From assembly GCA_027028145.1 (NCBI GenBank), contig JALVJV010000011.1:62001-126000 (forward strand): a stretch of 64,000 nt of DNA, written 5' to 3'. The notes beneath the pieces are model-generated. The model saw only the letters and a list, made by a program, of their open reading frames with translations, ran no database searches and was not told the origin of the DNA. Source of the stretch: Archaeoglobaceae archaeon. Lineage in GTDB: Archaea > Halobacteriota > Archaeoglobi > Archaeoglobales > Archaeoglobaceae. A program made the translations under genes and the position numbers. Shown in pieces: positions 1 to 64,000 of the stretch (the first letter of the stretch is position 1; every line of letters begins with the position of its first letter).

Positions 1-1135
1 AATTCTGAACCGATCAGCATTCTATCCTGAAAGCGGAGGTCAGGATTACGATACCGGATTTCTCATCGTCAACGGAGCTAAGATTCCGGTTAAGGCTGTA
101 TTTGAGGAGGACGGAGTCGTTTTGCATAGGGTTGAGAATTCAAGCAAGTTTGAAGTCGGCGCGAAGGTTAAGGGGATAATAGATGCCGAAAGAAGGCTCA
201 GACACATGCGACATCACTCCGCGACGCATATACTTTTGCACGTTTTGAGGAAGAAGCTTGGAAATCACGTATGGCAAGCTGGTGCAAGGAAGGAATTCTC
301 GAAGGCGAGGTTGGATGTAACGCATTATAAGAAGCCGAGCGAAGAGGAGATCAGAGAAATCGAGAGGCTTGCAAATGCCGAAGTGCTGGCGAACAAGCCG
401 GTTAGCTGGGAGTGGATGAACAGAATAGAAGCCGAAAGGAAGTTCGGTTTCAGGCTGTATCAGGGAGGAGTTCCTCCGGGGAAGGAGATAAGGATAGTTA
501 AGGTGGGTGACGACGTCCAAGCTTGCGGTGGAACCCACTGCAACACGACGGGAGAGATAGGACTAATAAAGATCACGAGAGTCGAATCGATTCAGGATGG
601 GGTTATCAGATTCGAATTCTGTGCGGGAGAAGCGGCTTTGGATTACATAGCCCAGCAGGAGAGTTTGTTAAGGCAGGCGAGCGAGATACTCAGAGTAGAA
701 CCGGCCAAGCTTCCGAGCACTGTCGAAAGGTTCTTCGAAGAGTGGAAGGAGCAGAGGAAGGAGATCGAGAGGCTTAAGAGGGAGATTGCGGAGATAAAGG
801 CTGAAATGCTGGTTGCGAATGCCGAAGAGTTCGATTCGATCAAGGTTGTAGCTGAAGTTATAAATGCCGACATGAAGGAGTTGATCAAGCTTGGGGAGGT
901 CTTAGCAGAGAAGGGTTGCGTCGGATGTCTGATGAGTTCGGAGGGCAAGGTTAGGGTCGTTACCTTCAGCGGAGACGACAGAATAGATGCGAGAGAACTT
1001 ATGAAGGAAATCGGCAGGCACATAAAGGGAAGCGGCGGAGGTAAGCCCAAGCTCGCTCAGGGAGCGGGGCAGAAGGCTTTGAGTAGGGACGAACTAATGA
1101 ACGTGATCTTCAGCTACCTAAGTAGGGTTCTATGA
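1..1135 (+). CDS. alaS: Alanyl-tRNA synthetase, C-terminal part (5' end outside window)
   Basis: The reading frame is open from base 2, so the gene begins upstream. The visible part carries the editing domain and the C-Ala domain of class II AlaRS: FYPESGGQ near base 25, the editing-site HHSATH motif near 210 and the CGGTHC zinc motif near 525. A coiled-coil follows, then a glycine-rich SGGGKPKLAQGAG element near 1030 typical of the C-Ala/DHHA1 domain. It charges tRNA-Ala and hydrolyses mischarged Ser/Gly-tRNA-Ala. The stop codon overlaps the next start (ATGA), so the ABC transporter genes are probably co-transcribed. The aminoacylation domain cannot be assessed here. Confidence 0.97.
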   Translation, partial: ILNRSAFYPESGGQDYDTGFLIVNGAKIPVKAVFEEDGVVLHRVENSSKFEVGAKVKGIIDAERRLRHMRHHSATHILLHVLRKKLGNHVWQAGARKEFSKARLDVTHYKKPSEEEIREIERLANAEVLANKPVSWEWMNRIEAERKFGFRLYQGGVPPGKEIRIVKVGDDVQACGGTHCNTTGEIGLIKITRVESIQDGVIRFEFCAGEAALDYIAQQESLLRQASEILRVEPAKLPSTVERFFEEWKEQRKEIERLKREIAEIKAEMLVANAEEFDSIKVVAEVINADMKELIKLGEVLAEKGCVGCLMSSEGKVRVVTFSGDDRIDARELMKEIGRHIKGSGGGKPKLAQGAGQKALSRDELMNVIFSYLSRVL

Positions 1136-1821
1136 AAGCGGTAGAGCTTAAGGATGTCGTAAAGAAGTTCGGAAACTTCAAGGCTTTGGACGGAATTAAC
1201 CTATCGATCGAAAAAGGTGAATCTGTAGCTTTGCTCGGCCCGAACGGTGCTGGCAAGACGACGATAGTTAAGCTGATCAGCGGGTTGCTTAAGCCTACGA
1301 AAGGGGAGGTCAAAGTTTTCGGCGAGATTCCGTGGAAGAACTACGAAGTGAGGAGGATGATGGGCATAGTTTCCCACAATACGTTTTTATACGATGATCT
1401 AACAGCCTACGAGAATCTGCAGTTTTACTGCAAGCTCTACGATGCGGATGAAAGCAAAATAGACGAACTCCTTGAATTTTTTGGGTTAAAGGGTAGAAAG
1501 CACGATTTAGTTAGGAACTTCTCAAGAGGTATGAAGCAGAGGCTTTCCATTGCGAGGGCGATTCTGCACGATCCACCTCTGCTCATATTGGACGAACCCA
1601 CAACCGGGTTGGATATAGAAGGACGGAAAGAGTTGATGAAATACGTCGCGAAGGTTGGAAGGAAAAAGACGATAATCTTCACAACACACAACGTCAAGGA
1701 GGCTGAGGAGATCTGCGACAAGGTTGCGATAATCTGCAACGGCAAATTAATCCACTTCGGAGAAATCGAAAGAGATCTTGAGAAGGTTTACTTGAGGGTT
1801 GTGGGTTATGAAGGCACTTGA
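1132..1821 (+). CDS. ccmA: ABC transporter ATP-binding protein, CcmA-like
   Basis: A 229-residue ABC ATPase. It has Walker A GPNGAGKT (about residue 36), a Q-loop-like VSHNTFLYDDLTAYEN stretch, signature FSRGMKQRL and Walker B LLILDEP followed by a switch His (TTHNV). Length and sequence style match CcmA, the ATPase of the c-type cytochrome haem exporter, but ABC-2 exporter ATPases look alike. The CcmB-like permease directly downstream, overlapping by 14 bp, is the main reason for the Ccm assignment. Archaeoglobales with multihaem cytochromes need haem export, which fits. No ccmC, ccmE or ccmF is adjacent, so the function remains an inference. Confidence 0.85.
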   Translation: MKAVELKDVVKKFGNFKALDGINLSIEKGESVALLGPNGAGKTTIVKLISGLLKPTKGEVKVFGEIPWKNYEVRRMMGIVSHNTFLYDDLTAYENLQFYCKLYDADESKIDELLEFFGLKGRKHDLVRNFSRGMKQRLSIARAILHDPPLLILDEPTTGLDIEGRKELMKYVAKVGRKKTIIFTTHNVKEAEEICDKVAIICNGKLIHFGEIERDLEKVYLRVVGYEGT

Positions 1822-2461
1822 GGTTGCGAAGAAGGATCTGAAAATAGAATTTAGAACGAAGGGAACGTTGAATCTTATGATTTTATTCGCTCTGATAACT
1901 TCCATGATGTTCAGCGTTTCGATTCCGATGAGCTTGGCTGAAAAAACGGCCCCGTCATTACTATGGCTCGTTTTCATATTCGTCGGAATGCTCGGATACA
2001 GCAGAGCTTTTCTGAAAGAGGTGGAGACCGAAACTTTAGACGGGCTGAAGATCTCTCCAATAGCACCGGCGAGCGTTTTAATTGGAAAAATTTTATATAA
2101 CTTAATTTTAATGATTTTGATCGAAGTAATAATTCTGCCCATATTCATCGGACTATTCAATTTGGACGTAGCGAATCCCGTAATAATGTTCTTATCCGTA
2201 ACGATGGGAAACGTCGGCTTCGTTATAGTGGTTTCATCCCTCTCAATTTTGGTTATAAAATCTAAGATGAGGGAGATGCTTCTGCCAGTTCTTATATTTC
2301 CGGTAGTCTTTCCGATAATTACGTCCACGATCTTAGCGGTTAGAAAGTCGATTTCCGGCGATTTGGTTGGTATATTCAGTCCAATTGCGTTGATCGTAGG
2401 ATTCAGCATAATCATGTTCGTCGTCGCCTGCTTAACTTTCGAATACGCATTTTCCGATTGA
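1808..2461 (+). CDS. ccmB: CcmB-like ABC transporter permease
   Basis: About 217 residues with six hydrophobic segments and no catalytic motif. The N-terminal KKDLKIEFRTKGTLN and the following MILFALITSMMFS resemble CcmB, the membrane subunit of the haem exporter. ATG 1808 is chosen over an in-frame TTG at 1799 because a GAGGG Shine-Dalgarno lies 8 bp upstream inside the ATPase gene. Translational coupling with the ATPase is likely. If not CcmB, it is a small ABC-2 type permease of similar topology. Confidence 0.8.
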   Translation: MKALEVAKKDLKIEFRTKGTLNLMILFALITSMMFSVSIPMSLAEKTAPSLLWLVFIFVGMLGYSRAFLKEVETETLDGLKISPIAPASVLIGKILYNLILMILIEVIILPIFIGLFNLDVANPVIMFLSVTMGNVGFVIVVSSLSILVIKSKMREMLLPVLIFPVVFPIITSTILAVRKSISGDLVGIFSPIALIVGFSIIMFVVACLTFEYAFSD

Positions 2462-2564
2462 CCCGTAAGCGGTATGTTATACGTCAGGTATTACGAAATG
2501 TAAAAACAAAATCATTCATCATGTAAGAAATTTTTATAAGCAGATGGGTGAACAATCGTTCGGT

Positions 2565-3227
2565 ATGTCGACCGTATTTGACAAAGTTTTACCGACTTTA
2601 AAAGGTATGAGAACGAGAGTCGTTTGTAAAAGACCGTTTGTTAGAGATCTAATTTTAGCGCAGATAATATTGCCATATTTTTCCGATAAAAGAACGTTCA
2701 TAATTCTTTATTCCGAAGCATTATATAGAAAATTTATAAAATTTCTCGAAAACGTATTGGTAAAGTGTTCGAACTTGAGTCCCGTAATCGACAATTTAAA
2801 CGTAATCAAAGTTGGGAAGACTCTCGAATGCAGATTCGGGCGTTTGTTTGCATTTATAGAGCAGGGAGATCCCCTTGAGGAGGCTAACGAGCTTACGAGG
2901 TGCTTGAATGAATTAAAAGACGATGATGTTTTGATCATGCATGCGAGCATGGGCTTCTTCTTCGAACTCCTCGGCGACAACAATATTAAAGAGATTCTGG
3001 AGATCTTCAGCAACCTTCCGAGCGACATAACGCTCATCGGCTTTAAGTCGGGCGAAAGAACGATAGATTCCCTTATAAACGAACTATACGATATAATCGT
3101 TAGAATTCATCAGGATACCATGATAGACGAGCTACACTACGTTGTAAGCGTTGAGTGGACTTTCAGCGATAACCTAAGAGAATTCGGAAGGTTCAGAATT
3201 AAGGACTGCAAGATAGCGGATATCTAA
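2565..3227 (+). CDS. Hypothetical protein, possibly a degenerate RecA/KaiC-like fold
   Basis: About 220 residues, not recognised with confidence. The alternation of short strands (RTFIILY, DDVLIMHAS, DITLIGFKSG) with helices suggests a RecA/KaiC-like alpha/beta fold, but no Walker A motif is visible. A TATA box (TTTTTATAAG, 2531-2540) sits about 27 bp before ATG 2565, favouring a leaderless start there over the in-frame ATG at 2544. The end overlaps the convergent vapC gene by 4 bp. No function is proposed. Confidence 0.75.
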   Translation: MSTVFDKVLPTLKGMRTRVVCKRPFVRDLILAQIILPYFSDKRTFIILYSEALYRKFIKFLENVLVKCSNLSPVIDNLNVIKVGKTLECRFGRLFAFIEQGDPLEEANELTRCLNELKDDDVLIMHASMGFFFELLGDNNIKEILEIFSNLPSDITLIGFKSGERTIDSLINELYDIIVRIHQDTMIDELHYVVSVEWTFSDNLREFGRFRIKDCKIADI

Positions 3228-3640
3228 AACATGTCGCTTATGTGAGAGACCTTTATTCCGGACTCGGTTAGGATGTTGTATACATCCCTATCGGCGGTGA
3301 CGTAGATCTCACCCAAATGATTTGAAAGAACTACGCAAGACGCTACCGTGAAATCCACTTTAAAAGACCTGTAAACCTTTACGACTTCCGCAAGCAAACG
3401 TCCGTCCAATTTTACCGAAATGAACTTCAGATATTCCGACGATAGGTGAACGAGCTTTGAGGCTATATCCGACGGTATGTCGCTCTCGGCAAGCTTCATG
3501 CAAACGTCGTAAATTACGATATCGGGAACTTTCAAATTTATATTTCCCTTCTCGAATTCCTCCCTCAGCTTTAAACACTCTTTTTCGAACTCTCCACCCC
3601 TTATCAGCCAGTTTAGAATAATCGAAGAATCGATTATCAT
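3224..3640 (-). CDS. vapC: PIN-domain toxin, VapC type
   Basis: A 138-residue PIN-domain protein. Acidic residues expected for the Mg-dependent RNase site are present: the N-terminal MIIDSSIILNW (Asp4), a central Glu/Asp region, SFKVDFTVASCVVLS and a C-terminal TADRDVY. VapC toxins are endoribonucleases held in check by the partner antitoxin. The start overlaps the antitoxin stop by 4 bp (ATGA), the usual antitoxin-first arrangement. Its RNA target cannot be read from sequence. Confidence 0.88.
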   Translation of the reverse strand: MIIDSSIILNWLIRGGEFEKECLKLREEFEKGNINLKVPDIVIYDVCMKLAESDIPSDIASKLVHLSSEYLKFISVKLDGRLLAEVVKVYRSFKVDFTVASCVVLSNHLGEIYVTADRDVYNILTESGIKVSHISDMF

Positions 3641-3834
3641 ACACCCTCCGCAATTCTACTCTTCAAATCTTCGATTTCGTTCCAGATCTTTTTCATCTTC
3701 TCCTTACTTATCTTGTCTTCGATGGCTTTTCGAAGGTATTCACTCCAATTTACCTCTACTTTGCTCATTTCCTCTTTTAACCTTTCGGGAATTCTCAGGG
3801 ATATGATTACGTCTTTCTTCTCTCCTTTAGCCAT
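3637..3834 (-). CDS. vapB: Ribbon-helix-helix antitoxin, VapB type
   Basis: 65 residues with an N-terminal ribbon (DVIISLRIPERLKEEM) and two helices, then a charged tail that would bind the PIN toxin. RHH antitoxins dimerise on an operator in their own promoter and autorepress the pair. A strong TATA stretch on this strand (about 3851-3866) is spaced for a leaderless or nearly leaderless transcript from the ATG. Pairing with the downstream PIN gene through a 4-bp overlap supports the call. Confidence 0.87.
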   Translation of the reverse strand: MAKGEKKDVIISLRIPERLKEEMSKVEVNWSEYLRKAIEDKISKEKMKKIWNEIEDLKSRIAEGV

Positions 3835-4067
3835 ATGATACGAGTTAAGGCTAAAAATATATATAGCTTATGATATACAGATCAGAAATTATTTCCTAAA
3901 CATTTTTGTATATTTATTTGTATTACCCAATGTAAATCTTACCAACATTTCAGCGTAATCCAAAAAATTTAAATATTGATATTAACAATATTCTAACATC
4001 CCGCCCGCAATCGTCTTTAATTTTTTAAACAACCAAAACCTTATATTGTCTTTGTCAGACACCTTTT

Positions 4068-4367
4068 ATGGGTCTTAAAGTTAGGATATCCGATTTTTTA
4101 CTGTTCCAGAAGGACGGTAGCGAACACTACACCGGCTACGCCAACTATTTCGGCGTTGAAAGGCGTAGTTGCATAATAAGAAAAACCGAAAGCAAATACG
4201 TCGTTTTGGTTCAAGATGAAAACAGGTGGATGCAGATAGGATTGTTCTATCCGCAGAAGCCGGAAAAAGTTAAAGGAGCTAAGGATTACGATTTGATCGG
4301 ATTAATCTGGACTCCCGAGCACACGTTTTTCTTGGTAAAAGATGGAAATAGGTTTTTAGGACTTTAG
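4068..4367 (+). CDS. Small hypothetical protein
   Basis: 99 residues, rich in aromatic and charged residues and predicted mostly beta. It has no Cys motif, signal peptide or membrane segment. A TATA-like CTTATATT about 27 bp upstream (4040-4047) supports a leaderless start at ATG 4068. The 3' end overlaps the convergent livM gene by 12 bp. The family is not recognised. The codon pattern and clean promoter argue that it is real. Confidence 0.7.
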   Translation: MGLKVRISDFLLFQKDGSEHYTGYANYFGVERRSCIIRKTESKYVVLVQDENRWMQIGLFYPQKPEKVKGAKDYDLIGLIWTPEHTFFLVKDGNRFLGL

Positions 4368-5402
4368 CTTCTTGGCTTTTCTTTTGATGGGTTCGGTCAT
4401 TATCGGCTTTTCCTCGATAAGTCCTTCGGGTTTGTAGAACAGTATCAGCAACATCAGAACTCCGAAGAGGATGTATTCAAGCCACACTGCTTCGACGGGC
4501 AAATGCAACGCGGAAACTATGTTGCTCTTGTAGAAGTCAACCAACTCCCAGAGCGTTGCGAATATGAACGATCCGAGCACGACTCCCCTGTTGTTTCCCG
4601 CTCCTCCCAGCAGTATTATCAGAAACGGGAAGAAGGTCCAGAAAGTTCTACCGTAGTTGAGGAAGGAATCCGGCTGAACTCTGAGAGTGTAGAACGTAAG
4701 GAGAACTCCGGCGATCGATGCGATTCCAGAACCCAAAGCCATGGTCTTTATCCTGACAGTCATTACGTTTCTGCCGTAAGCTTTCATGACATCCTCATTC
4801 TCCCTCACAGCCTTGAGCAGTCTTCCGTATGGTGTGTTTACTATCCTGTTCAGCAGTATGTAAACGAGTAAAGCGAGAGAAAGAACCACTCCTACGATAA
4901 ACGGGTATCTCATCGAGCTCGGAACGAATGCGAAGACGTCTGGAACTGAAACACCGTAATAGCTTCCGACAATTACCGGATTGTAGTAGCAGACCATAGT
5001 GAAGGTTTCGGCTATTGCCAAGAGCGTTATCGCTAAGTAGTCTTCCCTCAGCCTCGCACTCGGAAGGATGAACAAAGCACCGACTATCGTTCCGATTATC
5101 ACTGCCAGAACGAGGCAAAGAACGAACAGCGCTATTCCATACACCGGATCGCTTTGAACTATGGCGGTTATCTTCCCGCTCACCACCGAACTTCCAGAAA
5201 CCAGGTCACCTTGGACGCCCATTATCGCCATTAGAATCCTCGTAACTATTCCTCCAACTACGACGGCTCCGACGATCACCGATAGAGCCTTGCCGAAGTT
5301 CGGTATTCCGCAGTAACCGTATTCGACGTTCAAGCTGAGCGATACTATTACGTATAGTCCGAACCATAGCAGTATGTTCAGTATCAGCGACCAGACCTCC
5401 AT
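4356..5402 (-). CDS. livM: Branched-chain amino-acid ABC transporter permease LivM
   Basis: 348 residues, about nine hydrophobic segments, with LivM-family features: NVEYGYCGIPNFGKA near the N-terminus, LREDYLAITLLAIAE in the middle, and the cytoplasmic EAA-like loop (YGRLLKAVRENEDVMKAYGRNV). A GAGNNRGVVLGS motif and a lysine-rich tail follow. It forms the membrane channel with LivH. The start overlaps the end of livH by 19 bp. Substrate specificity of this HAAT family varies (branched-chain amino acids, amides, aromatic acids), so the leucine assignment is by family only. Confidence 0.93.
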   Translation of the reverse strand: MEVWSLILNILLWFGLYVIVSLSLNVEYGYCGIPNFGKALSVIVGAVVVGGIVTRILMAIMGVQGDLVSGSSVVSGKITAIVQSDPVYGIALFVLCLVLAVIIGTIVGALFILPSARLREDYLAITLLAIAETFTMVCYYNPVIVGSYYGVSVPDVFAFVPSSMRYPFIVGVVLSLALLVYILLNRIVNTPYGRLLKAVRENEDVMKAYGRNVMTVRIKTMALGSGIASIAGVLLTFYTLRVQPDSFLNYGRTFWTFFPFLIILLGGAGNNRGVVLGSFIFATLWELVDFYKSNIVSALHLPVEAVWLEYILFGVLMLLILFYKPEGLIEEKPIMTEPIKRKAKKLKS

Positions 5403-6304
5403 CTGATCACCTTCCTCCAGTTTATTCCAGCCAAACCGCTCGGAGCTACGAGCAACGTTATTACGATTATGACGAGGGAGACTACCTTACCGTAAACCAA
5501 CAAACCGGCGTTGTTCGTTAAAACCGAAAGTATGTAAGTTACGAGAGATTCCGAAATCCCGACGATGTAACCGCCCAATATCGCTCCGACGATACTGCTC
5601 AGACCTCCTACTATACTCGCCGCGAATATCGAAACTATTATCAGTTCAGCCGTTGCTGGAACGATCTCCTGTTTGAAGGGCAGTAGAACGCCAGCCATCG
5701 AAGCTAAGGCACCGGACAGAAACCACGAGAACAGCCTCGTTTTCTCAACGTCAACACCCATAATTTCGGAGAGCATGGGATTTTCGACCGAAGCTCTCAA
5801 GGCTATACCGAATTTGGTTTTGTATAGAAGGAGGAACAGACCGACAAGGGTCAAAACTATTACGGAAAACGAAACGAGCAGAATATCCGGAACGCCAAAA
5901 ACGTATTTTACTAAGTAAGTGAACATGAACATCTCGCACGGTTGCCTTATTATACTTCCCAAAATTCCGGCGTATATACCTCTAAATCCGAGCAAGATTA
6001 AATCTAAAGCCAGTGTGGCTATCATCAACGTAACAACGTTCGCACCTCTTTTTATCAGCGGTTTGAGAACGATAAGGTAGGTTCCTGCACCCAAAAGACC
6101 TCCCAAGACGAAGGCGATTGGAAGTGACTGGTAAGGGTGGATTCCCCAGATCTTCCACAACGTCAGCGCTACGTATGATCCGAACACTGCGAACGATCCC
6201 TGAGCAAAGTTGGGGACGGCTGTGGTCATATACGTTAGCGTTAACCCTAAAGCGAGCAGTGTCAGAAGATTTGAGTATATCAACGCACCCTCCACTACGC
6301 TCAT
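5384..6304 (-). CDS. livH: Branched-chain amino-acid ABC transporter permease LivH
   Basis: 306 residues of membrane protein with LivH motifs: ALGLTLTYMTTAVPNFAQGSF at the N-terminus and GIALRASVENPMLSEIMGVDVEKTR in the EAA loop, then SIVGAILGGYIVG. First gene of the leftward livHM operon, diverging from livK with only 52 bp between start codons. One A/T core lies about 27 bp from both starts. It partners LivM as the inner-membrane pore. Confidence 0.93.
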   Translation of the reverse strand: MSVVEGALIYSNLLTLLALGLTLTYMTTAVPNFAQGSFAVFGSYVALTLWKIWGIHPYQSLPIAFVLGGLLGAGTYLIVLKPLIKRGANVVTLMIATLALDLILLGFRGIYAGILGSIIRQPCEMFMFTYLVKYVFGVPDILLVSFSVIVLTLVGLFLLLYKTKFGIALRASVENPMLSEIMGVDVEKTRLFSWFLSGALASMAGVLLPFKQEIVPATAELIIVSIFAASIVGGLSSIVGAILGGYIVGISESLVTYILSVLTNNAGLLVYGKVVSLVIIVITLLVAPSGLAGINWRKVIRWRSGR

Positions 6305-6327
6305 GCTACCGAGGTCTTAAAGAAAAG

Positions 6328-6341
6328 CTTTAAAATTTTAA
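6328..6341. promoter_or_regulatory. Shared divergent TATA element of livHM and livKGF
   Basis: The near-palindromic A/T core CTTTAAAATTTTAA is centred about 27 bp from the livK ATG (6357) and about 27 bp from the livH ATG (6304). That is the archaeal TATA-to-start distance for leaderless transcripts in both directions. One element therefore probably serves both operons, giving coordinated expression of the full transporter. Confidence 0.6.
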
Positions 6342-6356
6342 TGGTATCAAGCCGAT

Positions 6357-7760
6357 ATGCACAAGAGGTTGGTAGTTAGCTTATTGTTAGCAATTATCTT
6401 AGTTCCAGTGGTGGCATCGGCGGCGGAAGTGAAGACCATCAGGATCGGAGTTCTCTGCGACCTATCCGGACCGCTGTCAACGTATGGAAACGACATAAAG
6501 AAGACGCTGACTATCGCCGAGGAGAAGATAGATCAATACTTTGAGAAGCACCATCTGCCATACAGGGTGACGTTCGAGTTCGAAGATACGCAGGTAAATC
6601 CGACGATAGCTTTGCAGAAGGTTCAGATGCTGTATTCGAAGGGAATAAGGTTGATAATTGGGCCTATGGGCAGTGGAGAGGTGGCAAACATAAAGGACTT
6701 CGTAACGACCAACAAGATAATAATAATATCGCCGTCTTCAACTGCCATTCCAAAGCTGATCGGTTGCACGAAGCCGTCCGACAAGAAATACATCTTCAGA
6801 TTCGTAGCAACCGACGATTTCCAGACCAAGGCTATAGCCGATGAGTTGAAGGACGTCGGAATAAAGGCGGTCGTTATACTCTACGTCGGTAACGCTTGGG
6901 GTAAGGGACTGTATGAGTGCATAAAGCCGAGGCTCGAAAACTACAGCATAGAGATAAAGGACGTCATCCCATACGATCAGAACACCGCTGACTTCACACC
7001 ATACATCCAGAAGATGACCAACGACGTCAACGATCTGCTCAAGAAGTATAAGCCGGGCGAGATAGGAATCATCGCGTTCAGCTACGAGGAGGTAGCCAAC
7101 CTACTGTCCCAGATCCCCGACAACTCTCCGCTCTTCAAGGTCATGTGGTTCGGTTGCGACGGTTGTGCTAAGAGCGATCAGGTTCTGAGCGTCGCCAAGA
7201 ACAAGCCAGAGGTAATCGGAATTGGACTTTACAGCACACTCTTCGATTCAAAGGGTCCGGCATACGCTGAACTGAAGAAGGAGTATCAGGAGAGGGGTTA
7301 CGGAGAGACTCCATACCAGTATGCCCTTAACGCTTACGACGCCGCTTGGGTTCTCTGCCTGTCGTATGTTGAAGTGATGAACAAGACCGGCGGAAAGTAT
7401 GATCCGGATCTGATGGCTGAGATAATTCCGAAGGTTACGGAGAACTACAGCAAGGGAGTTTACGGCGTCGAACCGGTTACGGGCTACATCAAGCTCAACG
7501 AATGGAACGACAGAGCCAGCGGAGACTACGCGATCTGGTATATTACGGAGAACTGCACGTGGGGTAAGGCGGGAGTTTGGCACTACAAGAACGAGACGAT
7601 AACATGGTTCCACAAGCCCACACCGCCTAAGGTTGAAGCGCAGGCTGAGAAGACTCCCACTGAGGTAGCCACGAAGGAGAAGAAGGGACCGGGATTCGAA
7701 GCCGTCTTGGCGATAGCCGGACTTGCCGGAGTAGCATACGTGATGAGAAGGAGAGCATGA
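6357..7760 (+). CDS. livK: Branched-chain amino-acid-type ABC substrate-binding protein with PGF-CTERM anchor
   Basis: 467 residues: signal peptide (MHKRLVVSLLLAIILVPVVASA), then a periplasmic-binding type I domain (IRIGVLCDLSGPLSTYGNDI, IGPMGSGEVANI). A Thr/Pro/Lys linker and a C-terminal GPGFEAVLAIAGLAGVAYVMRRR tripartite signal follow at about residue 444. That tail is the PGF-CTERM sorting signal processed by archaeosortase A: motif, hydrophobic segment, Arg cluster. The protein should therefore be anchored outside the membrane by C-terminal processing and lipid attachment rather than as an N-terminal lipoprotein. It feeds ligand to LivHM. It overlaps livG by 4 bp. Confidence 0.92.
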   Translation: MHKRLVVSLLLAIILVPVVASAAEVKTIRIGVLCDLSGPLSTYGNDIKKTLTIAEEKIDQYFEKHHLPYRVTFEFEDTQVNPTIALQKVQMLYSKGIRLIIGPMGSGEVANIKDFVTTNKIIIISPSSTAIPKLIGCTKPSDKKYIFRFVATDDFQTKAIADELKDVGIKAVVILYVGNAWGKGLYECIKPRLENYSIEIKDVIPYDQNTADFTPYIQKMTNDVNDLLKKYKPGEIGIIAFSYEEVANLLSQIPDNSPLFKVMWFGCDGCAKSDQVLSVAKNKPEVIGIGLYSTLFDSKGPAYAELKKEYQERGYGETPYQYALNAYDAAWVLCLSYVEVMNKTGGKYDPDLMAEIIPKVTENYSKGVYGVEPVTGYIKLNEWNDRASGDYAIWYITENCTWGKAGVWHYKNETITWFHKPTPPKVEAQAEKTPTEVATKEKKGPGFEAVLAIAGLAGVAYVMRRRA

Positions 7761-8521
7761 TAGTCCTCGAAACTCAAAACCTTTCCAAATTTTTTGACGG
7801 ATTGAGAGCTTTGGACGGAGTCAGCATCAAAGTAAAAAAGAAGACGATAACGCTGATAATAGGCCCAAACGGAAGCGGAAAGTCGACGCTGATCAACGTG
7901 ATCTCTGGATTCTACAAAGCAACTTCCGGCAGAGTAATCTTTGAAGGGGAAGACATCACCAACAGACCTCCACACGAGATCTACGAGCTTGGCATCGTCA
8001 GAACTTTCCAGACTCCGCAACCGTTGAAGAAGCTCACGGTTCTCGAGAATCTGCTCGTAGCGGAGAAGCACGTAGGTGAAGGGATTCTAAGTAGCCTGAG
8101 GTATTCCAAATGGCTCAAGCAAGAAGAGGAATTGGTGGAGAGAGCCTTCAAGATTCTGGAGTTCTTGAAGATCGACCATCTGTGGGATAGGGAGTCCTAC
8201 AAGCTCAGCGGAGGTCAGCTAAAGCTTGTGGAGGTCGGAAGGGCTCTGATGACCAATCCGAAGCTTATAGTGATGGACGAGCCGATAGCCGGAGTAGCTC
8301 CGGCTTTAGCTCACGACATCCTGAGCAGGTTGACCGAGCTTAAAAGGAAGGGGATAACATTCCTGATCGTCGAACACAGACTCGACATAATACTTAAATA
8401 CGTTGACTACATATACGCGATGGCTAACGGCAAGGTTATCGCCGAAGGTGTTGAGGAGGACATAATAAACAATCCGAAAGTTATAGAGGTGTATTTGGGT
8501 GCTACGCACCGAGAAGCTTAA
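7757..8521 (+). CDS. livG: Branched-chain amino-acid ABC transporter ATPase LivG
   Basis: 254 residues with Walker A GPNGSGKS (about residue 35), signature [15 protein letters not shown] and Walker [12 protein letters not shown]. It also has the LivG-typical [19 protein letters not shown] and a switch His (VEHRLD). The start overlaps the livK stop by 4 bp (ATGA). With LivF it forms the ATPase pair that drives uptake through LivHM. Confidence 0.94.
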
Positions 8522-9206
8522 CGCCGGTTATAGGGAGCTACACATTCTATTCGACGTCGATGCGAAAGTCAACGAGAAAGAGATTACGTGCGTAGTCGGT
8601 CCTAACGGGAGCGGTAAGAGCACACTGTTGAAGGCGATCTTCGGACTTGCCACGATCCATTCGGGCAAGGTCGTATTCAAGAACGAGGACATCACGGATG
8701 TCCCACCGCATGAAAAGACCAAGATGGGTATAGCCTATCTCCCGCAGACCGACAACGTTTTCACTAATCTTACGGTTGAAGAGAACCTAAAGATCGCCGG
8801 CTATACGCTTGAAAAGGACGAACTTAAGGACAGAGTCGATTTGGCACTTGATGTATTTCCCGAATTGAAGTATCAGCTGAAGAGGAAAGCTGGAACGCTA
8901 AGTGGTGGAGAGCGACAGTTCTTAGCCATTGCAACGGCTTTGGTTAGAAAAGCTGAACTTTTGATGCTCGACGAACCAACAGCTCAGCTATCTCCCAAAT
9001 TCGCCGAGATAATATTTCAGAAGATCTTAGAACTGAGAGATAAATTGGGTCTGACGATTTTACTCGTAGAGCAGAACGTTAAGAGGGCTTTGGAGATCAG
9101 CGATAGGGCATACATGCTGATAAGCGGCAGAGTGGTATTCGAAGGGAAAGCTCAAGATCTGCTCGAACATGAGAAATTCGAACAGTTCTGCATAGGTTTG
9201 CAGTGA
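8499..9206 (+). CDS. livF: Branched-chain amino-acid ABC transporter ATPase LivF
   Basis: 235 residues with Walker A GPNGSGKS, LivF-style [20 protein letters not shown], signature [12 protein letters not shown] and Walker [32 protein letters not shown] is characteristic of the family. It starts at GTG 8499, overlapping livG by 23 bp, so translation is coupled. Last gene of the rightward liv operon, followed at once by two T-runs. Confidence 0.94.
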
Positions 9207-9223
9207 TTTTTTTGCATTTTTTT
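9207..9223 (+). terminator. T-rich terminator after livF
   Basis: Two runs of seven T (TTTTTTT GCA TTTTTTT) follow the livF stop with no hairpin. Oligo-T tracts on the non-template strand are the usual intrinsic termination signal for archaeal RNA polymerase. The converging aglD-like gene ends at the same place. Confidence 0.55.
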
Positions 9224-10871
9224 AGTGGGGATTCTCAATTCTCTCGCATGTGATTTCGCTCAGCCTGATGTTAAGAGATGCCAGCGAAAGCCCGCCCAAG
9301 GCGACGGTTATCAGATTCTTAATCGTGTGATCGACCAAGGATACTACGAAAGCAACACCGCTGTTGATCCCAGCCGTAGCGAGTATCCCCGTCATCACAG
9401 CCTCGTAAGTTCCGATTCCTCCCGGAGTGATCGGAATAGCCTTTGCTATGTTCGCGATAGAGACGGCCAATATCACAACAGCGAAATCGGAAATTCCGAA
9501 TGCAAGCAGAATTACGTAACAGACGAGCGAATCTATTAGCCAGATGGTCAGTGTGGTTAGAGCAACAACAACAAACCCTTTCTTCATAGCCTTTCCGGCA
9601 TCCCGCATGATTTTGCCTATAACGTTCTCCATCCTCGCCAGTATATACATCACAGCCAGAATCATCAGCAGAAGCAGAACGGCATAGATCGGAGTCGTAG
9701 CAAGTTTGTAACTGCTCATAGCAACTATCGCAACGAATGCAAGCAGAATAACAACGAACAAGTCGAAGATCCTTTCCACCGCAAGCCCACTTATGGAAGT
9801 CGAAACCGGAACGTCTTTAAGCTTAAAAACGTAAACCCTCGCCAAATCTCCAACTCTGGCCGGAATTATCACGTTAGCCATCTGACTCACAGCAACACCC
9901 TCGATACAGAATCCCAAAGGAACGGCGAAACCCAACTTCGATAGTATGTATTCGTATCTGTAACCCCTGACTACGAATGAAGATAGATACACGAGAGAGG
10001 CAAAAGCTAACAACTTAACATCAGCTTTACTCAAAATAGATAGATTGAACCCGCTCCAAAAAGCTAAGCCGATTAGGATTACGGCGGAAAGCAGGACGGA
10101 AAATAAGAAGAACTTCTTCGATCGCCTCGACTCCATCCACATTCTAAGAATCTGAGCGAACATATACAGAACGTCCTTCGTAAATCTGACCTTGGTTTCT
10201 CCGCTCTGCTTCCACCTTACGGGAATCTCCTTCACCCTAAAACCCCTACGCTGAGCTAAAACCAAAACTTCCGTATCCCAAAACCAGTGGTTGTCCTTAA
10301 CATCGTCGAGCAGGCTGAGAACCGCAGATTTCCTGAAAGCCTTGAATCCGCATTGATGATCCCTAAGCTTCGAGCCGAGCATGAACCTAACCAAGAAGTT
10401 GTAAATCTTAGACGCAAAATCCCGCTTGAACGGTCTCTCGGCTTGACTTTCCTTCATAAGCCTTGAGCCGGTTGCAAAGTCGTATCCCTCCTTCGCTATC
10501 GCATCTATGAGCTCTTTGAGATGTCTCATGTCAGTTGAGAGATCGACGTCCAGATATACGAGCACATCTCCCTCAGCCTGCTTGAAAGCCCTCGTCAAAG
10601 CCTTTCCTCTTCCAAGTCTCTCGTCGGAATGAAGATGTTTTACTTTCGGATCTTCCCTCGCAAGCTCCGAGGCAATCTTGTCCGTTCCGTCCGTTGAGCC
10701 GTCCTCGGCTATTACTATCTCGTAGTCGTAGCCGGTTTTGTCCATCCAACGTTTAACTTCCTCTACAGCTTTCCTCAACCTCTTGGCTTCGTTGAACGCT
10801 GGAAGAACGATTGTTACTTTCACCTTCGTTAAGGCTTTCCGCTTGCTATTTAACGTTTCGTTTTTCGTCAT
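9222..10871 (-). CDS. Glycosyltransferase family 2 / flippase-like membrane fusion (AglD-like)
   Basis: About 549 residues. An N-terminal GT2 domain (VTIVLPAFNEAKRL, ED-GSTDGTD, DxD-type YLDVDLSTD, dolichyl-phosphate hexose synthase-like DHQCGFKAFRK) occupies roughly residues 20-240. It is joined to a C-terminal multi-spanning domain of the UPF0104/lysylphosphatidylglycerol-synthase TM family. Haloferax AglD, which adds a sugar to dolichol phosphate for S-layer N-glycosylation, has the same architecture. Start ATG 10871 is preferred over ATG 10904 because a TATA-like sequence lies about 27 bp before it, while the longer start would place the promoter inside the divergent gene. Confidence 0.85.
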   Translation of the reverse strand: MTKNETLNSKRKALTKVKVTIVLPAFNEAKRLRKAVEEVKRWMDKTGYDYEIVIAEDGSTDGTDKIASELAREDPKVKHLHSDERLGRGKALTRAFKQAEGDVLVYLDVDLSTDMRHLKELIDAIAKEGYDFATGSRLMKESQAERPFKRDFASKIYNFLVRFMLGSKLRDHQCGFKAFRKSAVLSLLDDVKDNHWFWDTEVLVLAQRRGFRVKEIPVRWKQSGETKVRFTKDVLYMFAQILRMWMESRRSKKFFLFSVLLSAVILIGLAFWSGFNLSILSKADVKLLAFASLVYLSSFVVRGYRYEYILSKLGFAVPLGFCIEGVAVSQMANVIIPARVGDLARVYVFKLKDVPVSTSISGLAVERIFDLFVVILLAFVAIVAMSSYKLATTPIYAVLLLLMILAVMYILARMENVIGKIMRDAGKAMKKGFVVVALTTLTIWLIDSLVCYVILLAFGISDFAVVILAVSIANIAKAIPITPGGIGTYEAVMTGILATAGINSGVAFVVSLVDHTIKNLITVALGGLSLASLNIRLSEITCERIENPH

Positions 10872-10928
10872 ATGTGTGCGGAAAATGTAGCAAAAGTTTA
10901 ACATAACAGTTCGAAGAACTCGGTAAAA

Positions 10929-11675
10929 ATGAAGATAGCCGTATCCGGAAAGGGAGGCGTCGGAAAAACGACTTTAACAGCCATGCTGGCGTATCTGTTC
11001 GCCAAGGACGGTTATAGAGTTACCGCTATAGACTGCGATTCATCCATAAACCTTCCATTCGTTTTGGGGATAAGGGAAAAGATCACCCCCCTTTCGGAGT
11101 TGAAGGATCTGATCCAGCAGAGAGTCGTTGCCCCCATGGGATTGTTCAAGCTCAATCCTAAGGTGGACGACGTATTCGAGAGGTATTCCGTTCGGAACAG
11201 ATACGGAATACGGGTTCTCGTGCTGGGAACGATTGAGAAGGGTGGGGAAGGTTGCTTCTGCCCCGAAAATGCATTCCTTAGAGCGATACTCAGGCATGCG
11301 ATATTCAAGGAGAAGGATGTCCTTCTGCTCGACATGGAAGCCGGGATAGAGCACTTGGGAAGGGGAACGGCTAAAGGCGTTGACATGCTTATCGCCGTTG
11401 TAGAACCGGGGCTTAGGTCTATAGAAACGTTGAGGAGAATCGACAAACTTGCCAAAGACATAGGTATCGAAAGGATAGCTGTAGTGGTCAACAAATTCTC
11501 GGAAGCTTACCGCAACGTTCTCGATCTGATAGATTATCCGATATTGGGAGTGATACCGTTCGACGAATGTTTTATAAGAGCGGATTTGGAAGGAATACCG
11601 CCGTTCGAACTCAAATGCCAGATCGAAGCTTTTGAGGAAATCAAGAACAGAATAGTTGAGATTTTGAAGGTATAA
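10929..11675 (+). CDS. cooC: CooC-like ATPase (CO dehydrogenase nickel-insertion type)
   Basis: 248 residues of the MinD/Mrp/NifH-like deviant Walker A family: MKIAVSGKGGVGKTTL at the N-terminus, DCDSS for the A' site and LLLDMEAGIEHLGRG for Walker B. The GGEGCFCPENAFLRAIL segment with its Cys-x-Cys is characteristic of CooC, the ATPase that loads nickel into carbon monoxide dehydrogenase. No cooS/cdhA gene is in the window. It diverges from the AglD-like gene with 57 bp between starts. Confidence 0.85.
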   Translation: MKIAVSGKGGVGKTTLTAMLAYLFAKDGYRVTAIDCDSSINLPFVLGIREKITPLSELKDLIQQRVVAPMGLFKLNPKVDDVFERYSVRNRYGIRVLVLGTIEKGGEGCFCPENAFLRAILRHAIFKEKDVLLLDMEAGIEHLGRGTAKGVDMLIAVVEPGLRSIETLRRIDKLAKDIGIERIAVVVNKFSEAYRNVLDLIDYPILGVIPFDECFIRADLEGIPPFELKCQIEAFEEIKNRIVEILKV

Positions 11676-11677
11676 GG

Positions 11678-11782
11678 CTATTCGTCAAACCACCAGTCGT
11701 CTACACCTATGAATGTCTCCATTTCCCTCCAAACTTCCTCTTCCTTTCTTCTTCTATCTAACCTCACGGCGTTCATGCTCAT
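11678..11782 (-). CDS. Candidate 34-residue protein
   Basis: An open frame from ATG 11782 (in-frame ATG also at 11776) to TAG, just beyond the cooC stop. The peptide is highly charged (RLDRRKKEEEVWREME) and ends in an acidic aromatic tail (DDWWFDE). That bias and the even codon use are unlike random sequence. No family is recognised. A TATA-like stretch on this strand (about 11788-11808) could drive it. Confidence is limited by size. Confidence 0.4.
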   Translation of the reverse strand: MSMNAVRLDRRRKEEEVWREMETFIGVDDWWFDE

Positions 11783-11910
11783 TATTATGTTATAACGGAA
11801 CTTAAAGGTTTCGTGCTAATATATAGCAAAAACGTTGCCTTGCAATGGCTCCGCAATGCCGATGAGGAAAAGGGTTAAATCTGACTTAGGATAATCCTAA
11901 TATTACAGCC

Positions 11911-12381
11911 ATGATATACACCCACCTTCCCCAAAAGCTTGGAGAAGTCGTAAAAATCCGTCCTTATCGAAATTCTGACTGGAAAAAGCTCAGGGAGATG
12001 TATTTGGAGTGCGATGAGATATGTATGTGTATTCCGAGCGATTACGTCGACGTATGGCTTAAGTGCATGATGGACGGATTTTCGATAGTTGCCGAGCTCG
12101 ATGGAAAGATAGTGGGGCATGCGGTTGTAAGCCCAATAAACGATAGGGAAGTTTCCCTCTGCATATACGTTCGAAAGGGATACAGATCCAAGGGAATCGG
12201 CAGTGCCATGGTGAAATTTTTAATCGAGCACTGCAAAGCGATGGGTTACGACGGCATATGGGTTGTGACCGAGAAGGACAACATAAAAGCCATAAACTTC
12301 TTCAAAAAATTAGGATTTAGGTTCGTAAGAGCCGGATACGGATACGAGATGTATCTCCCGCTTAAATCCGACAGGACTTGA
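11911..12381 (+). CDS. GNAT-family N-acetyltransferase
   Basis: 156 residues. It has the GNAT fold signature: [21 protein letters not shown] at the start, [10 protein letters not shown], then acetyl-CoA-binding motif [23 protein letters not shown] and motif [13 protein letters not shown]. This resembles RimI-like or general GNAT enzymes that acetylate a primary amine. The substrate is not determinable. The 3' end overlaps the convergent AMMECR1 gene by 20 bp. The true start may be internal, near VKIRP, since the first 15 residues are not part of the fold. Confidence 0.85.
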
Positions 12382-12967
12382 GATCGACTTCCACAACCTC
12401 GCCCCTCGGTTCGATCTCTTTGAATATCTGCCCTTCGAATCTGTAAACTTCCGTTCCCTCCATAAGCCAGCAGTCCGGAGGTAAGCCGGCTTTCATGCAG
12501 GTTTGACTTAGGAATTCCTCAGCATCGAATCCGTATTCTACGGCAACTTGAGGAAGCAACAACCCCGAGTAGAAGCCTCTCTTAACCATCAAGCCGTGCT
12601 TTCCTATCTCAACGTGCTTCGGAAGCTCGATAGGTTTGGCGTTGATTTTCTCCGGAGGCGTTAAAACCGTAACTTCAACGATTATTTCGTCCATCTCCTC
12701 AAGAGTTACCGGAGGAAACCTCGGATCTTCTGTTGCCGCGGCTATTGCTGATTCTATTATGGCTTCGTCCAGCCTCTTTATCGGATACGGAAACCCTATG
12801 CAACCTCTGAGCTCTCCGTGCTTTGTCAACGTCGTGAATACACCCCTCTTCTGTTCGAAAACCCCCGGTAGCCTGTCCCTAATAACTTTCCTCTCAGCCA
12901 AATACGTCTCGATAGCCTTCCTCGCAAGCCTTACGGCTGTTCTTCCCTCTTCGAGCGTCAGTAACAT
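12362..12967 (-). CDS. AMMECR1-domain protein
   Basis: 201 residues matching the AMMECR1 family throughout: [17 protein letters not shown], the hallmark [32 protein letters not shown] and [24 protein letters not shown]. The family is found in nearly all archaea and eukaryotes. It has been linked to modification or redox chemistry on radical-SAM partners (MEMO/AMMECR1 neighbours), but no biochemical role is firmly established. No MEMO or radical-SAM gene is adjacent here. Confidence 0.92.
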
Positions 12968-13023
12968 ATTACGAAATTAGCTTAAGATCTGAAAAATTTA
13001 TCTACCGATGTCTAAGTTGGAAT

Positions 13024-13299
13024 GTGCTCAGGGCGTTGGTGTTCGTCAGCAGGCGATGTCCTTACTGTTTGTATTTTAGGAGGACAGTAGAAAAACTGAG
13101 GTTGAAGTTTCCCGAAATAGCCTTCGAGTTCGTTGATGTCGAAGAAAATCCGGAGCTTGCGGAGAAGTTTGACGTCGAGATGTTGCCTACGACCGTCCTT
13201 CTTAACGGGAATGAAGTAGTAGGCGGATTTATGGGGTTCGTAGACGAGCGGACGGCTGAAAGAAGCTTGCGAGATCAACTGAGGAATTTGAAAAGATGA
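13024..13299 (+). CDS. Thioredoxin/glutaredoxin-like redox protein
   Basis: 91 residues with a thioredoxin fold. The N-terminal strand is followed by the redox motif CPYC (SRRCPYCLYFRR), the cis-Pro loop MLPTTVLL and the GGFMGFVDE segment. The CPYC motif is glutaredoxin-like, but the compact domain resembles archaeal protein-disulfide-type thioredoxins. The start is GTG 13024, with an AAATTTAT TATA element about 27 bp upstream. It probably reduces cytosolic disulfides. The electron donor is not evident. Confidence 0.85.
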   Translation: MLRALVFVSRRCPYCLYFRRTVEKLRLKFPEIAFEFVDVEENPELAEKFDVEMLPTTVLLNGNEVVGGFMGFVDERTAERSLRDQLRNLKR

Positions 13300-13321
13300 T
13301 TCCACCTATTTTCGCTTGAAA

Positions 13322-14773
13322 TCAGAAGATCAACCTCTTCAGCTCGTCCCAAATTGCATCGATCCTCATTTTAACGTCTTCGCTCATCTCAACAACTTCC
13401 GGCCATTCCCTTTCGTATCCCTCTTCCTTCCACTTCTTCGTCGCGTCTATTCCCAGCTTCCCTCCCAAATTGGGTTTGTAGGTTGCGTGATCCAGAGCAT
13501 CTATCGGGGAATCGGGAATTACGATCACATCCTTCGCAGGATCGAATCGAGTCGTTACAGCCCAAATTACCTCCCTCATGTCGTGGACGTTTACGTCGTC
13601 ATCAACTACGACCACGATCTTCGTGAGCGAAAGCATGCCCATGCTCCACAAAGCGAACATAACCTTCTTCGCATGCCCGGGATAGCGCTTCTTTATAGAA
13701 ACTACAGCCAAGTTGTGGAAGCAGGCTTCGACTGGAAGGTTTATGTCGACTATCTCGGGATGGATCATCCGAATGAGCGGGAGGAAAATTCTCTCAGTCG
13801 CTTTTCCGAGCCAAGCATCCTCCATAGGCGGTTTTCCGACCACAGTAGCGTGGTAAATCGGATCCTCGCGGTGGGTTATGCACGTAATGTGGAACACCGG
13901 ATAAGGCTCAGGAGGCGTGTAATAGCCGGTGTGATCCCCAAAGGGCCCTTCAACTCTTAGCTCGTCAACTTTAACGTAGCCTTCTAAAACTATCTCGGCG
14001 TTGGCTGGGACGAGCAAATCGACAGTTTCGCACTCCACCATCTTTACCCTCTCTTTCCTCACGAATCCCGCGAACATGAACTCGCTGAAGTTTTCCGGCA
14101 AAGGGGCTGTGGAAGCGTAGAGTATGGCGGGATCAACACCTATGGCAACCGCAACCTCCAACTTGTCTTCTCCCCTCTCCGCAATCTTCTTCAGATGTAA
14201 CGCTCCGTGCTTGTGAATCTGCCAGTGCATGCCGGTAGTTTTCGAATCGTAAACCTGCATCCTATACATCCCGGCGTTCAGTTCTCCGGTTTCCGGATCC
14301 TTCGTTATCACTACCGGCAGAGTTATGAACCTTCCACCATCCTTGGGCCAGCATTGCAAAATGGGGAACTTGTCCAAGTTCGGTTCGTCCATTATCACCT
14401 CCTTGCATGCCCCCTTCTTCACCTTCTTCGGCATGAAGCTGATCAGATCCTTGAGCTTGCCGACACCCTTCAGCCCTTCGAAGAAAGATTCGGGCTTGAA
14501 CTTCGTTATCTCGATCAGCCTTTCACCGATTTCTTCGAACCTCTCCACTTCCAAAGCAAGCTTCATCCTTCTTTCAGTTCCGAAAGCGTTCATTAAAACC
14601 GGGATGTCGTAACCTTTTGGATTCTCGAAAAGGAGAGCTTTTCCTCCTCCTTTTACCGCTCGATCCGCTATTTCGGTCATCTCTAAAATCGGGCTGACTT
14701 CGTGCTTAATTCTTGCCAGTTCACCTTCGGCTTCGAGACGTTCCACGAATTCTCTTAGATCCTCGTAGGGCAT
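13322..14773 (-). CDS. ubiD: UbiD-family decarboxylase
   Basis: 483 residues from ATG 14773 (MPYEDLREFVERLEAEGEL). Family signatures: KGGGKALLFENPKGYDIPVLMNAFG, GMYRMQVYDSKTTGMHWQIHKH, then EIVLEGYV and EGPFGDHTGYYTPPEPYPV supplying the catalytic Glu residues, and YHATVVGKPPMEDAWLG. UbiD enzymes use prenylated FMN for reversible decarboxylation. In an archaeon the role may be anhydromevalonate phosphate decarboxylase of the modified mevalonate pathway, menaquinone biosynthesis, or aromatic-acid decarboxylation. The sequence alone does not decide. No ubiX is adjacent. The frame stays open upstream through the tRNA gene, but that extension is spurious. Confidence 0.9.
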   Translation of the reverse strand: MPYEDLREFVERLEAEGELARIKHEVSPILEMTEIADRAVKGGGKALLFENPKGYDIPVLMNAFGTERRMKLALEVERFEEIGERLIEITKFKPESFFEGLKGVGKLKDLISFMPKKVKKGACKEVIMDEPNLDKFPILQCWPKDGGRFITLPVVITKDPETGELNAGMYRMQVYDSKTTGMHWQIHKHGALHLKKIAERGEDKLEVAVAIGVDPAILYASTAPLPENFSEFMFAGFVRKERVKMVECETVDLLVPANAEIVLEGYVKVDELRVEGPFGDHTGYYTPPEPYPVFHITCITHREDPIYHATVVGKPPMEDAWLGKATERIFLPLIRMIHPEIVDINLPVEACFHNLAVVSIKKRYPGHAKKVMFALWSMGMLSLTKIVVVVDDDVNVHDMREVIWAVTTRFDPAKDVIVIPDSPIDALDHATYKPNLGGKLGIDATKKWKEEGYEREWPEVVEMSEDVKMRIDAIWDELKRLIF

Positions 14774-14851
14774 GTCCGTGGTTAGACATTTAGCTTTTAG
14801 TTTTTGCGTAAACTCCTTTGTTGTATTACAATCCTTAAGCCTGACACAAAC

Positions 14852-14860
14852 CTTAAATAG
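14852..14860 (+). promoter_or_regulatory. TATA box of tRNA-Ala gene
   Basis: CTTAAATAG lies 25-33 bp before the tRNA 5' end, the expected TBP-site spacing. The preceding purines could serve as a weak BRE. Confidence 0.6.
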
Positions 14861-14884
14861 CATTACATCTAAAGATTCCCACAA

Positions 14885-14958
14885 GGGCTCGTAGCTCAGC
14901 CTGGTAGAGCGCCGCCTTCGCAAGGCGGAGGCCGCGGGTTCAAATCCCGCCGAGTCCA
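14885..14958 (+). tRNA. tRNA-Ala (CGC anticodon)
   Basis: 74-nt cloverleaf. Acceptor GGGCTCG pairs with CGAGTCC and includes the G3:U70 wobble pair that defines alanine identity. The D arm is GCTC/GAGC. The anticodon stem CCGCC/GGCGG carries loop TTCGCAA, giving anticodon CGC. The T arm is GCGGG-TTCAAAT-CCCGC and the discriminator is A. The CCA end is not encoded. It has its own TATA box upstream and no intron. Confidence 0.97.
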
Positions 14959-15113
14959 CTATTTATTCACAAATTTCGAAACATTTAACTTCACAAGTCA
15001 TCTCGCAACGTTCATGAAAATTTAAAGGGTTGGGAAATTCTCCACATAATTGTTATTATAATGAGTAAAATTTAAATACTATTAGAGTGCTAATAATCAT
15101 TAGGTGATTAGGT

Positions 15114-15308
15114 ATGACTAAAATCGTTCATGCGCAAACAGTCTTACCAGAGGAAGTTTTAAAGGAATTGAAAAAGAAGACGGGAGAGAGTGCTACTAAG
15201 GACGCTTTGGCAAGGGCTGTAGAGCATTATCTGAAATGCCCGTATACGCATGAAGAACCGCTCGAAAAGAAGCTTGAAGAGGTTTTGAAGAAGAAAAAGA
15301 AGACTTAA
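15114..15308 (+). CDS. Small archaeal protein, DUF5371-like
   Basis: 64 residues: a short beta start (TKIVHAQTVLPEEVL), a helix-turn-helix-like middle (KKTGESATKDALARAVEHYL) and a Lys/Glu-rich tail ending KKKKKT. It resembles the small archaeal DUF5371 family and looks like an RHH-type DNA-binding dimer, but that is inference. A TATA box (TTTAAATAC, about 15071) and a GGTGATT Shine-Dalgarno precede the ATG. No toxin partner is next to it. Confidence 0.7.
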   Translation: MTKIVHAQTVLPEEVLKELKKKTGESATKDALARAVEHYLKCPYTHEEPLEKKLEEVLKKKKKT

Positions 15309-15449
15309 TCTCACAAATTGCACTCTGTTCTACGTTTATTTTTAATTTTTATTATTTCATTTCAATGCCGTTTTGGTTATTACGAATAGTAATTTTTCGA
15401 TGTCCGAAAATTAGTAATGTTTATATCGTGACTTTTTGATGGAGGTCGT

Positions 15450-16934
15450 ATGAAAAAAACGATCGAAGAGATCAACCGTAAGATCGAAGAAGGATGCGTT
15501 TGCGTTGTTACCGCTGAAGAAATGAAGGAAATAGTCGAAGAGTTGGGTGAGGAAAAGGCGGCAAAGGAGGTTGATGTCGTCACGACCGGCACTTTTGGAG
15601 CGATGTGTTCTTCCGGCGTTTTTATGAACTTCGGTCATTCCGATCCGCCGATAAAGATGCAGAGGGTTTGGCTGAATGATGTTGAAGCTTATACCGGCAT
15701 TGCGGCAGTTGACGCTTATCTCGGCGTTACTCAGCTTTCGGAAAGTAGGGGGATGGAATACGGCGGTGCGCACGTAATTGAAGATTTGGTTGGAGGCAAA
15801 GAAGTCGAACTTAGAGCTGAAGCTTACGGAACGGATTGCTATCCTCGTAAGAAGCTCGTAACCGAGATAGCTTTGGAAGACCTGAATCAGGCTGTAATGG
15901 TTAATCCTCGTAACGCCTATCAGCGTTACAAAGCGGCTACGAATTCATCCGACAGAATTCTGAGGACGTATATGGGAACTCTCCTTCCTAACTTCGGAAA
16001 CGTGACGTTTGCCGGATGCGGTGAGATATCTCCTTTAAACAACGATCCTGAATACAGAACAATCGGAATAGGAACGAGGATTTTCCTTTGCGGGGCGAAG
16101 GGATACGTAATCGGCGAGGGAACCCAGCACGCTCCTCCGTTCGGAACTTTGATGGTTAAGGGGGATCTGAAGGAGATGAAGCCGGAATTCATGAAAGCCA
16201 TAGTGATGCCCGGATACGGAGTTACGATGATGCTCGGAATAGGAATTCCGATTCCGATTTTGGATGAAGAAATTGCAAGGTCGACGGCGATAAGGGATGA
16301 TCAGATAGTAACCGAGATAATCGACTTCGGAGTGCCGAGAAGGGATAGACCGGTTGTAAGAAAGGTGACCTATGCTGAATTGAAAAGCGGGAAGGTGGAG
16401 ATAAACGGCGAAGAAGTGAGAGTTTCGCCCCTTTCAAGCTATTACATGGCGAAGAAGGTCATGGAGGAGTTGAAGAGGATGATAGAGAGGGGAGAGTTCT
16501 TTTTGACTCAGCCAGTGGAAAGGATTCCGACGAAGGGGAAGTTAAAGCCGATGAGGGAAAAGGGGATAAAGGTTGTTAAGAGCGTTATGACTAAAGCCGT
16601 AACTATTCCGCCGGATACGAGCATAGAAGAAGCTTCCCGAATAATAACCCAGAAGAACGTAAACCATCTGCCGGTTGTAGATGAAAACGGGGTTTTGGTC
16701 GGCATAGTCACGTCTTGGGATATAGCGAAGGCGGTTGCTACGGGTAAACTGGGAAGGGTTTCGGATGTTATGACGAGGAAAGTAATCACTGCTACGCCCG
16801 ATGAGCCGATAGAATCCGCCGCGAGAAAGATGGAGCAATACAACATCTCCGCTTTGCCCGTTGTAGATGCTAAGAGGAGGGTTTTGGGAATGGTTACGAG
16901 CGAAGACCTTAGCAAACTTCTGGCGAGGTGGTGA
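15450..16934 (+). CDS. Homocysteine biosynthesis protein with CBS pair (L-aspartate semialdehyde sulfurtransferase)
   Basis: 494 residues. The N-terminal COG1900/DUF39 domain (about 1-365) has conserved Cys at MCSSGVFMNFGHSDPPIK and FAGCGEISPLNND, plus GEGTQHAPPFGTLMVKGDLK. Two CBS domains follow (VMTKAVTIPPDTSIEEA... and VMTRKVITATPDEPIES...), probably sensing an adenosyl ligand. The Methanosarcina homologue MA1821, with ferredoxin partner MA1822, converts aspartate semialdehyde to homocysteine with sulfide. Here too the next gene is the NIL-ferredoxin partner, with a 7-bp SD-to-start spacing. This gives sulfide-based homocysteine synthesis without O-acylhomoserine. Confidence 0.92.
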   Translation: MKKTIEEINRKIEEGCVCVVTAEEMKEIVEELGEEKAAKEVDVVTTGTFGAMCSSGVFMNFGHSDPPIKMQRVWLNDVEAYTGIAAVDAYLGVTQLSESRGMEYGGAHVIEDLVGGKEVELRAEAYGTDCYPRKKLVTEIALEDLNQAVMVNPRNAYQRYKAATNSSDRILRTYMGTLLPNFGNVTFAGCGEISPLNNDPEYRTIGIGTRIFLCGAKGYVIGEGTQHAPPFGTLMVKGDLKEMKPEFMKAIVMPGYGVTMMLGIGIPIPILDEEIARSTAIRDDQIVTEIIDFGVPRRDRPVVRKVTYAELKSGKVEINGEEVRVSPLSSYYMAKKVMEELKRMIERGEFFLTQPVERIPTKGKLKPMREKGIKVVKSVMTKAVTIPPDTSIEEASRIITQKNVNHLPVVDENGVLVGIVTSWDIAKAVATGKLGRVSDVMTRKVITATPDEPIESAARKMEQYNISALPVVDAKRRVLGMVTSEDLSKLLARW

Positions 16935-16936
16935 CG

Positions 16937-17332
16937 ATGCTACTCCTTCTAAAATTCGATTCGAAAACAATAAAGAAGCCGATAATATCCACCGCAACTC
17001 TCGAAACAAAGGCGCTGATAAACATCCTCCGCGCCAACGTTGGGGCGAGAAGGGGCGAGATGGTCGTGGAGGTGGACGATTCGAAAGCGAAGGAGGTTGA
17101 AGAGGTCTTCAGACGATTCGGAGTTGAGGTGATCGAGCTAAAGGATGCCGTCGTGAAGGATGAGGAAAAGTGCGTTCACTGCGGACTCTGCATAAGCATA
17201 TGCCCAGTTGAGGTATTCAGGTTCGACGAGAACTGGAAGGTTGTCGCAGATACCGAGAAGTGCATTCACTGCGGAGTATGCACGAGAGTCTGTCCATGCA
17301 ACGCATTAAGCCTGCCGATTCATTCCCTGTAA
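16937..17332 (+). CDS. NIL-domain ferredoxin, partner of homocysteine synthesis enzyme
   Basis: 131 residues from ATG 16937 (SD GAGGTG at 16925). The N-terminal NIL domain (LLLLKFDSKTIKKPIISTAT, about 1-75) is followed by two [4Fe-4S] motifs, CVHCGLCISICPVEVF and CIHCGVCTRVCPCNAL. Methanosarcina MA1822 has the same arrangement and supplies electrons or sulfur handling for the aspartate-semialdehyde sulfurtransferase encoded just upstream. The two genes are translationally coupled. The end overlaps the convergent exporter gene by 13 bp. Confidence 0.92.
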   Translation: MLLLLKFDSKTIKKPIISTATLETKALINILRANVGARRGEMVVEVDDSKAKEVEEVFRRFGVEVIELKDAVVKDEEKCVHCGLCISICPVEVFRFDENWKVVADTEKCIHCGVCTRVCPCNALSLPIHSL

Positions 17333-18129
17333 GCCAGTATAATTCCGAGCAATATTAAGCTTGCTCCGACGAGTTGCTTGAGCGTTAGGATTTCTCCGAA
17401 TACGACGTATCCGAATATACCGGCTGAAACCGGCTCGACCAAAGCCAGAATCGGAGCCTTTTCAGTTTTGCAATACTTTATTCCGTAGTTGAATATCGTG
17501 AAAGCCAACGCCGTTGGAATGGATCCCAAACCCAAGATCCAAACGCATCTTCGCAGAAATATCTCGACGATCTCATGCCCGAAGAGTATCAGAACTATCG
17601 GAGATAGGATAAGGGACGAAATGACTAAACTGAGGAACGTTATGTGGATGGAGGACATGAAAGCCCTAACCCTTTTCATCATAACAAATAGAGCGGCGTA
17701 AAAGATTCCAGAAAGTATACCGAAGACTATCCCGAGAGATATCCCACCGTAGGGTGTTAGCATTAGATACAGCCCGAGTATGGCAAACGGAAGAGCGATT
17801 AGCGATCCTCTGCTGACCTCTTCTCCTCTAAGCCAAACGTAGATCGTTACGTAAATCGGAGCCATGTAGAGCAGTAGGGCGGATGTTGCAACTTCCACCA
17901 TTTGAATAGAGGCGATGTAACATAGGATCGTCGCCAAGTTCACGATAGCCACGCTTAATACGAGCTTCGGATGAATCATTCTGATATCCCTCACGAAGGG
18001 TAACAGAAAGATCGCACCCAAAGACAACCTGAAGAAGGTGAGCAAGATCGGACTTGCGGATATGTTTCTGACGAACACGGCGAGCGAACCCATGAGAATT
18101 CCGGCAACTACAACCGCGAAGCACCGCAT
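17320..18129 (-). CDS. EamA/DMT-family transporter
   Basis: 269 residues, ten predicted membrane helices in two EamA halves. The first half has the typical GSLAVFVRNISASPILLTFFRLSLG and ends near residue 130. The second half has PTALAFTIFNYGIKYCKTEKAPILALVEPVSAG, a highly recognisable EamA motif. Drug/metabolite exporters of this family move amino acids, purines or other metabolites, and the substrate cannot be assigned. No signal peptide or extra domain is present. Confidence 0.88.
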   Translation of the reverse strand: MRCFAVVVAGILMGSLAVFVRNISASPILLTFFRLSLGAIFLLPFVRDIRMIHPKLVLSVAIVNLATILCYIASIQMVEVATSALLLYMAPIYVTIYVWLRGEEVSRGSLIALPFAILGLYLMLTPYGGISLGIVFGILSGIFYAALFVMMKRVRAFMSSIHITFLSLVISSLILSPIVLILFGHEIVEIFLRRCVWILGLGSIPTALAFTIFNYGIKYCKTEKAPILALVEPVSAGIFGYVVFGEILTLKQLVGASLILLGIILAYRE

Positions 18130-18388
18130 ACCGTCATGCCGTATAGGTCTTTAAAAAATTTGGCGGCAATCGACTAATCATAATTGTAATCATGCGTAAA
18201 ATTGATAAACAGCGCATCGTTAATACTTACTTGGGTCTCGAAAACCAACGAGAACTTAGACTGAAGTTTGATGAAGGATGAAAAAGGTCTGTAAAGCTTC
18301 ATAAAGTGTTAGAAAAATTTTAACTGATTTTAATCAAAAGTATCGTTATATAATTCGAAGTTCAAGCAACGATCGAGGTGATGCGAAA

Positions 18389-19804
18389 ATGCGGTGGTTG
18401 GGTGTAGTATTGGTAATATTAGGAATAATAGGAATAGCAAGTGCCGCACCGATGGCTCATCCAATGGGCAAGTCGAATCCGGAGTGGGCTGGAAACCTAT
18501 GCACACACAACCAGACACATCTGAGGCATCACAATCAGACGTGCTTGGAAAATAACACGTGCGTTCAGATTCGCAATCAAACCTGCGCGCAAAACGTCAC
18601 AATGCCAGTGGAACACAGACATCACGGTATCAAGACGTTTGAAAAGAGGTTTGAAAAAAGACTGATTGAGGAAAGGATAAGGGAGATCAAGATCAGACAC
18701 AGAATTGCCAGAATTCACATGAACATTCAAAAAGCCAAGCAGATGGTTGAGAACGCCAGAATGAAGTATGAAAAGGCGAGAGAAATGTATATGAAGCTCA
18801 GAGCACGCGGGCTCAAGGATCCGGAGACGTTCAGATACGCTAAGCAGTATATCTGCTTCGGAGTTGATTACGTCGAAAGATGGCTTGAAAAACTGATGAT
18901 CCAAGTGCAGAACGCAAACATGGGTGAAAATCAGAAGGAGAGAATCATGGAGAGAATTCAGAACTGTCTAATGGCTCTGAACGAGAGCAAGAATGCCGTA
19001 AACTCAAGCACGACACCGGATGAGCTCAAAAATGCTGTTTTAGAGCTTAGAAAGACTTGGAACGAGGTAAGAATTGAAATCAAATCCATCGTCGGGCAGA
19101 TCGCTGTGACAAAGCTTGAGGATGTAGTCAACAGGGCTGACGACGTTGCGTTAAAGCTTGAAGGTGAAATCGAGGCTCTGAACGTCAGCAACGTTACGAA
19201 TCTTGAACAGAAGCTGAACGACTGCTTGGAGAAGCTCAACTTGGCTAAGCAGAAGCTTGAAGAGGCGAACGAAAAGTTCGAGGAAATGGCAAATGCGAGC
19301 GATCCGAACGAACTCTACGTAGAAGGTAAGCATCTGCTAATAGAGGCAAGAGACCTAATCAGAGAAGCGTTCATGGACATAAAGGATATCTACTACGAAA
19401 TTTGGCACCTCAGAGTTGGGCATGTGTTCTACGGAAACGAAACAGGCGAACTGCTCGTGGTTGGAAACGGAACGGCTGAAATACACCTAACCGGTGTGGC
19501 TGTGATACTCGCAAGCGGAAACGTTACCGTCTCACCGGCGACATCGGTAGTTACCAGCGTTGGATTCGAAAGCAGTGTAGAAGGCGGAGTCGCGTCGATG
19601 AGCGGACACGGAAAGGTTGTAGTGAGGGGCAAGGACGTAACGGTAAGGGTTGAAGGTGAATACATCAAGATATTCGTGAAGGGCAACGGAACGGCAACGC
19701 TCAACGGTGAGGGTATCTACAAGCTCAAGAAGTCGCCACACGAGAAAATGGTTGAGGAAACATACTCTGGAAACGTAACACTTGAGTTCGGGGTGGTAGA
19801 ATGA
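18389..19804 (+). CDS. Secreted, sequon-rich coiled-coil/beta protein of unknown function
   Basis: 471 residues. It has a clear signal peptide (MRWLGVVLVILGIIGIASA) and a His/Cys/Asn-rich head with five N-glycosylation sequons in about 35 residues (NQT, NQT, NNT, NQT, NVT). A long helical coiled-coil region follows (about 75-335), then a beta-rich C-terminal domain (about 345-465) of the short-strand type seen in polymer-like surface proteins. By eye there are about fifteen N-x-S/T sites. There is no C-terminal anchor, so it is secreted or held by the neighbour lipoprotein, which overlaps by 4 bp. A TATA box (TTATATAAT, about 18347) and GAGGTGATG SD precede it. Family not recognised. Confidence 0.85.
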   Translation: MRWLGVVLVILGIIGIASAAPMAHPMGKSNPEWAGNLCTHNQTHLRHHNQTCLENNTCVQIRNQTCAQNVTMPVEHRHHGIKTFEKRFEKRLIEERIREIKIRHRIARIHMNIQKAKQMVENARMKYEKAREMYMKLRARGLKDPETFRYAKQYICFGVDYVERWLEKLMIQVQNANMGENQKERIMERIQNCLMALNESKNAVNSSTTPDELKNAVLELRKTWNEVRIEIKSIVGQIAVTKLEDVVNRADDVALKLEGEIEALNVSNVTNLEQKLNDCLEKLNLAKQKLEEANEKFEEMANASDPNELYVEGKHLLIEARDLIREAFMDIKDIYYEIWHLRVGHVFYGNETGELLVVGNGTAEIHLTGVAVILASGNVTVSPATSVVTSVGFESSVEGGVASMSGHGKVVVRGKDVTVRVEGEYIKIFVKGNGTATLNGEGIYKLKKSPHEKMVEETYSGNVTLEFGVVE

Positions 19805-20034
19805 AGAGGGCGTTGATCCTCCTTCTAATTTTTGGAATCGTGATGCTCGGATGCGCGGAGAAGAAACCGATCACTCAAAAACTCACCGAGAAACCAGCAG
19901 AGACTCCAACGAAACGGGCTCCTACACCAACCGAAACCCCCACACCGGCTGAAGACATAAACAAAACGCTAACGGACGTAAACGAATTACTTAAGGAGCT
20001 TCAGGACATCGAAAACGTCAGCTTTAATCTCTAA
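19801..20034 (+). CDS. Small putative lipoprotein
   Basis: 77 residues: a signal sequence ending in lipobox LGCAEKK (Cys about residue 18), a Pro/Thr-rich spacer (TPTKRAPTPTETPTP) and a short amphipathic helix (INKTLTDVNELLKELQDI). The ATG overlaps the upstream stop (ATGA), so it is co-translated with the secreted sequon-rich protein. It may act as its membrane tether; this is inference from operon structure and the helix, which resembles the partner's coiled-coil. Confidence 0.75.
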   Translation: MKRALILLLIFGIVMLGCAEKKPITQKLTEKPAETPTKRAPTPTETPTPAEDINKTLTDVNELLKELQDIENVSFNL

Positions 20035-20035
20035 A

Positions 20036-20053
20036 TTTTTTTATGCTTTTATC
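20036..20053 (+). terminator. T-rich terminator
   Basis: A run of seven T followed by ATGC and four T directly after the lipoprotein stop, before the gyrA promoter. Consistent with archaeal oligo-T termination. No hairpin. Confidence 0.4.
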
Positions 20054-20088
20054 GTAATTTATAACTTCCTAACCCGAAAACTGTTTGT

Positions 20089-22422
20089 ATGGAGTTAATT
20101 CGTGACATCAGTGAGGAGTTGAAAAGCTCATACCTCGATTACGCGATGAGTGTTATCGTTGGAAGAGCTTTACCGGATGTTAGAGACGGTTTAAAACCTG
20201 TTCAACGTAGAATCCTTTGGACGATGTATGAGATGGGTTTGAGGCACGACAGACCTTACAGAAAGTGCGCGAGAGTCGTCGGTGAAACTCTCGGTAAGTA
20301 TCACCCTCACGGCGATCAGCCCGTTTACGAGGCTCTCGTCAGAATGGCTCAGGATTTCGTTATGAGGTATCCCTTAATCGACGGGCAAGGTAACTTCGGA
20401 TCTATAGACGGCGATGAGCCGGCGGCGATGAGATACACGGAATGCAGACTCACAAAGTTGGCTGAAGAGCTTTTGGCCGATATAGATAAGGATACGGTCG
20501 ATTTCGTTCCGAACTTCGATGCGACTTTGAAGGAACCTTCGGTTTTGCCCGCAAAACTTCCGAACTTGCTCGTTAACGGTAGCAGTGGCATAGCCGTAGG
20601 AATGGCTACGAACATCCCTCCTCATAACTTAAAGGAAGTTTGCGACGCAATAATTGCTTACATAAGAAATCCAAACATAACCGTCAGAGAGTTGATGCGA
20701 TACATCAAGGGCCCAGACTTCCCGACCGGCGGAGTCATAGTCGGGGTTAAGGGGATAGAGGAGGCTTATGAAACCGGAAAGGGGAGGATAGTCATCAGAG
20801 GTAGGGTTGAGATAGAGGACGGAGCCATCGTGATAAGGGAGATACCCTACATGGTAAACAAAGCTAAATTGGTTGAGAAGATCGCAGATTTGATAAAGAA
20901 CGGAAAGCTTGAAGAAGCGAGAACCGTCAGAGATGAATCGGACAGAGAGGGGATCAGAGTCGTTATCGAGCTTAAATCTGGAGCGGATGTAAACACGGCT
21001 TTGAAGAAGTTGTATTCTTACACTCCATTGCAAACAACCTATGGAATAATAAATCTTGCATTGGTAAACGGAGAACCGAGGATTTTGAGTCTGAAGGAGC
21101 TTATAGCTTGCTACGTCGATCACAGGAGGGAGGTTGTCAGAAGGAGGACGGAATACGAATTAAAGAAGGCTCAAGATAGGTTGCACATCGTTGAAGGACT
21201 CAAGATCGCTGTCGAGAACTTGGAGGATGTCGTAAATCTGATCAAGGAAAGTGAATCACCTGAAATTGCGAAGAAGCAACTTGTAGAAAAATATAGAATG
21301 AGCGAAAAGCAGGCTGAGGCAATTTTACAGATGAGATTGCAGAAGCTCACATCGGCTGAGATCTCGGCTTTGATAAAGGAATACGAGGACTTGAAGGGGC
21401 AAATTACCGAACTCTCAGCAATTCTTGCGGATCGGGCTAAGATCGATCAGATAATCGTCGAGGAGCTTAGAGAACTAAAGCGGAAGTATGGCGATGAAAG
21501 GCGAACTGAGATCTTGGAGAAAGAAGAGGAGATCAAAGCTGAAGAGCTCGTTACGGCGGAGGAAAACGTAGTCGTTTTCACGAAGGACGGATTCTTTAAG
21601 AGGTGCGAGGTCGAATTCAGAACGCAGGGGAGAGGTGGCGTAGGCGTATTGGGGATGCCGGTAAGGAATGGCGATGAACCGGTATTCGCCGTTCTATGCA
21701 ATACGAGGCAGAAGCTTCTGATATTCAGCGATGCCGGAAAAGCTTACTGGATAGCCGTTCACGACATACCCAAGCAGGATAGAACCGGAAAGGGGGTAAG
21801 TATAAGGAAGTTCTTGGGGTTGGGTGAAGAAGAGAGGGTAGTTTCGGCTGTGGCTGTCGATGATTTCGGCGAAGACGAATACGTCGCCGTTCTCACCGAA
21901 GACGGATACATAAAGAGAACGAAGCTTTCGGAGTTTGCGAACGCGAAGAAGGCGGGAATAATAGCTTCGTCGGGTAGGATAGCGTTTGCAAGGATGTTCA
22001 GAGAGGGAGAGGTGGCGATAGGAACGAGAAACGGTTACGTCGTTAGGTTTAAGGCTGAAGAGGTGCCCGAAAAGGGTAGAAATGCAAGAGGTGTGAAAGC
22101 GGTTAATTTAAGGGAGGGAGATTCGATAGCTTGGCTTTCGATCGGTAAGGGCAAAGAGCTTCTAATTCTTACGGAAGATGGCTTAGGCAAGAGAACGAAT
22201 TTGGACGAATTCAGGCTAACGAGCAGAGGATCGATGGGCGTAATCGGAGTCAAAGGATGCCTCGCTGTCGTCGAATTCATTAAGGGCGATGAGGACGTTC
22301 TGATATTTACGAAGGACGGACACGCCATCAGAGTGGCCGTGAAGAACATTCCGAAGCAGGGGAGGGTTAGCAAGGGAGTGGAGGTTAGTAAGAAGGGTGT
22401 GGCTTGTGCCATCCTTATTTAG
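20089..22422 (+). CDS. gyrA: DNA gyrase subunit A
   Basis: 777 residues. It has the winged-helix/tower domain with catalytic Tyr116 in [10 protein letters not shown], and [18 protein letters not shown] in the quinolone-determining region. The C-terminal six-bladed DNA-wrapping domain begins after about residue 490 and includes the GyrA-box-like QGRGGVG. Relative to E. coli, Ser83 is Gln and Asp87 is Glu, a natural difference in the quinolone pocket. Gyrase introduces negative supercoils. Among archaea it occurs in Archaeoglobales and related euryarchaea, probably by early transfer from bacteria. gyrB is not in this window. A TATA-like AATTTATAAC lies about 27 bp before the ATG. Confidence 0.97.
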
Positions 22423-22468
22423 CATCTTTTAGGCAACCGTTATATGATTCCAAACTCAATTAACAACG

Positions 22469-22843
22469 ATGAAAGCGGAAGTCAAGCTCAGAATTGAAGA
22501 AGCCGAGAAGCTCATCAGGGAAGCCGAGGAGGCGCTGAAATCGGGCTCATACGATACTTGTTGCGTCTCATCGTGCTACGCGATATTTCATGTCGTCAGA
22601 GCTTTGATCATAAGCATGGACATGAACCCAAAAACGCTTGAAGATGCCGTTCATTTAATCTGCTTGAGTAGAGAGAAAATAGGATTTACGAGGGACGATT
22701 GCTCCAAGATTTACCGAGCTTTGGACATAAAGTCCGAAATAGACGGTGGATACTTAAGGAGGATTACCGAAGATGTCGCTAAGAGGACTCTCGACGATGC
22801 CAAGGATGTTTTGAAAAAAGCTAAGAATTTTCTTCGAACTTAG
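22469..22843 (+). CDS. HEPN-domain protein
   Basis: 124 residues, all helical. The SSCYAIFHVVRALI segment and the overall four-helix pattern match HEPN proteins, which often pair with MNT nucleotidyltransferases as toxin-antitoxin or defence modules. The RNase motif (R-x4-6-H) is not obvious, so catalytic activity is doubtful. No nucleotidyltransferase gene is adjacent, making this a solo HEPN. It lies between gyrA and the convergent paaK-like gene. Confidence 0.7.
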   Translation: MKAEVKLRIEEAEKLIREAEEALKSGSYDTCCVSSCYAIFHVVRALIISMDMNPKTLEDAVHLICLSREKIGFTRDDCSKIYRALDIKSEIDGGYLRRITEDVAKRTLDDAKDVLKKAKNFLRT

Positions 22844-22867
22844 CATGGTTTCGATCACCGTCGATGA

Positions 22868-24184
22868 TCATCTGTCGTTCCTTAGATCCAAGATCCTTTT
22901 AGCCTTACCCTCAAACCTCTCAAGCGTTCCCTTTTCAACGAGTTCGACGTTCGTTCTAAGTCCGAGCTCTTTCTTCAGCTCTTCTTGAATCTTTCTTCTG
23001 AGTTTCTCAATGTCCGAAAGCTCTCCCGTGAAGAACTCATCCTTAACTTCAACTCTTACAGTAATCTCGTCCAGAGCTCCTCTTCTCGTTATGATAACTT
23101 GGTAGTTGTCTCCCACCTCTGGAATCTGCATCAGGACGTGCTCTATCTGGCTTGGGAATACGTTTATACCTCTGACGATGATCATGTCGTCCGCTCTGCC
23201 CAAGATCCTCATTATGCGCGGATGCGTCCTTCCGCACGAGCACTTTTCGTCATCCATTATGAAGGTTATGTCGCCGGTTCGGTATCTGATTAAAGGCAAA
23301 GCTTCTTTTGTTAGTGGTGTGAGGACGAGTTCTCCTTTCTCTCCTTCGCTGAGCGGTTCTCCGGTTTCCGGATCCACAACTTCGATGAAATAGTGATCCG
23401 CCCAGATGTGCAACCCGTTCTGCTCTTCGCACTCGAAAGCCACTCCCGGCCCGTTCATCTCGCTCAAGCCATAGGAATCGAACGCTTTAAGGTCGAAAGC
23501 GTCTTCAAGCTTTCTCCTCGTTGCTTCACTCCAAGGCTCGGCACCGAAGCATCCAATTCTTAACCCGATCTCTTTGGGGTCTATCTCCATGCCTTCAGCC
23601 ACCTCTTTGATGTGCAAAGCGTAGCTTGGGGTGCAGTGGATCGCTGTGGTTCCGAAGTCGAGCATGAATTGGATCTGTCTTTGTGTGTTACCCGTTCCCG
23701 AAGGCACAACCATCGCACCGATCCTTTCTGCTCCGTAGTGCATTCCCAAACCGCCGGTGAACATGGTGTAGCTTACCATGTTCTGAAAAACGTCTCTGCT
23801 TCTCAATCCGACCATGTATAGACATCTCGCACATAGGTTTATCCAGTTCTCAAGGTCTCGGGCTGTGTAGCCAACAACCTTCGGCTTTCCGGACGTTCCG
23901 CTTGAGGTGTGGATTCTGACGAGTTTTTCCTTCGGAACTGCGAAGAGTCCGAAGGGGTAGTTTTCCCTCAGATCCTCCTTTGTCGTAAATGGAAGCTTCG
24001 TTACGTCTTCTCTCCTTTTGATGTCGTCCGGATGAACGCCGAGTTCCTTAAACTTCCGTCTGTAGAACGGAACGTTATCGTAAGCGTGTCTGACAACCCA
24101 CCTCAACCTCTTAAGCTGAACTTCTTCAATCTCCTTTTTGGGCATTATCTCCTCCTTCTGCCAGTATTTGTCATTGTATGGCAT
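22868..24184 (-). CDS. paaK: Phenylacetate-CoA ligase family protein
   Basis: 438 residues, the usual length for PaaK. Adenylation motifs: HTSSGTSGKPKVVGYT, the mid-protein FDSYGLSEMNGPGVAFEC and YRTGDITFIMDDEKCSCGRTHPRI with its Cys pair. The C-terminal domain contains GINVFPSQIEHVL. These enzymes activate phenylacetate or related aryl acids to CoA thioesters with ATP. In archaea the family is widespread, including in species that do not grow on aromatics (indole- and phenylacetate recycling), so aromatic catabolism is suggested rather than shown. No other paa gene is adjacent. Confidence 0.9.
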   Translation of the reverse strand: MPYNDKYWQKEEIMPKKEIEEVQLKRLRWVVRHAYDNVPFYRRKFKELGVHPDDIKRREDVTKLPFTTKEDLRENYPFGLFAVPKEKLVRIHTSSGTSGKPKVVGYTARDLENWINLCARCLYMVGLRSRDVFQNMVSYTMFTGGLGMHYGAERIGAMVVPSGTGNTQRQIQFMLDFGTTAIHCTPSYALHIKEVAEGMEIDPKEIGLRIGCFGAEPWSEATRRKLEDAFDLKAFDSYGLSEMNGPGVAFECEEQNGLHIWADHYFIEVVDPETGEPLSEGEKGELVLTPLTKEALPLIRYRTGDITFIMDDEKCSCGRTHPRIMRILGRADDMIIVRGINVFPSQIEHVLMQIPEVGDNYQVIITRRGALDEITVRVEVKDEFFTGELSDIEKLRRKIQEELKKELGLRTNVELVEKGTLERFEGKAKRILDLRNDR

Positions 24185-24274
24185 ACGTGAACGTTGTTGG
24201 CACGAGTTTAAATAGTTTGCAGAATTATCGGCGTAGCGATAAACTTTCTAAGACCGCTCGGTGAATTCAAGACG

Positions 24275-24982
24275 ATGGTTAAGCTCAACGATATCAAGCT
24301 AACTCCGGAGAGGGCTTTGATAATCAAGGATACCGCCGTGATAGCGGATCTACACTTGGGATTGGAAAACGTCATGCTTGAGAAAGGCGTTGCAGTTCCG
24401 AGAATGCAGATAATCGAAATAGTGGAATCCGTAAAGCGAATTGTTGAAAAATACGGAATTAAGCGAATAGTCGTGGCTGGAGATTTGAAGCACGAGTTCA
24501 GCAGAAACCTTCCGTATGAGTGGGAGGACGTTGAGCGATTTCTAAGGGCTACAGAAAACGTCGAGTTGGAGGTCGTTAGAGGAAATCACGATAACTTCCT
24601 CGCGACGATTCTGGCTAAGCACGGAATTGAGCTGAAGGAGGAAGTTGAGATCGAAGGTTGGACGGTTGTTCACGGGCATAAGACGTGCGACAAGCCTAAG
24701 ATAATAATGGGGCACGAGCATCCGGCTGTGAAGATCAGGTTCAGGGGATCGGTTTATTCCTATCACTGCTACCTTAAAATAAGGAAGAAGCAGACGAATC
24801 AGGATATTATAGTTCTGCCCGCTTTTTCGCCGCTCGTTTCTGGCAGTGATATTCTATCGGCTGAGAATTTTTTATCTCCGATTTTGAGAAATGTTAACGA
24901 CGATGAGATCGAAATATACGCCGTTGATGGAGAAGTCGTTTATTTGGGTAGGCTGAGCGATTTGAAGCGCGTTACCCTTTGA
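24275..24982 (+). CDS. Metallophosphoesterase (archaeal SbcD-like phosphoesterase)
   Basis: 235 residues with the calcineurin-like metal motifs in order: IADLHLG, VVAGDLKHEF, VRGNHDNF, VVHGHK and IMGHEHPAV. It matches the short archaeal phosphoesterase family that often accompanies a Lhr-type helicase, not full SbcD. It is predicted to hydrolyse phosphodiesters or phosphomonoesters with Mn/Fe. Substrate unknown. Divergent from paaK with 90 bp between starts. Confidence 0.88.
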   Translation: MVKLNDIKLTPERALIIKDTAVIADLHLGLENVMLEKGVAVPRMQIIEIVESVKRIVEKYGIKRIVVAGDLKHEFSRNLPYEWEDVERFLRATENVELEVVRGNHDNFLATILAKHGIELKEEVEIEGWTVVHGHKTCDKPKIIMGHEHPAVKIRFRGSVYSYHCYLKIRKKQTNQDIIVLPAFSPLVSGSDILSAENFLSPILRNVNDDEIEIYAVDGEVVYLGRLSDLKRVTL

Positions 24983-25032
24983 GCATGGCGTTTTCCGACG
25001 AACCCATCGCTTTCATAAAAATCAATAACTTT

Positions 25033-25047
25033 TGAGAAATTTTGTGA
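25033..25047. promoter_or_regulatory. Candidate operator upstream of nifH
   Basis: TGAGAAATTTTGTGA is an imperfect palindrome whose right half TTGTGA equals that of the perfect palindrome TCACAAAAATTGTGA upstream of amtB (11 of 15 positions shared). It lies about 94 bp before the nifH ATG and upstream of the TATA candidates. The AT-rich background makes a chance match possible. Confidence 0.35.
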
Positions 25048-25080
25048 AAAATTTAGAGAAATATATAACTTTTTATTTAA

Positions 25081-25995
<915 letters not shown>

Positions 25996-25999
25996 TAGC

Positions 26000-26317
26000 A
26001 TGAAGCTGATAAAGGCTATCATAAGGCCGGAAAAGGTAGATGATGTTGTAGATGCCTTAAGCAAGGAGGGTTTTCCAGCCTTTACGAAGATCGACGTCGT
26101 TGGAAGGGGAAAGCAGGGTGGGCTTAGGATTGGCGAGTTCTACTACGACGAACTGCCGAAGACAATGCTACTCATAGCGGTGAACGATGAAGATGTCGGC
26201 AGGGTTGTCGAAATAATAAAGAAATCCGCATATACCGGAAACTTTGGAGACGGAAAGATATTCATCCAGCCGATAGAGGAAGCATACACGATAAGGACAG
26301 GAGAAACCGGAATCTAA
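26000..26317 (+). CDS. nifI1: Nitrogenase-regulating PII-like protein NifI1
   Basis: 105-residue PII family protein: MKLIKAIIRPEKVDDVVDALSKEG, GRGKQGGLRIGEFYYDELPKTMLLIAV (T-loop shorter than GlnK), and the ATP/2-oxoglutarate-binding C-terminal YTGNFGDGKIFIQPIEEAYTIRTGE. In methanogens NifI1 and NifI2 form a complex that blocks NifDK when ammonium is present and releases it with 2-oxoglutarate. Position between nifH and nifD is diagnostic. The gene starts 5 bp after nifH. Confidence 0.95.
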   Translation: MKLIKAIIRPEKVDDVVDALSKEGFPAFTKIDVVGRGKQGGLRIGEFYYDELPKTMLLIAVNDEDVGRVVEIIKKSAYTGNFGDGKIFIQPIEEAYTIRTGETGI

Positions 26318-26336
26318 CCTTTTTTTAGGTGATTTC

Positions 26337-26717
26337 ATGAAGGAGATCATAGCGATAGTAAGACCGAACAAGGTTACGAAGACCGCTAAAGCGTTGGAAG
26401 CCGTCGGATTTCCGGCTTTAACCGTCATCAAGTGTTTCGGAAGGGGAAAGCAGAGGGGTTATCTGGATGCCAATCTGCCGGATGTAGTTGATATCGAGAA
26501 GGTTGTGGAGGAAGGAGAGAAGCAGGGACTATACATGAAATACATTCCGAAGAGGTTGATTTCGATAGTGGTGAACGATCAGGACGTTCCGCTGGTGGTT
26601 GGAATTATAATGAAGGTAAACCGAACCGGAATGATAGGAGATGGGCGAATTTTCGTTTTGCCGGTTGAGGATGCAATTAGGGTTAGAACCGGAGAGGTTG
26701 GTGAAGAAGCTTTGTGA
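26337..26717 (+). CDS. nifI2: Nitrogenase-regulating PII-like protein NifI2
   Basis: 126 residues, PII family with the longer NifI2 T-loop: EIIAIVRPNKVTKTAKALEAVGF, CFGRGKQRGYLDANLPD, then a charged insertion (IEKVVEEGEKQGLYMKYIPKRLISIVVND) and RTGMIGDGRIFVLPVEDAIRVRTGE. It partners NifI1 in post-translational nitrogenase control. The SD AGGTGATTT follows a T7 run after nifI1, which might attenuate transcription. nifD starts 10 bp downstream. Confidence 0.95.
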   Translation: MKEIIAIVRPNKVTKTAKALEAVGFPALTVIKCFGRGKQRGYLDANLPDVVDIEKVVEEGEKQGLYMKYIPKRLISIVVNDQDVPLVVGIIMKVNRTGMIGDGRIFVLPVEDAIRVRTGEVGEEAL

Positions 26718-26726
26718 GGTGATTTA

Positions 26727-28165
26727 ATGCCGTTCATCCTGCTGAACTGCGATGAGTGTATTCCAGAAAGGATGAAGCACATATACGCTTACGATCCAGA
26801 AGAAGAAATAGTTCCGCTCTGTAATTCGAATACCGTTCCCGGAGATCTAACGGAAAGGGGTTGCGCCTTTGCCGGAGCGAGAGGTGTGGTTGGAGGGCCA
26901 ATAAAGGATGTTATTCACATGATCCATGGGCCTATAGGATGCGCGGTCTATACTTGGGGAACGAGGAGAAACCTCTCCGACAACGATCTCCATAGGAGAT
27001 ACTGCTTCTCCACCGATATGCAAGAAACCGATATCGTGTATGGTGGTGAAAAGAAGTTATACAAGGCTTGCATCGAAGCCAACGAGGAGTTTCCGCAGGC
27101 TAAGGGGATAATAATATATATACAACGTGCCCAACAGCGCTGATAGGGGACAACATTGAAGCGGTTGCGAAGAAGGTGGAGGATGAGATCAAGAAGCCGG
27201 TGGTTGCCATAAACAGCCCCGGATACGCTGGAGTTGGCCAGTCGAAGGGTCATCACATTTTCAACGTAACGTTTTACAGATACATAAGGAAGGCGAGGGA
27301 GAAGTTTCCGGAGAAGTGCCTTAAGGATGAGGAGAAGACACCATACGATGTAGCGCTCATCGGAGAATACAACATGGACTGGGATGTAGCGGTATGGAAG
27401 CCTTTGCTTGAGAAGATCGGATGCAGAGTCGTTGTAATCTTTACCGGCAACTCTTCAATCGACGACCTCTTCAAGTTGCCCGATGTGAAGCTGAGCATAG
27501 TCCTTTGCCAGAGATCTGCGGAATACATAGCGGAGATGATTCAGGATGGTTTCAACGTTCCGTTCATCAGGGTGAGCATGTTCGGTATAACTGAAACGAC
27601 GGAATCCCTATACAGGATTGCAGAAGCCCTCAACATTCCGAAGGAGAGGGTTGATAAGGTCGTTCGGGAAGAACTTGAAGCGATAAAGCCACAGCTCGAA
27701 TTCTATAGGGAGAAGTTCGAGGGGATGACTTGCCTATGCTATGTAGGAGCGCCGAGAACATGGCACTGGGTTATGGCTATGAAGGATTTAGGAATCGATT
27801 ACGTCGTTGCTTGCACGACCTTCGGACATGAGGAGGATTACGAGAAGATAAACAGGAATTTGAAGAAGGCTGGAATCAAGGGAGTCATAATAATAGATGC
27901 CCCCAACGAGCTTGAGCTTGAGGAGGCTATAAAGACGTTCCAGCCGGACTTTATGCTCACGGGCTTGAAGGAGAGATATCTCTTCAGGAAGTATGGAGTT
28001 CCGACGATCAACTCGCATTCCTACGAGCAGGGACCTTACGTAGCTTACAGAGGCTTCGTTAACTTTGCGAGGGACATCTACAAGGCCGTCTACCATCCAA
28101 TATGGAAGGTGCTGAGGGAAGGGGAAAAGAAGTTCGAGCCGTTCAAGGGTGGTGGAAATGGGTGA
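26727..28165 (+). CDS. nifD: Nitrogenase alpha subunit, split by a frameshift
   Basis: Two adjacent frames together make one 478-residue NifD. Frame 1 (26727-27143) ends soon after AKGIIIY. The continuation TTCPTALIGDN begins at 27122 in the -1 frame, inside ATAATAATATATATACA. Removing one TA unit restores exact family spacing. P-cluster Cys46 (ERGCAF), Cys72 (IGCAVY) and Cys134 (TTCP) are present, as are His175 (QSKGHH), cofactor ligand Cys260 (VLCQRSAEY) and His430 (NSHSYEQGPY). The sequence style is nearer to VnfD/AnfD and archaeal NifD than to Azotobacter NifD. No vnfG/anfG gene lies between nifD and nifK. The break may be a real mutation, recoding or a sequence error. Confidence 0.92.
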
Positions 28166-29546
28166 AATTTGCTACGTGGAAAAGCAGAGAGCGGTAACGA
28201 TAAATCCAAACAAGATCTGCCAGCCGATTGGAGCAATGTGGGCTACCTTGGGGGTTCACAGAGGAATTCCTTTCGTTCAAGGCTCTCAGGGATGTTGCAC
28301 ATACGTTAGATACACTTTCAACAGGCACTTCAGAGAGCCAGTTACGATTGCCGTCGCATCCTTCCACGAGCATGCCGCGGTTTACGGTGGAATGAAGAAT
28401 CTCGTTGAGGGCGTGTTTAACTTAGTTGCAAGATACGATCCAGACTTGATAGCCGTGATCACTACATGCTCATCTGAAACGATAGGAGACGATATAGAGG
28501 CGTTTATAAGGGCGGCTAAGAGGAAGATAGCCAACGAGTTGGGTGAGGAAAAGGCTCAACTGCCGATCATTCCCGTCCACTGTCCATCTTATCAGGGAAG
28601 CCACGTCACCGGATATGACAACGCATCCAAGGCTTACCTTGCTCATCTCGCCAAGAAGGAGGATGGAAGGGAGAAGCTGATAAACGTCATTCCGGGATTC
28701 GGAGTAAATCCCGGAGACATAGAGGAGATCAAGAGAATTTTGGACATGTTCGGTTTGAAGGAGAAGGAGGACTATTCGGTTTTATTCGACATAAGTGAAA
28801 CGCTGTATCAGCCCTTGCGAGAGCCGATAAGGGAGTTGCCGTATTATCCGAAGGGTGGAACTCTCGTTGAGGAATTCGTTGAAGCCGCTAACGCAAAGGC
28901 TACCTTCGCTCTCTGTCAGCATGCTGGTGGGAGTGGAGCTCTCTATTTGAAGAACAAATTTGGAGTCGAGCCATACTTCGGCTTACCTATAGGAATAAAG
29001 AATACGGACAACTTCGTCATCAACGTAGCAAAGGTAACGGGTTTGGAAATTCCGGATAAGCTCTTGGATGAGAGGGGAAGGCTGATCGATGCCATCGTCG
29101 ATACTGTTCACTACACGATGAATGTCAGAGTTGGAATCTTCGGAGATCCGGATTTCGTCATAGCGATAACGAGGTTCTGCTGTGAGATAGGGCTTAGACC
29201 CGTTGTCGTGAACACTCAGACGCCTTCCAAGATATACAAGCAGGAGATGGAAAAGATAGCCAAGGAATACGATGTAACGTTTGAGGTTCAGTTTTCTGAC
29301 CTTTGGGACTTCGAGAAGTCCGTTAAGGAGAAGGGTGTTGAGTTACTAATCGGACATCCGAGAGGTGGGGTTAAGCTGGCTGAAGAACTCGGCATCGGGC
29401 TTGTTAGAGTCGGATTCCCGATATACGACAGAGTCGGATACTTCAGATGGCCGATTGTGGGTTATAGAGGTAGCTTGAGGTTGTTCGATGAGATAGTGAA
29501 CACGATCCTCGATACACGTGTCCCGTGGGATCAGAAGCAACAGTGA
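28158..29546 (+). CDS. nifK: Nitrogenase beta subunit
   Basis: 462 residues from ATG 28158, overlapping the nifD stop by 8 bp with a GGTGG SD inside nifD. P-cluster ligands Cys21 (NKICQPIGA), Cys46 (GSQGCC) and Cys104 (TTCSSETIGDD) are present, as are the PSYQGSHVTGYDN segment and IRVGFPIYDR-like VRVGFPIYDRVGYFRWP. The frame is intact, in contrast to nifD. It is short for NifK (Azotobacter about 520), lacking the N-terminal extension, as in archaeal and VnfK-type proteins. With NifD it forms the catalytic heterotetramer. Confidence 0.95.
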   Translation: MGEICYVEKQRAVTINPNKICQPIGAMWATLGVHRGIPFVQGSQGCCTYVRYTFNRHFREPVTIAVASFHEHAAVYGGMKNLVEGVFNLVARYDPDLIAVITTCSSETIGDDIEAFIRAAKRKIANELGEEKAQLPIIPVHCPSYQGSHVTGYDNASKAYLAHLAKKEDGREKLINVIPGFGVNPGDIEEIKRILDMFGLKEKEDYSVLFDISETLYQPLREPIRELPYYPKGGTLVEEFVEAANAKATFALCQHAGGSGALYLKNKFGVEPYFGLPIGIKNTDNFVINVAKVTGLEIPDKLLDERGRLIDAIVDTVHYTMNVRVGIFGDPDFVIAITRFCCEIGLRPVVVNTQTPSKIYKQEMEKIAKEYDVTFEVQFSDLWDFEKSVKEKGVELLIGHPRGGVKLAEELGIGLVRVGFPIYDRVGYFRWPIVGYRGSLRLFDEIVNTILDTRVPWDQKQQ

Positions 29547-29555
29547 GGTGATGAA

Positions 29556-29867
29556 ATGAAGGTAGTCAGGGTTAGGTTTTACGACAGGTTGGGTAGGATC
29601 GCTCAAAACGGTAACTTCGCATACATAACGTTCCACATCGGAGAGGACTTAAAGCCGAAGGACGGCGATCTGCTCGTTCAGGTGACGAACGTCAAGGGTA
29701 TTCCCATACTGGTTGCAAAGTTCATAACCGGGGAGTTCTTAGCCGCGTTCAGAAAGCCCGTTGATATTAAGAGCTTGGACGAGCTTAAGACGAGGTTTCG
29801 GGTGCCGGATGATGTTGTTGAGGAGATCAGAAGGATATGCAGGGAGAAGGGAATAGACTGGATTTAG
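29556..29867 (+). CDS. Unknown protein encoded in the nif operon (A)
   Basis: 103 residues, not recognised. The N-terminal two thirds look beta-rich (KVVRVRFYDRLGRI, FAYITFHIGEDLK, DLLVQVTNVKGIPILVAKF) and the end is helical (DDVVEEIRRICREKG). One Cys, no metal motif. It follows nifK by 9 bp with a GAGGTGATGAA SD and precedes another small gene by 14 bp, so it should be made with nitrogenase. It shows no resemblance to NifX, NifW, NifZ, AnfO or VnfG/AnfG that I can see. A role in nitrogenase assembly or protection is a guess from position. Confidence 0.85.
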   Translation: MKVVRVRFYDRLGRIAQNGNFAYITFHIGEDLKPKDGDLLVQVTNVKGIPILVAKFITGEFLAAFRKPVDIKSLDELKTRFRVPDDVVEEIRRICREKGIDWI

Positions 29868-29881
29868 TTTGAGGTGACGGT

Positions 29882-30151
29882 ATGAACGCGCTGATATACA
29901 TGGAGCTCGATCCAAAGGTTCAGGATCTAAGGATTGCGTTCGAGAAGGCTGTTACTGCAAGGAAGAAGACGTTGTTTTTAGATGCTTATCTAAGGTTTTT
30001 CGAGAAGCTTGAGGAGTTCAAAAGACTCGCTAAGAAGCTTGGGCTGAGCGAGGAAGACATTTACAGATACTTTCCGGATGTAGGATATATGGAAAGGAGC
30101 GTTAGGGAGCGATACGAGGAGTGGATGTCTTCAAAATTTTCCCAGAACTAA
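29882..30151 (+). CDS. Unknown helical protein encoded in the nif operon (B)
   Basis: 89 residues, predicted all-helical (VQDLRIAFEKAVTARKKTLFLDAYLRFFEKLEEFKRLAKK), no Cys. The ending LSEEDIYRYFPDVGYMERSVRERYEEW is rich in aromatics. SD GAGGTGACGG precedes the ATG. Last gene of the nif operon, ending four bases from the convergent glycosylase gene. The size and helical nature invite comparison with the small delta subunit of V/Fe nitrogenases, but I see no convincing sequence match. Function unknown. Confidence 0.85.
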   Translation: MNALIYMELDPKVQDLRIAFEKAVTARKKTLFLDAYLRFFEKLEEFKRLAKKLGLSEEDIYRYFPDVGYMERSVRERYEEWMSSKFSQN

Positions 30152-30154
30152 ATT

Positions 30155-30772
30155 TTATTTGAGTATTTTGCCAGTCATCTGAAACCACAAAATGAGATCG
30201 AGCTCGGCTAAAGATACACCCATTTCCCTACCAATTTTTCTGAGAATGTTCTCAATTTTTTTGTAAGTTCTTGCGCTCAAGCTGTTCGGAATCTCGCGGA
30301 TATATCCTTTTTCGTTCAGCCACCTGAGTATGTGCCTATCGATAATAGCGATGTCTTTCCTTCCTATATTCCTCAAAAAGTGGCTGGCTTCCTTGTATCC
30401 CAACCCCCTCACATTCTTAACCAAATACTCTCTTGCCTCAGAGCTTTTTAGTCTTAAAGCTCGTTCTATTAGTTCAAAGTTTTGCAACGCTTCGAATATG
30501 TATTTCGCTTTTCTACTCCAGAATCTAACGCCTGCGGATCTCAAAAGATTCTCTATACCGTTCAGCGTTAAGGTTTTCAAATTTTCCAGCGATTTCTGAA
30601 ATTTCAAGCCGGAAATAGCCGAGGAATTTGCTGTGGATATGCAAAAGGCTAATTCGGTTTGAATCGTCGCCCTAACCTTAAGATCTACAAAAGGGTTGAA
30701 GTCGAAAATCACAATTCCGTTTTTTCCAAGCTTTTCAAACTCTTCGAGTCTCCTCTTTATGACTGATTCCAT
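30155..30772 (-). CDS. ogg: N-glycosylase/DNA lyase, OGG2 type
   Basis: 205 residues. The helix-hairpin-helix active site is clear: VRGLGYKEASHFLRNIGRKDIAIIDRHILRWL, with the catalytic Lys in GYKEASH and the Asp in IIDRHIL. The N-terminal ATIQTELAFCISTANSS and VRFWSRKAKYI also match archaeal Ogg2. The enzyme removes 8-oxoguanine and nicks the abasic site. It converges with the nif operon and diverges from a ferredoxin gene. Confidence 0.92.
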   Translation of the reverse strand: MESVIKRRLEEFEKLGKNGIVIFDFNPFVDLKVRATIQTELAFCISTANSSAISGLKFQKSLENLKTLTLNGIENLLRSAGVRFWSRKAKYIFEALQNFELIERALRLKSSEAREYLVKNVRGLGYKEASHFLRNIGRKDIAIIDRHILRWLNEKGYIREIPNSLSARTYKKIENILRKIGREMGVSLAELDLILWFQMTGKILK

Positions 30773-30806
30773 TCAGCTTAAATATCCCAAGAGGTCTTTA
30801 AGTCTT

Positions 30807-30986
30807 ATGATCCTGATAAATTACGATAGATGCAATAGTTGCGGAGAATGCGTAAAGGCTTGCCCGGCGAATGTGTTCGAGTTTTTGGAAGATACCGTGA
30901 TAGTTGCGAATCCTCAGGATTGTCTGATATGTTGCAACTGCGTTGACGTTTGCCCGAGAAAAGCTATCGTAGTTGAAGGTTGCTAA
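30807..30986 (+). CDS. Small 4Fe-4S ferredoxin
   Basis: 59 residues from ATG 30807 with a TATA box GCTTAAATAT about 27 bp upstream. It contains CNSCGECVKACPANVFEF and CLICCNCVDVCPRKAI, two [4Fe-4S] sites of the dicluster ferredoxin type (8 Cys plus extras). Its position between the nif operon and amtB makes it a candidate electron donor to NifH, but no other evidence ties it there. It ends overlapping the convergent RHH regulator by 4 bp. An in-frame longer reading from 30696 is antisense to ogg and rejected. Confidence 0.88.
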   Translation: MILINYDRCNSCGECVKACPANVFEFLEDTVIVANPQDCLICCNCVDVCPRKAIVVEGC

Positions 30987-31508
30987 AGCTTTAGTCTCAG
31001 CTTCATCAGATCTTCCTTAATCTCCACATTTAGCCCCATGTTCCTGAAGACCTCTTCCAAGAACATCTTTACGAACTTCTTCGTTGCCTCGTGATTCAAA
31101 ACTAAAGTCCACTCTCCGTTCTTGGCGTTTATTCTGAAGAAGTTGCAAGCTTCGAGTCTCTCAAGAACGTATTTCGCATCCTTACCTCTGAATTCCTCAG
31201 CATGAGCCCTCGCAACTTCCCGATGCATCTCCCAGAACTTCTCACTTTCCGGATGTGTTTCGATGAATCTCAGAAACGTAACCCAGTGATCTATGTCGAG
31301 AATTATGTGTTCACCTTCTGAAAGCATCTCAACGTAAGTCTTGACCTTCTTCCAATCGTATCGTTCCAATTCCCGATAATCGTGATAGAATTTCAAAGCC
31401 CTTCTTATCAATTCGCTTTGGGAATTTCTAAATTCCTCTTTGAGATCGTTTAGAATCTCGTAGCTTTCCTCGTCGAGAGCGACCGTTATTCTGATCGGAT
31501 TCTTCATG
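30983..31508 (-). CDS. Ribbon-helix-helix regulator, paralogue 1 (divergent from amtB)
   Basis: 174 residues from ATG 31508. An N-terminal RHH domain (IRITVALDEESYEILNDL..., NSQSELIRRALKFY) is joined to about 130 residues with EMLSEGEHIILDIDHW, FLRFIETHPE and LERLEACNFFRI. It is closely related over its full length to the regulator at 34156-34689; the two bracket amtB-glnK. A TATA-like CTTTTAAAT about 25 bp upstream suggests a leaderless start at 31508. The perfect palindrome at 31551-31565 lies between this gene and amtB, a natural operator. Nitrogen regulation is inferred from context only. Confidence 0.82.
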
Positions 31509-31550
31509 CTCAAAAGTAACCGCATCGATTTAAAAGTTTTTGTAAGATGT

Positions 31551-31565
31551 CACAAAAATTGTGAA
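31551..31565. promoter_or_regulatory. Palindromic operator candidate between RHH gene and amtB
   Basis: TCACAA-AAA-TTGTGA is a perfect 6-bp inverted repeat with a 3-bp spacer. It sits upstream of TATA elements on both sides: the RHH gene (about 31528-31536) and amtB (about 31586-31600). A related imperfect site precedes nifH. It is not the NrpR motif known from methanogens. Confidence 0.5.
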
Positions 31566-31639
31566 AAGTTATCAGAAATTAAGCAAAAATATTAAAAATT
31601 TTTTTAAAAAACATGTCTATTTTTGAGTTGGGTGATGGG

Positions 31640-34131
<2,492 letters not shown>

Positions 34132-34155
34132 AAACTTAAAGGGGGATCGCAAAGC

Positions 34156-34689
34156 ATGAAGAAGCCTATTAGAGTTACGGTAGCTCTCGACGAAGAGAGT
34201 TACAGAATATTCAACCGTCTTAAGGATGAGATACGAGTTTCGCAGAGCGAATTGATCAGAAGGGTTCTCAAGTTCTATTCGATCTACAGGGATCTTGAAA
34301 GGTATGAGAGCGATAGGATAATGATCTACGTTGAGATGCTTTCAGAAGGTGAACACATAATTCTCGACATAGATCACTGGATTACCTTCCTAAGATTCAT
34401 AGAAACCCATCCGGAAAGGGACGAATTTTGGAAGATACACAGAGAGATCGCGAAGGCTCACGCAGAGCAGTTCGCGGGAAAGTCAGCTGAATACATATTG
34501 GAAAGACTCGAAGCCTGCAACTTCTTCAGAATAAATAAGGTTGCGGAAAACGAGTGGACGCTTATATTGGGCAACGAGATAACGAAGAACTTCATCAAGA
34601 TATTCCTCGAAGAAGTCTTCAGCGGAGTCGGAATAAACGCTGAGATCAAGGAAGATCTGACAAAGTTAAGGATTAAAATCAAGGTTTAA
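34156..34689 (+). CDS. Ribbon-helix-helix regulator, paralogue 2
   Basis: 177 residues, full-length paralogue of the regulator at 30983-31508 (by eye about two thirds identical). The RHH domain is IRVTVALDEESYRIFNRLKDE...VSQSELIRRVLKFY. The shared C-terminal part has EMLSEGEHIILDIDHW, FLRFIETHPE, LERLEACNFFRI and EIKEDLTKLRIK. A TATA-like AAACTTAAAG lies about 20 bp upstream. The identical His/Asp/Glu-rich motif could bind a metal or metabolite. Its 3' end overlaps the convergent amidotransferase by 24 bp. RHH is clear; target genes are inference. Confidence 0.82.
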   Translation: MKKPIRVTVALDEESYRIFNRLKDEIRVSQSELIRRVLKFYSIYRDLERYESDRIMIYVEMLSEGEHIILDIDHWITFLRFIETHPERDEFWKIHREIAKAHAEQFAGKSAEYILERLEACNFFRINKVAENEWTLILGNEITKNFIKIFLEEVFSGVGINAEIKEDLTKLRIKIKV

Positions 34690-35340
34690 AAAAGCATCAA
34701 CGAGCTTTCTACAATTCTTTAGCAGTTCATCTATATGCTCATCGGTTTCCGCGATTATCCTCTTCCTATCTTCATCGCTCAAGCTACCTTCCCTTTCAAC
34801 CCAATCCCTCACTATTTCGGGAGTAACTTCCAAGTGGAATTGCAATCCTATGGCATTTCCAATTCGGAACGCCTGATTTCTAACCAAATCTCCGGCATAT
34901 AGCAATTTCGCGCCATCGGGAAGATCGAACGTATCTCCGTGCCACTGGAAGACCGTCAGGATTTCCGGCAGATCTTTGGTTACGGAATCGTCTTCGAACT
35001 TCCTAACCTTAAACCAGCCCAATTCCTTTTTATACGGATAAACCCTCTTTCCCAACGCATTCGCAATCAGCTGAGCTCCCAAACAGATTCCCAAAATCGG
35101 TATGTTTCGCTTGAATGCTTGCCTTATCATCTCCTTTTCCTTAGCTAAAAACGGATATTTGTCCTCCTCATAAACTCCCATCGGACCGCCCATAATCACT
35201 ATGTGCGTTGCATCTCTGAGTTCCGGCTTCTCACCCTCGTAAACGTGGATATATTCGTATTCTATGCCCTTCTCCCTAAGTATATCTTCGATGTAGCCCA
35301 TGGGCTCATGCGAAACGTGCTGAATTGCGATAACCTTCAT
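34666..35340 (-). CDS. Class I glutamine amidotransferase (GMP synthase-like)
   Basis: 224 residues. It has the Cys-His-Glu triad of class I GATases: nucleophile in LGICLGAQLIA and the His/Glu pair in LQFHLEVTPEI. IVIMGGPMGVYEEDKYPFL is typical of the stand-alone GMP-synthase-like glutaminase family found in many archaea. The acceptor substrate is unknown. Members include glutamine hydrolases that act on gamma-glutamyl compounds. The nitrogen-rich neighbourhood suggests a role in glutamine or polyamine nitrogen, but this is not shown. Confidence 0.87.
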   Translation of the reverse strand: MKVIAIQHVSHEPMGYIEDILREKGIEYEYIHVYEGEKPELRDATHIVIMGGPMGVYEEDKYPFLAKEKEMIRQAFKRNIPILGICLGAQLIANALGKRVYPYKKELGWFKVRKFEDDSVTKDLPEILTVFQWHGDTFDLPDGAKLLYAGDLVRNQAFRIGNAIGLQFHLEVTPEIVRDWVEREGSLSDEDRKRIIAETDEHIDELLKNCRKLVDAFLNLDFNP

Positions 35341-35382
35341 GAAGTTTGCTCGAAAAACCGATTAATATCTTTTTTCTTTAGG

Positions 35383-36099
35383 TTAATAAAGTGTTCTCGG
35401 ATATGTTGATTTTGCTCTTTCAGCTTCTTCTATATCAATGTCTACACTTGCGAATTTCCTCTTGTGCGACGTCGATGCGAGGACATCTCCATCGGGGGAA
35501 ATTATCCATCCTCTCCCGCTAAAGCCGTTGCCGTATCGGTTTGAAGATGCTACGAACGCTCCAGAAACGATAGCTGTCATCTTCAAAGCTGTTAACCACC
35601 TTTTTATAGCCTGAGTCGCACGAGGAACGAAGATCACGTGGACTCCCAATTTTGCGTATTCTCTTGCAAGCTCTTGAAAGAAAACTTCGCTACATATTAG
35701 AACACCCAGCCTAATTCCGTTCCATTCTATAACTTCAGCTTTACTGTTACCCTTGTCGAACCATCTCCTCTCGTAGAATCCCCACTCATTCGGCATGTAA
35801 TATTTGGATCGTATCGGGACGTATTCACCGTCCCACAGAAAGGCCTGATTCAACCTTTTGGTTGTTTGGACGGGACGAGTTGAAACCACTGCAAAGTCGA
35901 TCTCTTCAAGCTTTTGTATAAGCCTGTCATGAGCCTCCAAAGCTTCATTCCAAATCCTCCTATCAAACTTCAAATACTTTGCAAACCATGGATAAGCTGG
36001 CAGTTCTGGTAAAAGAACTATATTACCTGAATTCTTGGCTATTTTCAGCCAATCGTTCCAGAAATTATCATCTGATGTCTCGCATACAGTTATCTTCAC
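35383..36099 (-). CDS. Carbon-nitrogen hydrolase (nitrilase superfamily)
   Basis: 238 residues with the catalytic triad of the superfamily: Glu in VLLPELPAYPW, Lys in RSKYYMPNE and Cys in LGVLICSEVFF. RGWIISPDGDVLA is the conserved C-terminal strand pair. Family members hydrolyse nitriles, amides or carbamoyl groups and release ammonia. Substrate not determinable. It sits between the amidotransferase and modABC in the nitrogen island. The 184 bp that follow up to modC contain no gene that I can see. Confidence 0.87.
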   Translation of the reverse strand: MKITVCETSDDNFWNDWLKIAKNSGNIVLLPELPAYPWFAKYLKFDRRIWNEALEAHDRLIQKLEEIDFAVVSTRPVQTTKRLNQAFLWDGEYVPIRSKYYMPNEWGFYERRWFDKGNSKAEVIEWNGIRLGVLICSEVFFQELAREYAKLGVHVIFVPRATQAIKRWLTALKMTAIVSGAFVASSNRYGNGFSGRGWIISPDGDVLASTSHKRKFASVDIDIEEAERAKSTYPRTLY

Positions 36100-36283
36100 A
36101 TCGAATTAAACGATCGAGAATTTATTTAGCGATTTCCCAATGATCTTCACTAAAAAAATATTAGAAGTTCATTCTAAACTGGCTGTCGAAGCAAATTTGC
36201 AGTGTTGCTGAAGGAAAAGCCGTGAAAAGAAAGCAAGGATGATTGCAAAATATTGGTGAAAATGTCAGTTGAATAACCTAAAA

Positions 36284-37324
36284 TCAGGCTTGTCTAATCG
36301 GAATTGCAGACATCACGCATATCTGAACCTCGCTACCTCTCCTCAGACCCATCCTAACAGCCTTGGATTTTATGGTTTCCGCAACGAGTTTTGTTCCGCT
36401 GACATCCAAAAGAACCCTTACTGTTGAAAGTGTTAGAGGATAGACGTCCAGAACCCTTGCAACGAATACGTTTTCATCTCTGAATCTGCAGTTGCTACTG
36501 CTTATTATCAATATATCCTCGGGACGGATTCCGAGCACGACGTTACCGAATTCGTAATTCCCGTTAAGTATTATCCTTATTCCACCCTCAAATACGTAAT
36601 ATCCGTTCTCTTCAACGATCTTTCCCATAAGCAAATTCTTAACACCCACGAACTTTGCAACGAACACATTTCTGGGATTTCTTAGAATATCCTCAACACT
36701 TCCACACTGCTCGATCTTCCCATCCTTAAGAACCGCAATCCTGTTTGCAAGTGAAATAGCCTCGATGAAATCATGCGTTACGTGAATAAAAGTTGTTCCC
36801 GTGCTCTCGTGAATTCTCTTAAGCTCAAGCAACAGATTCTCATGTGTGAGCCTGTCGAGAGAGTTCAGGGGTTCATCAAGCAGGATAACCTTAGGTTCAA
36901 TTGCCAAAGCTCTTGCCAAAGCCACTCGTTGCTGTTCACCCATGCTTAAGGTTTCAGGCTTTCTCTTAAGCAGATGTTCAATTCCAAGCATCTTTGCAAC
37001 TTCCTTAACCCTCTCCTTCTGCTTTCTCTTATCCTTGATTCCATAGCCTATGTTTTCTTCAACGCTTAAATGTGGAAAAAGGTATCTTCCATGGCACATC
37101 ACGATCTTGCGTTCGTTTATAGGCTTATCCGTTATATCCATCCCATCAAGTATAATCCTTCCGAAATCGGGCTTTCTAAAGCCGGCAATTATTTCAAGCA
37201 ACGTTGTCTTTCCGGCTCCACTTAAACCTAAGAAAACGAAATATTCTCCGTCTTCAATATCAAGCCTGTCAATTTCAAGCGTTAATTGTTCGAGCTTCTT
37301 CCTCAAATTTTCAATCGTCAGCAT
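36284..37324 (-). CDS. modC: Molybdate/tungstate ABC transporter ATPase
   Basis: 346 residues from ATG 37324, placed 6 bp after a GAGGTGAT SD. Walker A is GLSGAGKT, signature LSMGEQQRVALARAL, Walker B VILLDEPLNSLD. A C-terminal TOBE-type domain (about 240-346: FEGGIRIILNGNYEFGNVVLGIRPEDI...) probably binds oxyanion for trans-inhibition. Third gene of the modA-B-C operon. Molybdenum supply fits the neighbouring nitrogenase and homocitrate synthase. Confidence 0.9.
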   Translation of the reverse strand: MLTIENLRKKLEQLTLEIDRLDIEDGEYFVFLGLSGAGKTTLLEIIAGFRKPDFGRIILDGMDITDKPINERKIVMCHGRYLFPHLSVEENIGYGIKDKRKQKERVKEVAKMLGIEHLLKRKPETLSMGEQQRVALARALAIEPKVILLDEPLNSLDRLTHENLLLELKRIHESTGTTFIHVTHDFIEAISLANRIAVLKDGKIEQCGSVEDILRNPRNVFVAKFVGVKNLLMGKIVEENGYYVFEGGIRIILNGNYEFGNVVLGIRPEDILIISSSNCRFRDENVFVARVLDVYPLTLSTVRVLLDVSGTKLVAETIKSKAVRMGLRRGSEVQICVMSAIPIRQA

Positions 37325-37329
37325 GAAAA

Positions 37330-38094
37330 TCACCTCAAACTCGCAACGAACTTAATCGAAATTATCGTCAAAATCGCTATTACAAGCATTATGAAGGCTA
37401 TAGCCAAAGCGAGCTCTATGTTTCCGACTGAAATGTTAAGGAATACTGCGATTGGCAGAGTTTCTGTTCTCATCTTCGTTGCTCCGGCTAACATTAAGGT
37501 AGCTCCGAATTCACCCATGCATCGAGCCCAAGCCAAGATCGCTCCTGCTAAGATCCCCTTCTTTGCCATCGGAAGTGTAACTCTCAAAAAGCTTTCAAAT
37601 CTGCTCGAACCGAGACTCTGAGCAACCAATTCATACTTCGAATCTATGCTTTCGAAAACAGCCCTTGCGGTTCTGATCACGAACGGGGTTGCGACGAAGA
37701 ACTGGGCTACGATTATTCCGCACGGTGTAAAAACGACTCTAACGATGTGCTCGGTTATGAACCTACCTATTTCTGTTTCTCCGAAGAAAATTAGCAGTCC
37801 AAAACCAGAGATGAGCGGAGGCAGAACAACTGGCAAATCAATTAAGCTGTCCAGAACTTCCTTACCCCTGAAGTGATACCTCGCCAAGGCGTAAGCCGAC
37901 GGAACTCCAACAAGCAGAGCGAAGAGTGTAGCTACGAAGGCTGATTTGAGACTTAAGGATACGGCAAACTGAACTTCCTCCGAGCTAAGGGCATTTTGAA
38001 GGGTTTGGGGGGTAATCTTTCCGGTTATCGATAAAACTACCGAAAGAACGATCAATATAAAAAACGTTAAAGCCAGAAATGCGATCGCCCTCAT
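37330..38094 (-). CDS. modB: Molybdate/tungstate ABC transporter permease
   Basis: 254 residues, about six membrane helices, with the permease signature EAA loop RVTLPMAKKGILAGAILAWARCMGEFGATLMLAG typical of ModB/WtpB. DLPVVLPPLISGFGLLIFFG is also characteristic. It overlaps modA by 4 bp and leads into modC with 5 bp spacing. It forms the membrane channel for the oxyanion. Confidence 0.92.
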   Translation of the reverse strand: MRAIAFLALTFFILIVLSVVLSITGKITPQTLQNALSSEEVQFAVSLSLKSAFVATLFALLVGVPSAYALARYHFRGKEVLDSLIDLPVVLPPLISGFGLLIFFGETEIGRFITEHIVRVVFTPCGIIVAQFFVATPFVIRTARAVFESIDSKYELVAQSLGSSRFESFLRVTLPMAKKGILAGAILAWARCMGEFGATLMLAGATKMRTETLPIAVFLNISVGNIELALAIAFIMLVIAILTIISIKFVASLR

Positions 38095-38855
38095 AGGACT
38101 ACGAATCCGTGCTTTTCAAATATTTCTCTTCCCTTCGTAAGCACGAAGTTGTAGAACTTCCTTGCAAGCTTTTCATCCTTCGTAAACTTCAGGATTGCGA
38201 TTGGAACGGTCTTTATAACGTTATAGCTTTCGTTTATCGGAATTATATCGACCTTATCCTTATTCTCAAGCGCATCGGCTCTCCAGACCACTGCCGCATC
38301 CACCTGCCCCTCTATTGCGTAAAGTAGGACTTGCTTCACAGTTGCACCCTTAACAACAACGTTCTTCATGATTTTCTCGCTAATTCCGGGGTGATACTTC
38401 TCTGCCTTTGCAAGGATCTTCTTCATAGCTACTCCAATTGCGATATTCTCATCGCCTATAGCCAATCTAACTCCCGGCTTCGCGAGATCTTCGAAGCATC
38501 TTATGTTCTTCGGATTACCCTTCGGAACGACTATAACCGGTATGTGCTTCGTAAAGTTCTTGTATTCGATGATTTCACCTTTATCGAGCAACTTCTTAAC
38601 GTATATGTAGTCCCCCGGCACGAATATATCTCCACTCTTCGTAGCTTCGATCTTAGCAAGTAGATATCCGCTTCCGGCATAATCGCAGAGAACCTTGACC
38701 CCATACTCCTTCTCGAATTCCTTTGCAATTTCATCCATCGGCTTTCGCATTCCTGCTCCGCAATAGACGTGTATAACCTTCTCTCCAGCTTGTTGGACGC
38801 ATCCTAATAGCACAATAGCCAATACAACGATCATAGCTACGGCAAACGATCTCAT
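38091..38855 (-). CDS. modA: Molybdate-type ABC substrate-binding lipoprotein
   Basis: 254 residues. Signal peptide with lipobox VLLGCVQQ (Cys about residue 19), then a ModA-type domain: IHVYCGAGMRKPMDEIAKEFEKEYG, DIFVPGDYIYVKKLLDKG, IPVIVVPKGNPKNI, GQVDAAVVWRADAL. It is nearer the short ModA class than the longer archaeal WtpA, so molybdate or tungstate are both possible. It starts the leftward mod operon. A TATA element (ATATATAAATT, 38888-38898) and an inverted repeat lie just upstream. Confidence 0.9.
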   Translation of the reverse strand: MRSFAVAMIVVLAIVLLGCVQQAGEKVIHVYCGAGMRKPMDEIAKEFEKEYGVKVLCDYAGSGYLLAKIEATKSGDIFVPGDYIYVKKLLDKGEIIEYKNFTKHIPVIVVPKGNPKNIRCFEDLAKPGVRLAIGDENIAIGVAMKKILAKAEKYHPGISEKIMKNVVVKGATVKQVLLYAIEGQVDAAVVWRADALENKDKVDIIPINESYNVIKTVPIAILKFTKDEKLARKFYNFVLTKGREIFEKHGFVVL

Positions 38856-38898
38856 TCGAACACCTCTACGGAGCTAAATATCACTGATATATAAATTA

Positions 38899-38914
38899 TT
38901 TTACGAATGTAAAA
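38899..38914. promoter_or_regulatory. Inverted repeat upstream of modA
   Basis: TTTTAC-GAAT-GTAAAA, perfect 6-bp arms with a 4-bp spacer, directly upstream of the modA TATA element where a regulator would block or recruit transcription factors. A related ATTTTACGTAT occurs upstream of the homocitrate synthase gene (40338-40348). No ModE-type consensus is recognised. Confidence 0.45.
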
Positions 38915-38969
38915 AATAAATTTAACAAAACGTCATAAAAATTCATAACGTGAATATAGCAATCATTCT

Positions 38970-39185
38970 TTAAAAAATGAACGCTTGCATAACCGCCCGA
39001 TACTGCGATCTTCTTGCAACCTTAGCTCTGAGCTTAAAGAGCATATCAAATAAGAACTTCTGCTCGAACGTGAGCTTGGAATAGCAGTCGATCATGAAAT
39101 CCCTACCGTAGGGGCATACGCCGTTTACGCACGGAAAGCAAAACTTACTCTTACAACCCTCCAAACACGTTTCAAGATCTTCCAC
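38970..39185 (-). CDS. Small Cys-rich protein coupled to the nifV-like gene
   Basis: 71 residues from GTG 39185, preceded by a strong GGAGGTGAT SD and overlapping the end of the homocitrate synthase gene by 14 bp. The N-terminal half carries five clustered Cys (C-x3-C, then C-x2-C and CPYG: CLEGCKSKFCFPCVNGVCPYG) and a sixth Cys (DCYS). The second half is basic helical (FLFDMLFKLRAKVARRSQYRAV). It could bind an Fe-S cluster or zinc. No family recognised. Co-translation with NifV and proximity to modABC suggest a cofactor or metal role, as inference only. Confidence 0.7.
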   Translation of the reverse strand: MEDLETCLEGCKSKFCFPCVNGVCPYGRDFMIDCYSKLTFEQKFLFDMLFKLRAKVARRSQYRAVMQAFIF

Positions 39186-40284
39186 TTCTATCACCTCCGC
39201 AAATAAGCTTAAACAAATCCTCAGTAACGAGAATACCCTCCTCACGAATCGTCTTTATGATGCCCAGCAACATCTGAACATCCGCATTGCTGATATTAAG
39301 CTCTCTCAGCTTATACTCGACGCATCTCTTTCCGGAATGCTTACCCAAAACTATCTTCCTTCGTCTTCCAACGGTTTCGGGATCGTATGGTTCATAAGTA
39401 AGCGGGTTTTCAAGGACTCCAGCCACGTGCATCCCGCTCTCATGCGTAAAAGCATTCTCACCAACTACCGGCGCTTGCGGATGGATCGGGATTCCGGAAT
39501 ACCTTTCGACAAGCTTAGCCAGTTCGTATAACTTCTCAAGCTTTATGCCAGTATCAAATCCATAAAGAACTTCCAGAGCCATCACAATCTCTTGCAAGCA
39601 GGCGTTACCGCATCTCTCGCCAATTCCGTTCACGGTCACCGCAACCTTATCTGCACCGCTCATCAATGCCTTTATGCTGTTTGCAGTCGCTAAGCCGAAG
39701 TCGTTGTGGAAGTGGCATAGAAGCTCACATCCCAAGCTCTTCAAAGCCGTGACGTAGCATTCAACGAGCTCGTTCGTCGCAACTCCGACAGTGTCGGAGA
39801 GATGAACCCTGTCCGCTCCGTGCTCGATAGCTCTGCTGTAGATAGCCAGTAACCTTCTAATCGGGATTCTTGTCGAATCTTCGGTTGTGAAGGAAACAAA
39901 CACGTGATCACTCGCATCCTCTACAAGCTTCAACGATTCCCTAAATACTTCCTCAAAACACCTCTTCAGCTTATACTTGAGATGGATATCGCTGAGTGAG
40001 GACGCTATGACTATCCCATCGACATCGCATCTCAGAGCGGTATCTATGTCCTCCTTTCTTGCACGACAGAAGGCGAATATTCGAGCATTCAAACCCTGAT
40101 TAGCAATCAGCTTAACAGCTTCAAACTCCTTCCTCGAAACCACAGGAAATCCCGCTTCGATTTCTCCGACGCCTATATCATCGAGCATCATCGCGATCTC
40201 AAGCTTCTGTTCTGGGGTGAAGCATACGTTCGGAGTTTGTTCTCCATCTCTAAGCGTGGTGTCGTAAAACGCGTTGAACCTCAT
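39172..40284 (-). CDS. nifV: Homocitrate synthase, NifV/AksA type
   Basis: 370 residues, a DRE-TIM metallolyase: DTTLRDGEQTPNVCFTPEQKLEIA, GVGEIEAGFPVVSRKEFEA, HLSDTVGVA, metal His in LLCHFHNDFGLATANS, GIGERCGNACLQEIVM and the HSGKR motif. It lacks the C-terminal LeuA regulatory domain, as NifV and AksA do. NifV makes homocitrate for FeMo-cofactor; AksA makes homologues for coenzyme B and is expected in methanogens only. The nif/mod surroundings favour NifV. Isopropylmalate or citramalate synthase is a less likely alternative. Confidence 0.85.
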   Translation of the reverse strand: MRFNAFYDTTLRDGEQTPNVCFTPEQKLEIAMMLDDIGVGEIEAGFPVVSRKEFEAVKLIANQGLNARIFAFCRARKEDIDTALRCDVDGIVIASSLSDIHLKYKLKRCFEEVFRESLKLVEDASDHVFVSFTTEDSTRIPIRRLLAIYSRAIEHGADRVHLSDTVGVATNELVECYVTALKSLGCELLCHFHNDFGLATANSIKALMSGADKVAVTVNGIGERCGNACLQEIVMALEVLYGFDTGIKLEKLYELAKLVERYSGIPIHPQAPVVGENAFTHESGMHVAGVLENPLTYEPYDPETVGRRRKIVLGKHSGKRCVEYKLRELNISNADVQMLLGIIKTIREEGILVTEDLFKLICGGDRSGRS

Positions 40285-40393
40285 TAACTTTTAGCTCAAA
40301 AATTCAACATAAAAAGTTATTTACGAAAAATAAGTCAATTTTACGTATTTTTGCTTAAAAGTTCTTAAGATGTGCCTACTCCCGACTTCTGAT

Positions 40394-40963
40394 TCAACGA
40401 TTGACCCTCGGCATGCATATTATCTCCCTAATATCTATTTCGAAGAATCTGTGGACGTTAGCCGGTTTTAAAACTATCGCGGTATCCGCACCTCTTGCCG
40501 TTCCAGCTATTGCTATAACTTCTTCGTCAGTGGGAACAGCTCCGGCATCGGAAGCCATGACCGCAATCTCGACGCAGACCTTCATACCCTCGCAGAAGAG
40601 TCTAAGGGTGTCGGCAACGATGTTGAAGGGATTCCAACCTCCGTATTTCTGCGTTAACTTCGGAACGGTCGTAAACAGATCCGAACCAACGACAAGCTTT
40701 GCCTTACTCTCTATGAATTTCCTAAGATCTTCGTCCATCTCAAGCTTGTTGGGCTTCTTGTAGCCGAACTGATGCGAAACCACCACAACTTTTACTCCGG
40801 TTCCTTCAAAAACCTCTATAGCTTTCTTTCCCGTCTTACCGGATGTGCTCGCAACCACAACGTGCTTGATACCCAACTCCAAAGCCCTCTCCTTCGCAAG
40901 TCTTAGAGTTTCGTCCGTATTCTTTTCGCCCTTCTCCTCAAAATAGACAATTTTTCTTTCCAT
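40394..40963 (-). CDS. Pyruvate-kinase C-terminal-domain-like protein
   Basis: 189 residues. The stretch HVVVASTSGKTGKKAIEVFEGTGVKVVVVSHQFGY and TARGADTAIVLKPANVHRFFEIDIREIICMPR match the stand-alone PK alpha/beta domain family common in archaea and anaerobic bacteria. This domain alone cannot phosphorylate pyruvate; its allosteric-site origin suggests a sensor or an unknown enzyme. It is transcribed alone, diverging from hypD. Confidence 0.82.
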   Translation of the reverse strand: MERKIVYFEEKGEKNTDETLRLAKERALELGIKHVVVASTSGKTGKKAIEVFEGTGVKVVVVSHQFGYKKPNKLEMDEDLRKFIESKAKLVVGSDLFTTVPKLTQKYGGWNPFNIVADTLRLFCEGMKVCVEIAVMASDAGAVPTDEEVIAIAGTARGADTAIVLKPANVHRFFEIDIREIICMPRVNR

Positions 40964-41028
40964 ATTTGATCGACCACTTTCGAAGTCTTAACGTTACCGT
41001 TTTATAACATGGGCTGAAGTCTGAAGCG

Positions 41029-42096
41029 ATGGAGAGAAGGCGGATAATCTCAGATCTTGCGAAGAAGATAGCTGAGGAGATGAAGGATTTCAGACCCCTC
41101 AAAATAATGCACCTCTGCGGAACACACGAAGACACGGTAACCCGCTACAACCTCCGAAGCCTTTTGCCGAAAAACCTGAAGCTGATAAGCGGACCGGGAT
41201 GTCCGGTTTGCATAACGCCTGATATCGATCTTCAGAAGATTTTCTTCCTGCTTGAGCGTAAGAATGTGATACTGACAACTTTCGGCGACATGGCGAGGGT
41301 TCCGTTCGAGGGAAGATCTCTGTTCTACTACAAATCCAAAGGTTATGACGTAAGAATCGTTTACAGCGTCTTCGACGCTCTCGAAATCGCGAAGAGCAAC
41401 GGCAAGCCGGTTGTTCACTTCGCCATAGGATTTGAAACCACGATGCCCTCAACTGCTTTAGCAATTTTGGACGGTGTGGAAAACTTCTACGTCTTCTCAG
41501 CGCATAGATTCTTCGTTCCGGCAATGGAACACCTTCTATCTTTGGGAGACGTAAGAATAGACGGCTTCATAAACCCCGGACACGTTTCGACGATCGTAGG
41601 TGTGAAAGCATACGAACACATAAAGTTTCCGCAGGTTATAGCCGGTTTCGAGCCGGAAGATGTCATGCTCGCCTTGCTTATGCTCGTGAAGATGATAAAG
41701 AACGGGGAGGTCGGAGTTAAGAACGAATACGTAAGGGCTGTTCGCTACGAGGGCAACGTTAAAGCCCAGAAAGTCATGAACGAAGTTTTTGCGAGAGAAG
41801 ACTGGGAATGGAGAGGGTTGGGAGTCGTCCCGAATTCCGGAGGGGCTATAAATGAAAAGTTCGAAGATTTCGATGCTACTAAGGTTTTCGAAGACGTCTT
41901 CGAAGATTTCGTTCCTAAGGAGGATGCGAAGAAGAGAGCTTGTAGGTGTGGAGAACTGCTGAGGGGTTTGATCGATCCGACCGACTGCCCGCTTTTCATG
42001 AAGGCATGCACTCCGAAAACTCCAATCGGCCCTTGTATGGTCAGTTTCGAGGGGACTTGCAACATCTGGGCTCGCTTCGGAATTCAAAAGTTTTAG
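41029..42096 (+). CDS. hypD: Hydrogenase maturation factor HypD
   Basis: 355 residues. Iron and cluster ligands are visible: LCGTHE near the N-terminus, GPGCPVCITP, and a C-terminal cluster-binding region (KRACRCGELLRG, DCPLFMKACTPKTPIGPCMVSFEGTCNIW). HypD with HypC carries the Fe(CN)2CO unit during [NiFe] hydrogenase assembly. GFETTMPSTALAIL is also conserved. No other hyp gene is adjacent. Confidence 0.95.
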   Translation: MERRRIISDLAKKIAEEMKDFRPLKIMHLCGTHEDTVTRYNLRSLLPKNLKLISGPGCPVCITPDIDLQKIFFLLERKNVILTTFGDMARVPFEGRSLFYYKSKGYDVRIVYSVFDALEIAKSNGKPVVHFAIGFETTMPSTALAILDGVENFYVFSAHRFFVPAMEHLLSLGDVRIDGFINPGHVSTIVGVKAYEHIKFPQVIAGFEPEDVMLALLMLVKMIKNGEVGVKNEYVRAVRYEGNVKAQKVMNEVFAREDWEWRGLGVVPNSGGAINEKFEDFDATKVFEDVFEDFVPKEDAKKRACRCGELLRGLIDPTDCPLFMKACTPKTPIGPCMVSFEGTCNIWARFGIQKF

Positions 42097-42120
42097 AAAC
42101 ATAAACAGCTCACTTCAAGC

Positions 42121-42573
42121 ATGCTCAAGGAAACCATAGCTTCAGCGTTCAGAAGCAAAGGAAAGTCTTCGATGAAGAAATCCGAACTTATCTGGACTTT
42201 ATCCCTCGACTTGGGCTGGTTTTCGCACGAAGAGGCGAAGAAGGTTGTCGAGCTTGCGTTGGAGAAGGGTTTGCTGATCGGGAACGAGGAGCTCCATCCT
42301 ACTTTCAACTTGGATGATGTCGATATTCCGATCGATTTTAAGCCGGATCCGGCTAAGATCTTTTCAGATCAGCCGGTTTTTGATAGGATAGTTCGGGAGA
42401 TAGCCGAAAAATCCGGAAAGAGCGTAGGGGAGGTTATAGCGATGATAAACAAGAAGCAGGAGGAACTCGGCAACCTTCTGAGCGTTGAAGTCGTAGCACT
42501 TATAGTCGCCAAGGAGTTGGGAATCGACGTATCCGAATACATAGACGAAGTCGAAAGGGAGTTGCTAAACTAA
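42121..42573 (+). CDS. DUF2240-family archaeal protein
   Basis: 150 residues. An N-terminal winged-helix-like half ([47 protein letters not shown]) is followed by a hinge with YDFDPs-like [11 protein letters not shown] and a helical C-terminal half ([13 protein letters not shown]...[23 protein letters not shown]). The pattern matches the archaeal DUF2240 family, of unknown function and possibly nucleic-acid binding. Overlaps the convergent HARP gene by 9 bp. Confidence 0.8.
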
Positions 42574-43254
42574 TAACTCCTCATCCTCTTTGCTTTCGGT
42601 TTTGCCCTCCCCGATCAGGGCTAAATACTCCTTGAGCATTCTCGGAAACTTCGAAGCTTCAACGAATCTCAAACCCAGCCTTTCGCTCCACTTCCTTATT
42701 CCCGCATCACTGCTAACGACTCCAGCCTCAAGCTCCTTCGCAAGAAGAAGAACGTCCAGATCCGGGGCGCTGTCCAAGATCCCCTGTCTTAGGGCTGTTC
42801 TGTATTTGTCCCTAAACTTGCTTATCAGGTTACCGATTTCCCGTTCGAGCTCTTCCCTATTATCCGCAAACTTCACGGCAATGGCTGAGCATTCCCAGAT
42901 GAATTCCTCCGCGATCTTTCTGCCCTTGTTTATCTTCTGCCTCATCGTCGATACGTATTCGTAGAAGATCGCCGACGGAATCTTCACCTCGTATCTGTTC
43001 GGAGTTTTTTTAACCAGCCACGTGTCCAATTTGATGAAAACCTCCTCATCGCACTTGTGCCTCTTCAAAAAACTTACGAGCTCCGTATAAACGGTTGGAT
43101 AAGGGATATAGCAACTTATGTTCAGCTTCAGTCTTGCTTTAGCGATGAGATCCAAAATTTCCTGAGCGGATTCGCATATGGATTCGTAACCCTCCTTAGC
43201 TCTCAAGCCGGCATCGGTTATGGCAGTCGTATCGAGAACGAACCGTTGTTTCAT
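42565..43254 (-). CDS. RNA-free ribonuclease P, HARP family (RNA ligase partner type)
   Basis: 229 residues of the PIN-like HARP family (homologue of Aquifex RNase P): [20 protein letters not shown] at the start, the helical insertion, and the C-terminal catalytic acids in [45 protein letters not shown] enzymes can remove pre-tRNA 5' leaders without RNA. In archaea they coexist with the RNA-based enzyme and are thought to be accessory. The neighbour UPF0216 gene is in another operon. Family assignment is strong; cellular role is inference. Confidence 0.88.
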
Positions 43255-43304
43255 CCAACTTGAGTTTGTCGAAGAATTATTTAACGTTTTGCGGAATATC
43301 GAAT

Positions 43305-44069
43305 ATGAACGTTATCACCCTGCTCACGGATTTCGGAGACTTCTATCCGGGCGTTATGAAGGGCGTTATACTGAGAATATGCCCGAATGCAAAAATAGTC
43401 GATATATCCCATTCGGTGGAGCCCCAAAACGTTTATCAGGGTGCGTTTTTGCTATACCACTCCTACCGATTCTTTCCAAATGCCGTTCACGTTGCTGTCG
43501 TTGATCCCGGCGTAGGAAGTGAAAGGAAGGCGTTGCTTATAGAATGCAAGAATCACGTTTTCATAGGCCCCGACAACGGAATCCTTTATCCGTCGGCTGT
43601 AGAAGATGGAATAAAAAGGATCTGGGTAATAGATGAGGAAAGGACATCAAAAATCACCGGCGAGCTTTCGGCAACTTTCCACGGAAGGGACGTTTTCGCT
43701 CCGGCTTCGGCTTACGCAGTTTTGGGTAAAATCGAAGAGGTTGCGGAGCCTTACGAGGGAGAAATTCGAAGCATCGATCTTTTCGATTACAAGATTGAAG
43801 GCGAAACGATCGAGTGCAGGGTGATATTCGTTGACAGATTCGGAAACGCCGTAACGAACGTTAAAGCGGAAGATTTGGATGATGCAAAAGGTTTTTACGT
43901 TAACGGAACATACGTTCCGATGGTGAAAACATACTCCGACGTTGCCATCGGCGAACCCTTAGCGTTGATCGGAAGCTTCGGAACATTGGAGTTGAGCGTT
44001 AGAAACGGAAGTTTTGCGGAAGAGTTTAATGTTAAATCGGGCATATTCAGGATGAGGGTGGTAGTATGA
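43305..44069 (+). CDS. SAM hydroxide adenosyltransferase (DUF62)
   Basis: 254 residues from ATG 43305, with TATA-like GAATTATTTAACG about 27 bp upstream. Family motifs: [73 protein letters not shown] and [10 protein letters not shown]. These enzymes hydrolyse S-adenosylmethionine to adenosine and methionine using water, through the conserved Asp-Arg-His set. The physiological reason is unclear. It overlaps the UPF0216 gene by 4 bp. Confidence 0.92.
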
Positions 44070-44476
44070 TGGATATATCCGAAAGGGCTTTGGCGAAGAT
44101 GATCGAAGCCGTAAACAAACATCTCCCGCAGAGAAGCAGAACTTTGGCTGAGATGCTTAAGGAGAGGTATCCTACGATAAGGGCGAGGGACGGAAACGAA
44201 TATCTGATTGAAAGGAAAGAATTGGAGTTCATCGCTCAATACGTCGACGAGTTGGATTGGAACAAGTTCAAGATTCCGATAATTCTTGAAATGTGCGACG
44301 TCGGGGGGGAAACCTTAGTTTACGTTAGAGACAAGCTTCATGCCGAGTTCATCCAAAAGGCGTTCGGCTACGACAGATTCGTTGACGACGTTTTAGTTTT
44401 GCACATGTATGAGATCCAGCCGATCAGAAGAAAGCTGAGAACGGCGAGCCAAGTTCTTTTTAAGGTGATGTATTAG
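44066..44476 (+). CDS. UPF0216 (DUF61) family protein
   Basis: 136 residues: HLPQRSRTLAEMLKERYPTIRARDGNEYLIERKELEFIAQYV and WNKFKIPIILEMCDVGGETLVYVRDKLHAEFI are hallmarks of archaeal UPF0216. Function unknown. It is often found in translation or RNA-processing contexts. It starts inside the stop of the upstream adenosyltransferase gene, so the two are co-expressed. Confidence 0.88.
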   Translation: MMDISERALAKMIEAVNKHLPQRSRTLAEMLKERYPTIRARDGNEYLIERKELEFIAQYVDELDWNKFKIPIILEMCDVGGETLVYVRDKLHAEFIQKAFGYDRFVDDVLVLHMYEIQPIRRKLRTASQVLFKVMY

Positions 44477-44510
44477 AAACCGTTAAATAGGATACTCCGA
44501 TTTTAAAAAC

Positions 44511-44678
44511 ATGGAAACCAAGATCGAGAACCTTTATTGCACGAGATGTGGTTCGGAATTCGACATAATCGTTAAAAGAGTCACTGGTTACTCCGGACCT
44601 ATGCACATACCCAACCTTTACTGTCCTTTCTGCGGAAGCAGAAGGCTCGTGAAGAAGCAGGGACTGTTTTTCAAGTGA
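44511..44678 (+). CDS. Small zinc-ribbon protein
   Basis: 55 residues with two CxxC knuckles, CTRCG near residue 10 and CPFCG near residue 38, forming a treble-clef or zinc ribbon. TATA-like CGTTAAATAGG lies about 27 bp upstream of the ATG, supporting a leaderless transcript of its own. Such archaeal mini-ribbons often bind RNA or ribosomes, but nothing specific can be claimed. Confidence 0.75.
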   Translation: METKIENLYCTRCGSEFDIIVKRVTGYSGPMHIPNLYCPFCGSRRLVKKQGLFFK

Positions 44679-44761
44679 GCAATGGGACATAATCATTATA
44701 ATGAAACTGTTTATAAATTTTTGGGCTAAAGTTTATATTCTTCAAAAATTAAAGTTATAAC

Positions 44762-45622
44762 ATGGCAAAGTATTACGAACTAAGCGAACTTGAAAGTAAG
44801 GCTCCGAAACTGTTTGGAATTCCAACCGGAACGAAGTTGGACGAAATGTTCTATAAGATAGAGGTAGAGGACGGTAAATACGTTAAGAAACCGTTAGGCG
44901 GGATTCCTTATTTGGCCGTTCTCAATATAACCGGTGTTCCCGACACCGGTAAGAGCGTTCTGGCTGAGCAGTTTGCAGTTACTCAGGCTAACCTCGGATA
45001 CAAGGTTTTGTTCGTCACAGTCGAGAGTCCTGCTAACTTCCTCTACACCGCTTTAAAGCACAAGGCTCAGGCGTTGGGAGCGGATTTCGAAAAGGTGGAA
45101 AAGAACGTTGTGGTAATCGACGCTTCGGAGAACGACGAACTTAGAGAAAATCCGAAGGCTCTGATCGATACAATGGCTTACGCGATAAAGGAGAAGAAGG
45201 TCACGAACACGATTATAGACAGCATAACCGGCTTATACGAGCACAAGGAGGTAATGGCGAGGCAGATAGTGAGGCAGTTCTTCAACTTCCTGAAGAAGTT
45301 CAGGCAGACCGCCATCTTGGTTTCTCAGAAGAGATCCGCTCAGGCGAGTGAGAGCGCCGAAGCCGCAGGAGGTTTGGCAGTTGCGCACATAGTTGACGGA
45401 ACGATAGTTCTGGACAAGAAGCTGATAGAAACGAGATGGGACGTCAACCTATACGGCTTACCTTTGGGCAGTGTGATCAGAACGATCAGGATAGACGGTT
45501 GCAGGCTGTGCGGACACGATTCGAGGACTTGGGTATTCGAAATCACCGAATTCGGAACGATCAACATAATCTGTCCGCTTAGCGAGTTTATTAAGAGGAG
45601 AGGAAGGATCGAAGAGGAGTAG
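44762..45622 (+). CDS. KaiC/RecA-like ATPase
   Basis: 286 residues of a RecA-fold ATPase: Walker A NITGVPDTGKSVLAEQFA (about residues 57-74), LFVTVESPANFLY, Walker B-like NTIIDSITGLYEH and a SQKRS/AHIVDGTIVL C-terminal part typical of archaeal KaiC-like proteins. A C-terminal GCRLCGHDSRTW element has two Cys. One ATPase domain only. It is followed after 13 bp by an HTH protein, the usual archaeal pairing, so a signalling or regulatory role is inferred. Confidence 0.85.
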   Translation: MAKYYELSELESKAPKLFGIPTGTKLDEMFYKIEVEDGKYVKKPLGGIPYLAVLNITGVPDTGKSVLAEQFAVTQANLGYKVLFVTVESPANFLYTALKHKAQALGADFEKVEKNVVVIDASENDELRENPKALIDTMAYAIKEKKVTNTIIDSITGLYEHKEVMARQIVRQFFNFLKKFRQTAILVSQKRSAQASESAEAAGGLAVAHIVDGTIVLDKKLIETRWDVNLYGLPLGSVIRTIRIDGCRLCGHDSRTWVFEITEFGTINIICPLSEFIKRRGRIEEE

Positions 45623-45635
45623 GAGGTGGTGACGT

Positions 45636-46241
45636 ATGGAGGTTATCGCGAGACCGAAGGGAGGAAATATCGATAAGATGGCTGAAAAGGTATTCTTGGA
45701 GAGCATAAAGCTTTTGGGCGGGCTTAAGAAGTTGGTGGAATACAGAAACCTAACGTGGCTTCCAAGCTTGGCTGAAGCGGCATACGTGATCGTTCTAAAG
45801 AACGAAGCATTCAAGACATACAAAGAAATAGCAGAGGAACTCGGAATTACTGAGCAGACCGCAAAGAACATCGCAACTGCCGATGAGGAGGAGGTTAAGA
45901 AGTATATCGAAGGAGAACTCGAAGAAAGGCCGAGAGAGCACATAGCTGGTGGAATAGCAAAGTTGGCTTACAAGAAGCTTAAGGAAGAAGGGAAGCTTGA
46001 CGAAGACGAGGTGGAGATCAAGCACGACGAAATAGAGGTGCTCGGAATAGACTGGGCGGTTCACGTGCTTACGAGGATCAAGGGCTTGGACTTCCCGGTT
46101 GAGAAGGATCAGCTAATGGAGAGGTTAAAGGGTTTGGTCATAAAGGGTAAAAAGGCTGAGGAGATACTCGAAAAGCTTGAGTATCCCATAAAGAACCCAG
46201 CGGATCTGTTGCACAAGATAAAGATTCATTTAGAAGAATAA
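45636..46241 (+). CDS. HTH transcriptional-regulator-like protein (COG1318 type)
   Basis: 201 residues. A predicted helix-turn-helix lies at about residues 59-85 (TYKEIAEELGITEQTAKNIATADEEEV), inside an all-helical protein. It resembles the archaeal COG1318 regulator family, often encoded beside a KaiC-like ATPase, as here (SD AGGAGGTGGTGA). The C-terminal half (HDEIEVLGIDWAVHVLTRIKG) may bind the ATPase. Target genes unknown. Confidence 0.78.
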   Translation: MEVIARPKGGNIDKMAEKVFLESIKLLGGLKKLVEYRNLTWLPSLAEAAYVIVLKNEAFKTYKEIAEELGITEQTAKNIATADEEEVKKYIEGELEERPREHIAGGIAKLAYKKLKEEGKLDEDEVEIKHDEIEVLGIDWAVHVLTRIKGLDFPVEKDQLMERLKGLVIKGKKAEEILEKLEYPIKNPADLLHKIKIHLEE

Positions 46242-46249
46242 AAATTTTG

Positions 46250-46798
46250 TTATCTTTTTAATTTATTGAGGTAGCTGAACAAAGCTTCAAGCGCTCTACG
46301 CCTATGCGAGACTTCGTTTTTCTCTTCTCCCATCTCCGCAAAAGTTTTTCCTTCGTATTCGAATATGGGATCGAATCCGAATCCCTTGTCCCCTCTGATC
46401 TCCGTTGCTATCCTTCCGTCAACTCTTCCTTCAAACGTCAGAACGTTTTTCCCATCGAAGAACGCTATCACGGCTAAGAAGTAAGCTCTTCTGTCCTCAA
46501 TACCGTCCATTAACTTCAGAATACCCTCGTTACCAATAGTTTTGAAAACGAAAGACGAATAAGGTCCGGGAAATCCCTTGAGAGCGGGAATGAACAGACC
46601 GCTGTCCTCGATGAAGAAGGGCTTATTGATCTTCTTGGCTAAAATTTCCGCGCTCTTTTTGGCTATCTCCTTTAAGTCGTTCCCTTGAGGTTCCAAGTAT
46701 TCCTCTCTAAGCCATTCAACTTCGATCCCGTATCTCTCGCCTATATACTTAGCCTCTCTGTATTTCCCCTCGTTGGAAGTGACGAATGTTACCTTCAT
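46250..46798 (-). CDS. rdgB: XTP/dITP pyrophosphatase (RdgB/HAM1)
   Basis: 182 residues with HAM1 motifs: [19 protein letters not shown] at the N-terminus, [56 protein letters not shown]. It hydrolyses non-canonical purine nucleoside triphosphates to monophosphates. Monocistronic. It converges with the HTH gene and diverges from cofC. Confidence 0.94.
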
Positions 46799-46877
46799 GG
46801 ATGTAGCAACGCACGGATGCTATTTAGAGTATTCGATCAAAAACCGTAAAAATTCCGCGAATTCGCAATCTTATGCG

Positions 46878-47498
46878 ATGAAAGTTATAATTCCCTTCAA
46901 GCTGAAGAATCCGAAGTCGAGGTTGGCATCCATCCTGAGTCCGGATGAGCGGATAGAACTCGCAAAGCTGATGCTTCTCGACGTGGTCGAAGTCGTATCT
47001 AAATTTACCGACGATATACTGATTCTGACGCCTCCGAACGCGGAACTCGATCTCGAATTTAGAATCGAAGAAGATTCGAGGGACTTAGATTCCGCGATAA
47101 ATGCAAGGATAGAAAGGGATACGGCGGTAATCATGGCTGACCTGCCTTTGCTGAACGAAAAAGTTTTGGAGAGATTTTTCGATAGCGATGCGGATCTGGT
47201 TATAGCTCCGGGAAGGAAAGGCGGAACGAACATGCTTCTAATTAGGGACGAGAGGTTCAGAGTTTCCTACCACTACGGAAGCTTCTTCAAACACGTTTCA
47301 ATCGCTAAGGAATTGGGACTGAAAGTTGAGATCTTCGATTCGTTCTATGCGAGTATAGATGTGGACGATGAGAGTGATCTTCTCGAACTGCTGATGCACG
47401 GAGATGGAAAGAGATCGCACGGGTATCTGAAGGCCATAGGTTTTGGGGTGGATTTCTCGAAAAAGGATCCCGAACTCATCAGATCAAAAAAAGGTTAG
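46878..47498 (+). CDS. cofC: 2-phospho-L-lactate guanylyltransferase CofC
   Basis: 206 residues from ATG 46878; the longer frame to 46773 would overlap the divergent gene and lacks family sequence. CofC features: VIIPFKLKNPKSRLASILSPDERIELA at the N-terminus, TAVIMADLPLL and IAPGRKGGTNMLLIR in the nucleotide site, SFFKHVSIAKELGLKVEIFDSFYASIDVDDESDLLELL. It makes the GDP-activated intermediate of coenzyme F420. An F420 user fits Archaeoglobales. Confidence 0.93.
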   Translation: MKVIIPFKLKNPKSRLASILSPDERIELAKLMLLDVVEVVSKFTDDILILTPPNAELDLEFRIEEDSRDLDSAINARIERDTAVIMADLPLLNEKVLERFFDSDADLVIAPGRKGGTNMLLIRDERFRVSYHYGSFFKHVSIAKELGLKVEIFDSFYASIDVDDESDLLELLMHGDGKRSHGYLKAIGFGVDFSKKDPELIRSKKG

Positions 47499-47680
47499 AG
47501 TTTATTGTAAGCCTCTTCAAGCAGTTTCTCCCCTTCTTTGAACTTCTCCACAGCTTTAATAATCAACTCCGCGACGTCGGGTCTTTCATTCTTAATTTTC
47601 TCAGCCCACTCCAAATACTTGACGTCGTGCTCCCTACTGTGTTCGATCCAATGCTCCAAAAGATGTTTTAACTTCTCCAT
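47495..47680 (-). CDS. Small conserved helical protein (DUF8180-like)
   Basis: 61 residues, all helical and highly charged: LKHLLEHWIEHSREHDVKYLEWAEK and DVAELIIKAVEKFKEGEKLLEEA. The LEHWIEHSREH pattern is shared by a family of small archaeal/bacterial proteins near metal or one-carbon genes. It may be a dimeric coil. The end overlaps cofC by 4 bp. Function unknown. Confidence 0.7.
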   Translation of the reverse strand: MEKLKHLLEHWIEHSREHDVKYLEWAEKIKNERPDVAELIIKAVEKFKEGEKLLEEAYNKL

Positions 47681-47742
47681 GCCCTAAACGTTCGCGTCAA
47701 CAACTTAAAATTTTCCACGATAAATACTTATAGATTCGGAGC

Positions 47743-48255
47743 TTAGGAGCATTCATTCTTGCAATCGTTCGACGAACGTTCAACCCTCTCAAGGAACTTG
47801 ACCATGTTTCTCCAGTGGCTCCCCATCCAATACAATTTCTTGCACCTCTCGCAATACCACAACTCGTATCTCTGCCTTAGATCCTCCTTAATTCCCTCCC
47901 TCCTCATAACTTCCAAGGCTTCCTCATCGCTCGGCTTCCGCAAAGGTGTGTTGCAGACGCTACACCTATCCATCTTAAGCTCGAATTTTACCCCCAGCTT
48001 CGTAACCTCCCTCATCTGTTCGGCTACATCGTCCGATCTTATCAAAAACACAGGTCTGCCAGCGGCTTTGCTTCTCTTGAAGAGTTCCTTGTCCTTCGTA
48101 AGTAGAATCCGATCCCTGTGGTTGTAAACCATGAACGTATCCTCATCTCCGTTAAATTCCAAATCCGCAATGTATAGCGTATCGTAACCGGCAATTCTCA
48201 GCCATGTCGCCAATTTCTTGAGCATTCGATCGCATATAAACTTAAGCTCGCTCAA
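47743..48255 (-). CDS. Mut7-C RNase-like protein (DUF82)
   Basis: 170 residues: FICDRMLKKLATWLRIAGYDTLYI and ILLTKDKELFKRSKAAGRPVFLI form the PIN-like Mut7-C nuclease core. A zinc ribbon follows (CSVCNTPL..., WYCERCKKLYWMGSHW). The family is predicted to be RNase, unverified here. It overlaps the HD gene upstream by 14 bp and is co-transcribed with it. Confidence 0.88.
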   Translation of the reverse strand: MSELKFICDRMLKKLATWLRIAGYDTLYIADLEFNGDEDTFMVYNHRDRILLTKDKELFKRSKAAGRPVFLIRSDDVAEQMREVTKLGVKFELKMDRCSVCNTPLRKPSDEEALEVMRREGIKEDLRQRYELWYCERCKKLYWMGSHWRNMVKFLERVERSSNDCKNECS

Positions 48256-48772
48256 GCTTGAGCCACCACCTGTGATCGGATTGTTTTATAATTTCGGCTA
48301 ACTTCTTGGCAGTTTCGGTCTTGAATTCAAGTTTCTTCGTGTATTCCATAGCAGAAGGATAGACTTCCGAATACTCCTTAGCCTGCAACAGCAGTTCGAG
48401 TTTGTCGGCATCCTTCACGAAATCCCTTAACTCCTCAAGATCCTCTATTTTCTCCGTAAGCTCTTCGGGTAACATCTTGAGCTGTTCTTTCAAGACCTCG
48501 TCGAAGTCCACTTCAACGTATCTCCTCGAAAGCTTGTGTAAATCCAGAGTCCTCGCCTCGTTCAAATCGTGAATTAAGCCCAAAAGACAAGTTTTGCAGG
48601 CTTTGTCGAAGTCTTTGGTTTCCAGATAGGCAATAATGAACGCAATTAGAGCAGTCCTAAAGCTGTGTTCCGCTACACTTTCAGGATTTTTGATTCCGAT
48701 CTTGAACCAGCCCGAACGCGGAATGAGCTTGAGTATTCCCGCCTCAAATAGGAAGTCGACTATCTCCCGCAT
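48242..48772 (-). CDS. HD-domain nucleotidase-like protein
   Basis: 176 residues of the HDDC2/YfbR-type HD family: RSGWFKIGIKNPESVAEHSFRTALIAFIIA, LIHDLNEART, and the C-terminal Asp in DFVKDADKLELLLQAKEY. The metal ligands His, His-Asp and Asp are all present. Relatives are 5'-deoxynucleotidases. The exact substrate is unknown. First gene of a two-gene operon with the Mut7-C protein. Confidence 0.85.
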   Translation of the reverse strand: MREIVDFLFEAGILKLIPRSGWFKIGIKNPESVAEHSFRTALIAFIIAYLETKDFDKACKTCLLGLIHDLNEARTLDLHKLSRRYVEVDFDEVLKEQLKMLPEELTEKIEDLEELRDFVKDADKLELLLQAKEYSEVYPSAMEYTKKLEFKTETAKKLAEIIKQSDHRWWLKLERA

Positions 48773-48796
48773 GAAAGAAGCATGATCGTTAAGAAG

Positions 48797-50284
48797 TTAA
48801 CGCTTTCGACCGGCAATGCATCCGCCGATCACCATTGCGATTATTCCGATCACGGACTCAAAACCCGGTATCTTCGGTAGAGATATCGGCAACCATCCTT
48901 TCTTGGGTGTCGGAGTTGGAGTTGGTGTTGGCTTCGGTGTTCGTATTGGGGTCGGATTGGGTTTGTTGATCGATTTTACGAAGATTACCTTGCTCGTCGA
49001 ATTCGTTAAACCGTCCTCACTTACGGTGGTTAGCTTTACGACGTAATTCCCCGGTTTCGAGTAAGTATGAGTGACGATCGGTTTGTCCGTTTTAACTACG
49101 TTGCCGTCTCCGAAATCCCAGATGTATTGCGATGCCAATCCCTCAGCTTTGAACGTGATCTTCTCTCCGACTTTCGGATTCTTGGGAGTGTAATCGAAGT
49201 CCGCTAACGGCTTGACAGTAGATCTGAAGAAGTAAACGAAACCGCTCGAACTTCCCGCTACTACTCTCCCGTTGTTCGAAACAGATACGAAGTCTATTTT
49301 GTCGTCAAAGTTGTCGTATATCCAAAGTAGTTTCCCGTTCCTATCGAACAGAAACAGTTTTTTGCCACTGCTTGCGACGACGAATTTTCCGTTTGGAGAT
49401 ATACCAACCAAAGCCGGACCTGACATTAGGTCGACCTTCCACAGAGTGTCGCCGTTCCTATCAAATACGTAAACCTTGCCGTTGTCGCATCCGACCGCTA
49501 TCGTATCCGTGTTGGAAGTCGTAGCTACCGAGATCGGTATTCCGTCGATTACCTTCTTCATCAGCAGATATCCGAACTTGTCGAATACGTATATCGTTCT
49601 CATCTCTCCGCCGTTGACGATGATGTAGTTACCATCTTCCGAAATGTGGACGATGAACGGATAAGCCAGACTCAGCTTAGTAAACCTTCCGACATACCAG
49701 CCGTTTCTGTATTCCCACACCCAGTCCTTCTGATAGAAGCTCGATCCGCATATATTCTTGTTGCATTTTACGAAGAAGTATAGGTTACCGAGCATGTCTT
49801 CAGCTACGGCTATACAACCGTTGTCGCTCACGGCAACCTCCGCAACGCAACCCGATGTTCCGTATCTCCACAACTCATCGCCCTTTTCATCGAAGTAGTG
49901 TATCTCTTTGTCTCCGCATGCGATTACGTATCCGTTTGAAGACACGGCGACGGACGAAACTCCCGAGCCTATGCGTCTTTTCCATACGAGTTTGCCGTTA
50001 TCCTCGAACAGGTAGACATTGCCCTCTATATCCCCGACAGCTAAGTATTTACCGTTGATATCCATACAGACCGCCTTTATCTTCCTCTTCCAGAGGATCT
50101 CCGTGGAGTTAAAAACGTATAGACTGTGCACGTCGCAACAAACTGCAAAAGTTCCGTTTTTCGACATCTTCAGATCTTTAAGCCAGAAGTTCGTCCTAAA
50201 CTTAAAGCTCGGCTCGTTGATCATTACGGCATTTACGGGAATTACCGCGAGAAAAATGATCGTGAGCAGTAGCAGTCTCCTCAT
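48797..50284 (-). CDS. PQQ/WD-like beta-propeller and PKD surface protein with PGF-CTERM
   Basis: 495 residues: signal peptide (MRRLLLLTIIFLAVIPVNA), then at least seven propeller repeats (about 30-345) of the type VAVSSNGYVIACGDKEIHYFD, a PKD domain (about 355-440; YIWDFGDGNVV, THTYSKPGNYVVKLTT). A Pro/Thr linker precedes the C-terminal tail IPGFESVIGIIAMVIGGCIAGRKR-type sorting signal. The tail matches PGF-CTERM: PGF, hydrophobic stretch, basic end. Surface anchoring via archaeosortase A is predicted. Ligand unknown. Monocistronic, next to tRNA-Arg. Confidence 0.88.
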   Translation of the reverse strand: MRRLLLLTIIFLAVIPVNAVMINEPSFKFRTNFWLKDLKMSKNGTFAVCCDVHSLYVFNSTEILWKRKIKAVCMDINGKYLAVGDIEGNVYLFEDNGKLVWKRRIGSGVSSVAVSSNGYVIACGDKEIHYFDEKGDELWRYGTSGCVAEVAVSDNGCIAVAEDMLGNLYFFVKCNKNICGSSFYQKDWVWEYRNGWYVGRFTKLSLAYPFIVHISEDGNYIIVNGGEMRTIYVFDKFGYLLMKKVIDGIPISVATTSNTDTIAVGCDNGKVYVFDRNGDTLWKVDLMSGPALVGISPNGKFVVASSGKKLFLFDRNGKLLWIYDNFDDKIDFVSVSNNGRVVAGSSSGFVYFFRSTVKPLADFDYTPKNPKVGEKITFKAEGLASQYIWDFGDGNVVKTDKPIVTHTYSKPGNYVVKLTTVSEDGLTNSTSKVIFVKSINKPNPTPIRTPKPTPTPTPTPKKGWLPISLPKIPGFESVIGIIAMVIGGCIAGRKR

Positions 50285-50346
50285 AACTACGTCCTAATTT
50301 TTCAAAAATAAAAGCTTTGAGTGTATATACATATGCAGATACACAA

Positions 50347-50420
50347 CGGACCCGCCGGGATTTGAACCCGGGTCAAGGGGTCCGAAGCCCCTTAGGATGT
50401 CCAGGCTACCCCACGGGTCC
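50347..50420 (-). tRNA. tRNA-Arg (TCG anticodon)
   Basis: 74-nt cloverleaf on the minus strand. Acceptor GGACCCG pairs with CGGGTCC, discriminator G. The D arm is GGGT/ATCC, the anticodon stem AGGGG/CCCCT with loop CTTCGGA gives anticodon TCG (reads CGA), and the T arm is CCCGG-GTTCAAA-TCCCGG in register. No intron. CCA not encoded. Confidence 0.95.
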
Positions 50421-50441
50421 CAACAGTCATTATTCGAAAGG

Positions 50442-50452
50442 TATTTATAAGG
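50442..50452. promoter_or_regulatory. TATA element shared by tRNA-Arg and the carboxyltransferase gene
   Basis: TATTTATAAGG lies 22-32 bp from the tRNA 5' end and about 28-38 bp before the divergent ATG at 50480. No other TATA-like sequence is present in the 59-bp gap, so both directions probably use this element. Confidence 0.5.
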
Positions 50453-50479
50453 TTTTGTGGCGGTTTTTAGGGGTTAATC

Positions 50480-51769
50480 ATGACGTTAGACGTTCTTCTC
50501 GATGAGGGTAGCTTTTCAGAAATAGGACGTAACGCCGGCTTCGGCACCGTTGACGGTCGACCGGTTTGCGTTTATTACCTCAAAGGAACGTTCGAAGAAT
50601 GTTCTACCGAGGTAGTCGAGTTGGCTTTGAAGACCGGAACGCCGCTGGTCACGATATTGGACTGCGAGGGTATGAAGGTATCCCACAGCACCCTTGCGGA
50701 TCTGGCGAATCTGTTTTCGAAGATCTCAGTTGCGAGCGGTGTAATTCCGAGGATATCGATAATGCTCGGTAGCTGTCACGGGATGTTCTGCTACGCTGAA
50801 ACGGATTTCGTAATAGCCACGAAGGATTGCAAGCTCAGCGTAGTTATGCCGGACATCATAAGGCTGGTTACGGGAAAGGACGCCGAGGTAGAAGGAATCA
50901 AGCATGCAAATACGGAGAACGCTCACTTCATTGCCGAAAGCGATGAGGAGGCTATGATGCTCGCGAAGAAACTTCTCAGCTATCTACCGTTGAACAACAT
51001 GGAGGATCCGCCGATTGCAGAAACGAGCGATGAACCTTCGAGGAAGACCGAGCAGATCGCAAGCGTAATTCCGCAGGATACCCACTCGTTCTACAACGTT
51101 AGGGATGTTATCACCGATATAGTCGACGATGGAGACTTCTTCGAAGTTCAGCCCGACTTCGCTCAGAATGCAGTTGTGGGCTTCGGAAGGATGGACGGCG
51201 TTACCGTTGGTGTGGTTGCAAACAATCCCATGTTTTACGCCGGTTGTTTGGATCTGAACGCCGTAAAGAAGATTGCAAGGTTCGTCAGGTTCTGCGATGC
51301 CTTCAACATTCCGATAGTAACGCTCGTTGATACTCCCGGCTATCTGCCGGATAACCAGCAAGAACTTTCCGGACTGCCATACTACGCAACGAAGCTCATG
51401 CAGGCTTACGCTGAAGCTACTGTTCCTTTGGTTACGGTGATCCTTAGGAGGGCTTACGGTTCTGCATACGTTGTGATGGGTAGCAAGTTCGTCGGTGCAG
51501 ATATCGTCTACGCATATCCGAACGCTGAGTTTGCCGTAACCGACATAGACACGGACGTCAGGCTTTTATACGGTGATCTCAGCGAGGAGGAGAGAAAGAA
51601 GAAGCTTGAGGAATACAGAAGGTGGGAAGCGAACGCAAACAGAGCCTTGGAGAGGAGACACGTAGATGCAATAATCGATCCGCAGTGGACGAGAAGCAAG
51701 ATCATCAACGCTTTGAGAATGCTCGAAACTAAGAGGAAGAAGCTACCACCGAAGAAGCACGATACCTGA
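50480..51769 (+). CDS. Divergent acyl-CoA carboxylase/decarboxylase carboxyltransferase subunit
   Basis: 429 residues against about 515 for PccB/MmdA. The C-terminal half is well conserved (YAGCLDLNAVKKIARFVRFCDAFNIPIVTLVDTPGYLP, RRAYGSAYVVMGSKF). The N-terminal half starts about 80 residues late and its acyl-CoA oxyanion loop, normally VCAGGAVYSPALTD, reads GSCHGMFCYAETD. The MGAKGAVE element is replaced by TDIDTDVRLLYGD. It heads an operon with an OadG-tail-like peptide and a biotin-carrier stub, then ferredoxin oxidoreductase genes. Activity toward carboxybiotin is uncertain; a repurposed or novel decarboxylase-like enzyme is possible. Confidence 0.85.
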   Translation: MTLDVLLDEGSFSEIGRNAGFGTVDGRPVCVYYLKGTFEECSTEVVELALKTGTPLVTILDCEGMKVSHSTLADLANLFSKISVASGVIPRISIMLGSCHGMFCYAETDFVIATKDCKLSVVMPDIIRLVTGKDAEVEGIKHANTENAHFIAESDEEAMMLAKKLLSYLPLNNMEDPPIAETSDEPSRKTEQIASVIPQDTHSFYNVRDVITDIVDDGDFFEVQPDFAQNAVVGFGRMDGVTVGVVANNPMFYAGCLDLNAVKKIARFVRFCDAFNIPIVTLVDTPGYLPDNQQELSGLPYYATKLMQAYAEATVPLVTVILRRAYGSAYVVMGSKFVGADIVYAYPNAEFAVTDIDTDVRLLYGDLSEEERKKKLEEYRRWEANANRALERRHVDAIIDPQWTRSKIINALRMLETKRKKLPPKKHDT

Positions 51770-51778
51770 GGTGGTGAC

Positions 51779-51913
51779 ATGTCGCCCGAGGAGTTTTTGG
51801 CGGCGCTCGTTGCCGTTCATAAATACCTAAAGGACAAGAAGGAGATGCCGAACGAAGTAGTTAGAGGTGTCAGTTATTGGAAGGCGGTCGCGAGAATTAG
51901 GGGATTGCCATGA
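51779..51913 (+). CDS. Soluble OadG/MmdD-tail-like small peptide
   Basis: 44 residues. The start MSPEEFLAALVAVHKYLKDKK and the end SYWKAVARIRGLP resemble the cytoplasmic tail of OadG/MmdD subunits (SPEEIAAIAAAVAAYL...SPWKxAGR), which bridge the carboxyltransferase and its partners. There is no membrane helix. SD GAGGTGGTGA follows the upstream stop and the end overlaps the next gene by 4 bp (ATGA), so it is a real operon member. Match is by pattern, not proven. Confidence 0.65.
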   Translation: MSPEEFLAALVAVHKYLKDKKEMPNEVVRGVSYWKAVARIRGLP

Positions 51914-52047
51914 GATACGTTGTAAAGGTTTTGGGTAAGGAGTATGAGGTGGAGGTTGAGGAAGTCGACAGGGGCGTTTTTGAAGTGATTATTAATAATA
52001 AAAAAGCAATTATTAAATTTGAAAAATTAAAAGATGTAAGCGGGTGA
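51910..52047 (+). CDS. Biotin carboxyl carrier-like stub without biotinyl domain
   Basis: 45 residues: YVVKVLGKEYEVEVEEVDRG and VFEVIINNKKAIIKF match the N-terminal beta region that precedes the Pro/Ala linker and biotinyl domain in MmdC/BCCP proteins. The frame then stops; no AMKM biotinylation site exists in any frame before the next gene starts. ATGA overlap with the upstream peptide. Either a truncated BCCP or a retained assembly domain serving a biotin carrier encoded elsewhere. Confidence 0.65.
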   Translation: MRYVVKVLGKEYEVEVEEVDRGVFEVIINNKKAIIKFEKLKDVSG

Positions 52048-52052
52048 TGTAG

Positions 52053-52580
52053 TTGCTGGAAGTTATGATTCTCAGCTTCGGTGGGCAGGGTGGAGTTACG
52101 GCGGCGAGATTGCTTTCAATAGCCGCACTAAATGAAGGTAAATACGCTCAGGCAATTCCTCAGTTCGGAGCGGAGAGGAGAGGAGCGTTGGTCAGATCTT
52201 TTCTAAGAATATCCGACAGACCGATAAGAAGGCACTCGTCCGTTAAAAATCCTGAGGTTATCGCCGTATTCTCCGAAAAAATTCTAAAAATAGTCGATGT
52301 TAAGGCCAATACGGTCGTGATTAATTCGAAGCAACCCAAACTCGAAAACGGCAGGGTATACTACGTCGACGCGTCCTCAATAGCTTTGGGGCTAAATCTG
52401 ATCTCAGCCGGTTGGCCAATCGTGAACACGGCTATGGCCGGAGCGATGGCCAAGGTCTTCGGATTCTCCTTCGAGTCGCTTAAGGATGCAATAGAGCAGA
52501 CTTTTTCCGGTAAGTTAGCAGAGCTAAACGTTCAAGCGGCTAAGAAAGCATACGAGGAGGTGAAAGAGTGGAGTGCATGA
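52053..52580 (+). CDS. 2-oxoacid:ferredoxin oxidoreductase, gamma subunit
   Basis: 175 residues from TTG 52053 (SD GGGTGATG). Gamma-family motifs: ILSFGGQGGVTAARLLSIAAL, QFGAERRGALVRSFLRISDRPI, and NTAMAGAMAKVFG near the end. It binds the CoA/2-oxoacid intermediate side of the enzyme. First gene of a gamma-delta-alpha-beta operon, the order seen in archaeal POR/VOR/KOR enzymes. Next subunit overlaps by 13 bp. Confidence 0.9.
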   Translation: MLEVMILSFGGQGGVTAARLLSIAALNEGKYAQAIPQFGAERRGALVRSFLRISDRPIRRHSSVKNPEVIAVFSEKILKIVDVKANTVVINSKQPKLENGRVYYVDASSIALGLNLISAGWPIVNTAMAGAMAKVFGFSFESLKDAIEQTFSGKLAELNVQAAKKAYEEVKEWSA

Positions 52581-52819
52581 TTGCAAAGCCATCCAAAGGT
52601 TCTGCTGGAAAAACGGGACTCTGGAGAACATTCAAGCCGATTTACGATGAAAATAAATGCAACAACTGTCTTCTGTGCTGGCTCTATTGTCCCGAAAATG
52701 CGATAGACGTCGTAGATGGCAAAATCTCGATAGATTACGACTACTGTAAGGGTTGCGGTGTGTGTGCTAAGATCTGCGCCAAGAAAGCTATAGAAATGGT
52801 TAGGGAGGAGGAGTTATGA
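52568..52819 (+). CDS. 2-oxoacid:ferredoxin oxidoreductase, delta (ferredoxin-like) subunit
   Basis: 83 residues from GTG 52568 with SD GAGGAGGTG; ATG 52577 is an alternative. Typical delta start (KPSKGSAGKTGLWRTFKPIYDENKC) and two [4Fe-4S] motifs CNNCLLCWLYCPENAI and CKGCGVCAKICAKKAI. It transfers electrons from the thiamine centre to ferredoxin. Overlaps alpha by 4 bp. Confidence 0.92.
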   Translation: MECMIAKPSKGSAGKTGLWRTFKPIYDENKCNNCLLCWLYCPENAIDVVDGKISIDYDYCKGCGVCAKICAKKAIEMVREEEL

Positions 52820-53916
52820 AGAAGGTTCTTACGGGAAACTATGCGGTTGCTGAGGCAGTAAAGATGGCAAGAACCGAATTTATTGCCGCTTACCCGATCA
52901 CACCTCAAACGACGATAGTAGAAAGGCTTGCGGAGATGGTTGAGAAAGGAGAGTTAAATGCGGACTTCGTAAGGGTTGAATCGGAGCATTCGGCTTTAGC
53001 CGCAGTTTACGGTGCTTCTGCGGGCGGTTTAAGGGCTTTTACAGCAACTTCGAGCCACGGATTGCTTTACATGTATGAGATGTGCTGGTGGGTTGCGAAT
53101 TCGAGGTTACCGGTTGTTATGGCTTTGGTAACCAGAACCATCGGGCCACCTTGGAACATTCATACGGATCACACCGATCTGCTTACGCTTAGAGATTCGG
53201 GCTGGATTTTGGCGATGTCCGAAAACGCTCAGGAGGCTTTCGATCTGACCCTAATTGGATTTAAAGTTGCCGAGCAAATCGATCTGCCTTTCGCAGTCGG
53301 ATTGGACGGCTTTCAGGTAAGTCACACCGCTGAGGTTGTGGATATTCCGGAGCAAAGCGAGATAGACGAATTCTTGCCTGAAAGAAGAAGGGATAAGCCT
53401 TTCGTTATTGAACCAAGAAATCCGATCACAGTTGGTGGGCTGACGACGAACGAATGCGCCATGATTCTGAGGCAAGAAATGGATAGGGATATGGAGAAGG
53501 TGGGCGATCTGGTCAGAAATGCCGGCTACGTTAGAGATTACGACTTGGTCGAGAGATACAGGTTGGATGACGCCGAATACGTTGTTGTAATGATGGGCGC
53601 TTGGTGCGGAGATGCGAAGGATGCGATAGATGTGCTTAGGGACGAAGGAGTTCAGATCGGGATGCTCAGGCTTAGATTCGTCAGACCGTTTCCGGCTGAG
53701 GAGATCGCCAAACTGGATTGCAAAAAGATCTTGGTCGTGGAAAGGGATTGCTCGATAGGAAAGGGCGGAATAATTGCAACCGAAGTTAAATCCGTGGCGA
53801 ATTCTCCGGTTCAAAGCGTCATGGCTGGACTCGGCGGAGTTGATGTCGGAGTTGACGATTTCGTTTCGATGTTCAGGAGATTTGTTAAAGGTGAACTGGG
53901 GGAGTGGTGGTTGTGA
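52816..53916 (+). CDS. 2-oxoacid:ferredoxin oxidoreductase, alpha subunit
   Basis: 366 residues: AYPITPQTTIVERLAEMVEKGELNADFVRVESEHSAL at the N-terminus, TSSHGLLYMYEMCWWVANSRLPVVMALVTR, and VVERDCSIGKGGIIATEV near the end, all POR/VOR alpha features. Substrate (pyruvate, branched-chain or aryl oxoacid) cannot be fixed from this alone. It overlaps delta by 4 bp (ATGA) and beta at its end. Confidence 0.9.
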   Translation: MKKVLTGNYAVAEAVKMARTEFIAAYPITPQTTIVERLAEMVEKGELNADFVRVESEHSALAAVYGASAGGLRAFTATSSHGLLYMYEMCWWVANSRLPVVMALVTRTIGPPWNIHTDHTDLLTLRDSGWILAMSENAQEAFDLTLIGFKVAEQIDLPFAVGLDGFQVSHTAEVVDIPEQSEIDEFLPERRRDKPFVIEPRNPITVGGLTTNECAMILRQEMDRDMEKVGDLVRNAGYVRDYDLVERYRLDDAEYVVVMMGAWCGDAKDAIDVLRDEGVQIGMLRLRFVRPFPAEEIAKLDCKKILVVERDCSIGKGGIIATEVKSVANSPVQSVMAGLGGVDVGVDDFVSMFRRFVKGELGEWWL

Positions 53917-54797
53917 AGATCAAAGATCTGCCGAAGGAGAAGTTTTTGTTGCCCGGAAACACATCATGCCAAGGATGTCCCCATGCACTCGGCTTGAAGT
54001 CTTTGGGAATGGCTTTGGGCGATGATGTCGTCTTGGTCGTTCCAGCCGGTTGCACTACGATAATTGCGGGAAGCAAAGATAAATCGTCGTTCAAATTCCC
54101 GTGCCTTCACGTTCCGTTCGCTTCCGCTCCAGCCGTTGCAACGGGCTTGGGTTCGGCTTTCAGACGACTGGGGAAAAGAGGGATTCCTGTAGTTTGGATG
54201 GGCGACGGCGGTTCCGACATAGGCTTTGCAACCCTTAGCGGAGCTTGCGTCAGGAAGGACGATATGATCGTGATCGTAAGCGATAACGAGGCATACATGA
54301 ACACCGGAATACAGACGAGCGGGACTACGTTCTGGAAGGCTAAAACTACGACATCTCCAACGGGTAAAAGAGAGGAGAAGAAGGATTTGGCTTTGATCAT
54401 GCTAATGCACAAGGCTGATTACGTTGCCACTGCGAGCGTTGGCTATCTTCAGGATTTCATTGGGAAGCTAAGGAAGGCGAGCGAAATTGACGGATTCAGA
54501 TTCATACACCTGCACAGCCCGTGCCCACCGGGTTGGGGGTTTGACAGCAGTGAAACCGTAGAAATGGCGAGATTAGCCGTGAAATGCGGGGCTTGGATTC
54601 TCTGGGAGTTCGACGGGAAGTTCAAGATATCATCGATAAGCAAACCTTATGCGGATAAATCGAAGAGAACGCCATTGGCTGAATACTTGAAAAAACAGAG
54701 GAGGTTCAGACATCTCAGCGATGAGGACATCGCAGAAATCGAAAGGAGAATCGACGAGCAGTGGAGAGTTGTTTTAGCACTTGAGGAAGTTTTTTAG
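53913..54797 (+). CDS. 2-oxoacid:ferredoxin oxidoreductase, beta (TPP) subunit
   Basis: About 294 residues. TPP/Mg motif GDGGSDIGFATL...DNEAYMNTGIQTSGTTFWKAKTTTSPTG, and cluster Cys in GNTSCQGCPHALG, VPAGCTT and the later HLHSPCPPGWGF. These match POR/VOR beta rather than KOR. GTG 53913 follows GGGGGAG at good spacing; upstream in-frame GTGs at 53904 and 53907 are possible. It cleaves the 2-oxoacid to acyl-CoA, CO2 and reduced ferredoxin with the other subunits. Confidence 0.9.
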   Translation: MKIKDLPKEKFLLPGNTSCQGCPHALGLKSLGMALGDDVVLVVPAGCTTIIAGSKDKSSFKFPCLHVPFASAPAVATGLGSAFRRLGKRGIPVVWMGDGGSDIGFATLSGACVRKDDMIVIVSDNEAYMNTGIQTSGTTFWKAKTTTSPTGKREEKKDLALIMLMHKADYVATASVGYLQDFIGKLRKASEIDGFRFIHLHSPCPPGWGFDSSETVEMARLAVKCGAWILWEFDGKFKISSISKPYADKSKRTPLAEYLKKQRRFRHLSDEDIAEIERRIDEQWRVVLALEEVF

Positions 54798-54855
54798 CCT
54801 CTGCGCTCCGATCTCATCATTTTTCAGTGGGCAAGGGTATCTTCATCGGCATCTC
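54794..54855 (-). ncRNA. Candidate C/D box sRNA
   Basis: On the minus strand: box C-like CCGATGA (54843-54849), a 15-nt spacer, perfect D' CTGA (54824-54827), three A, perfect C' ATGATGA (54814-54820), 16 nt, then a weak D (CTAA, 54794-54797). Element order and spacing suit archaeal methylation-guide RNAs. A TATA-like sequence (about 54873-54881) lies upstream. Box C and D are imperfect, so this is tentative. Confidence 0.3.
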
Positions 54856-54927
54856 ATCTTGGACTGCGGATCCATTAATTTTTGCGTTGCAAAAGAATCA
54901 TAAATCAAAAACGCTCACGAAGTTTCG

Positions 54928-56355
54928 ATGCGATTCAGGGATAGGTATGCGTTGATGATGATCTTAGCCGTAGCCGTTGCAACGAGACTTTTCATGCTGA
55001 CCGCGAGACCTATGGATCACGATGAGAGCATTCATGCATACCTGAGCTACGTTTTGCTTAAGGATCACGCATACAGATACGATCCCGCCTTTCATGGGCC
55101 GTTTCTATACTTCGCCACCGCCGGACTGTTTTGGCTTTTCGGCGATTCGGAATTCGTCGCGAGGTTAACCCCCGTTATATTCAGCCTTATCGCTGTTTTC
55201 GTTGCTTTTAAGTTTAGGAGATGGATAGGAAAGGGAGCTTACGTTTTCACGTTCCTAATGCTCTTCTCTCCTTCGATTCTTTACTATTCGAGATACCTCA
55301 GAAACGACATGATCTTAGTCGGCTCGTTCTTAGCCGTCGTTTACTGCTACTTCAGATACTTGGAAAGCAATAAGGAGAGGTTCGTGTATTTAGCCGTTTT
55401 ATTCTTCAGCATAATGGTGTGCGCGAAGGAAAACGCATACATATACCTCTTCATCTTCGTCAGCTTTCTGCTTTTGCACGGGCTTTATTCTCAAGGATTT
55501 GGCTATCTGAAGTCCAAGCTTCTCAACTGGGATGCTAAAAAGGTTAGGATGTTCGTAATATCTTTGGCGATATTTTTGTCCGTGTTCATACCTCTATACT
55601 CAGCCGGATTCACGGACTGGGCTGGCTTGGAGAGGGCAACAGTCGGAGCGGTTGAATACTGGCTGAAGATGCACGAAATGAGGGATCACTGGAAACCCAT
55701 ATACTATTACTCCGTTCTGCTGTTGTTGTATGGATTCATGCCCTTAATTTTGGCGTTGATTTCCATTCCGGAATTTATCGAACGCTTTAAGGCGAAGAAA
55801 CTGAGCAAGTTCGAACTGTTTGCACTGTATTGGATGGTTATGACTTTAATAGCCTATCACGTTCTTTCTCATAAAGTTCCTTGGCTTTTAGTTCACATCG
55901 TAACTCCGATGGCTTTGTTCGGCAGTCTCTACATTGAAGAGCTCGACAGGAAAATAGTATTTCGAAACTTTAGGGTGTTCAGAGTAATATTGGCCGGACT
56001 CATGATTGCGACCCTCTACACATCGTTCTACGTCACATACGTCGACTACAACGATGCCGTCAATCAGCCCCTTATATACATCCAAGTTCAGCCTTCGGCG
56101 GTTAAGCTGGCGAAGGAGATCATATACCTATACAAGCACAACCATTCCGTAGTCGTTTACGAGCCGACGAACGACTACTGGCCCCTTCCGTGGTATCTTA
56201 GGCACTATCCGATTCCGTTTATGAGTCACGGAAACTTCAGAAGCTTCGAATACGTCGTAACTTCCGAAAGGGAGATCGGAGTTGTGAAAGGACGGGTTTT
56301 GGGAAGATACGAGATAAGACCCTTCTACTACATGATATTAGTCAAGATGCATTAG
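54928..56355 (+). CDS. Membrane glycosyltransferase-like protein (Agl23/TIGR03663 type)
   Basis: 475 residues with about ten membrane helices. The first extracellular loop has ARPMDHDESIHAYLSY, carrying the acidic DHDE catalytic-type motif of GT39/GT83-like enzymes, then FHGPFLYFATAGLFWLFGDSEFVARLTPVIFSL and RYLRNDMILVGSFLAVVYCYFRYLE, characteristic of the family linked to archaeal N-glycosylation flippases. It probably transfers a sugar from dolichol phosphate outside the membrane. Overlaps the convergent gene by 18 bp. Confidence 0.85.
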   Translation: MRFRDRYALMMILAVAVATRLFMLTARPMDHDESIHAYLSYVLLKDHAYRYDPAFHGPFLYFATAGLFWLFGDSEFVARLTPVIFSLIAVFVAFKFRRWIGKGAYVFTFLMLFSPSILYYSRYLRNDMILVGSFLAVVYCYFRYLESNKERFVYLAVLFFSIMVCAKENAYIYLFIFVSFLLLHGLYSQGFGYLKSKLLNWDAKKVRMFVISLAIFLSVFIPLYSAGFTDWAGLERATVGAVEYWLKMHEMRDHWKPIYYYSVLLLLYGFMPLILALISIPEFIERFKAKKLSKFELFALYWMVMTLIAYHVLSHKVPWLLVHIVTPMALFGSLYIEELDRKIVFRNFRVFRVILAGLMIATLYTSFYVTYVDYNDAVNQPLIYIQVQPSAVKLAKEIIYLYKHNHSVVVYEPTNDYWPLPWYLRHYPIPFMSHGNFRSFEYVVTSEREIGVVKGRVLGRYEIRPFYYMILVKMH

Positions 56356-57246
56356 ATATCTGTTTTCGAAATCAAGCTGATCTAATGCGATCAATCTCGA
56401 AATACTTTCCAGCTTGCTCAAATCATCGGCGGAAAATTTGTCGAAGAAATCCTTTACAGCTTTACCGAACTCCGTCTTGGCTCCTCTCCATTTAACGAAC
56501 TTATAGGTGTTGTAAGCCGAAACGAGCAAGTTCAGAACGTTCAGAATGAGCTTACGGCGATAAATTTTTTTCTTTCGGAAATCCAATCGTTCGTAAGTTT
56601 TCATACCGATGGAAATAGCCTTCGAGCAGTCTACGGTGCACGGATAGAAGTTGGATGTGAAAAATGCGAAGTATTCCTGAGGCAACTCCTTCGGAGGGTT
56701 GGAGAAGTAGCTTAGAGTGTCGTTGAAGATGCCGGATTCCAAACACTCCAAAATCGTGACTGTTTCGGGAGGACTCGATTCTCCCAAGATGCTGTTTTTC
56801 TTGAGCTCGATGAAATTAGATACGCAACACTCCGGATAGCCCAAAATTTCCCCCTCGATCTTGCTTATCTTAAGCCTATCCTTGATCGATCTCTCCCTTA
56901 CCGCCTTAAATTCGAATGACGTAATCCTCTCAAGCTTCCTTTCGATGACCTTCCTTTTCTTCGACCTGCAAACGTAAACTATCAGATCGGGTGCAATTTC
57001 GAAAGCCAAGACCCTGCTTAAGATCGAAGGAGCTACGATCACATCCAACCCCATTTCCGCCAGCTTGACGTAGTCCTCGCTCTTCTCTATTTCGGATTCG
57101 GCAAATCTCTTAGCATACTTAGGATTTTCGAGAACGAGCGATCTAAATTTGGCTACTTCTCTGAAAGGGTGAACCGGCATAACGCAATCCGTAAGATTCG
57201 CTTTAATCCTTTCGATTTCGATGTAAAAAGCCGGATTCCTCTCCAT
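56338..57246 (-). CDS. DUF483-family archaeal protein
   Basis: 302 residues. EGEILGYPECCVSNFIELKK with adjacent Cys and FFTSNFYPCTVDCSKAISIGMKTYERL identify it as DUF483-like, a family limited mostly to archaea. The conserved Cys cluster (ECC ... PCTVDC) suggests metal binding. Helical N-terminal region. No function known to me. Monocistronic, divergent from adk. Confidence 0.7.
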   Translation of the reverse strand: MERNPAFYIEIERIKANLTDCVMPVHPFREVAKFRSLVLENPKYAKRFAESEIEKSEDYVKLAEMGLDVIVAPSILSRVLAFEIAPDLIVYVCRSKKRKVIERKLERITSFEFKAVRERSIKDRLKISKIEGEILGYPECCVSNFIELKKNSILGESSPPETVTILECLESGIFNDTLSYFSNPPKELPQEYFAFFTSNFYPCTVDCSKAISIGMKTYERLDFRKKKIYRRKLILNVLNLLVSAYNTYKFVKWRGAKTEFGKAVKDFFDKFSADDLSKLESISRLIALDQLDFENRYLMHLD

Positions 57247-57298
57247 TTTTGGAGATTAAAATCAAAAGATTTAAAACTTTTTTAGATAATTTCGGATC

Positions 57299-57952
57299 AT
57301 GAACATAATTTTATTGGGTCCTCCCGGAGCGGGTAAGGGAACGCAGGCGAAGAGGATAGTTGAAAAATACGGTATTCCGCACATAGCAACCGGAGACATT
57401 TTAAGAGAGGCAGTTGCGAAAGGAACTGAACTCGGAAAGAAAGCCAAGGAGTATATGGACAGAGGAGAACTCGTGCCGGATGAGATCGTAATCGGAATCG
57501 TTAAGGAAAGGTTGCAACAGCCGGACTGCGAGAAGGGATTTCTTTTGGACGGTTTTCCGAGAACGATAAAGCAGGCTGAAGCGCTCGATGAGATGCTCAA
57601 GGAGTTGGGTAAGAGCTTGGATGCGGTAATTTACATCGACGTTCCGGAAGAGGAGGTCGTAAAGAGGATCGTAAACAGAAGAACCTGCAGAAACTGCGGA
57701 GCCGTTTACCACCTAATCTACGCTCCCCCGAAGGAGCCGAACAAGTGCGACAAGTGCGGAGGCGAGCTTTATCAGAGAGACGATGACAAGGAAGAGACGG
57801 TAAGGCAGAGGTTCAAGGTTTACATGGAGAATACGGCTCCTCTAATCGAATACTACGAGAAGAAGGGAATACTATACAGGGTGGACGGAACCAAGAGCAT
57901 CGACGAAGTTTGGCAACAGATCGATGCTATTTTGCAGAAGTTTGCCAAATAA
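57299..57952 (+). CDS. adk: Adenylate kinase
   Basis: 217 residues, bacterial-type long form: P-loop [14 protein letters not shown] (7-20), [28 protein letters not shown], and a zinc-binding lid ([26 protein letters not shown]) with four Cys. This differs from the short trimeric archaeal AdkA of Sulfolobus and Methanococcus. It keeps AMP/ADP/ATP in balance. TATA-like ATTTAAAAC (about 57269) upstream. Confidence 0.96.
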
Positions 57953-58011
57953 TTTTTAAATATTTTTGATCAAATAAGAAAGCTTAAATTTGCGTTGCTC
58001 ATACTTTGCTT

Positions 58012-58203
58012 ATGCCCGGTATCGTTCCACACAGACACTGTATCGTTTGCGGAAGGGCTATCGAGCCCGATCAGACTTTTTGCAGTGAAGAATGCAAAAA
58101 GGCTTGGGATAAGGAAAGAAAAAGACAGAGAAATTTTACGATATTCATGTTCTTGATGTTCTTGGGACTGCTGTTCATACTGATGTTTTCAGCGCCCCGC
58201 TGA
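58012..58203 (+). CDS. DUF2116-type zinc-ribbon membrane protein
   Basis: 63 residues from ATG 58012, with TATA-like GCTTAAATTTG about 27 bp upstream. Zinc ribbon HCIVCGRAIEPDQTFCSEECKKAWDKE, then one membrane helix (FTIFMFLMFLGLLFILMF). The arrangement matches archaeal DUF2116 proteins. Function unknown. Its stop abuts the convergent hsp20 gene. Confidence 0.85.
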   Translation: MPGIVPHRHCIVCGRAIEPDQTFCSEECKKAWDKERKRQRNFTIFMFLMFLGLLFILMFSAPR

Positions 58204-58731
58204 TTACTCGACCTTTATCTTTTTGCCCTTCTTTTCCGGATACTTCTTCTTGAAGACTACCTCGAGAACTCCGTTGTTGTATCTCGCCTTAGCCGATTCC
58301 GGAACAACCTCGCAAGGCAGTTCGACGATTTCGTGGTATCTCCTGTTCTCTCCCTCAGCTTTGATTTCGAGGGTCTTCTCGGTAGCGTTTAGATCTATGT
58401 CCTCCTTCTTGACACCCGGCATCTCAGCTATCACCTGAACCTCATCGTCGGTTTCGATTACATCGATTAACGGCTTCCTCTCCTCGATGCCTTCACCGAC
58501 CGTCGGCTTCGTTCCGAACTCCTTTATTTCAGGCTTGCCATCGGGCCCGATCCTTATCGAGAACCCCTTGACGAAGGGTCTTACCTCTCCGCTCGATGCC
58601 GCTCTGAAGAACTCGTCGAGATCCCTCATCATCCTTTCGAATATCTCGTCGAATATCTCGAACTCCCTCCCGAAGAACTCCTCAAATATGTCGTCCCAAT
58701 CCCTCTCCTTTCTTCTCCTCCACCAAACCAT
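58204..58731 (-). CDS. hsp20: Small heat-shock protein Hsp20
   Basis: 175 residues from ATG 58731 (SD GGAGGTGAG). N-terminal helical Trp/Arg/Glu-rich arm (VWWRRRKERDWDDIFEEFF), then the alpha-crystallin domain (about 80-175: LIDVIETDDEVQVIAEMPGVKKEDIDL, NGVLEVVFKKK). It holds unfolded protein during heat stress. It lies 36 bp after cdc48 on the same strand. In A. fulgidus hsp20 and cdc48 share the operon of regulator HSR1, with hsp20 before cdc48; here the order is HSR1-cdc48-hsp20. Confidence 0.93.
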   Translation of the reverse strand: MVWWRRRKERDWDDIFEEFFGREFEIFDEIFERMMRDLDEFFRAASSGEVRPFVKGFSIRIGPDGKPEIKEFGTKPTVGEGIEERKPLIDVIETDDEVQVIAEMPGVKKEDIDLNATEKTLEIKAEGENRRYHEIVELPCEVVPESAKARYNNGVLEVVFKKKYPEKKGKKIKVE

Positions 58732-58767
58732 TCTTCTCACCTCCGTTCAGCACAATAAAAAGTTAAA

Positions 58768-61131
<2,364 letters not shown>

Positions 61132-61151
61132 TCACCTCACCACAATTATCA

Positions 61152-61163
61152 TAATAACGCACA
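61152..61163 (-). promoter_or_regulatory. TATA box upstream of cdc48
   Basis: CTATATATATCA on the minus strand, 27-38 bp before the cdc48 ATG, in the 50-bp gap after the HSR1-like gene. It implies a second, internal promoter of the heat-shock group. Confidence 0.45.
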
Positions 61164-61175
61164 TGATATATATAG

Positions 61176-61838
61176 CTACCTAATCCTCCAGATAACCTCA
61201 CCTTCAACAACGACCTTCTCAACCAATCCCCTCTTCTCCAACTTCTCAAGCGTTCTCTCCACTTCAACGTAAGGCAATCCGAGCTCGTCGGCGAGTTGCG
61301 GAACTCTGTTCAATCCCTTAGCGAGTCCGAGCAGGATCAGCCTCTCAAAGCTGTCATCGGATACCCGTTCGATCTCGTCGATAATGGTTTCGAACAGTTC
61401 GTTTATCTTGGAATTGATGGCACTCTGGAGCCTCGAAAATGTTCTCTGTAACTCCTCAATTCTGCTGAGCATCCTGCTTACGTCCGAAAGACCCTTAACT
61501 CTGAAATCGAAGCTCTTGACGATCTCTAAGATTTTCTCAAAGGCTGTATCTAATTCCGCTCCGTTTTCCGTCGTTACGTCAGCGTAGAATCTGTGCGGTG
61601 TAATCGAAATTTCAAGTCTGACGTTCTTGTCTATATAGTAGTATCTTCTCCTTCCCTCCTCGAAGCTCTTGATGAGTCCAGCCTTTTCAAGCTTCTCTAA
61701 ATGCTCAAGCACGGCCTTCGGTGCCATCTTTAGAGAGTATGAGATTTCACTAACGTAGCAGGGTTTCTTGGCTAACAACGACAGTATCCTCCTTCTGCTC
61801 TCGTTTCCAAGCACTTCTAAGATCGTGTCGATGTTCAT
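61176..61838 (-). CDS. HSR1-like heat-shock transcriptional regulator
   Basis: 220 residues from ATG 61838 (SD AAGGTGATC). The N-terminal ArsR-like winged helix is IDTILEVLGNESRRRILSLLAKKPCYVSEISYSLKMAPKAVLEHLEKLEKAGLI. A coiled-coil middle follows, then a second C-terminal winged helix (RVPQLADELGLPYVEVERTLEKLEKRGLVEKV). It resembles A. fulgidus HSR1 (AF1298), which represses its own operon with hsp20 and cdc48. The same genes follow here, and its operator sequence is present upstream. Confidence in regulation is high by combination. Confidence 0.9.
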   Translation of the reverse strand: MNIDTILEVLGNESRRRILSLLAKKPCYVSEISYSLKMAPKAVLEHLEKLEKAGLIKSFEEGRRRYYYIDKNVRLEISITPHRFYADVTTENGAELDTAFEKILEIVKSFDFRVKGLSDVSRMLSRIEELQRTFSRLQSAINSKINELFETIIDEIERVSDDSFERLILLGLAKGLNRVPQLADELGLPYVEVERTLEKLEKRGLVEKVVVEGEVIWRIR

Positions 61839-61869
61839 ACGATCACCTTTGATTATCATTGGAAAGTTA

Positions 61870-61884
61870 CTAACATTTGGTTAG
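61870..61884. promoter_or_regulatory. HSR1 operator CTAAC-N5-GTTAG
   Basis: CTAACATTTGGTTAG (arms extend to ACTAAC/GTTAGT) matches the palindrome reported for A. fulgidus HSR1. It lies just downstream of a TATA element (TTTTATATAG on the minus strand, about 61891-61900), about where transcription would start, a position suited to repression. Confidence 0.85.
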
Positions 61885-62101
61885 TGGAAGACTATATAAA
61901 AATTTCGCTAAATTGGGGAGATTACGCAAACTTACCAATATCGTCACTGTTAACATCCGAATCTCCCACCAGTTTCAAGTGTTTAAATTCGCTTTTTCCT
62001 TAAACGAATCTTCTGTGAACTTTCAAGATGGTGAAGTTAGGCATCGTTATCGTAACATATATGAACATTTAATAATGACGGATGCCATCGGGGGTGGTTG
62101 A

Positions 62102-63829
62102 TTGAAAGAGGTGTTCGAGGAGTTCATAGAGATCTCAAAGCTTGATGATAACGAGAAGGAAGGTAGGCTGAGGGAGTTCTTCGAAAAACTGAACAAAATC
62201 AAATTTGGGACTTTCAACTGGGCGGACGAAGTTTTTGAAGGAATACACGTGAAGGAAAACGGAAGTAAGGTCGCGTTAAAGTGGATCGACTTAGAGAATG
62301 GCGAGGAGAAGGAATTCACATACGAGAAATTCGCGAGAATTTCCAATGGTATCGTAAGATTTCTTAGGGATTCGGGTGTTGAGAAGGGTGAATTCTTCCA
62401 CTTCATGTTGCCTCTAATTCCGGAAGTGTGGTTCTGCCATTACGTGGCCGTTAAGGGCGGATTCATAGGAGTGCCGAACGCAAACGTTCTTAGGGAGCTC
62501 GACCTCAAATACAGATTTGAAGTCGCGAAACCGTCCGTAGTTGTGGCTGACGAGGAATCGGCGAAGATAATAGACAACGCTTTGGAGATGGCAAAAGTTG
62601 AGCCTAAGGTGAAGATAATAGTCGGAGACAGAAACGGCTGGGAGCCCATAGACTCGATAGAGGCGAAGAATTGCGATGGAGCAAAGACCAAGTCGGAGGA
62701 TCCGATATTCTGCTTCTTCACCTCCGGAACGACGGGGTTGCCAAAAGGAGTGCTACACACCGCAACTTCTTATCCGGTCGGGCATCTTTCAACCGCGAGC
62801 TTGATCAACGTAAAACCCGAAGATATTCACAACAACCTTAGCGCCGCAGGATGGGCGAAATTTGCTTGGAGCTCTTTCTTCGCTCCTTTCATAGTCGGAG
62901 CTACGGTGTTAGGAATCCACTTCGGAAGGTTCGATCCGAAGAGGTATCTCGAAGCAGTTGATGGTTACGGCGTTAATACCTTCTGCGCCCCACCGACGGC
63001 TTGGCGAATGTTCATGCTCGTGGATGTAAAGGATCTAAAATTCGATAATCTCAGAGAGGCGGTGAGTGCCGGTGAACCGCTGAATCCGGAAATAATAACG
63101 AAGTGGAAGGAGTGGACGGGTGTGGTTATAAGGGACTTCTACGGGCAAACCGAAAGCACCGCAATGATCGGAAATCCGCCGTGGTTGAAAGAGAAAATAA
63201 AGCTGGGGTCGTTCGGAATGCCGACGTTCATGTATGACATCGTTCTGCTCGACGATAACATGAACGAAATTAAGGAGCCCAAAGTCGTTGGACACATAGC
63301 CGTCAGGTTGAGCAGATGGAGACCGATAGGCCTGTTTAAGGGATACTTCGGAAACGCGAGAGAAGACGCCTTCATTGACGATTACTACTTGACGGGAGAC
63401 AAGGCATACTTCGATGAGGACGGATACTGGTGGTTCGTGGCGAGGGCCGATGACGTCATAAAAACTTCAGACTACAGGGTTGGGCCGTTTGAAGTTGAAA
63501 GCGTTCTACTCGAACATCCGGCGGTTGCCGAGGTTGCTGTCGTAGGTAGCCCGGATCCGATAAGGTGGCAGGTGGTAAAGGCGTTCGTAGTTCTAAAGCC
63601 CGAATACAAACCGTCCAGAGAGCTCGCATTGGATATCTTCAGACACTGTAAATCCGTCTTAGCAAAGTTTAAGATTCCGAGAATAATCGAGTTCGTGGAT
63701 TCCCTTCCGAAGACGATTAGCGGAAAGATAAAGAGAAAGGAGCTTAGAATGATGGAAGAAGAAAGGAAGAAGAGAGGAGAGATTGGGGAGCACGAATACT
63801 TCTACAAGGACTTTCCGGAGTTGAGGTGA
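62102..63829 (+). CDS. AMP-forming acyl-CoA synthetase (acetyl/medium-chain type)
   Basis: 575 residues from TTG 62102, with GGGGGTGG as SD. Adenylation motifs CFFTSGTTGLPKGVLHTA, IRDFYGQTESTAMIGNPP, YYLTGDKAYFDEDGYWWFVARADDVIKTSDYRVGPFEVE and the catalytic Lys in LPKTISGKIKRKELR. The pattern is that of the MACS/acetyl-CoA synthetase family; many archaeal members accept short- or branched-chain or aryl acids. Followed by a second synthetase gene with an SD inside its end. Confidence 0.92.
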   Translation: MKEVFEEFIEISKLDDNEKEGRLREFFEKLNKIKFGTFNWADEVFEGIHVKENGSKVALKWIDLENGEEKEFTYEKFARISNGIVRFLRDSGVEKGEFFHFMLPLIPEVWFCHYVAVKGGFIGVPNANVLRELDLKYRFEVAKPSVVVADEESAKIIDNALEMAKVEPKVKIIVGDRNGWEPIDSIEAKNCDGAKTKSEDPIFCFFTSGTTGLPKGVLHTATSYPVGHLSTASLINVKPEDIHNNLSAAGWAKFAWSSFFAPFIVGATVLGIHFGRFDPKRYLEAVDGYGVNTFCAPPTAWRMFMLVDVKDLKFDNLREAVSAGEPLNPEIITKWKEWTGVVIRDFYGQTESTAMIGNPPWLKEKIKLGSFGMPTFMYDIVLLDDNMNEIKEPKVVGHIAVRLSRWRPIGLFKGYFGNAREDAFIDDYYLTGDKAYFDEDGYWWFVARADDVIKTSDYRVGPFEVESVLLEHPAVAEVAVVGSPDPIRWQVVKAFVVLKPEYKPSRELALDIFRHCKSVLAKFKIPRIIEFVDSLPKTISGKIKRKELRMMEEERKKRGEIGEHEYFYKDFPELR

Positions 63830-63834
63830 TGGTT

Positions 63835-64000
63835 ATGCCGTATAGGAAGTTCGAGACGTTTTGGGATTTGTTAAATAGAATATCCTCGGAACACCCCGAC
63901 AATCCGGCGATACTCTTCGACGGCAGGGAGATAAGCTATAAGGAGCTTTTCGATATGGCTAACAGATTGGCATACGCCCTTTTCAAGCTTGGAATAAGAA
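63835..64000 (+). CDS. Second AMP-forming acyl-CoA synthetase, N-terminal part (cut by window end)
   Basis: Frame open from ATG 63835 to the window edge (also ATG 63829, overlapping the previous stop). GAGGTGAT at 63823-63830 supports ATG 63835. The visible 55 residues (FETFWDLLNRISSEHPDNPAILFDGREISYKELFDMANRLAYAL) are the standard opening of AMP-binding synthetases. Likely co-transcribed with the synthetase upstream. Specificity unknown. Confidence 0.8.
   Translation, partial: MPYRKFETFWDLLNRISSEHPDNPAILFDGREISYKELFDMANRLAYALFKLGIR

Follow-up and report, generated by a model that had tools for sequence, protein, structure and literature searches.

In Methanocaldococcus sp. FS406-22, three hypothetical genes designated hp1, hp2 and hp3, together with a ferredoxin gene (fd), are located 3´ of nifK (Lie et al., 2022; PMC8809328). 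hp1 and hp2 are confined to the nif clusters of thermophilic methanogens, and replacement of hp1-hp2-hp3-fd leaves growth on N2 unharmed at 75 °C, with no diazotrophic defect; a chaperone-like role was suggested by the authors for the hp genes (PMC8809328). In the M. thermolithotrophicus operon nifHI1I2DKXEN, the first gene after nifK is 'nifX', an archaeal gene with no homology to bacterial NifX, which is transcribed at the level of nifDK (PMC9765008).

Here we analyze a window, which is a stretch of 64,000 nucleotides from a metagenome-assembled Archaeoglobaceae genome (G000; 1.52 Mb in 24 contigs, 99.91% complete) that contains two small genes, P1 and P2, at the end of a nif operon. P1 and P2 resemble hp1 and hp2 in that they are small, directly follow nifK on the same strand, contain no recognisable motif, occur in nif clusters of thermophilic archaea only, and have a ferredoxin gene nearby. 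They differ in the host, which is a methanogen for hp1/hp2 and a member of Archaeoglobaceae for P1/P2, and in that no hp3 follows P2. In FS406-22 the nitrogenase is functional and nifE and nifB are present, whereas the genome of the window lacks both genes and probably a working enzyme. The comparison is made by position, neighbourhood and distribution. The 'nifX' of M. thermolithotrophicus, which was likewise compared by position, also comes first after nifK, but is one gene rather than two. We infer from this comparison that P1 and P2 are probably hp1 and hp2. On balance, we favor the reading that they are the Archaeoglobaceae counterparts of these genes and would act on NifDK as non-essential factors, in an operon that in G000 would be a recent relic.

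Organization of the nif operon

The open reading frames of the window give the order nifH-nifI1-nifI2-nifD (split)-nifK-P1-P2 on a single strand. The features are as follows (positions in the window):

25141..25995, + strand: nifH, 284 amino acids; above the cut-off of TIGR01287, 84–99% identical in relatives
26000..26317, + strand: nifI1, PII-like; homologues in relatives at the equivalent position
26337..26717, + strand: nifI2, PII-like; homologues in relatives at the equivalent position
26727..27143, + strand: nifD 5´ fragment; frameshift after residue 131
27110..27129, + strand: nifD frameshift site; ATAATAATATATATACAACG here versus ATAATAATATACACAACG in the related genome G273, two bases more here
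27176..28165, + strand: nifD 3´ fragment, 329 amino acids from an internal GTG
28149..29546, + strand: nifK, 465 amino acids; closest PDB entry 9SPZ chain B (915 bits, full-length alignment)
29556..29867, + strand: P1, 103 amino acids; nif-linked, beta strands and two C-terminal helices, candidate Hp1 counterpart
29882..30151, + strand: P2, 89 amino acids; nif-linked, all-helical, candidate Hp2 counterpart

Against the NCBIfam models, nifK scores slightly under the cut-off of TIGR01286. P1 is separated from nifK by 9 bp and is preceded by the Shine-Dalgarno (SD) site GAGGTGAT, while P2 is separated from P1 by 14 bp and is preceded by the SD site GAGGTGA. The reading frames, lengths, spacings and ribosome-binding sites given by a first-pass annotation of this DNA were all reproduced. 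P1 and P2 would be translated off the nifHDK message. The next gene after P2, which encodes an 8-oxoguanine glycosylase, lies on the opposite strand. About 550 bp downstream of P2 there is a two-cluster ferredoxin-like gene (30696–30986), which recalls the fd that ends the hp1-hp2-hp3-fd cluster of FS406-22.

Along its length, the window NifK shares ~78% identity with PDB 9SPZ/9SQ3 (read off the alignment), versus at most 51% with any NifK found in the phylum beyond the family, the closest being that of G169. This difference suggests that the nif cassette was probably moved between the family and another thermophile lineage, that is, by a probable horizontal transfer between thermophilic archaeal lineages. 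The source of 9SPZ is probably a hyperthermophilic methanogen, given that work on the M. infernus nitrogenase is reported by one laboratory. Small nif-linked genes that were probably known until now from thermophilic methanogens alone also accompany the Archaeoglobaceae nitrogenase, and their presence here argues for membership in a transferable thermophilic nif cassette.

P1 and P2 are linked to nifK and under purifying selection

The search covered 394 genomes from the phylum, among them (by their handles) 55 of the family. P1 is present in seven genomes from two genera, and P2 adjoins it in the same seven. In all seven loci (G000 and six other Archaeoglobaceae genomes) the pair is co-directional with nifK and lies directly 3´ of it, which bears out the first-pass description of the two genes as fixed to the end of the nif operon. 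Amino acid identity to the six relatives is 62–94% for P1 and 53–94% for P2. Profile searches with the seven-member alignments revealed no further credible copy in the 394 genomes, and no credible match away from nif was found in these genomes or in 72,556 plasmids. A search for viral contigs carrying P1 and NifK found none. Outside the family, NifK relatives are present in ~70 members of the phylum in which P1/P2 were not found; in the loci that were read, nifK is followed by transporters, a ferredoxin, or nothing related. Because their place after nifK is constant and no credible homologue occurs elsewhere in the 394 genomes, P1 and P2 are regarded as true nif-linked genes. In G219, which has a Nif operon as well as a Vnf operon, P1/P2 accompany the Nif operon only; in G278 (76% complete) a Vnf operon alone was found, with neither P1 nor P2.

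Two sets of profile matches were rejected. Those of P1 in ~300-residue proteins of many genomes stem from one short helical stretch ('REKGID') of MinD/ferredoxin-like ATPases. Those of P2 in six Methanosarcina-like genomes (E 0.002–0.007) were not accepted as homologues; in the four genomes that were read, the match is a 140-residue gene beside a conserved membrane-protein gene, away from nif.

For pairs with unsaturated dS, dN/dS is ~0.08–0.12 for P1 and ~0.09–0.17 for P2, while most NifH and NifK pairs give lower values of ~0.02–0.06. P1 and P2 are therefore under purifying selection and evolve faster than the nitrogenase; accessory proteins often evolve faster than the enzyme they accompany. 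Their recurrence together with the low dN/dS shows that they are real genes, beyond chance open reading frames.

Sequence and predicted structure of P1 and P2

The AlphaFold2 model of P1 (pLDDT 89) contains six strands followed by two C-terminal helices, and that of P2 (pLDDT 90) is an all-helical bundle of four helices, of which helix 2 spans 24 residues. These models agree with the first-pass view of P1 as beta-rich with a helical tail and P2 as all-helical. The homologue alignments reveal invariant His27 and Cys95 in P1 and an invariant YFP motif in P2. Neither the two proteins nor their homologue alignments gave a credible relative in Pfam, NCBIfam or PDB sequences, and Foldseek searches of both models against the PDB gave nothing at E < 0.001. 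In the PDB, the dTor designs matched by the P2 profile and the TetR/SlmA proteins matched by P2 were rejected as low-complexity or chance helix matches. The earlier label 'unrecognised' is thus apt with respect to the family libraries; it does not hold if the pair is hp1/hp2, as is probable, since those genes have already been described and deleted in FS406-22.

The empty searches in Pfam, NCBIfam and the PDB, with neither family, fold nor sequence relative, are also what would be expected if P1 and P2 formed an undescribed accessory family unrelated to hp1/hp2, whose role in Archaeoglobaceae would be to deliver cofactor to NifDK or to protect or regulate it, with His27 and Cys95 of P1 as possible cofactor ligands. 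However, the position and distribution of the pair closely match those of hp1/hp2, and the nitrogenase is near the solved 9SPZ, probably that of a hyperthermophilic methanogen, so we consider this reading unlikely. A more specific version, in which P1 and P2 are a new nitrogenase-bound pair of hot-spring Archaeoglobaceae unrelated to hp1/hp2 (such as a module for cofactor insertion or protection against heat that arose in parallel to VnfG, NafY or CowN), appears distinctly improbable.

P2 might also be a small protein that binds DNA or regulates the operon, given that its segment 47–68 faintly resembles the TetR recognition helix. Weak TetR_N, SlmA and RutR matches fall on the same P2 residues (E 0.017 to ~1), and the YFP motif is invariant. 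Yet the TetR_N match occurs in just two of the seven P2 homologues and always under the gathering score, the 24-residue helix 2 of the model contrasts with the short helix of a helix-turn-helix, and there is no TetR protein among the top Foldseek matches, which together leave this role most improbable.

The alpha subunit is of the molybdenum type and P2 does not resemble a delta subunit

The first-pass annotation had proposed a delta-type subunit for P2 and a VnfD/AnfD-like alpha subunit as its partner. A VnfG/AnfG-like P2 would be bound to the alphaIII domain of NifD, which AnfG is known to stabilise (PMC10803253), and P1 would be an accompanying maturation factor. P2 shares with VnfG/AnfG its small size, its all-helical character and its location in a nitrogenase operon. 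As for the alpha subunit, the window NifD clade, including G169, is indeed the sister of VnfD in the tree (93/99 support). At the diagnostic cofactor-pocket sites (McGlynn et al., 2013; PMC3578447), however, the window NifD is Mo-type at all residues read, with Gly69 (CAFAGARGVVG), Thr380 (ACTTFGH) and Arg428 (TGLKERY) rather than the V/Fe-type Leu/His69, Lys380 and Gly428; VnfD of the relatives has Leu69 and Gly428. The window NifD shares Gly69, Thr380 and Arg428, as well as RRN at the Arg96 motif, with the 'uncharacterized' Mo-type lineage of hydrogenotrophic methanogens, Methanocaldococcus among them, and ANME archaea (PMC3578447), from which the window differs in its frameshifted nifD. With Mo-type residues in the alpha subunit, no delta subunit is expected.

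P2 itself also argues against the proposal. Profile-profile alignment of P2 with VnfG by hhalign gives a probability of 0.7%, the VnfG/AnfG models TIGR02930/TIGR02929 miss P2 and its homologues while recognising the true VnfG of relatives, and Foldseek of the P2 model gives no match to known delta chains. P2 is located after nifK and P1, whereas true VnfG, with its CLWQFF motif, is encoded between vnfD and vnfK in G219, G278 and the Methanosarcina-like G380 and is recognised by TIGR02930; in G219 and G278 it occurs separately. The sister lineage G169 has neither a G subunit nor P2, and hp2 is dispensable as published, which applies here if P2 is hp2. A delta-type P2 is therefore very unlikely.

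The operons of G219 (L056 2372–9401) and G278 (L062 3970–12157) are vnfDGK-like and accompanied by nifE/nifN-like genes, and these two Archaeoglobaceae genomes apparently carry a vanadium-type nitrogenase. As read from the sequence, nifBEN in G069 and G174 precedes apparent genes for homocitrate synthase and for an ABC transporter of the molybdate type, pointing to molybdenum.

Probable decay of the nif operon

A split of nifD upstream of P1/P2 was missed in the first-pass annotation. The split occurs at an ATA/TA run that has two bases more than in G273, and nifD is read through in one frame in G273, G081 and others. The CPTALIGD segment, which holds a P-cluster cysteine, lies in neither nifD reading frame, and no canonical start codon includes it; the P-cluster role of this cysteine is established for nitrogenases. 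Of the G081 reading frames that the window shares, ten align in a single frame and nifD is the sole split one. nifB, nifE and nifN were not found in G000 at its 99.91% completeness. In G081, nifBEN adjoin a conserved reading frame and an adenylosuccinate-lyase-like gene, while the same stretch in G000 is contiguous and nifBEN-free. The set for a functional Mo nitrogenase (intact nifD and nifB, usually with nifE and nifN) is thus incomplete in G000.

Related genomes show decay of different extents. In G112, nifH is gone, nifD, nifK, P1 and P2 are all broken and a frameshifted nifN remnant is present, while almost all flanking genes of the locus are intact. nifI2 is broken in G273, a piece of nifK is all that G136 keeps, and in G141 a nifN-like gene persists in fragments. 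nifD, nifK, nifB, nifE and nifN are kept in G081 and in the genus-g7 genomes G069, G174, G219 and G302, although the nifB match of G219 contains one stop codon. Repeated loss of nitrogen fixation is apparent within this Archaeoglobaceae genus (G000, G112, G273 and G136), with G081 retaining the nif structural genes together with nifBEN. In G081 (L058 8535–10328), an apparent gene for the catalytic subunit of carbon-monoxide dehydrogenase lies ~700 bp after P2 on the same strand.

The frameshifted nifD, the absence of nifB, nifE and nifN, and the decay in sister genomes indicate that the nif operon of G000 is most likely a relic and that this organism probably no longer fixes nitrogen. The expectation that P1 and P2 are produced with nitrogenase is therefore not supported for this genome. 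NifK of the G000-G112 pair gives a dN/dS of 0.06–0.09 versus ~0.02–0.06 in other pairs; since selection is but mildly relaxed, any decay would be recent.

The opposite reading is that the operon is intact and functional in G000, with P1 and P2 expressed alongside a working nitrogenase. The shift in nifD is one difference of two bases within a TA-rich run and could have arisen during assembly, and the breaks between the 24 contigs leave room for nifBEN; nifH, nifI1, nifI2, nifK, P1 and P2 are all intact and conserved. However, three cofactor genes are missing from an almost complete genome, nifD alone is split among the window reading frames shared with G081, and decay has occurred independently in G112, G273 and G136, which makes an intact operon rather improbable.

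Nitrogenase operons at different points of decay in a single genus constitute a natural experiment, in which the order of gene breakage, and the retention of P1/P2 relative to nifDK, bear on the function of P1/P2.

Proposed role of P1 and P2

As hp1/hp2 counterparts, P1 and P2 would be lineage-specific accessory genes of a thermophilic archaeal nif operon type (nifH-I1-I2-D-K-P1-P2). Our best guess is that their products act on NifDK as conditional factors of assembly or stability, small and non-essential and distinct from a structural delta subunit, which may be needed under some conditions alone, such as heat or metal limitation. In G000, the pair would probably be out of nitrogen-fixation service, as part of a recent relic.

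Regulation and neighbouring genes

The NrpR operator of methanogens, GGAA-N6-TTCC, is absent upstream of nifH in the nif loci of the window and its relatives. At 25040–25110, upstream of nifH, there is a TTTTGTGAAA-like element together with a BRE/TATA-like AAAAAGATTTATAT, both of which are kept in most relatives; this is possibly a nif operator other than that of NrpR. Beside nif, amtB-glnK is flanked by two paralogous ribbon-helix-helix proteins (30983–31525, − strand, and 34156–34689, + strand) that are 70% identical to each other. Their homologues (51–56%) are located directly upstream of nifH in the other archaeal nif loci L143, L148 and L149, and the ribbon-helix-helix proteins near nif are a candidate family of nitrogen-response regulators.
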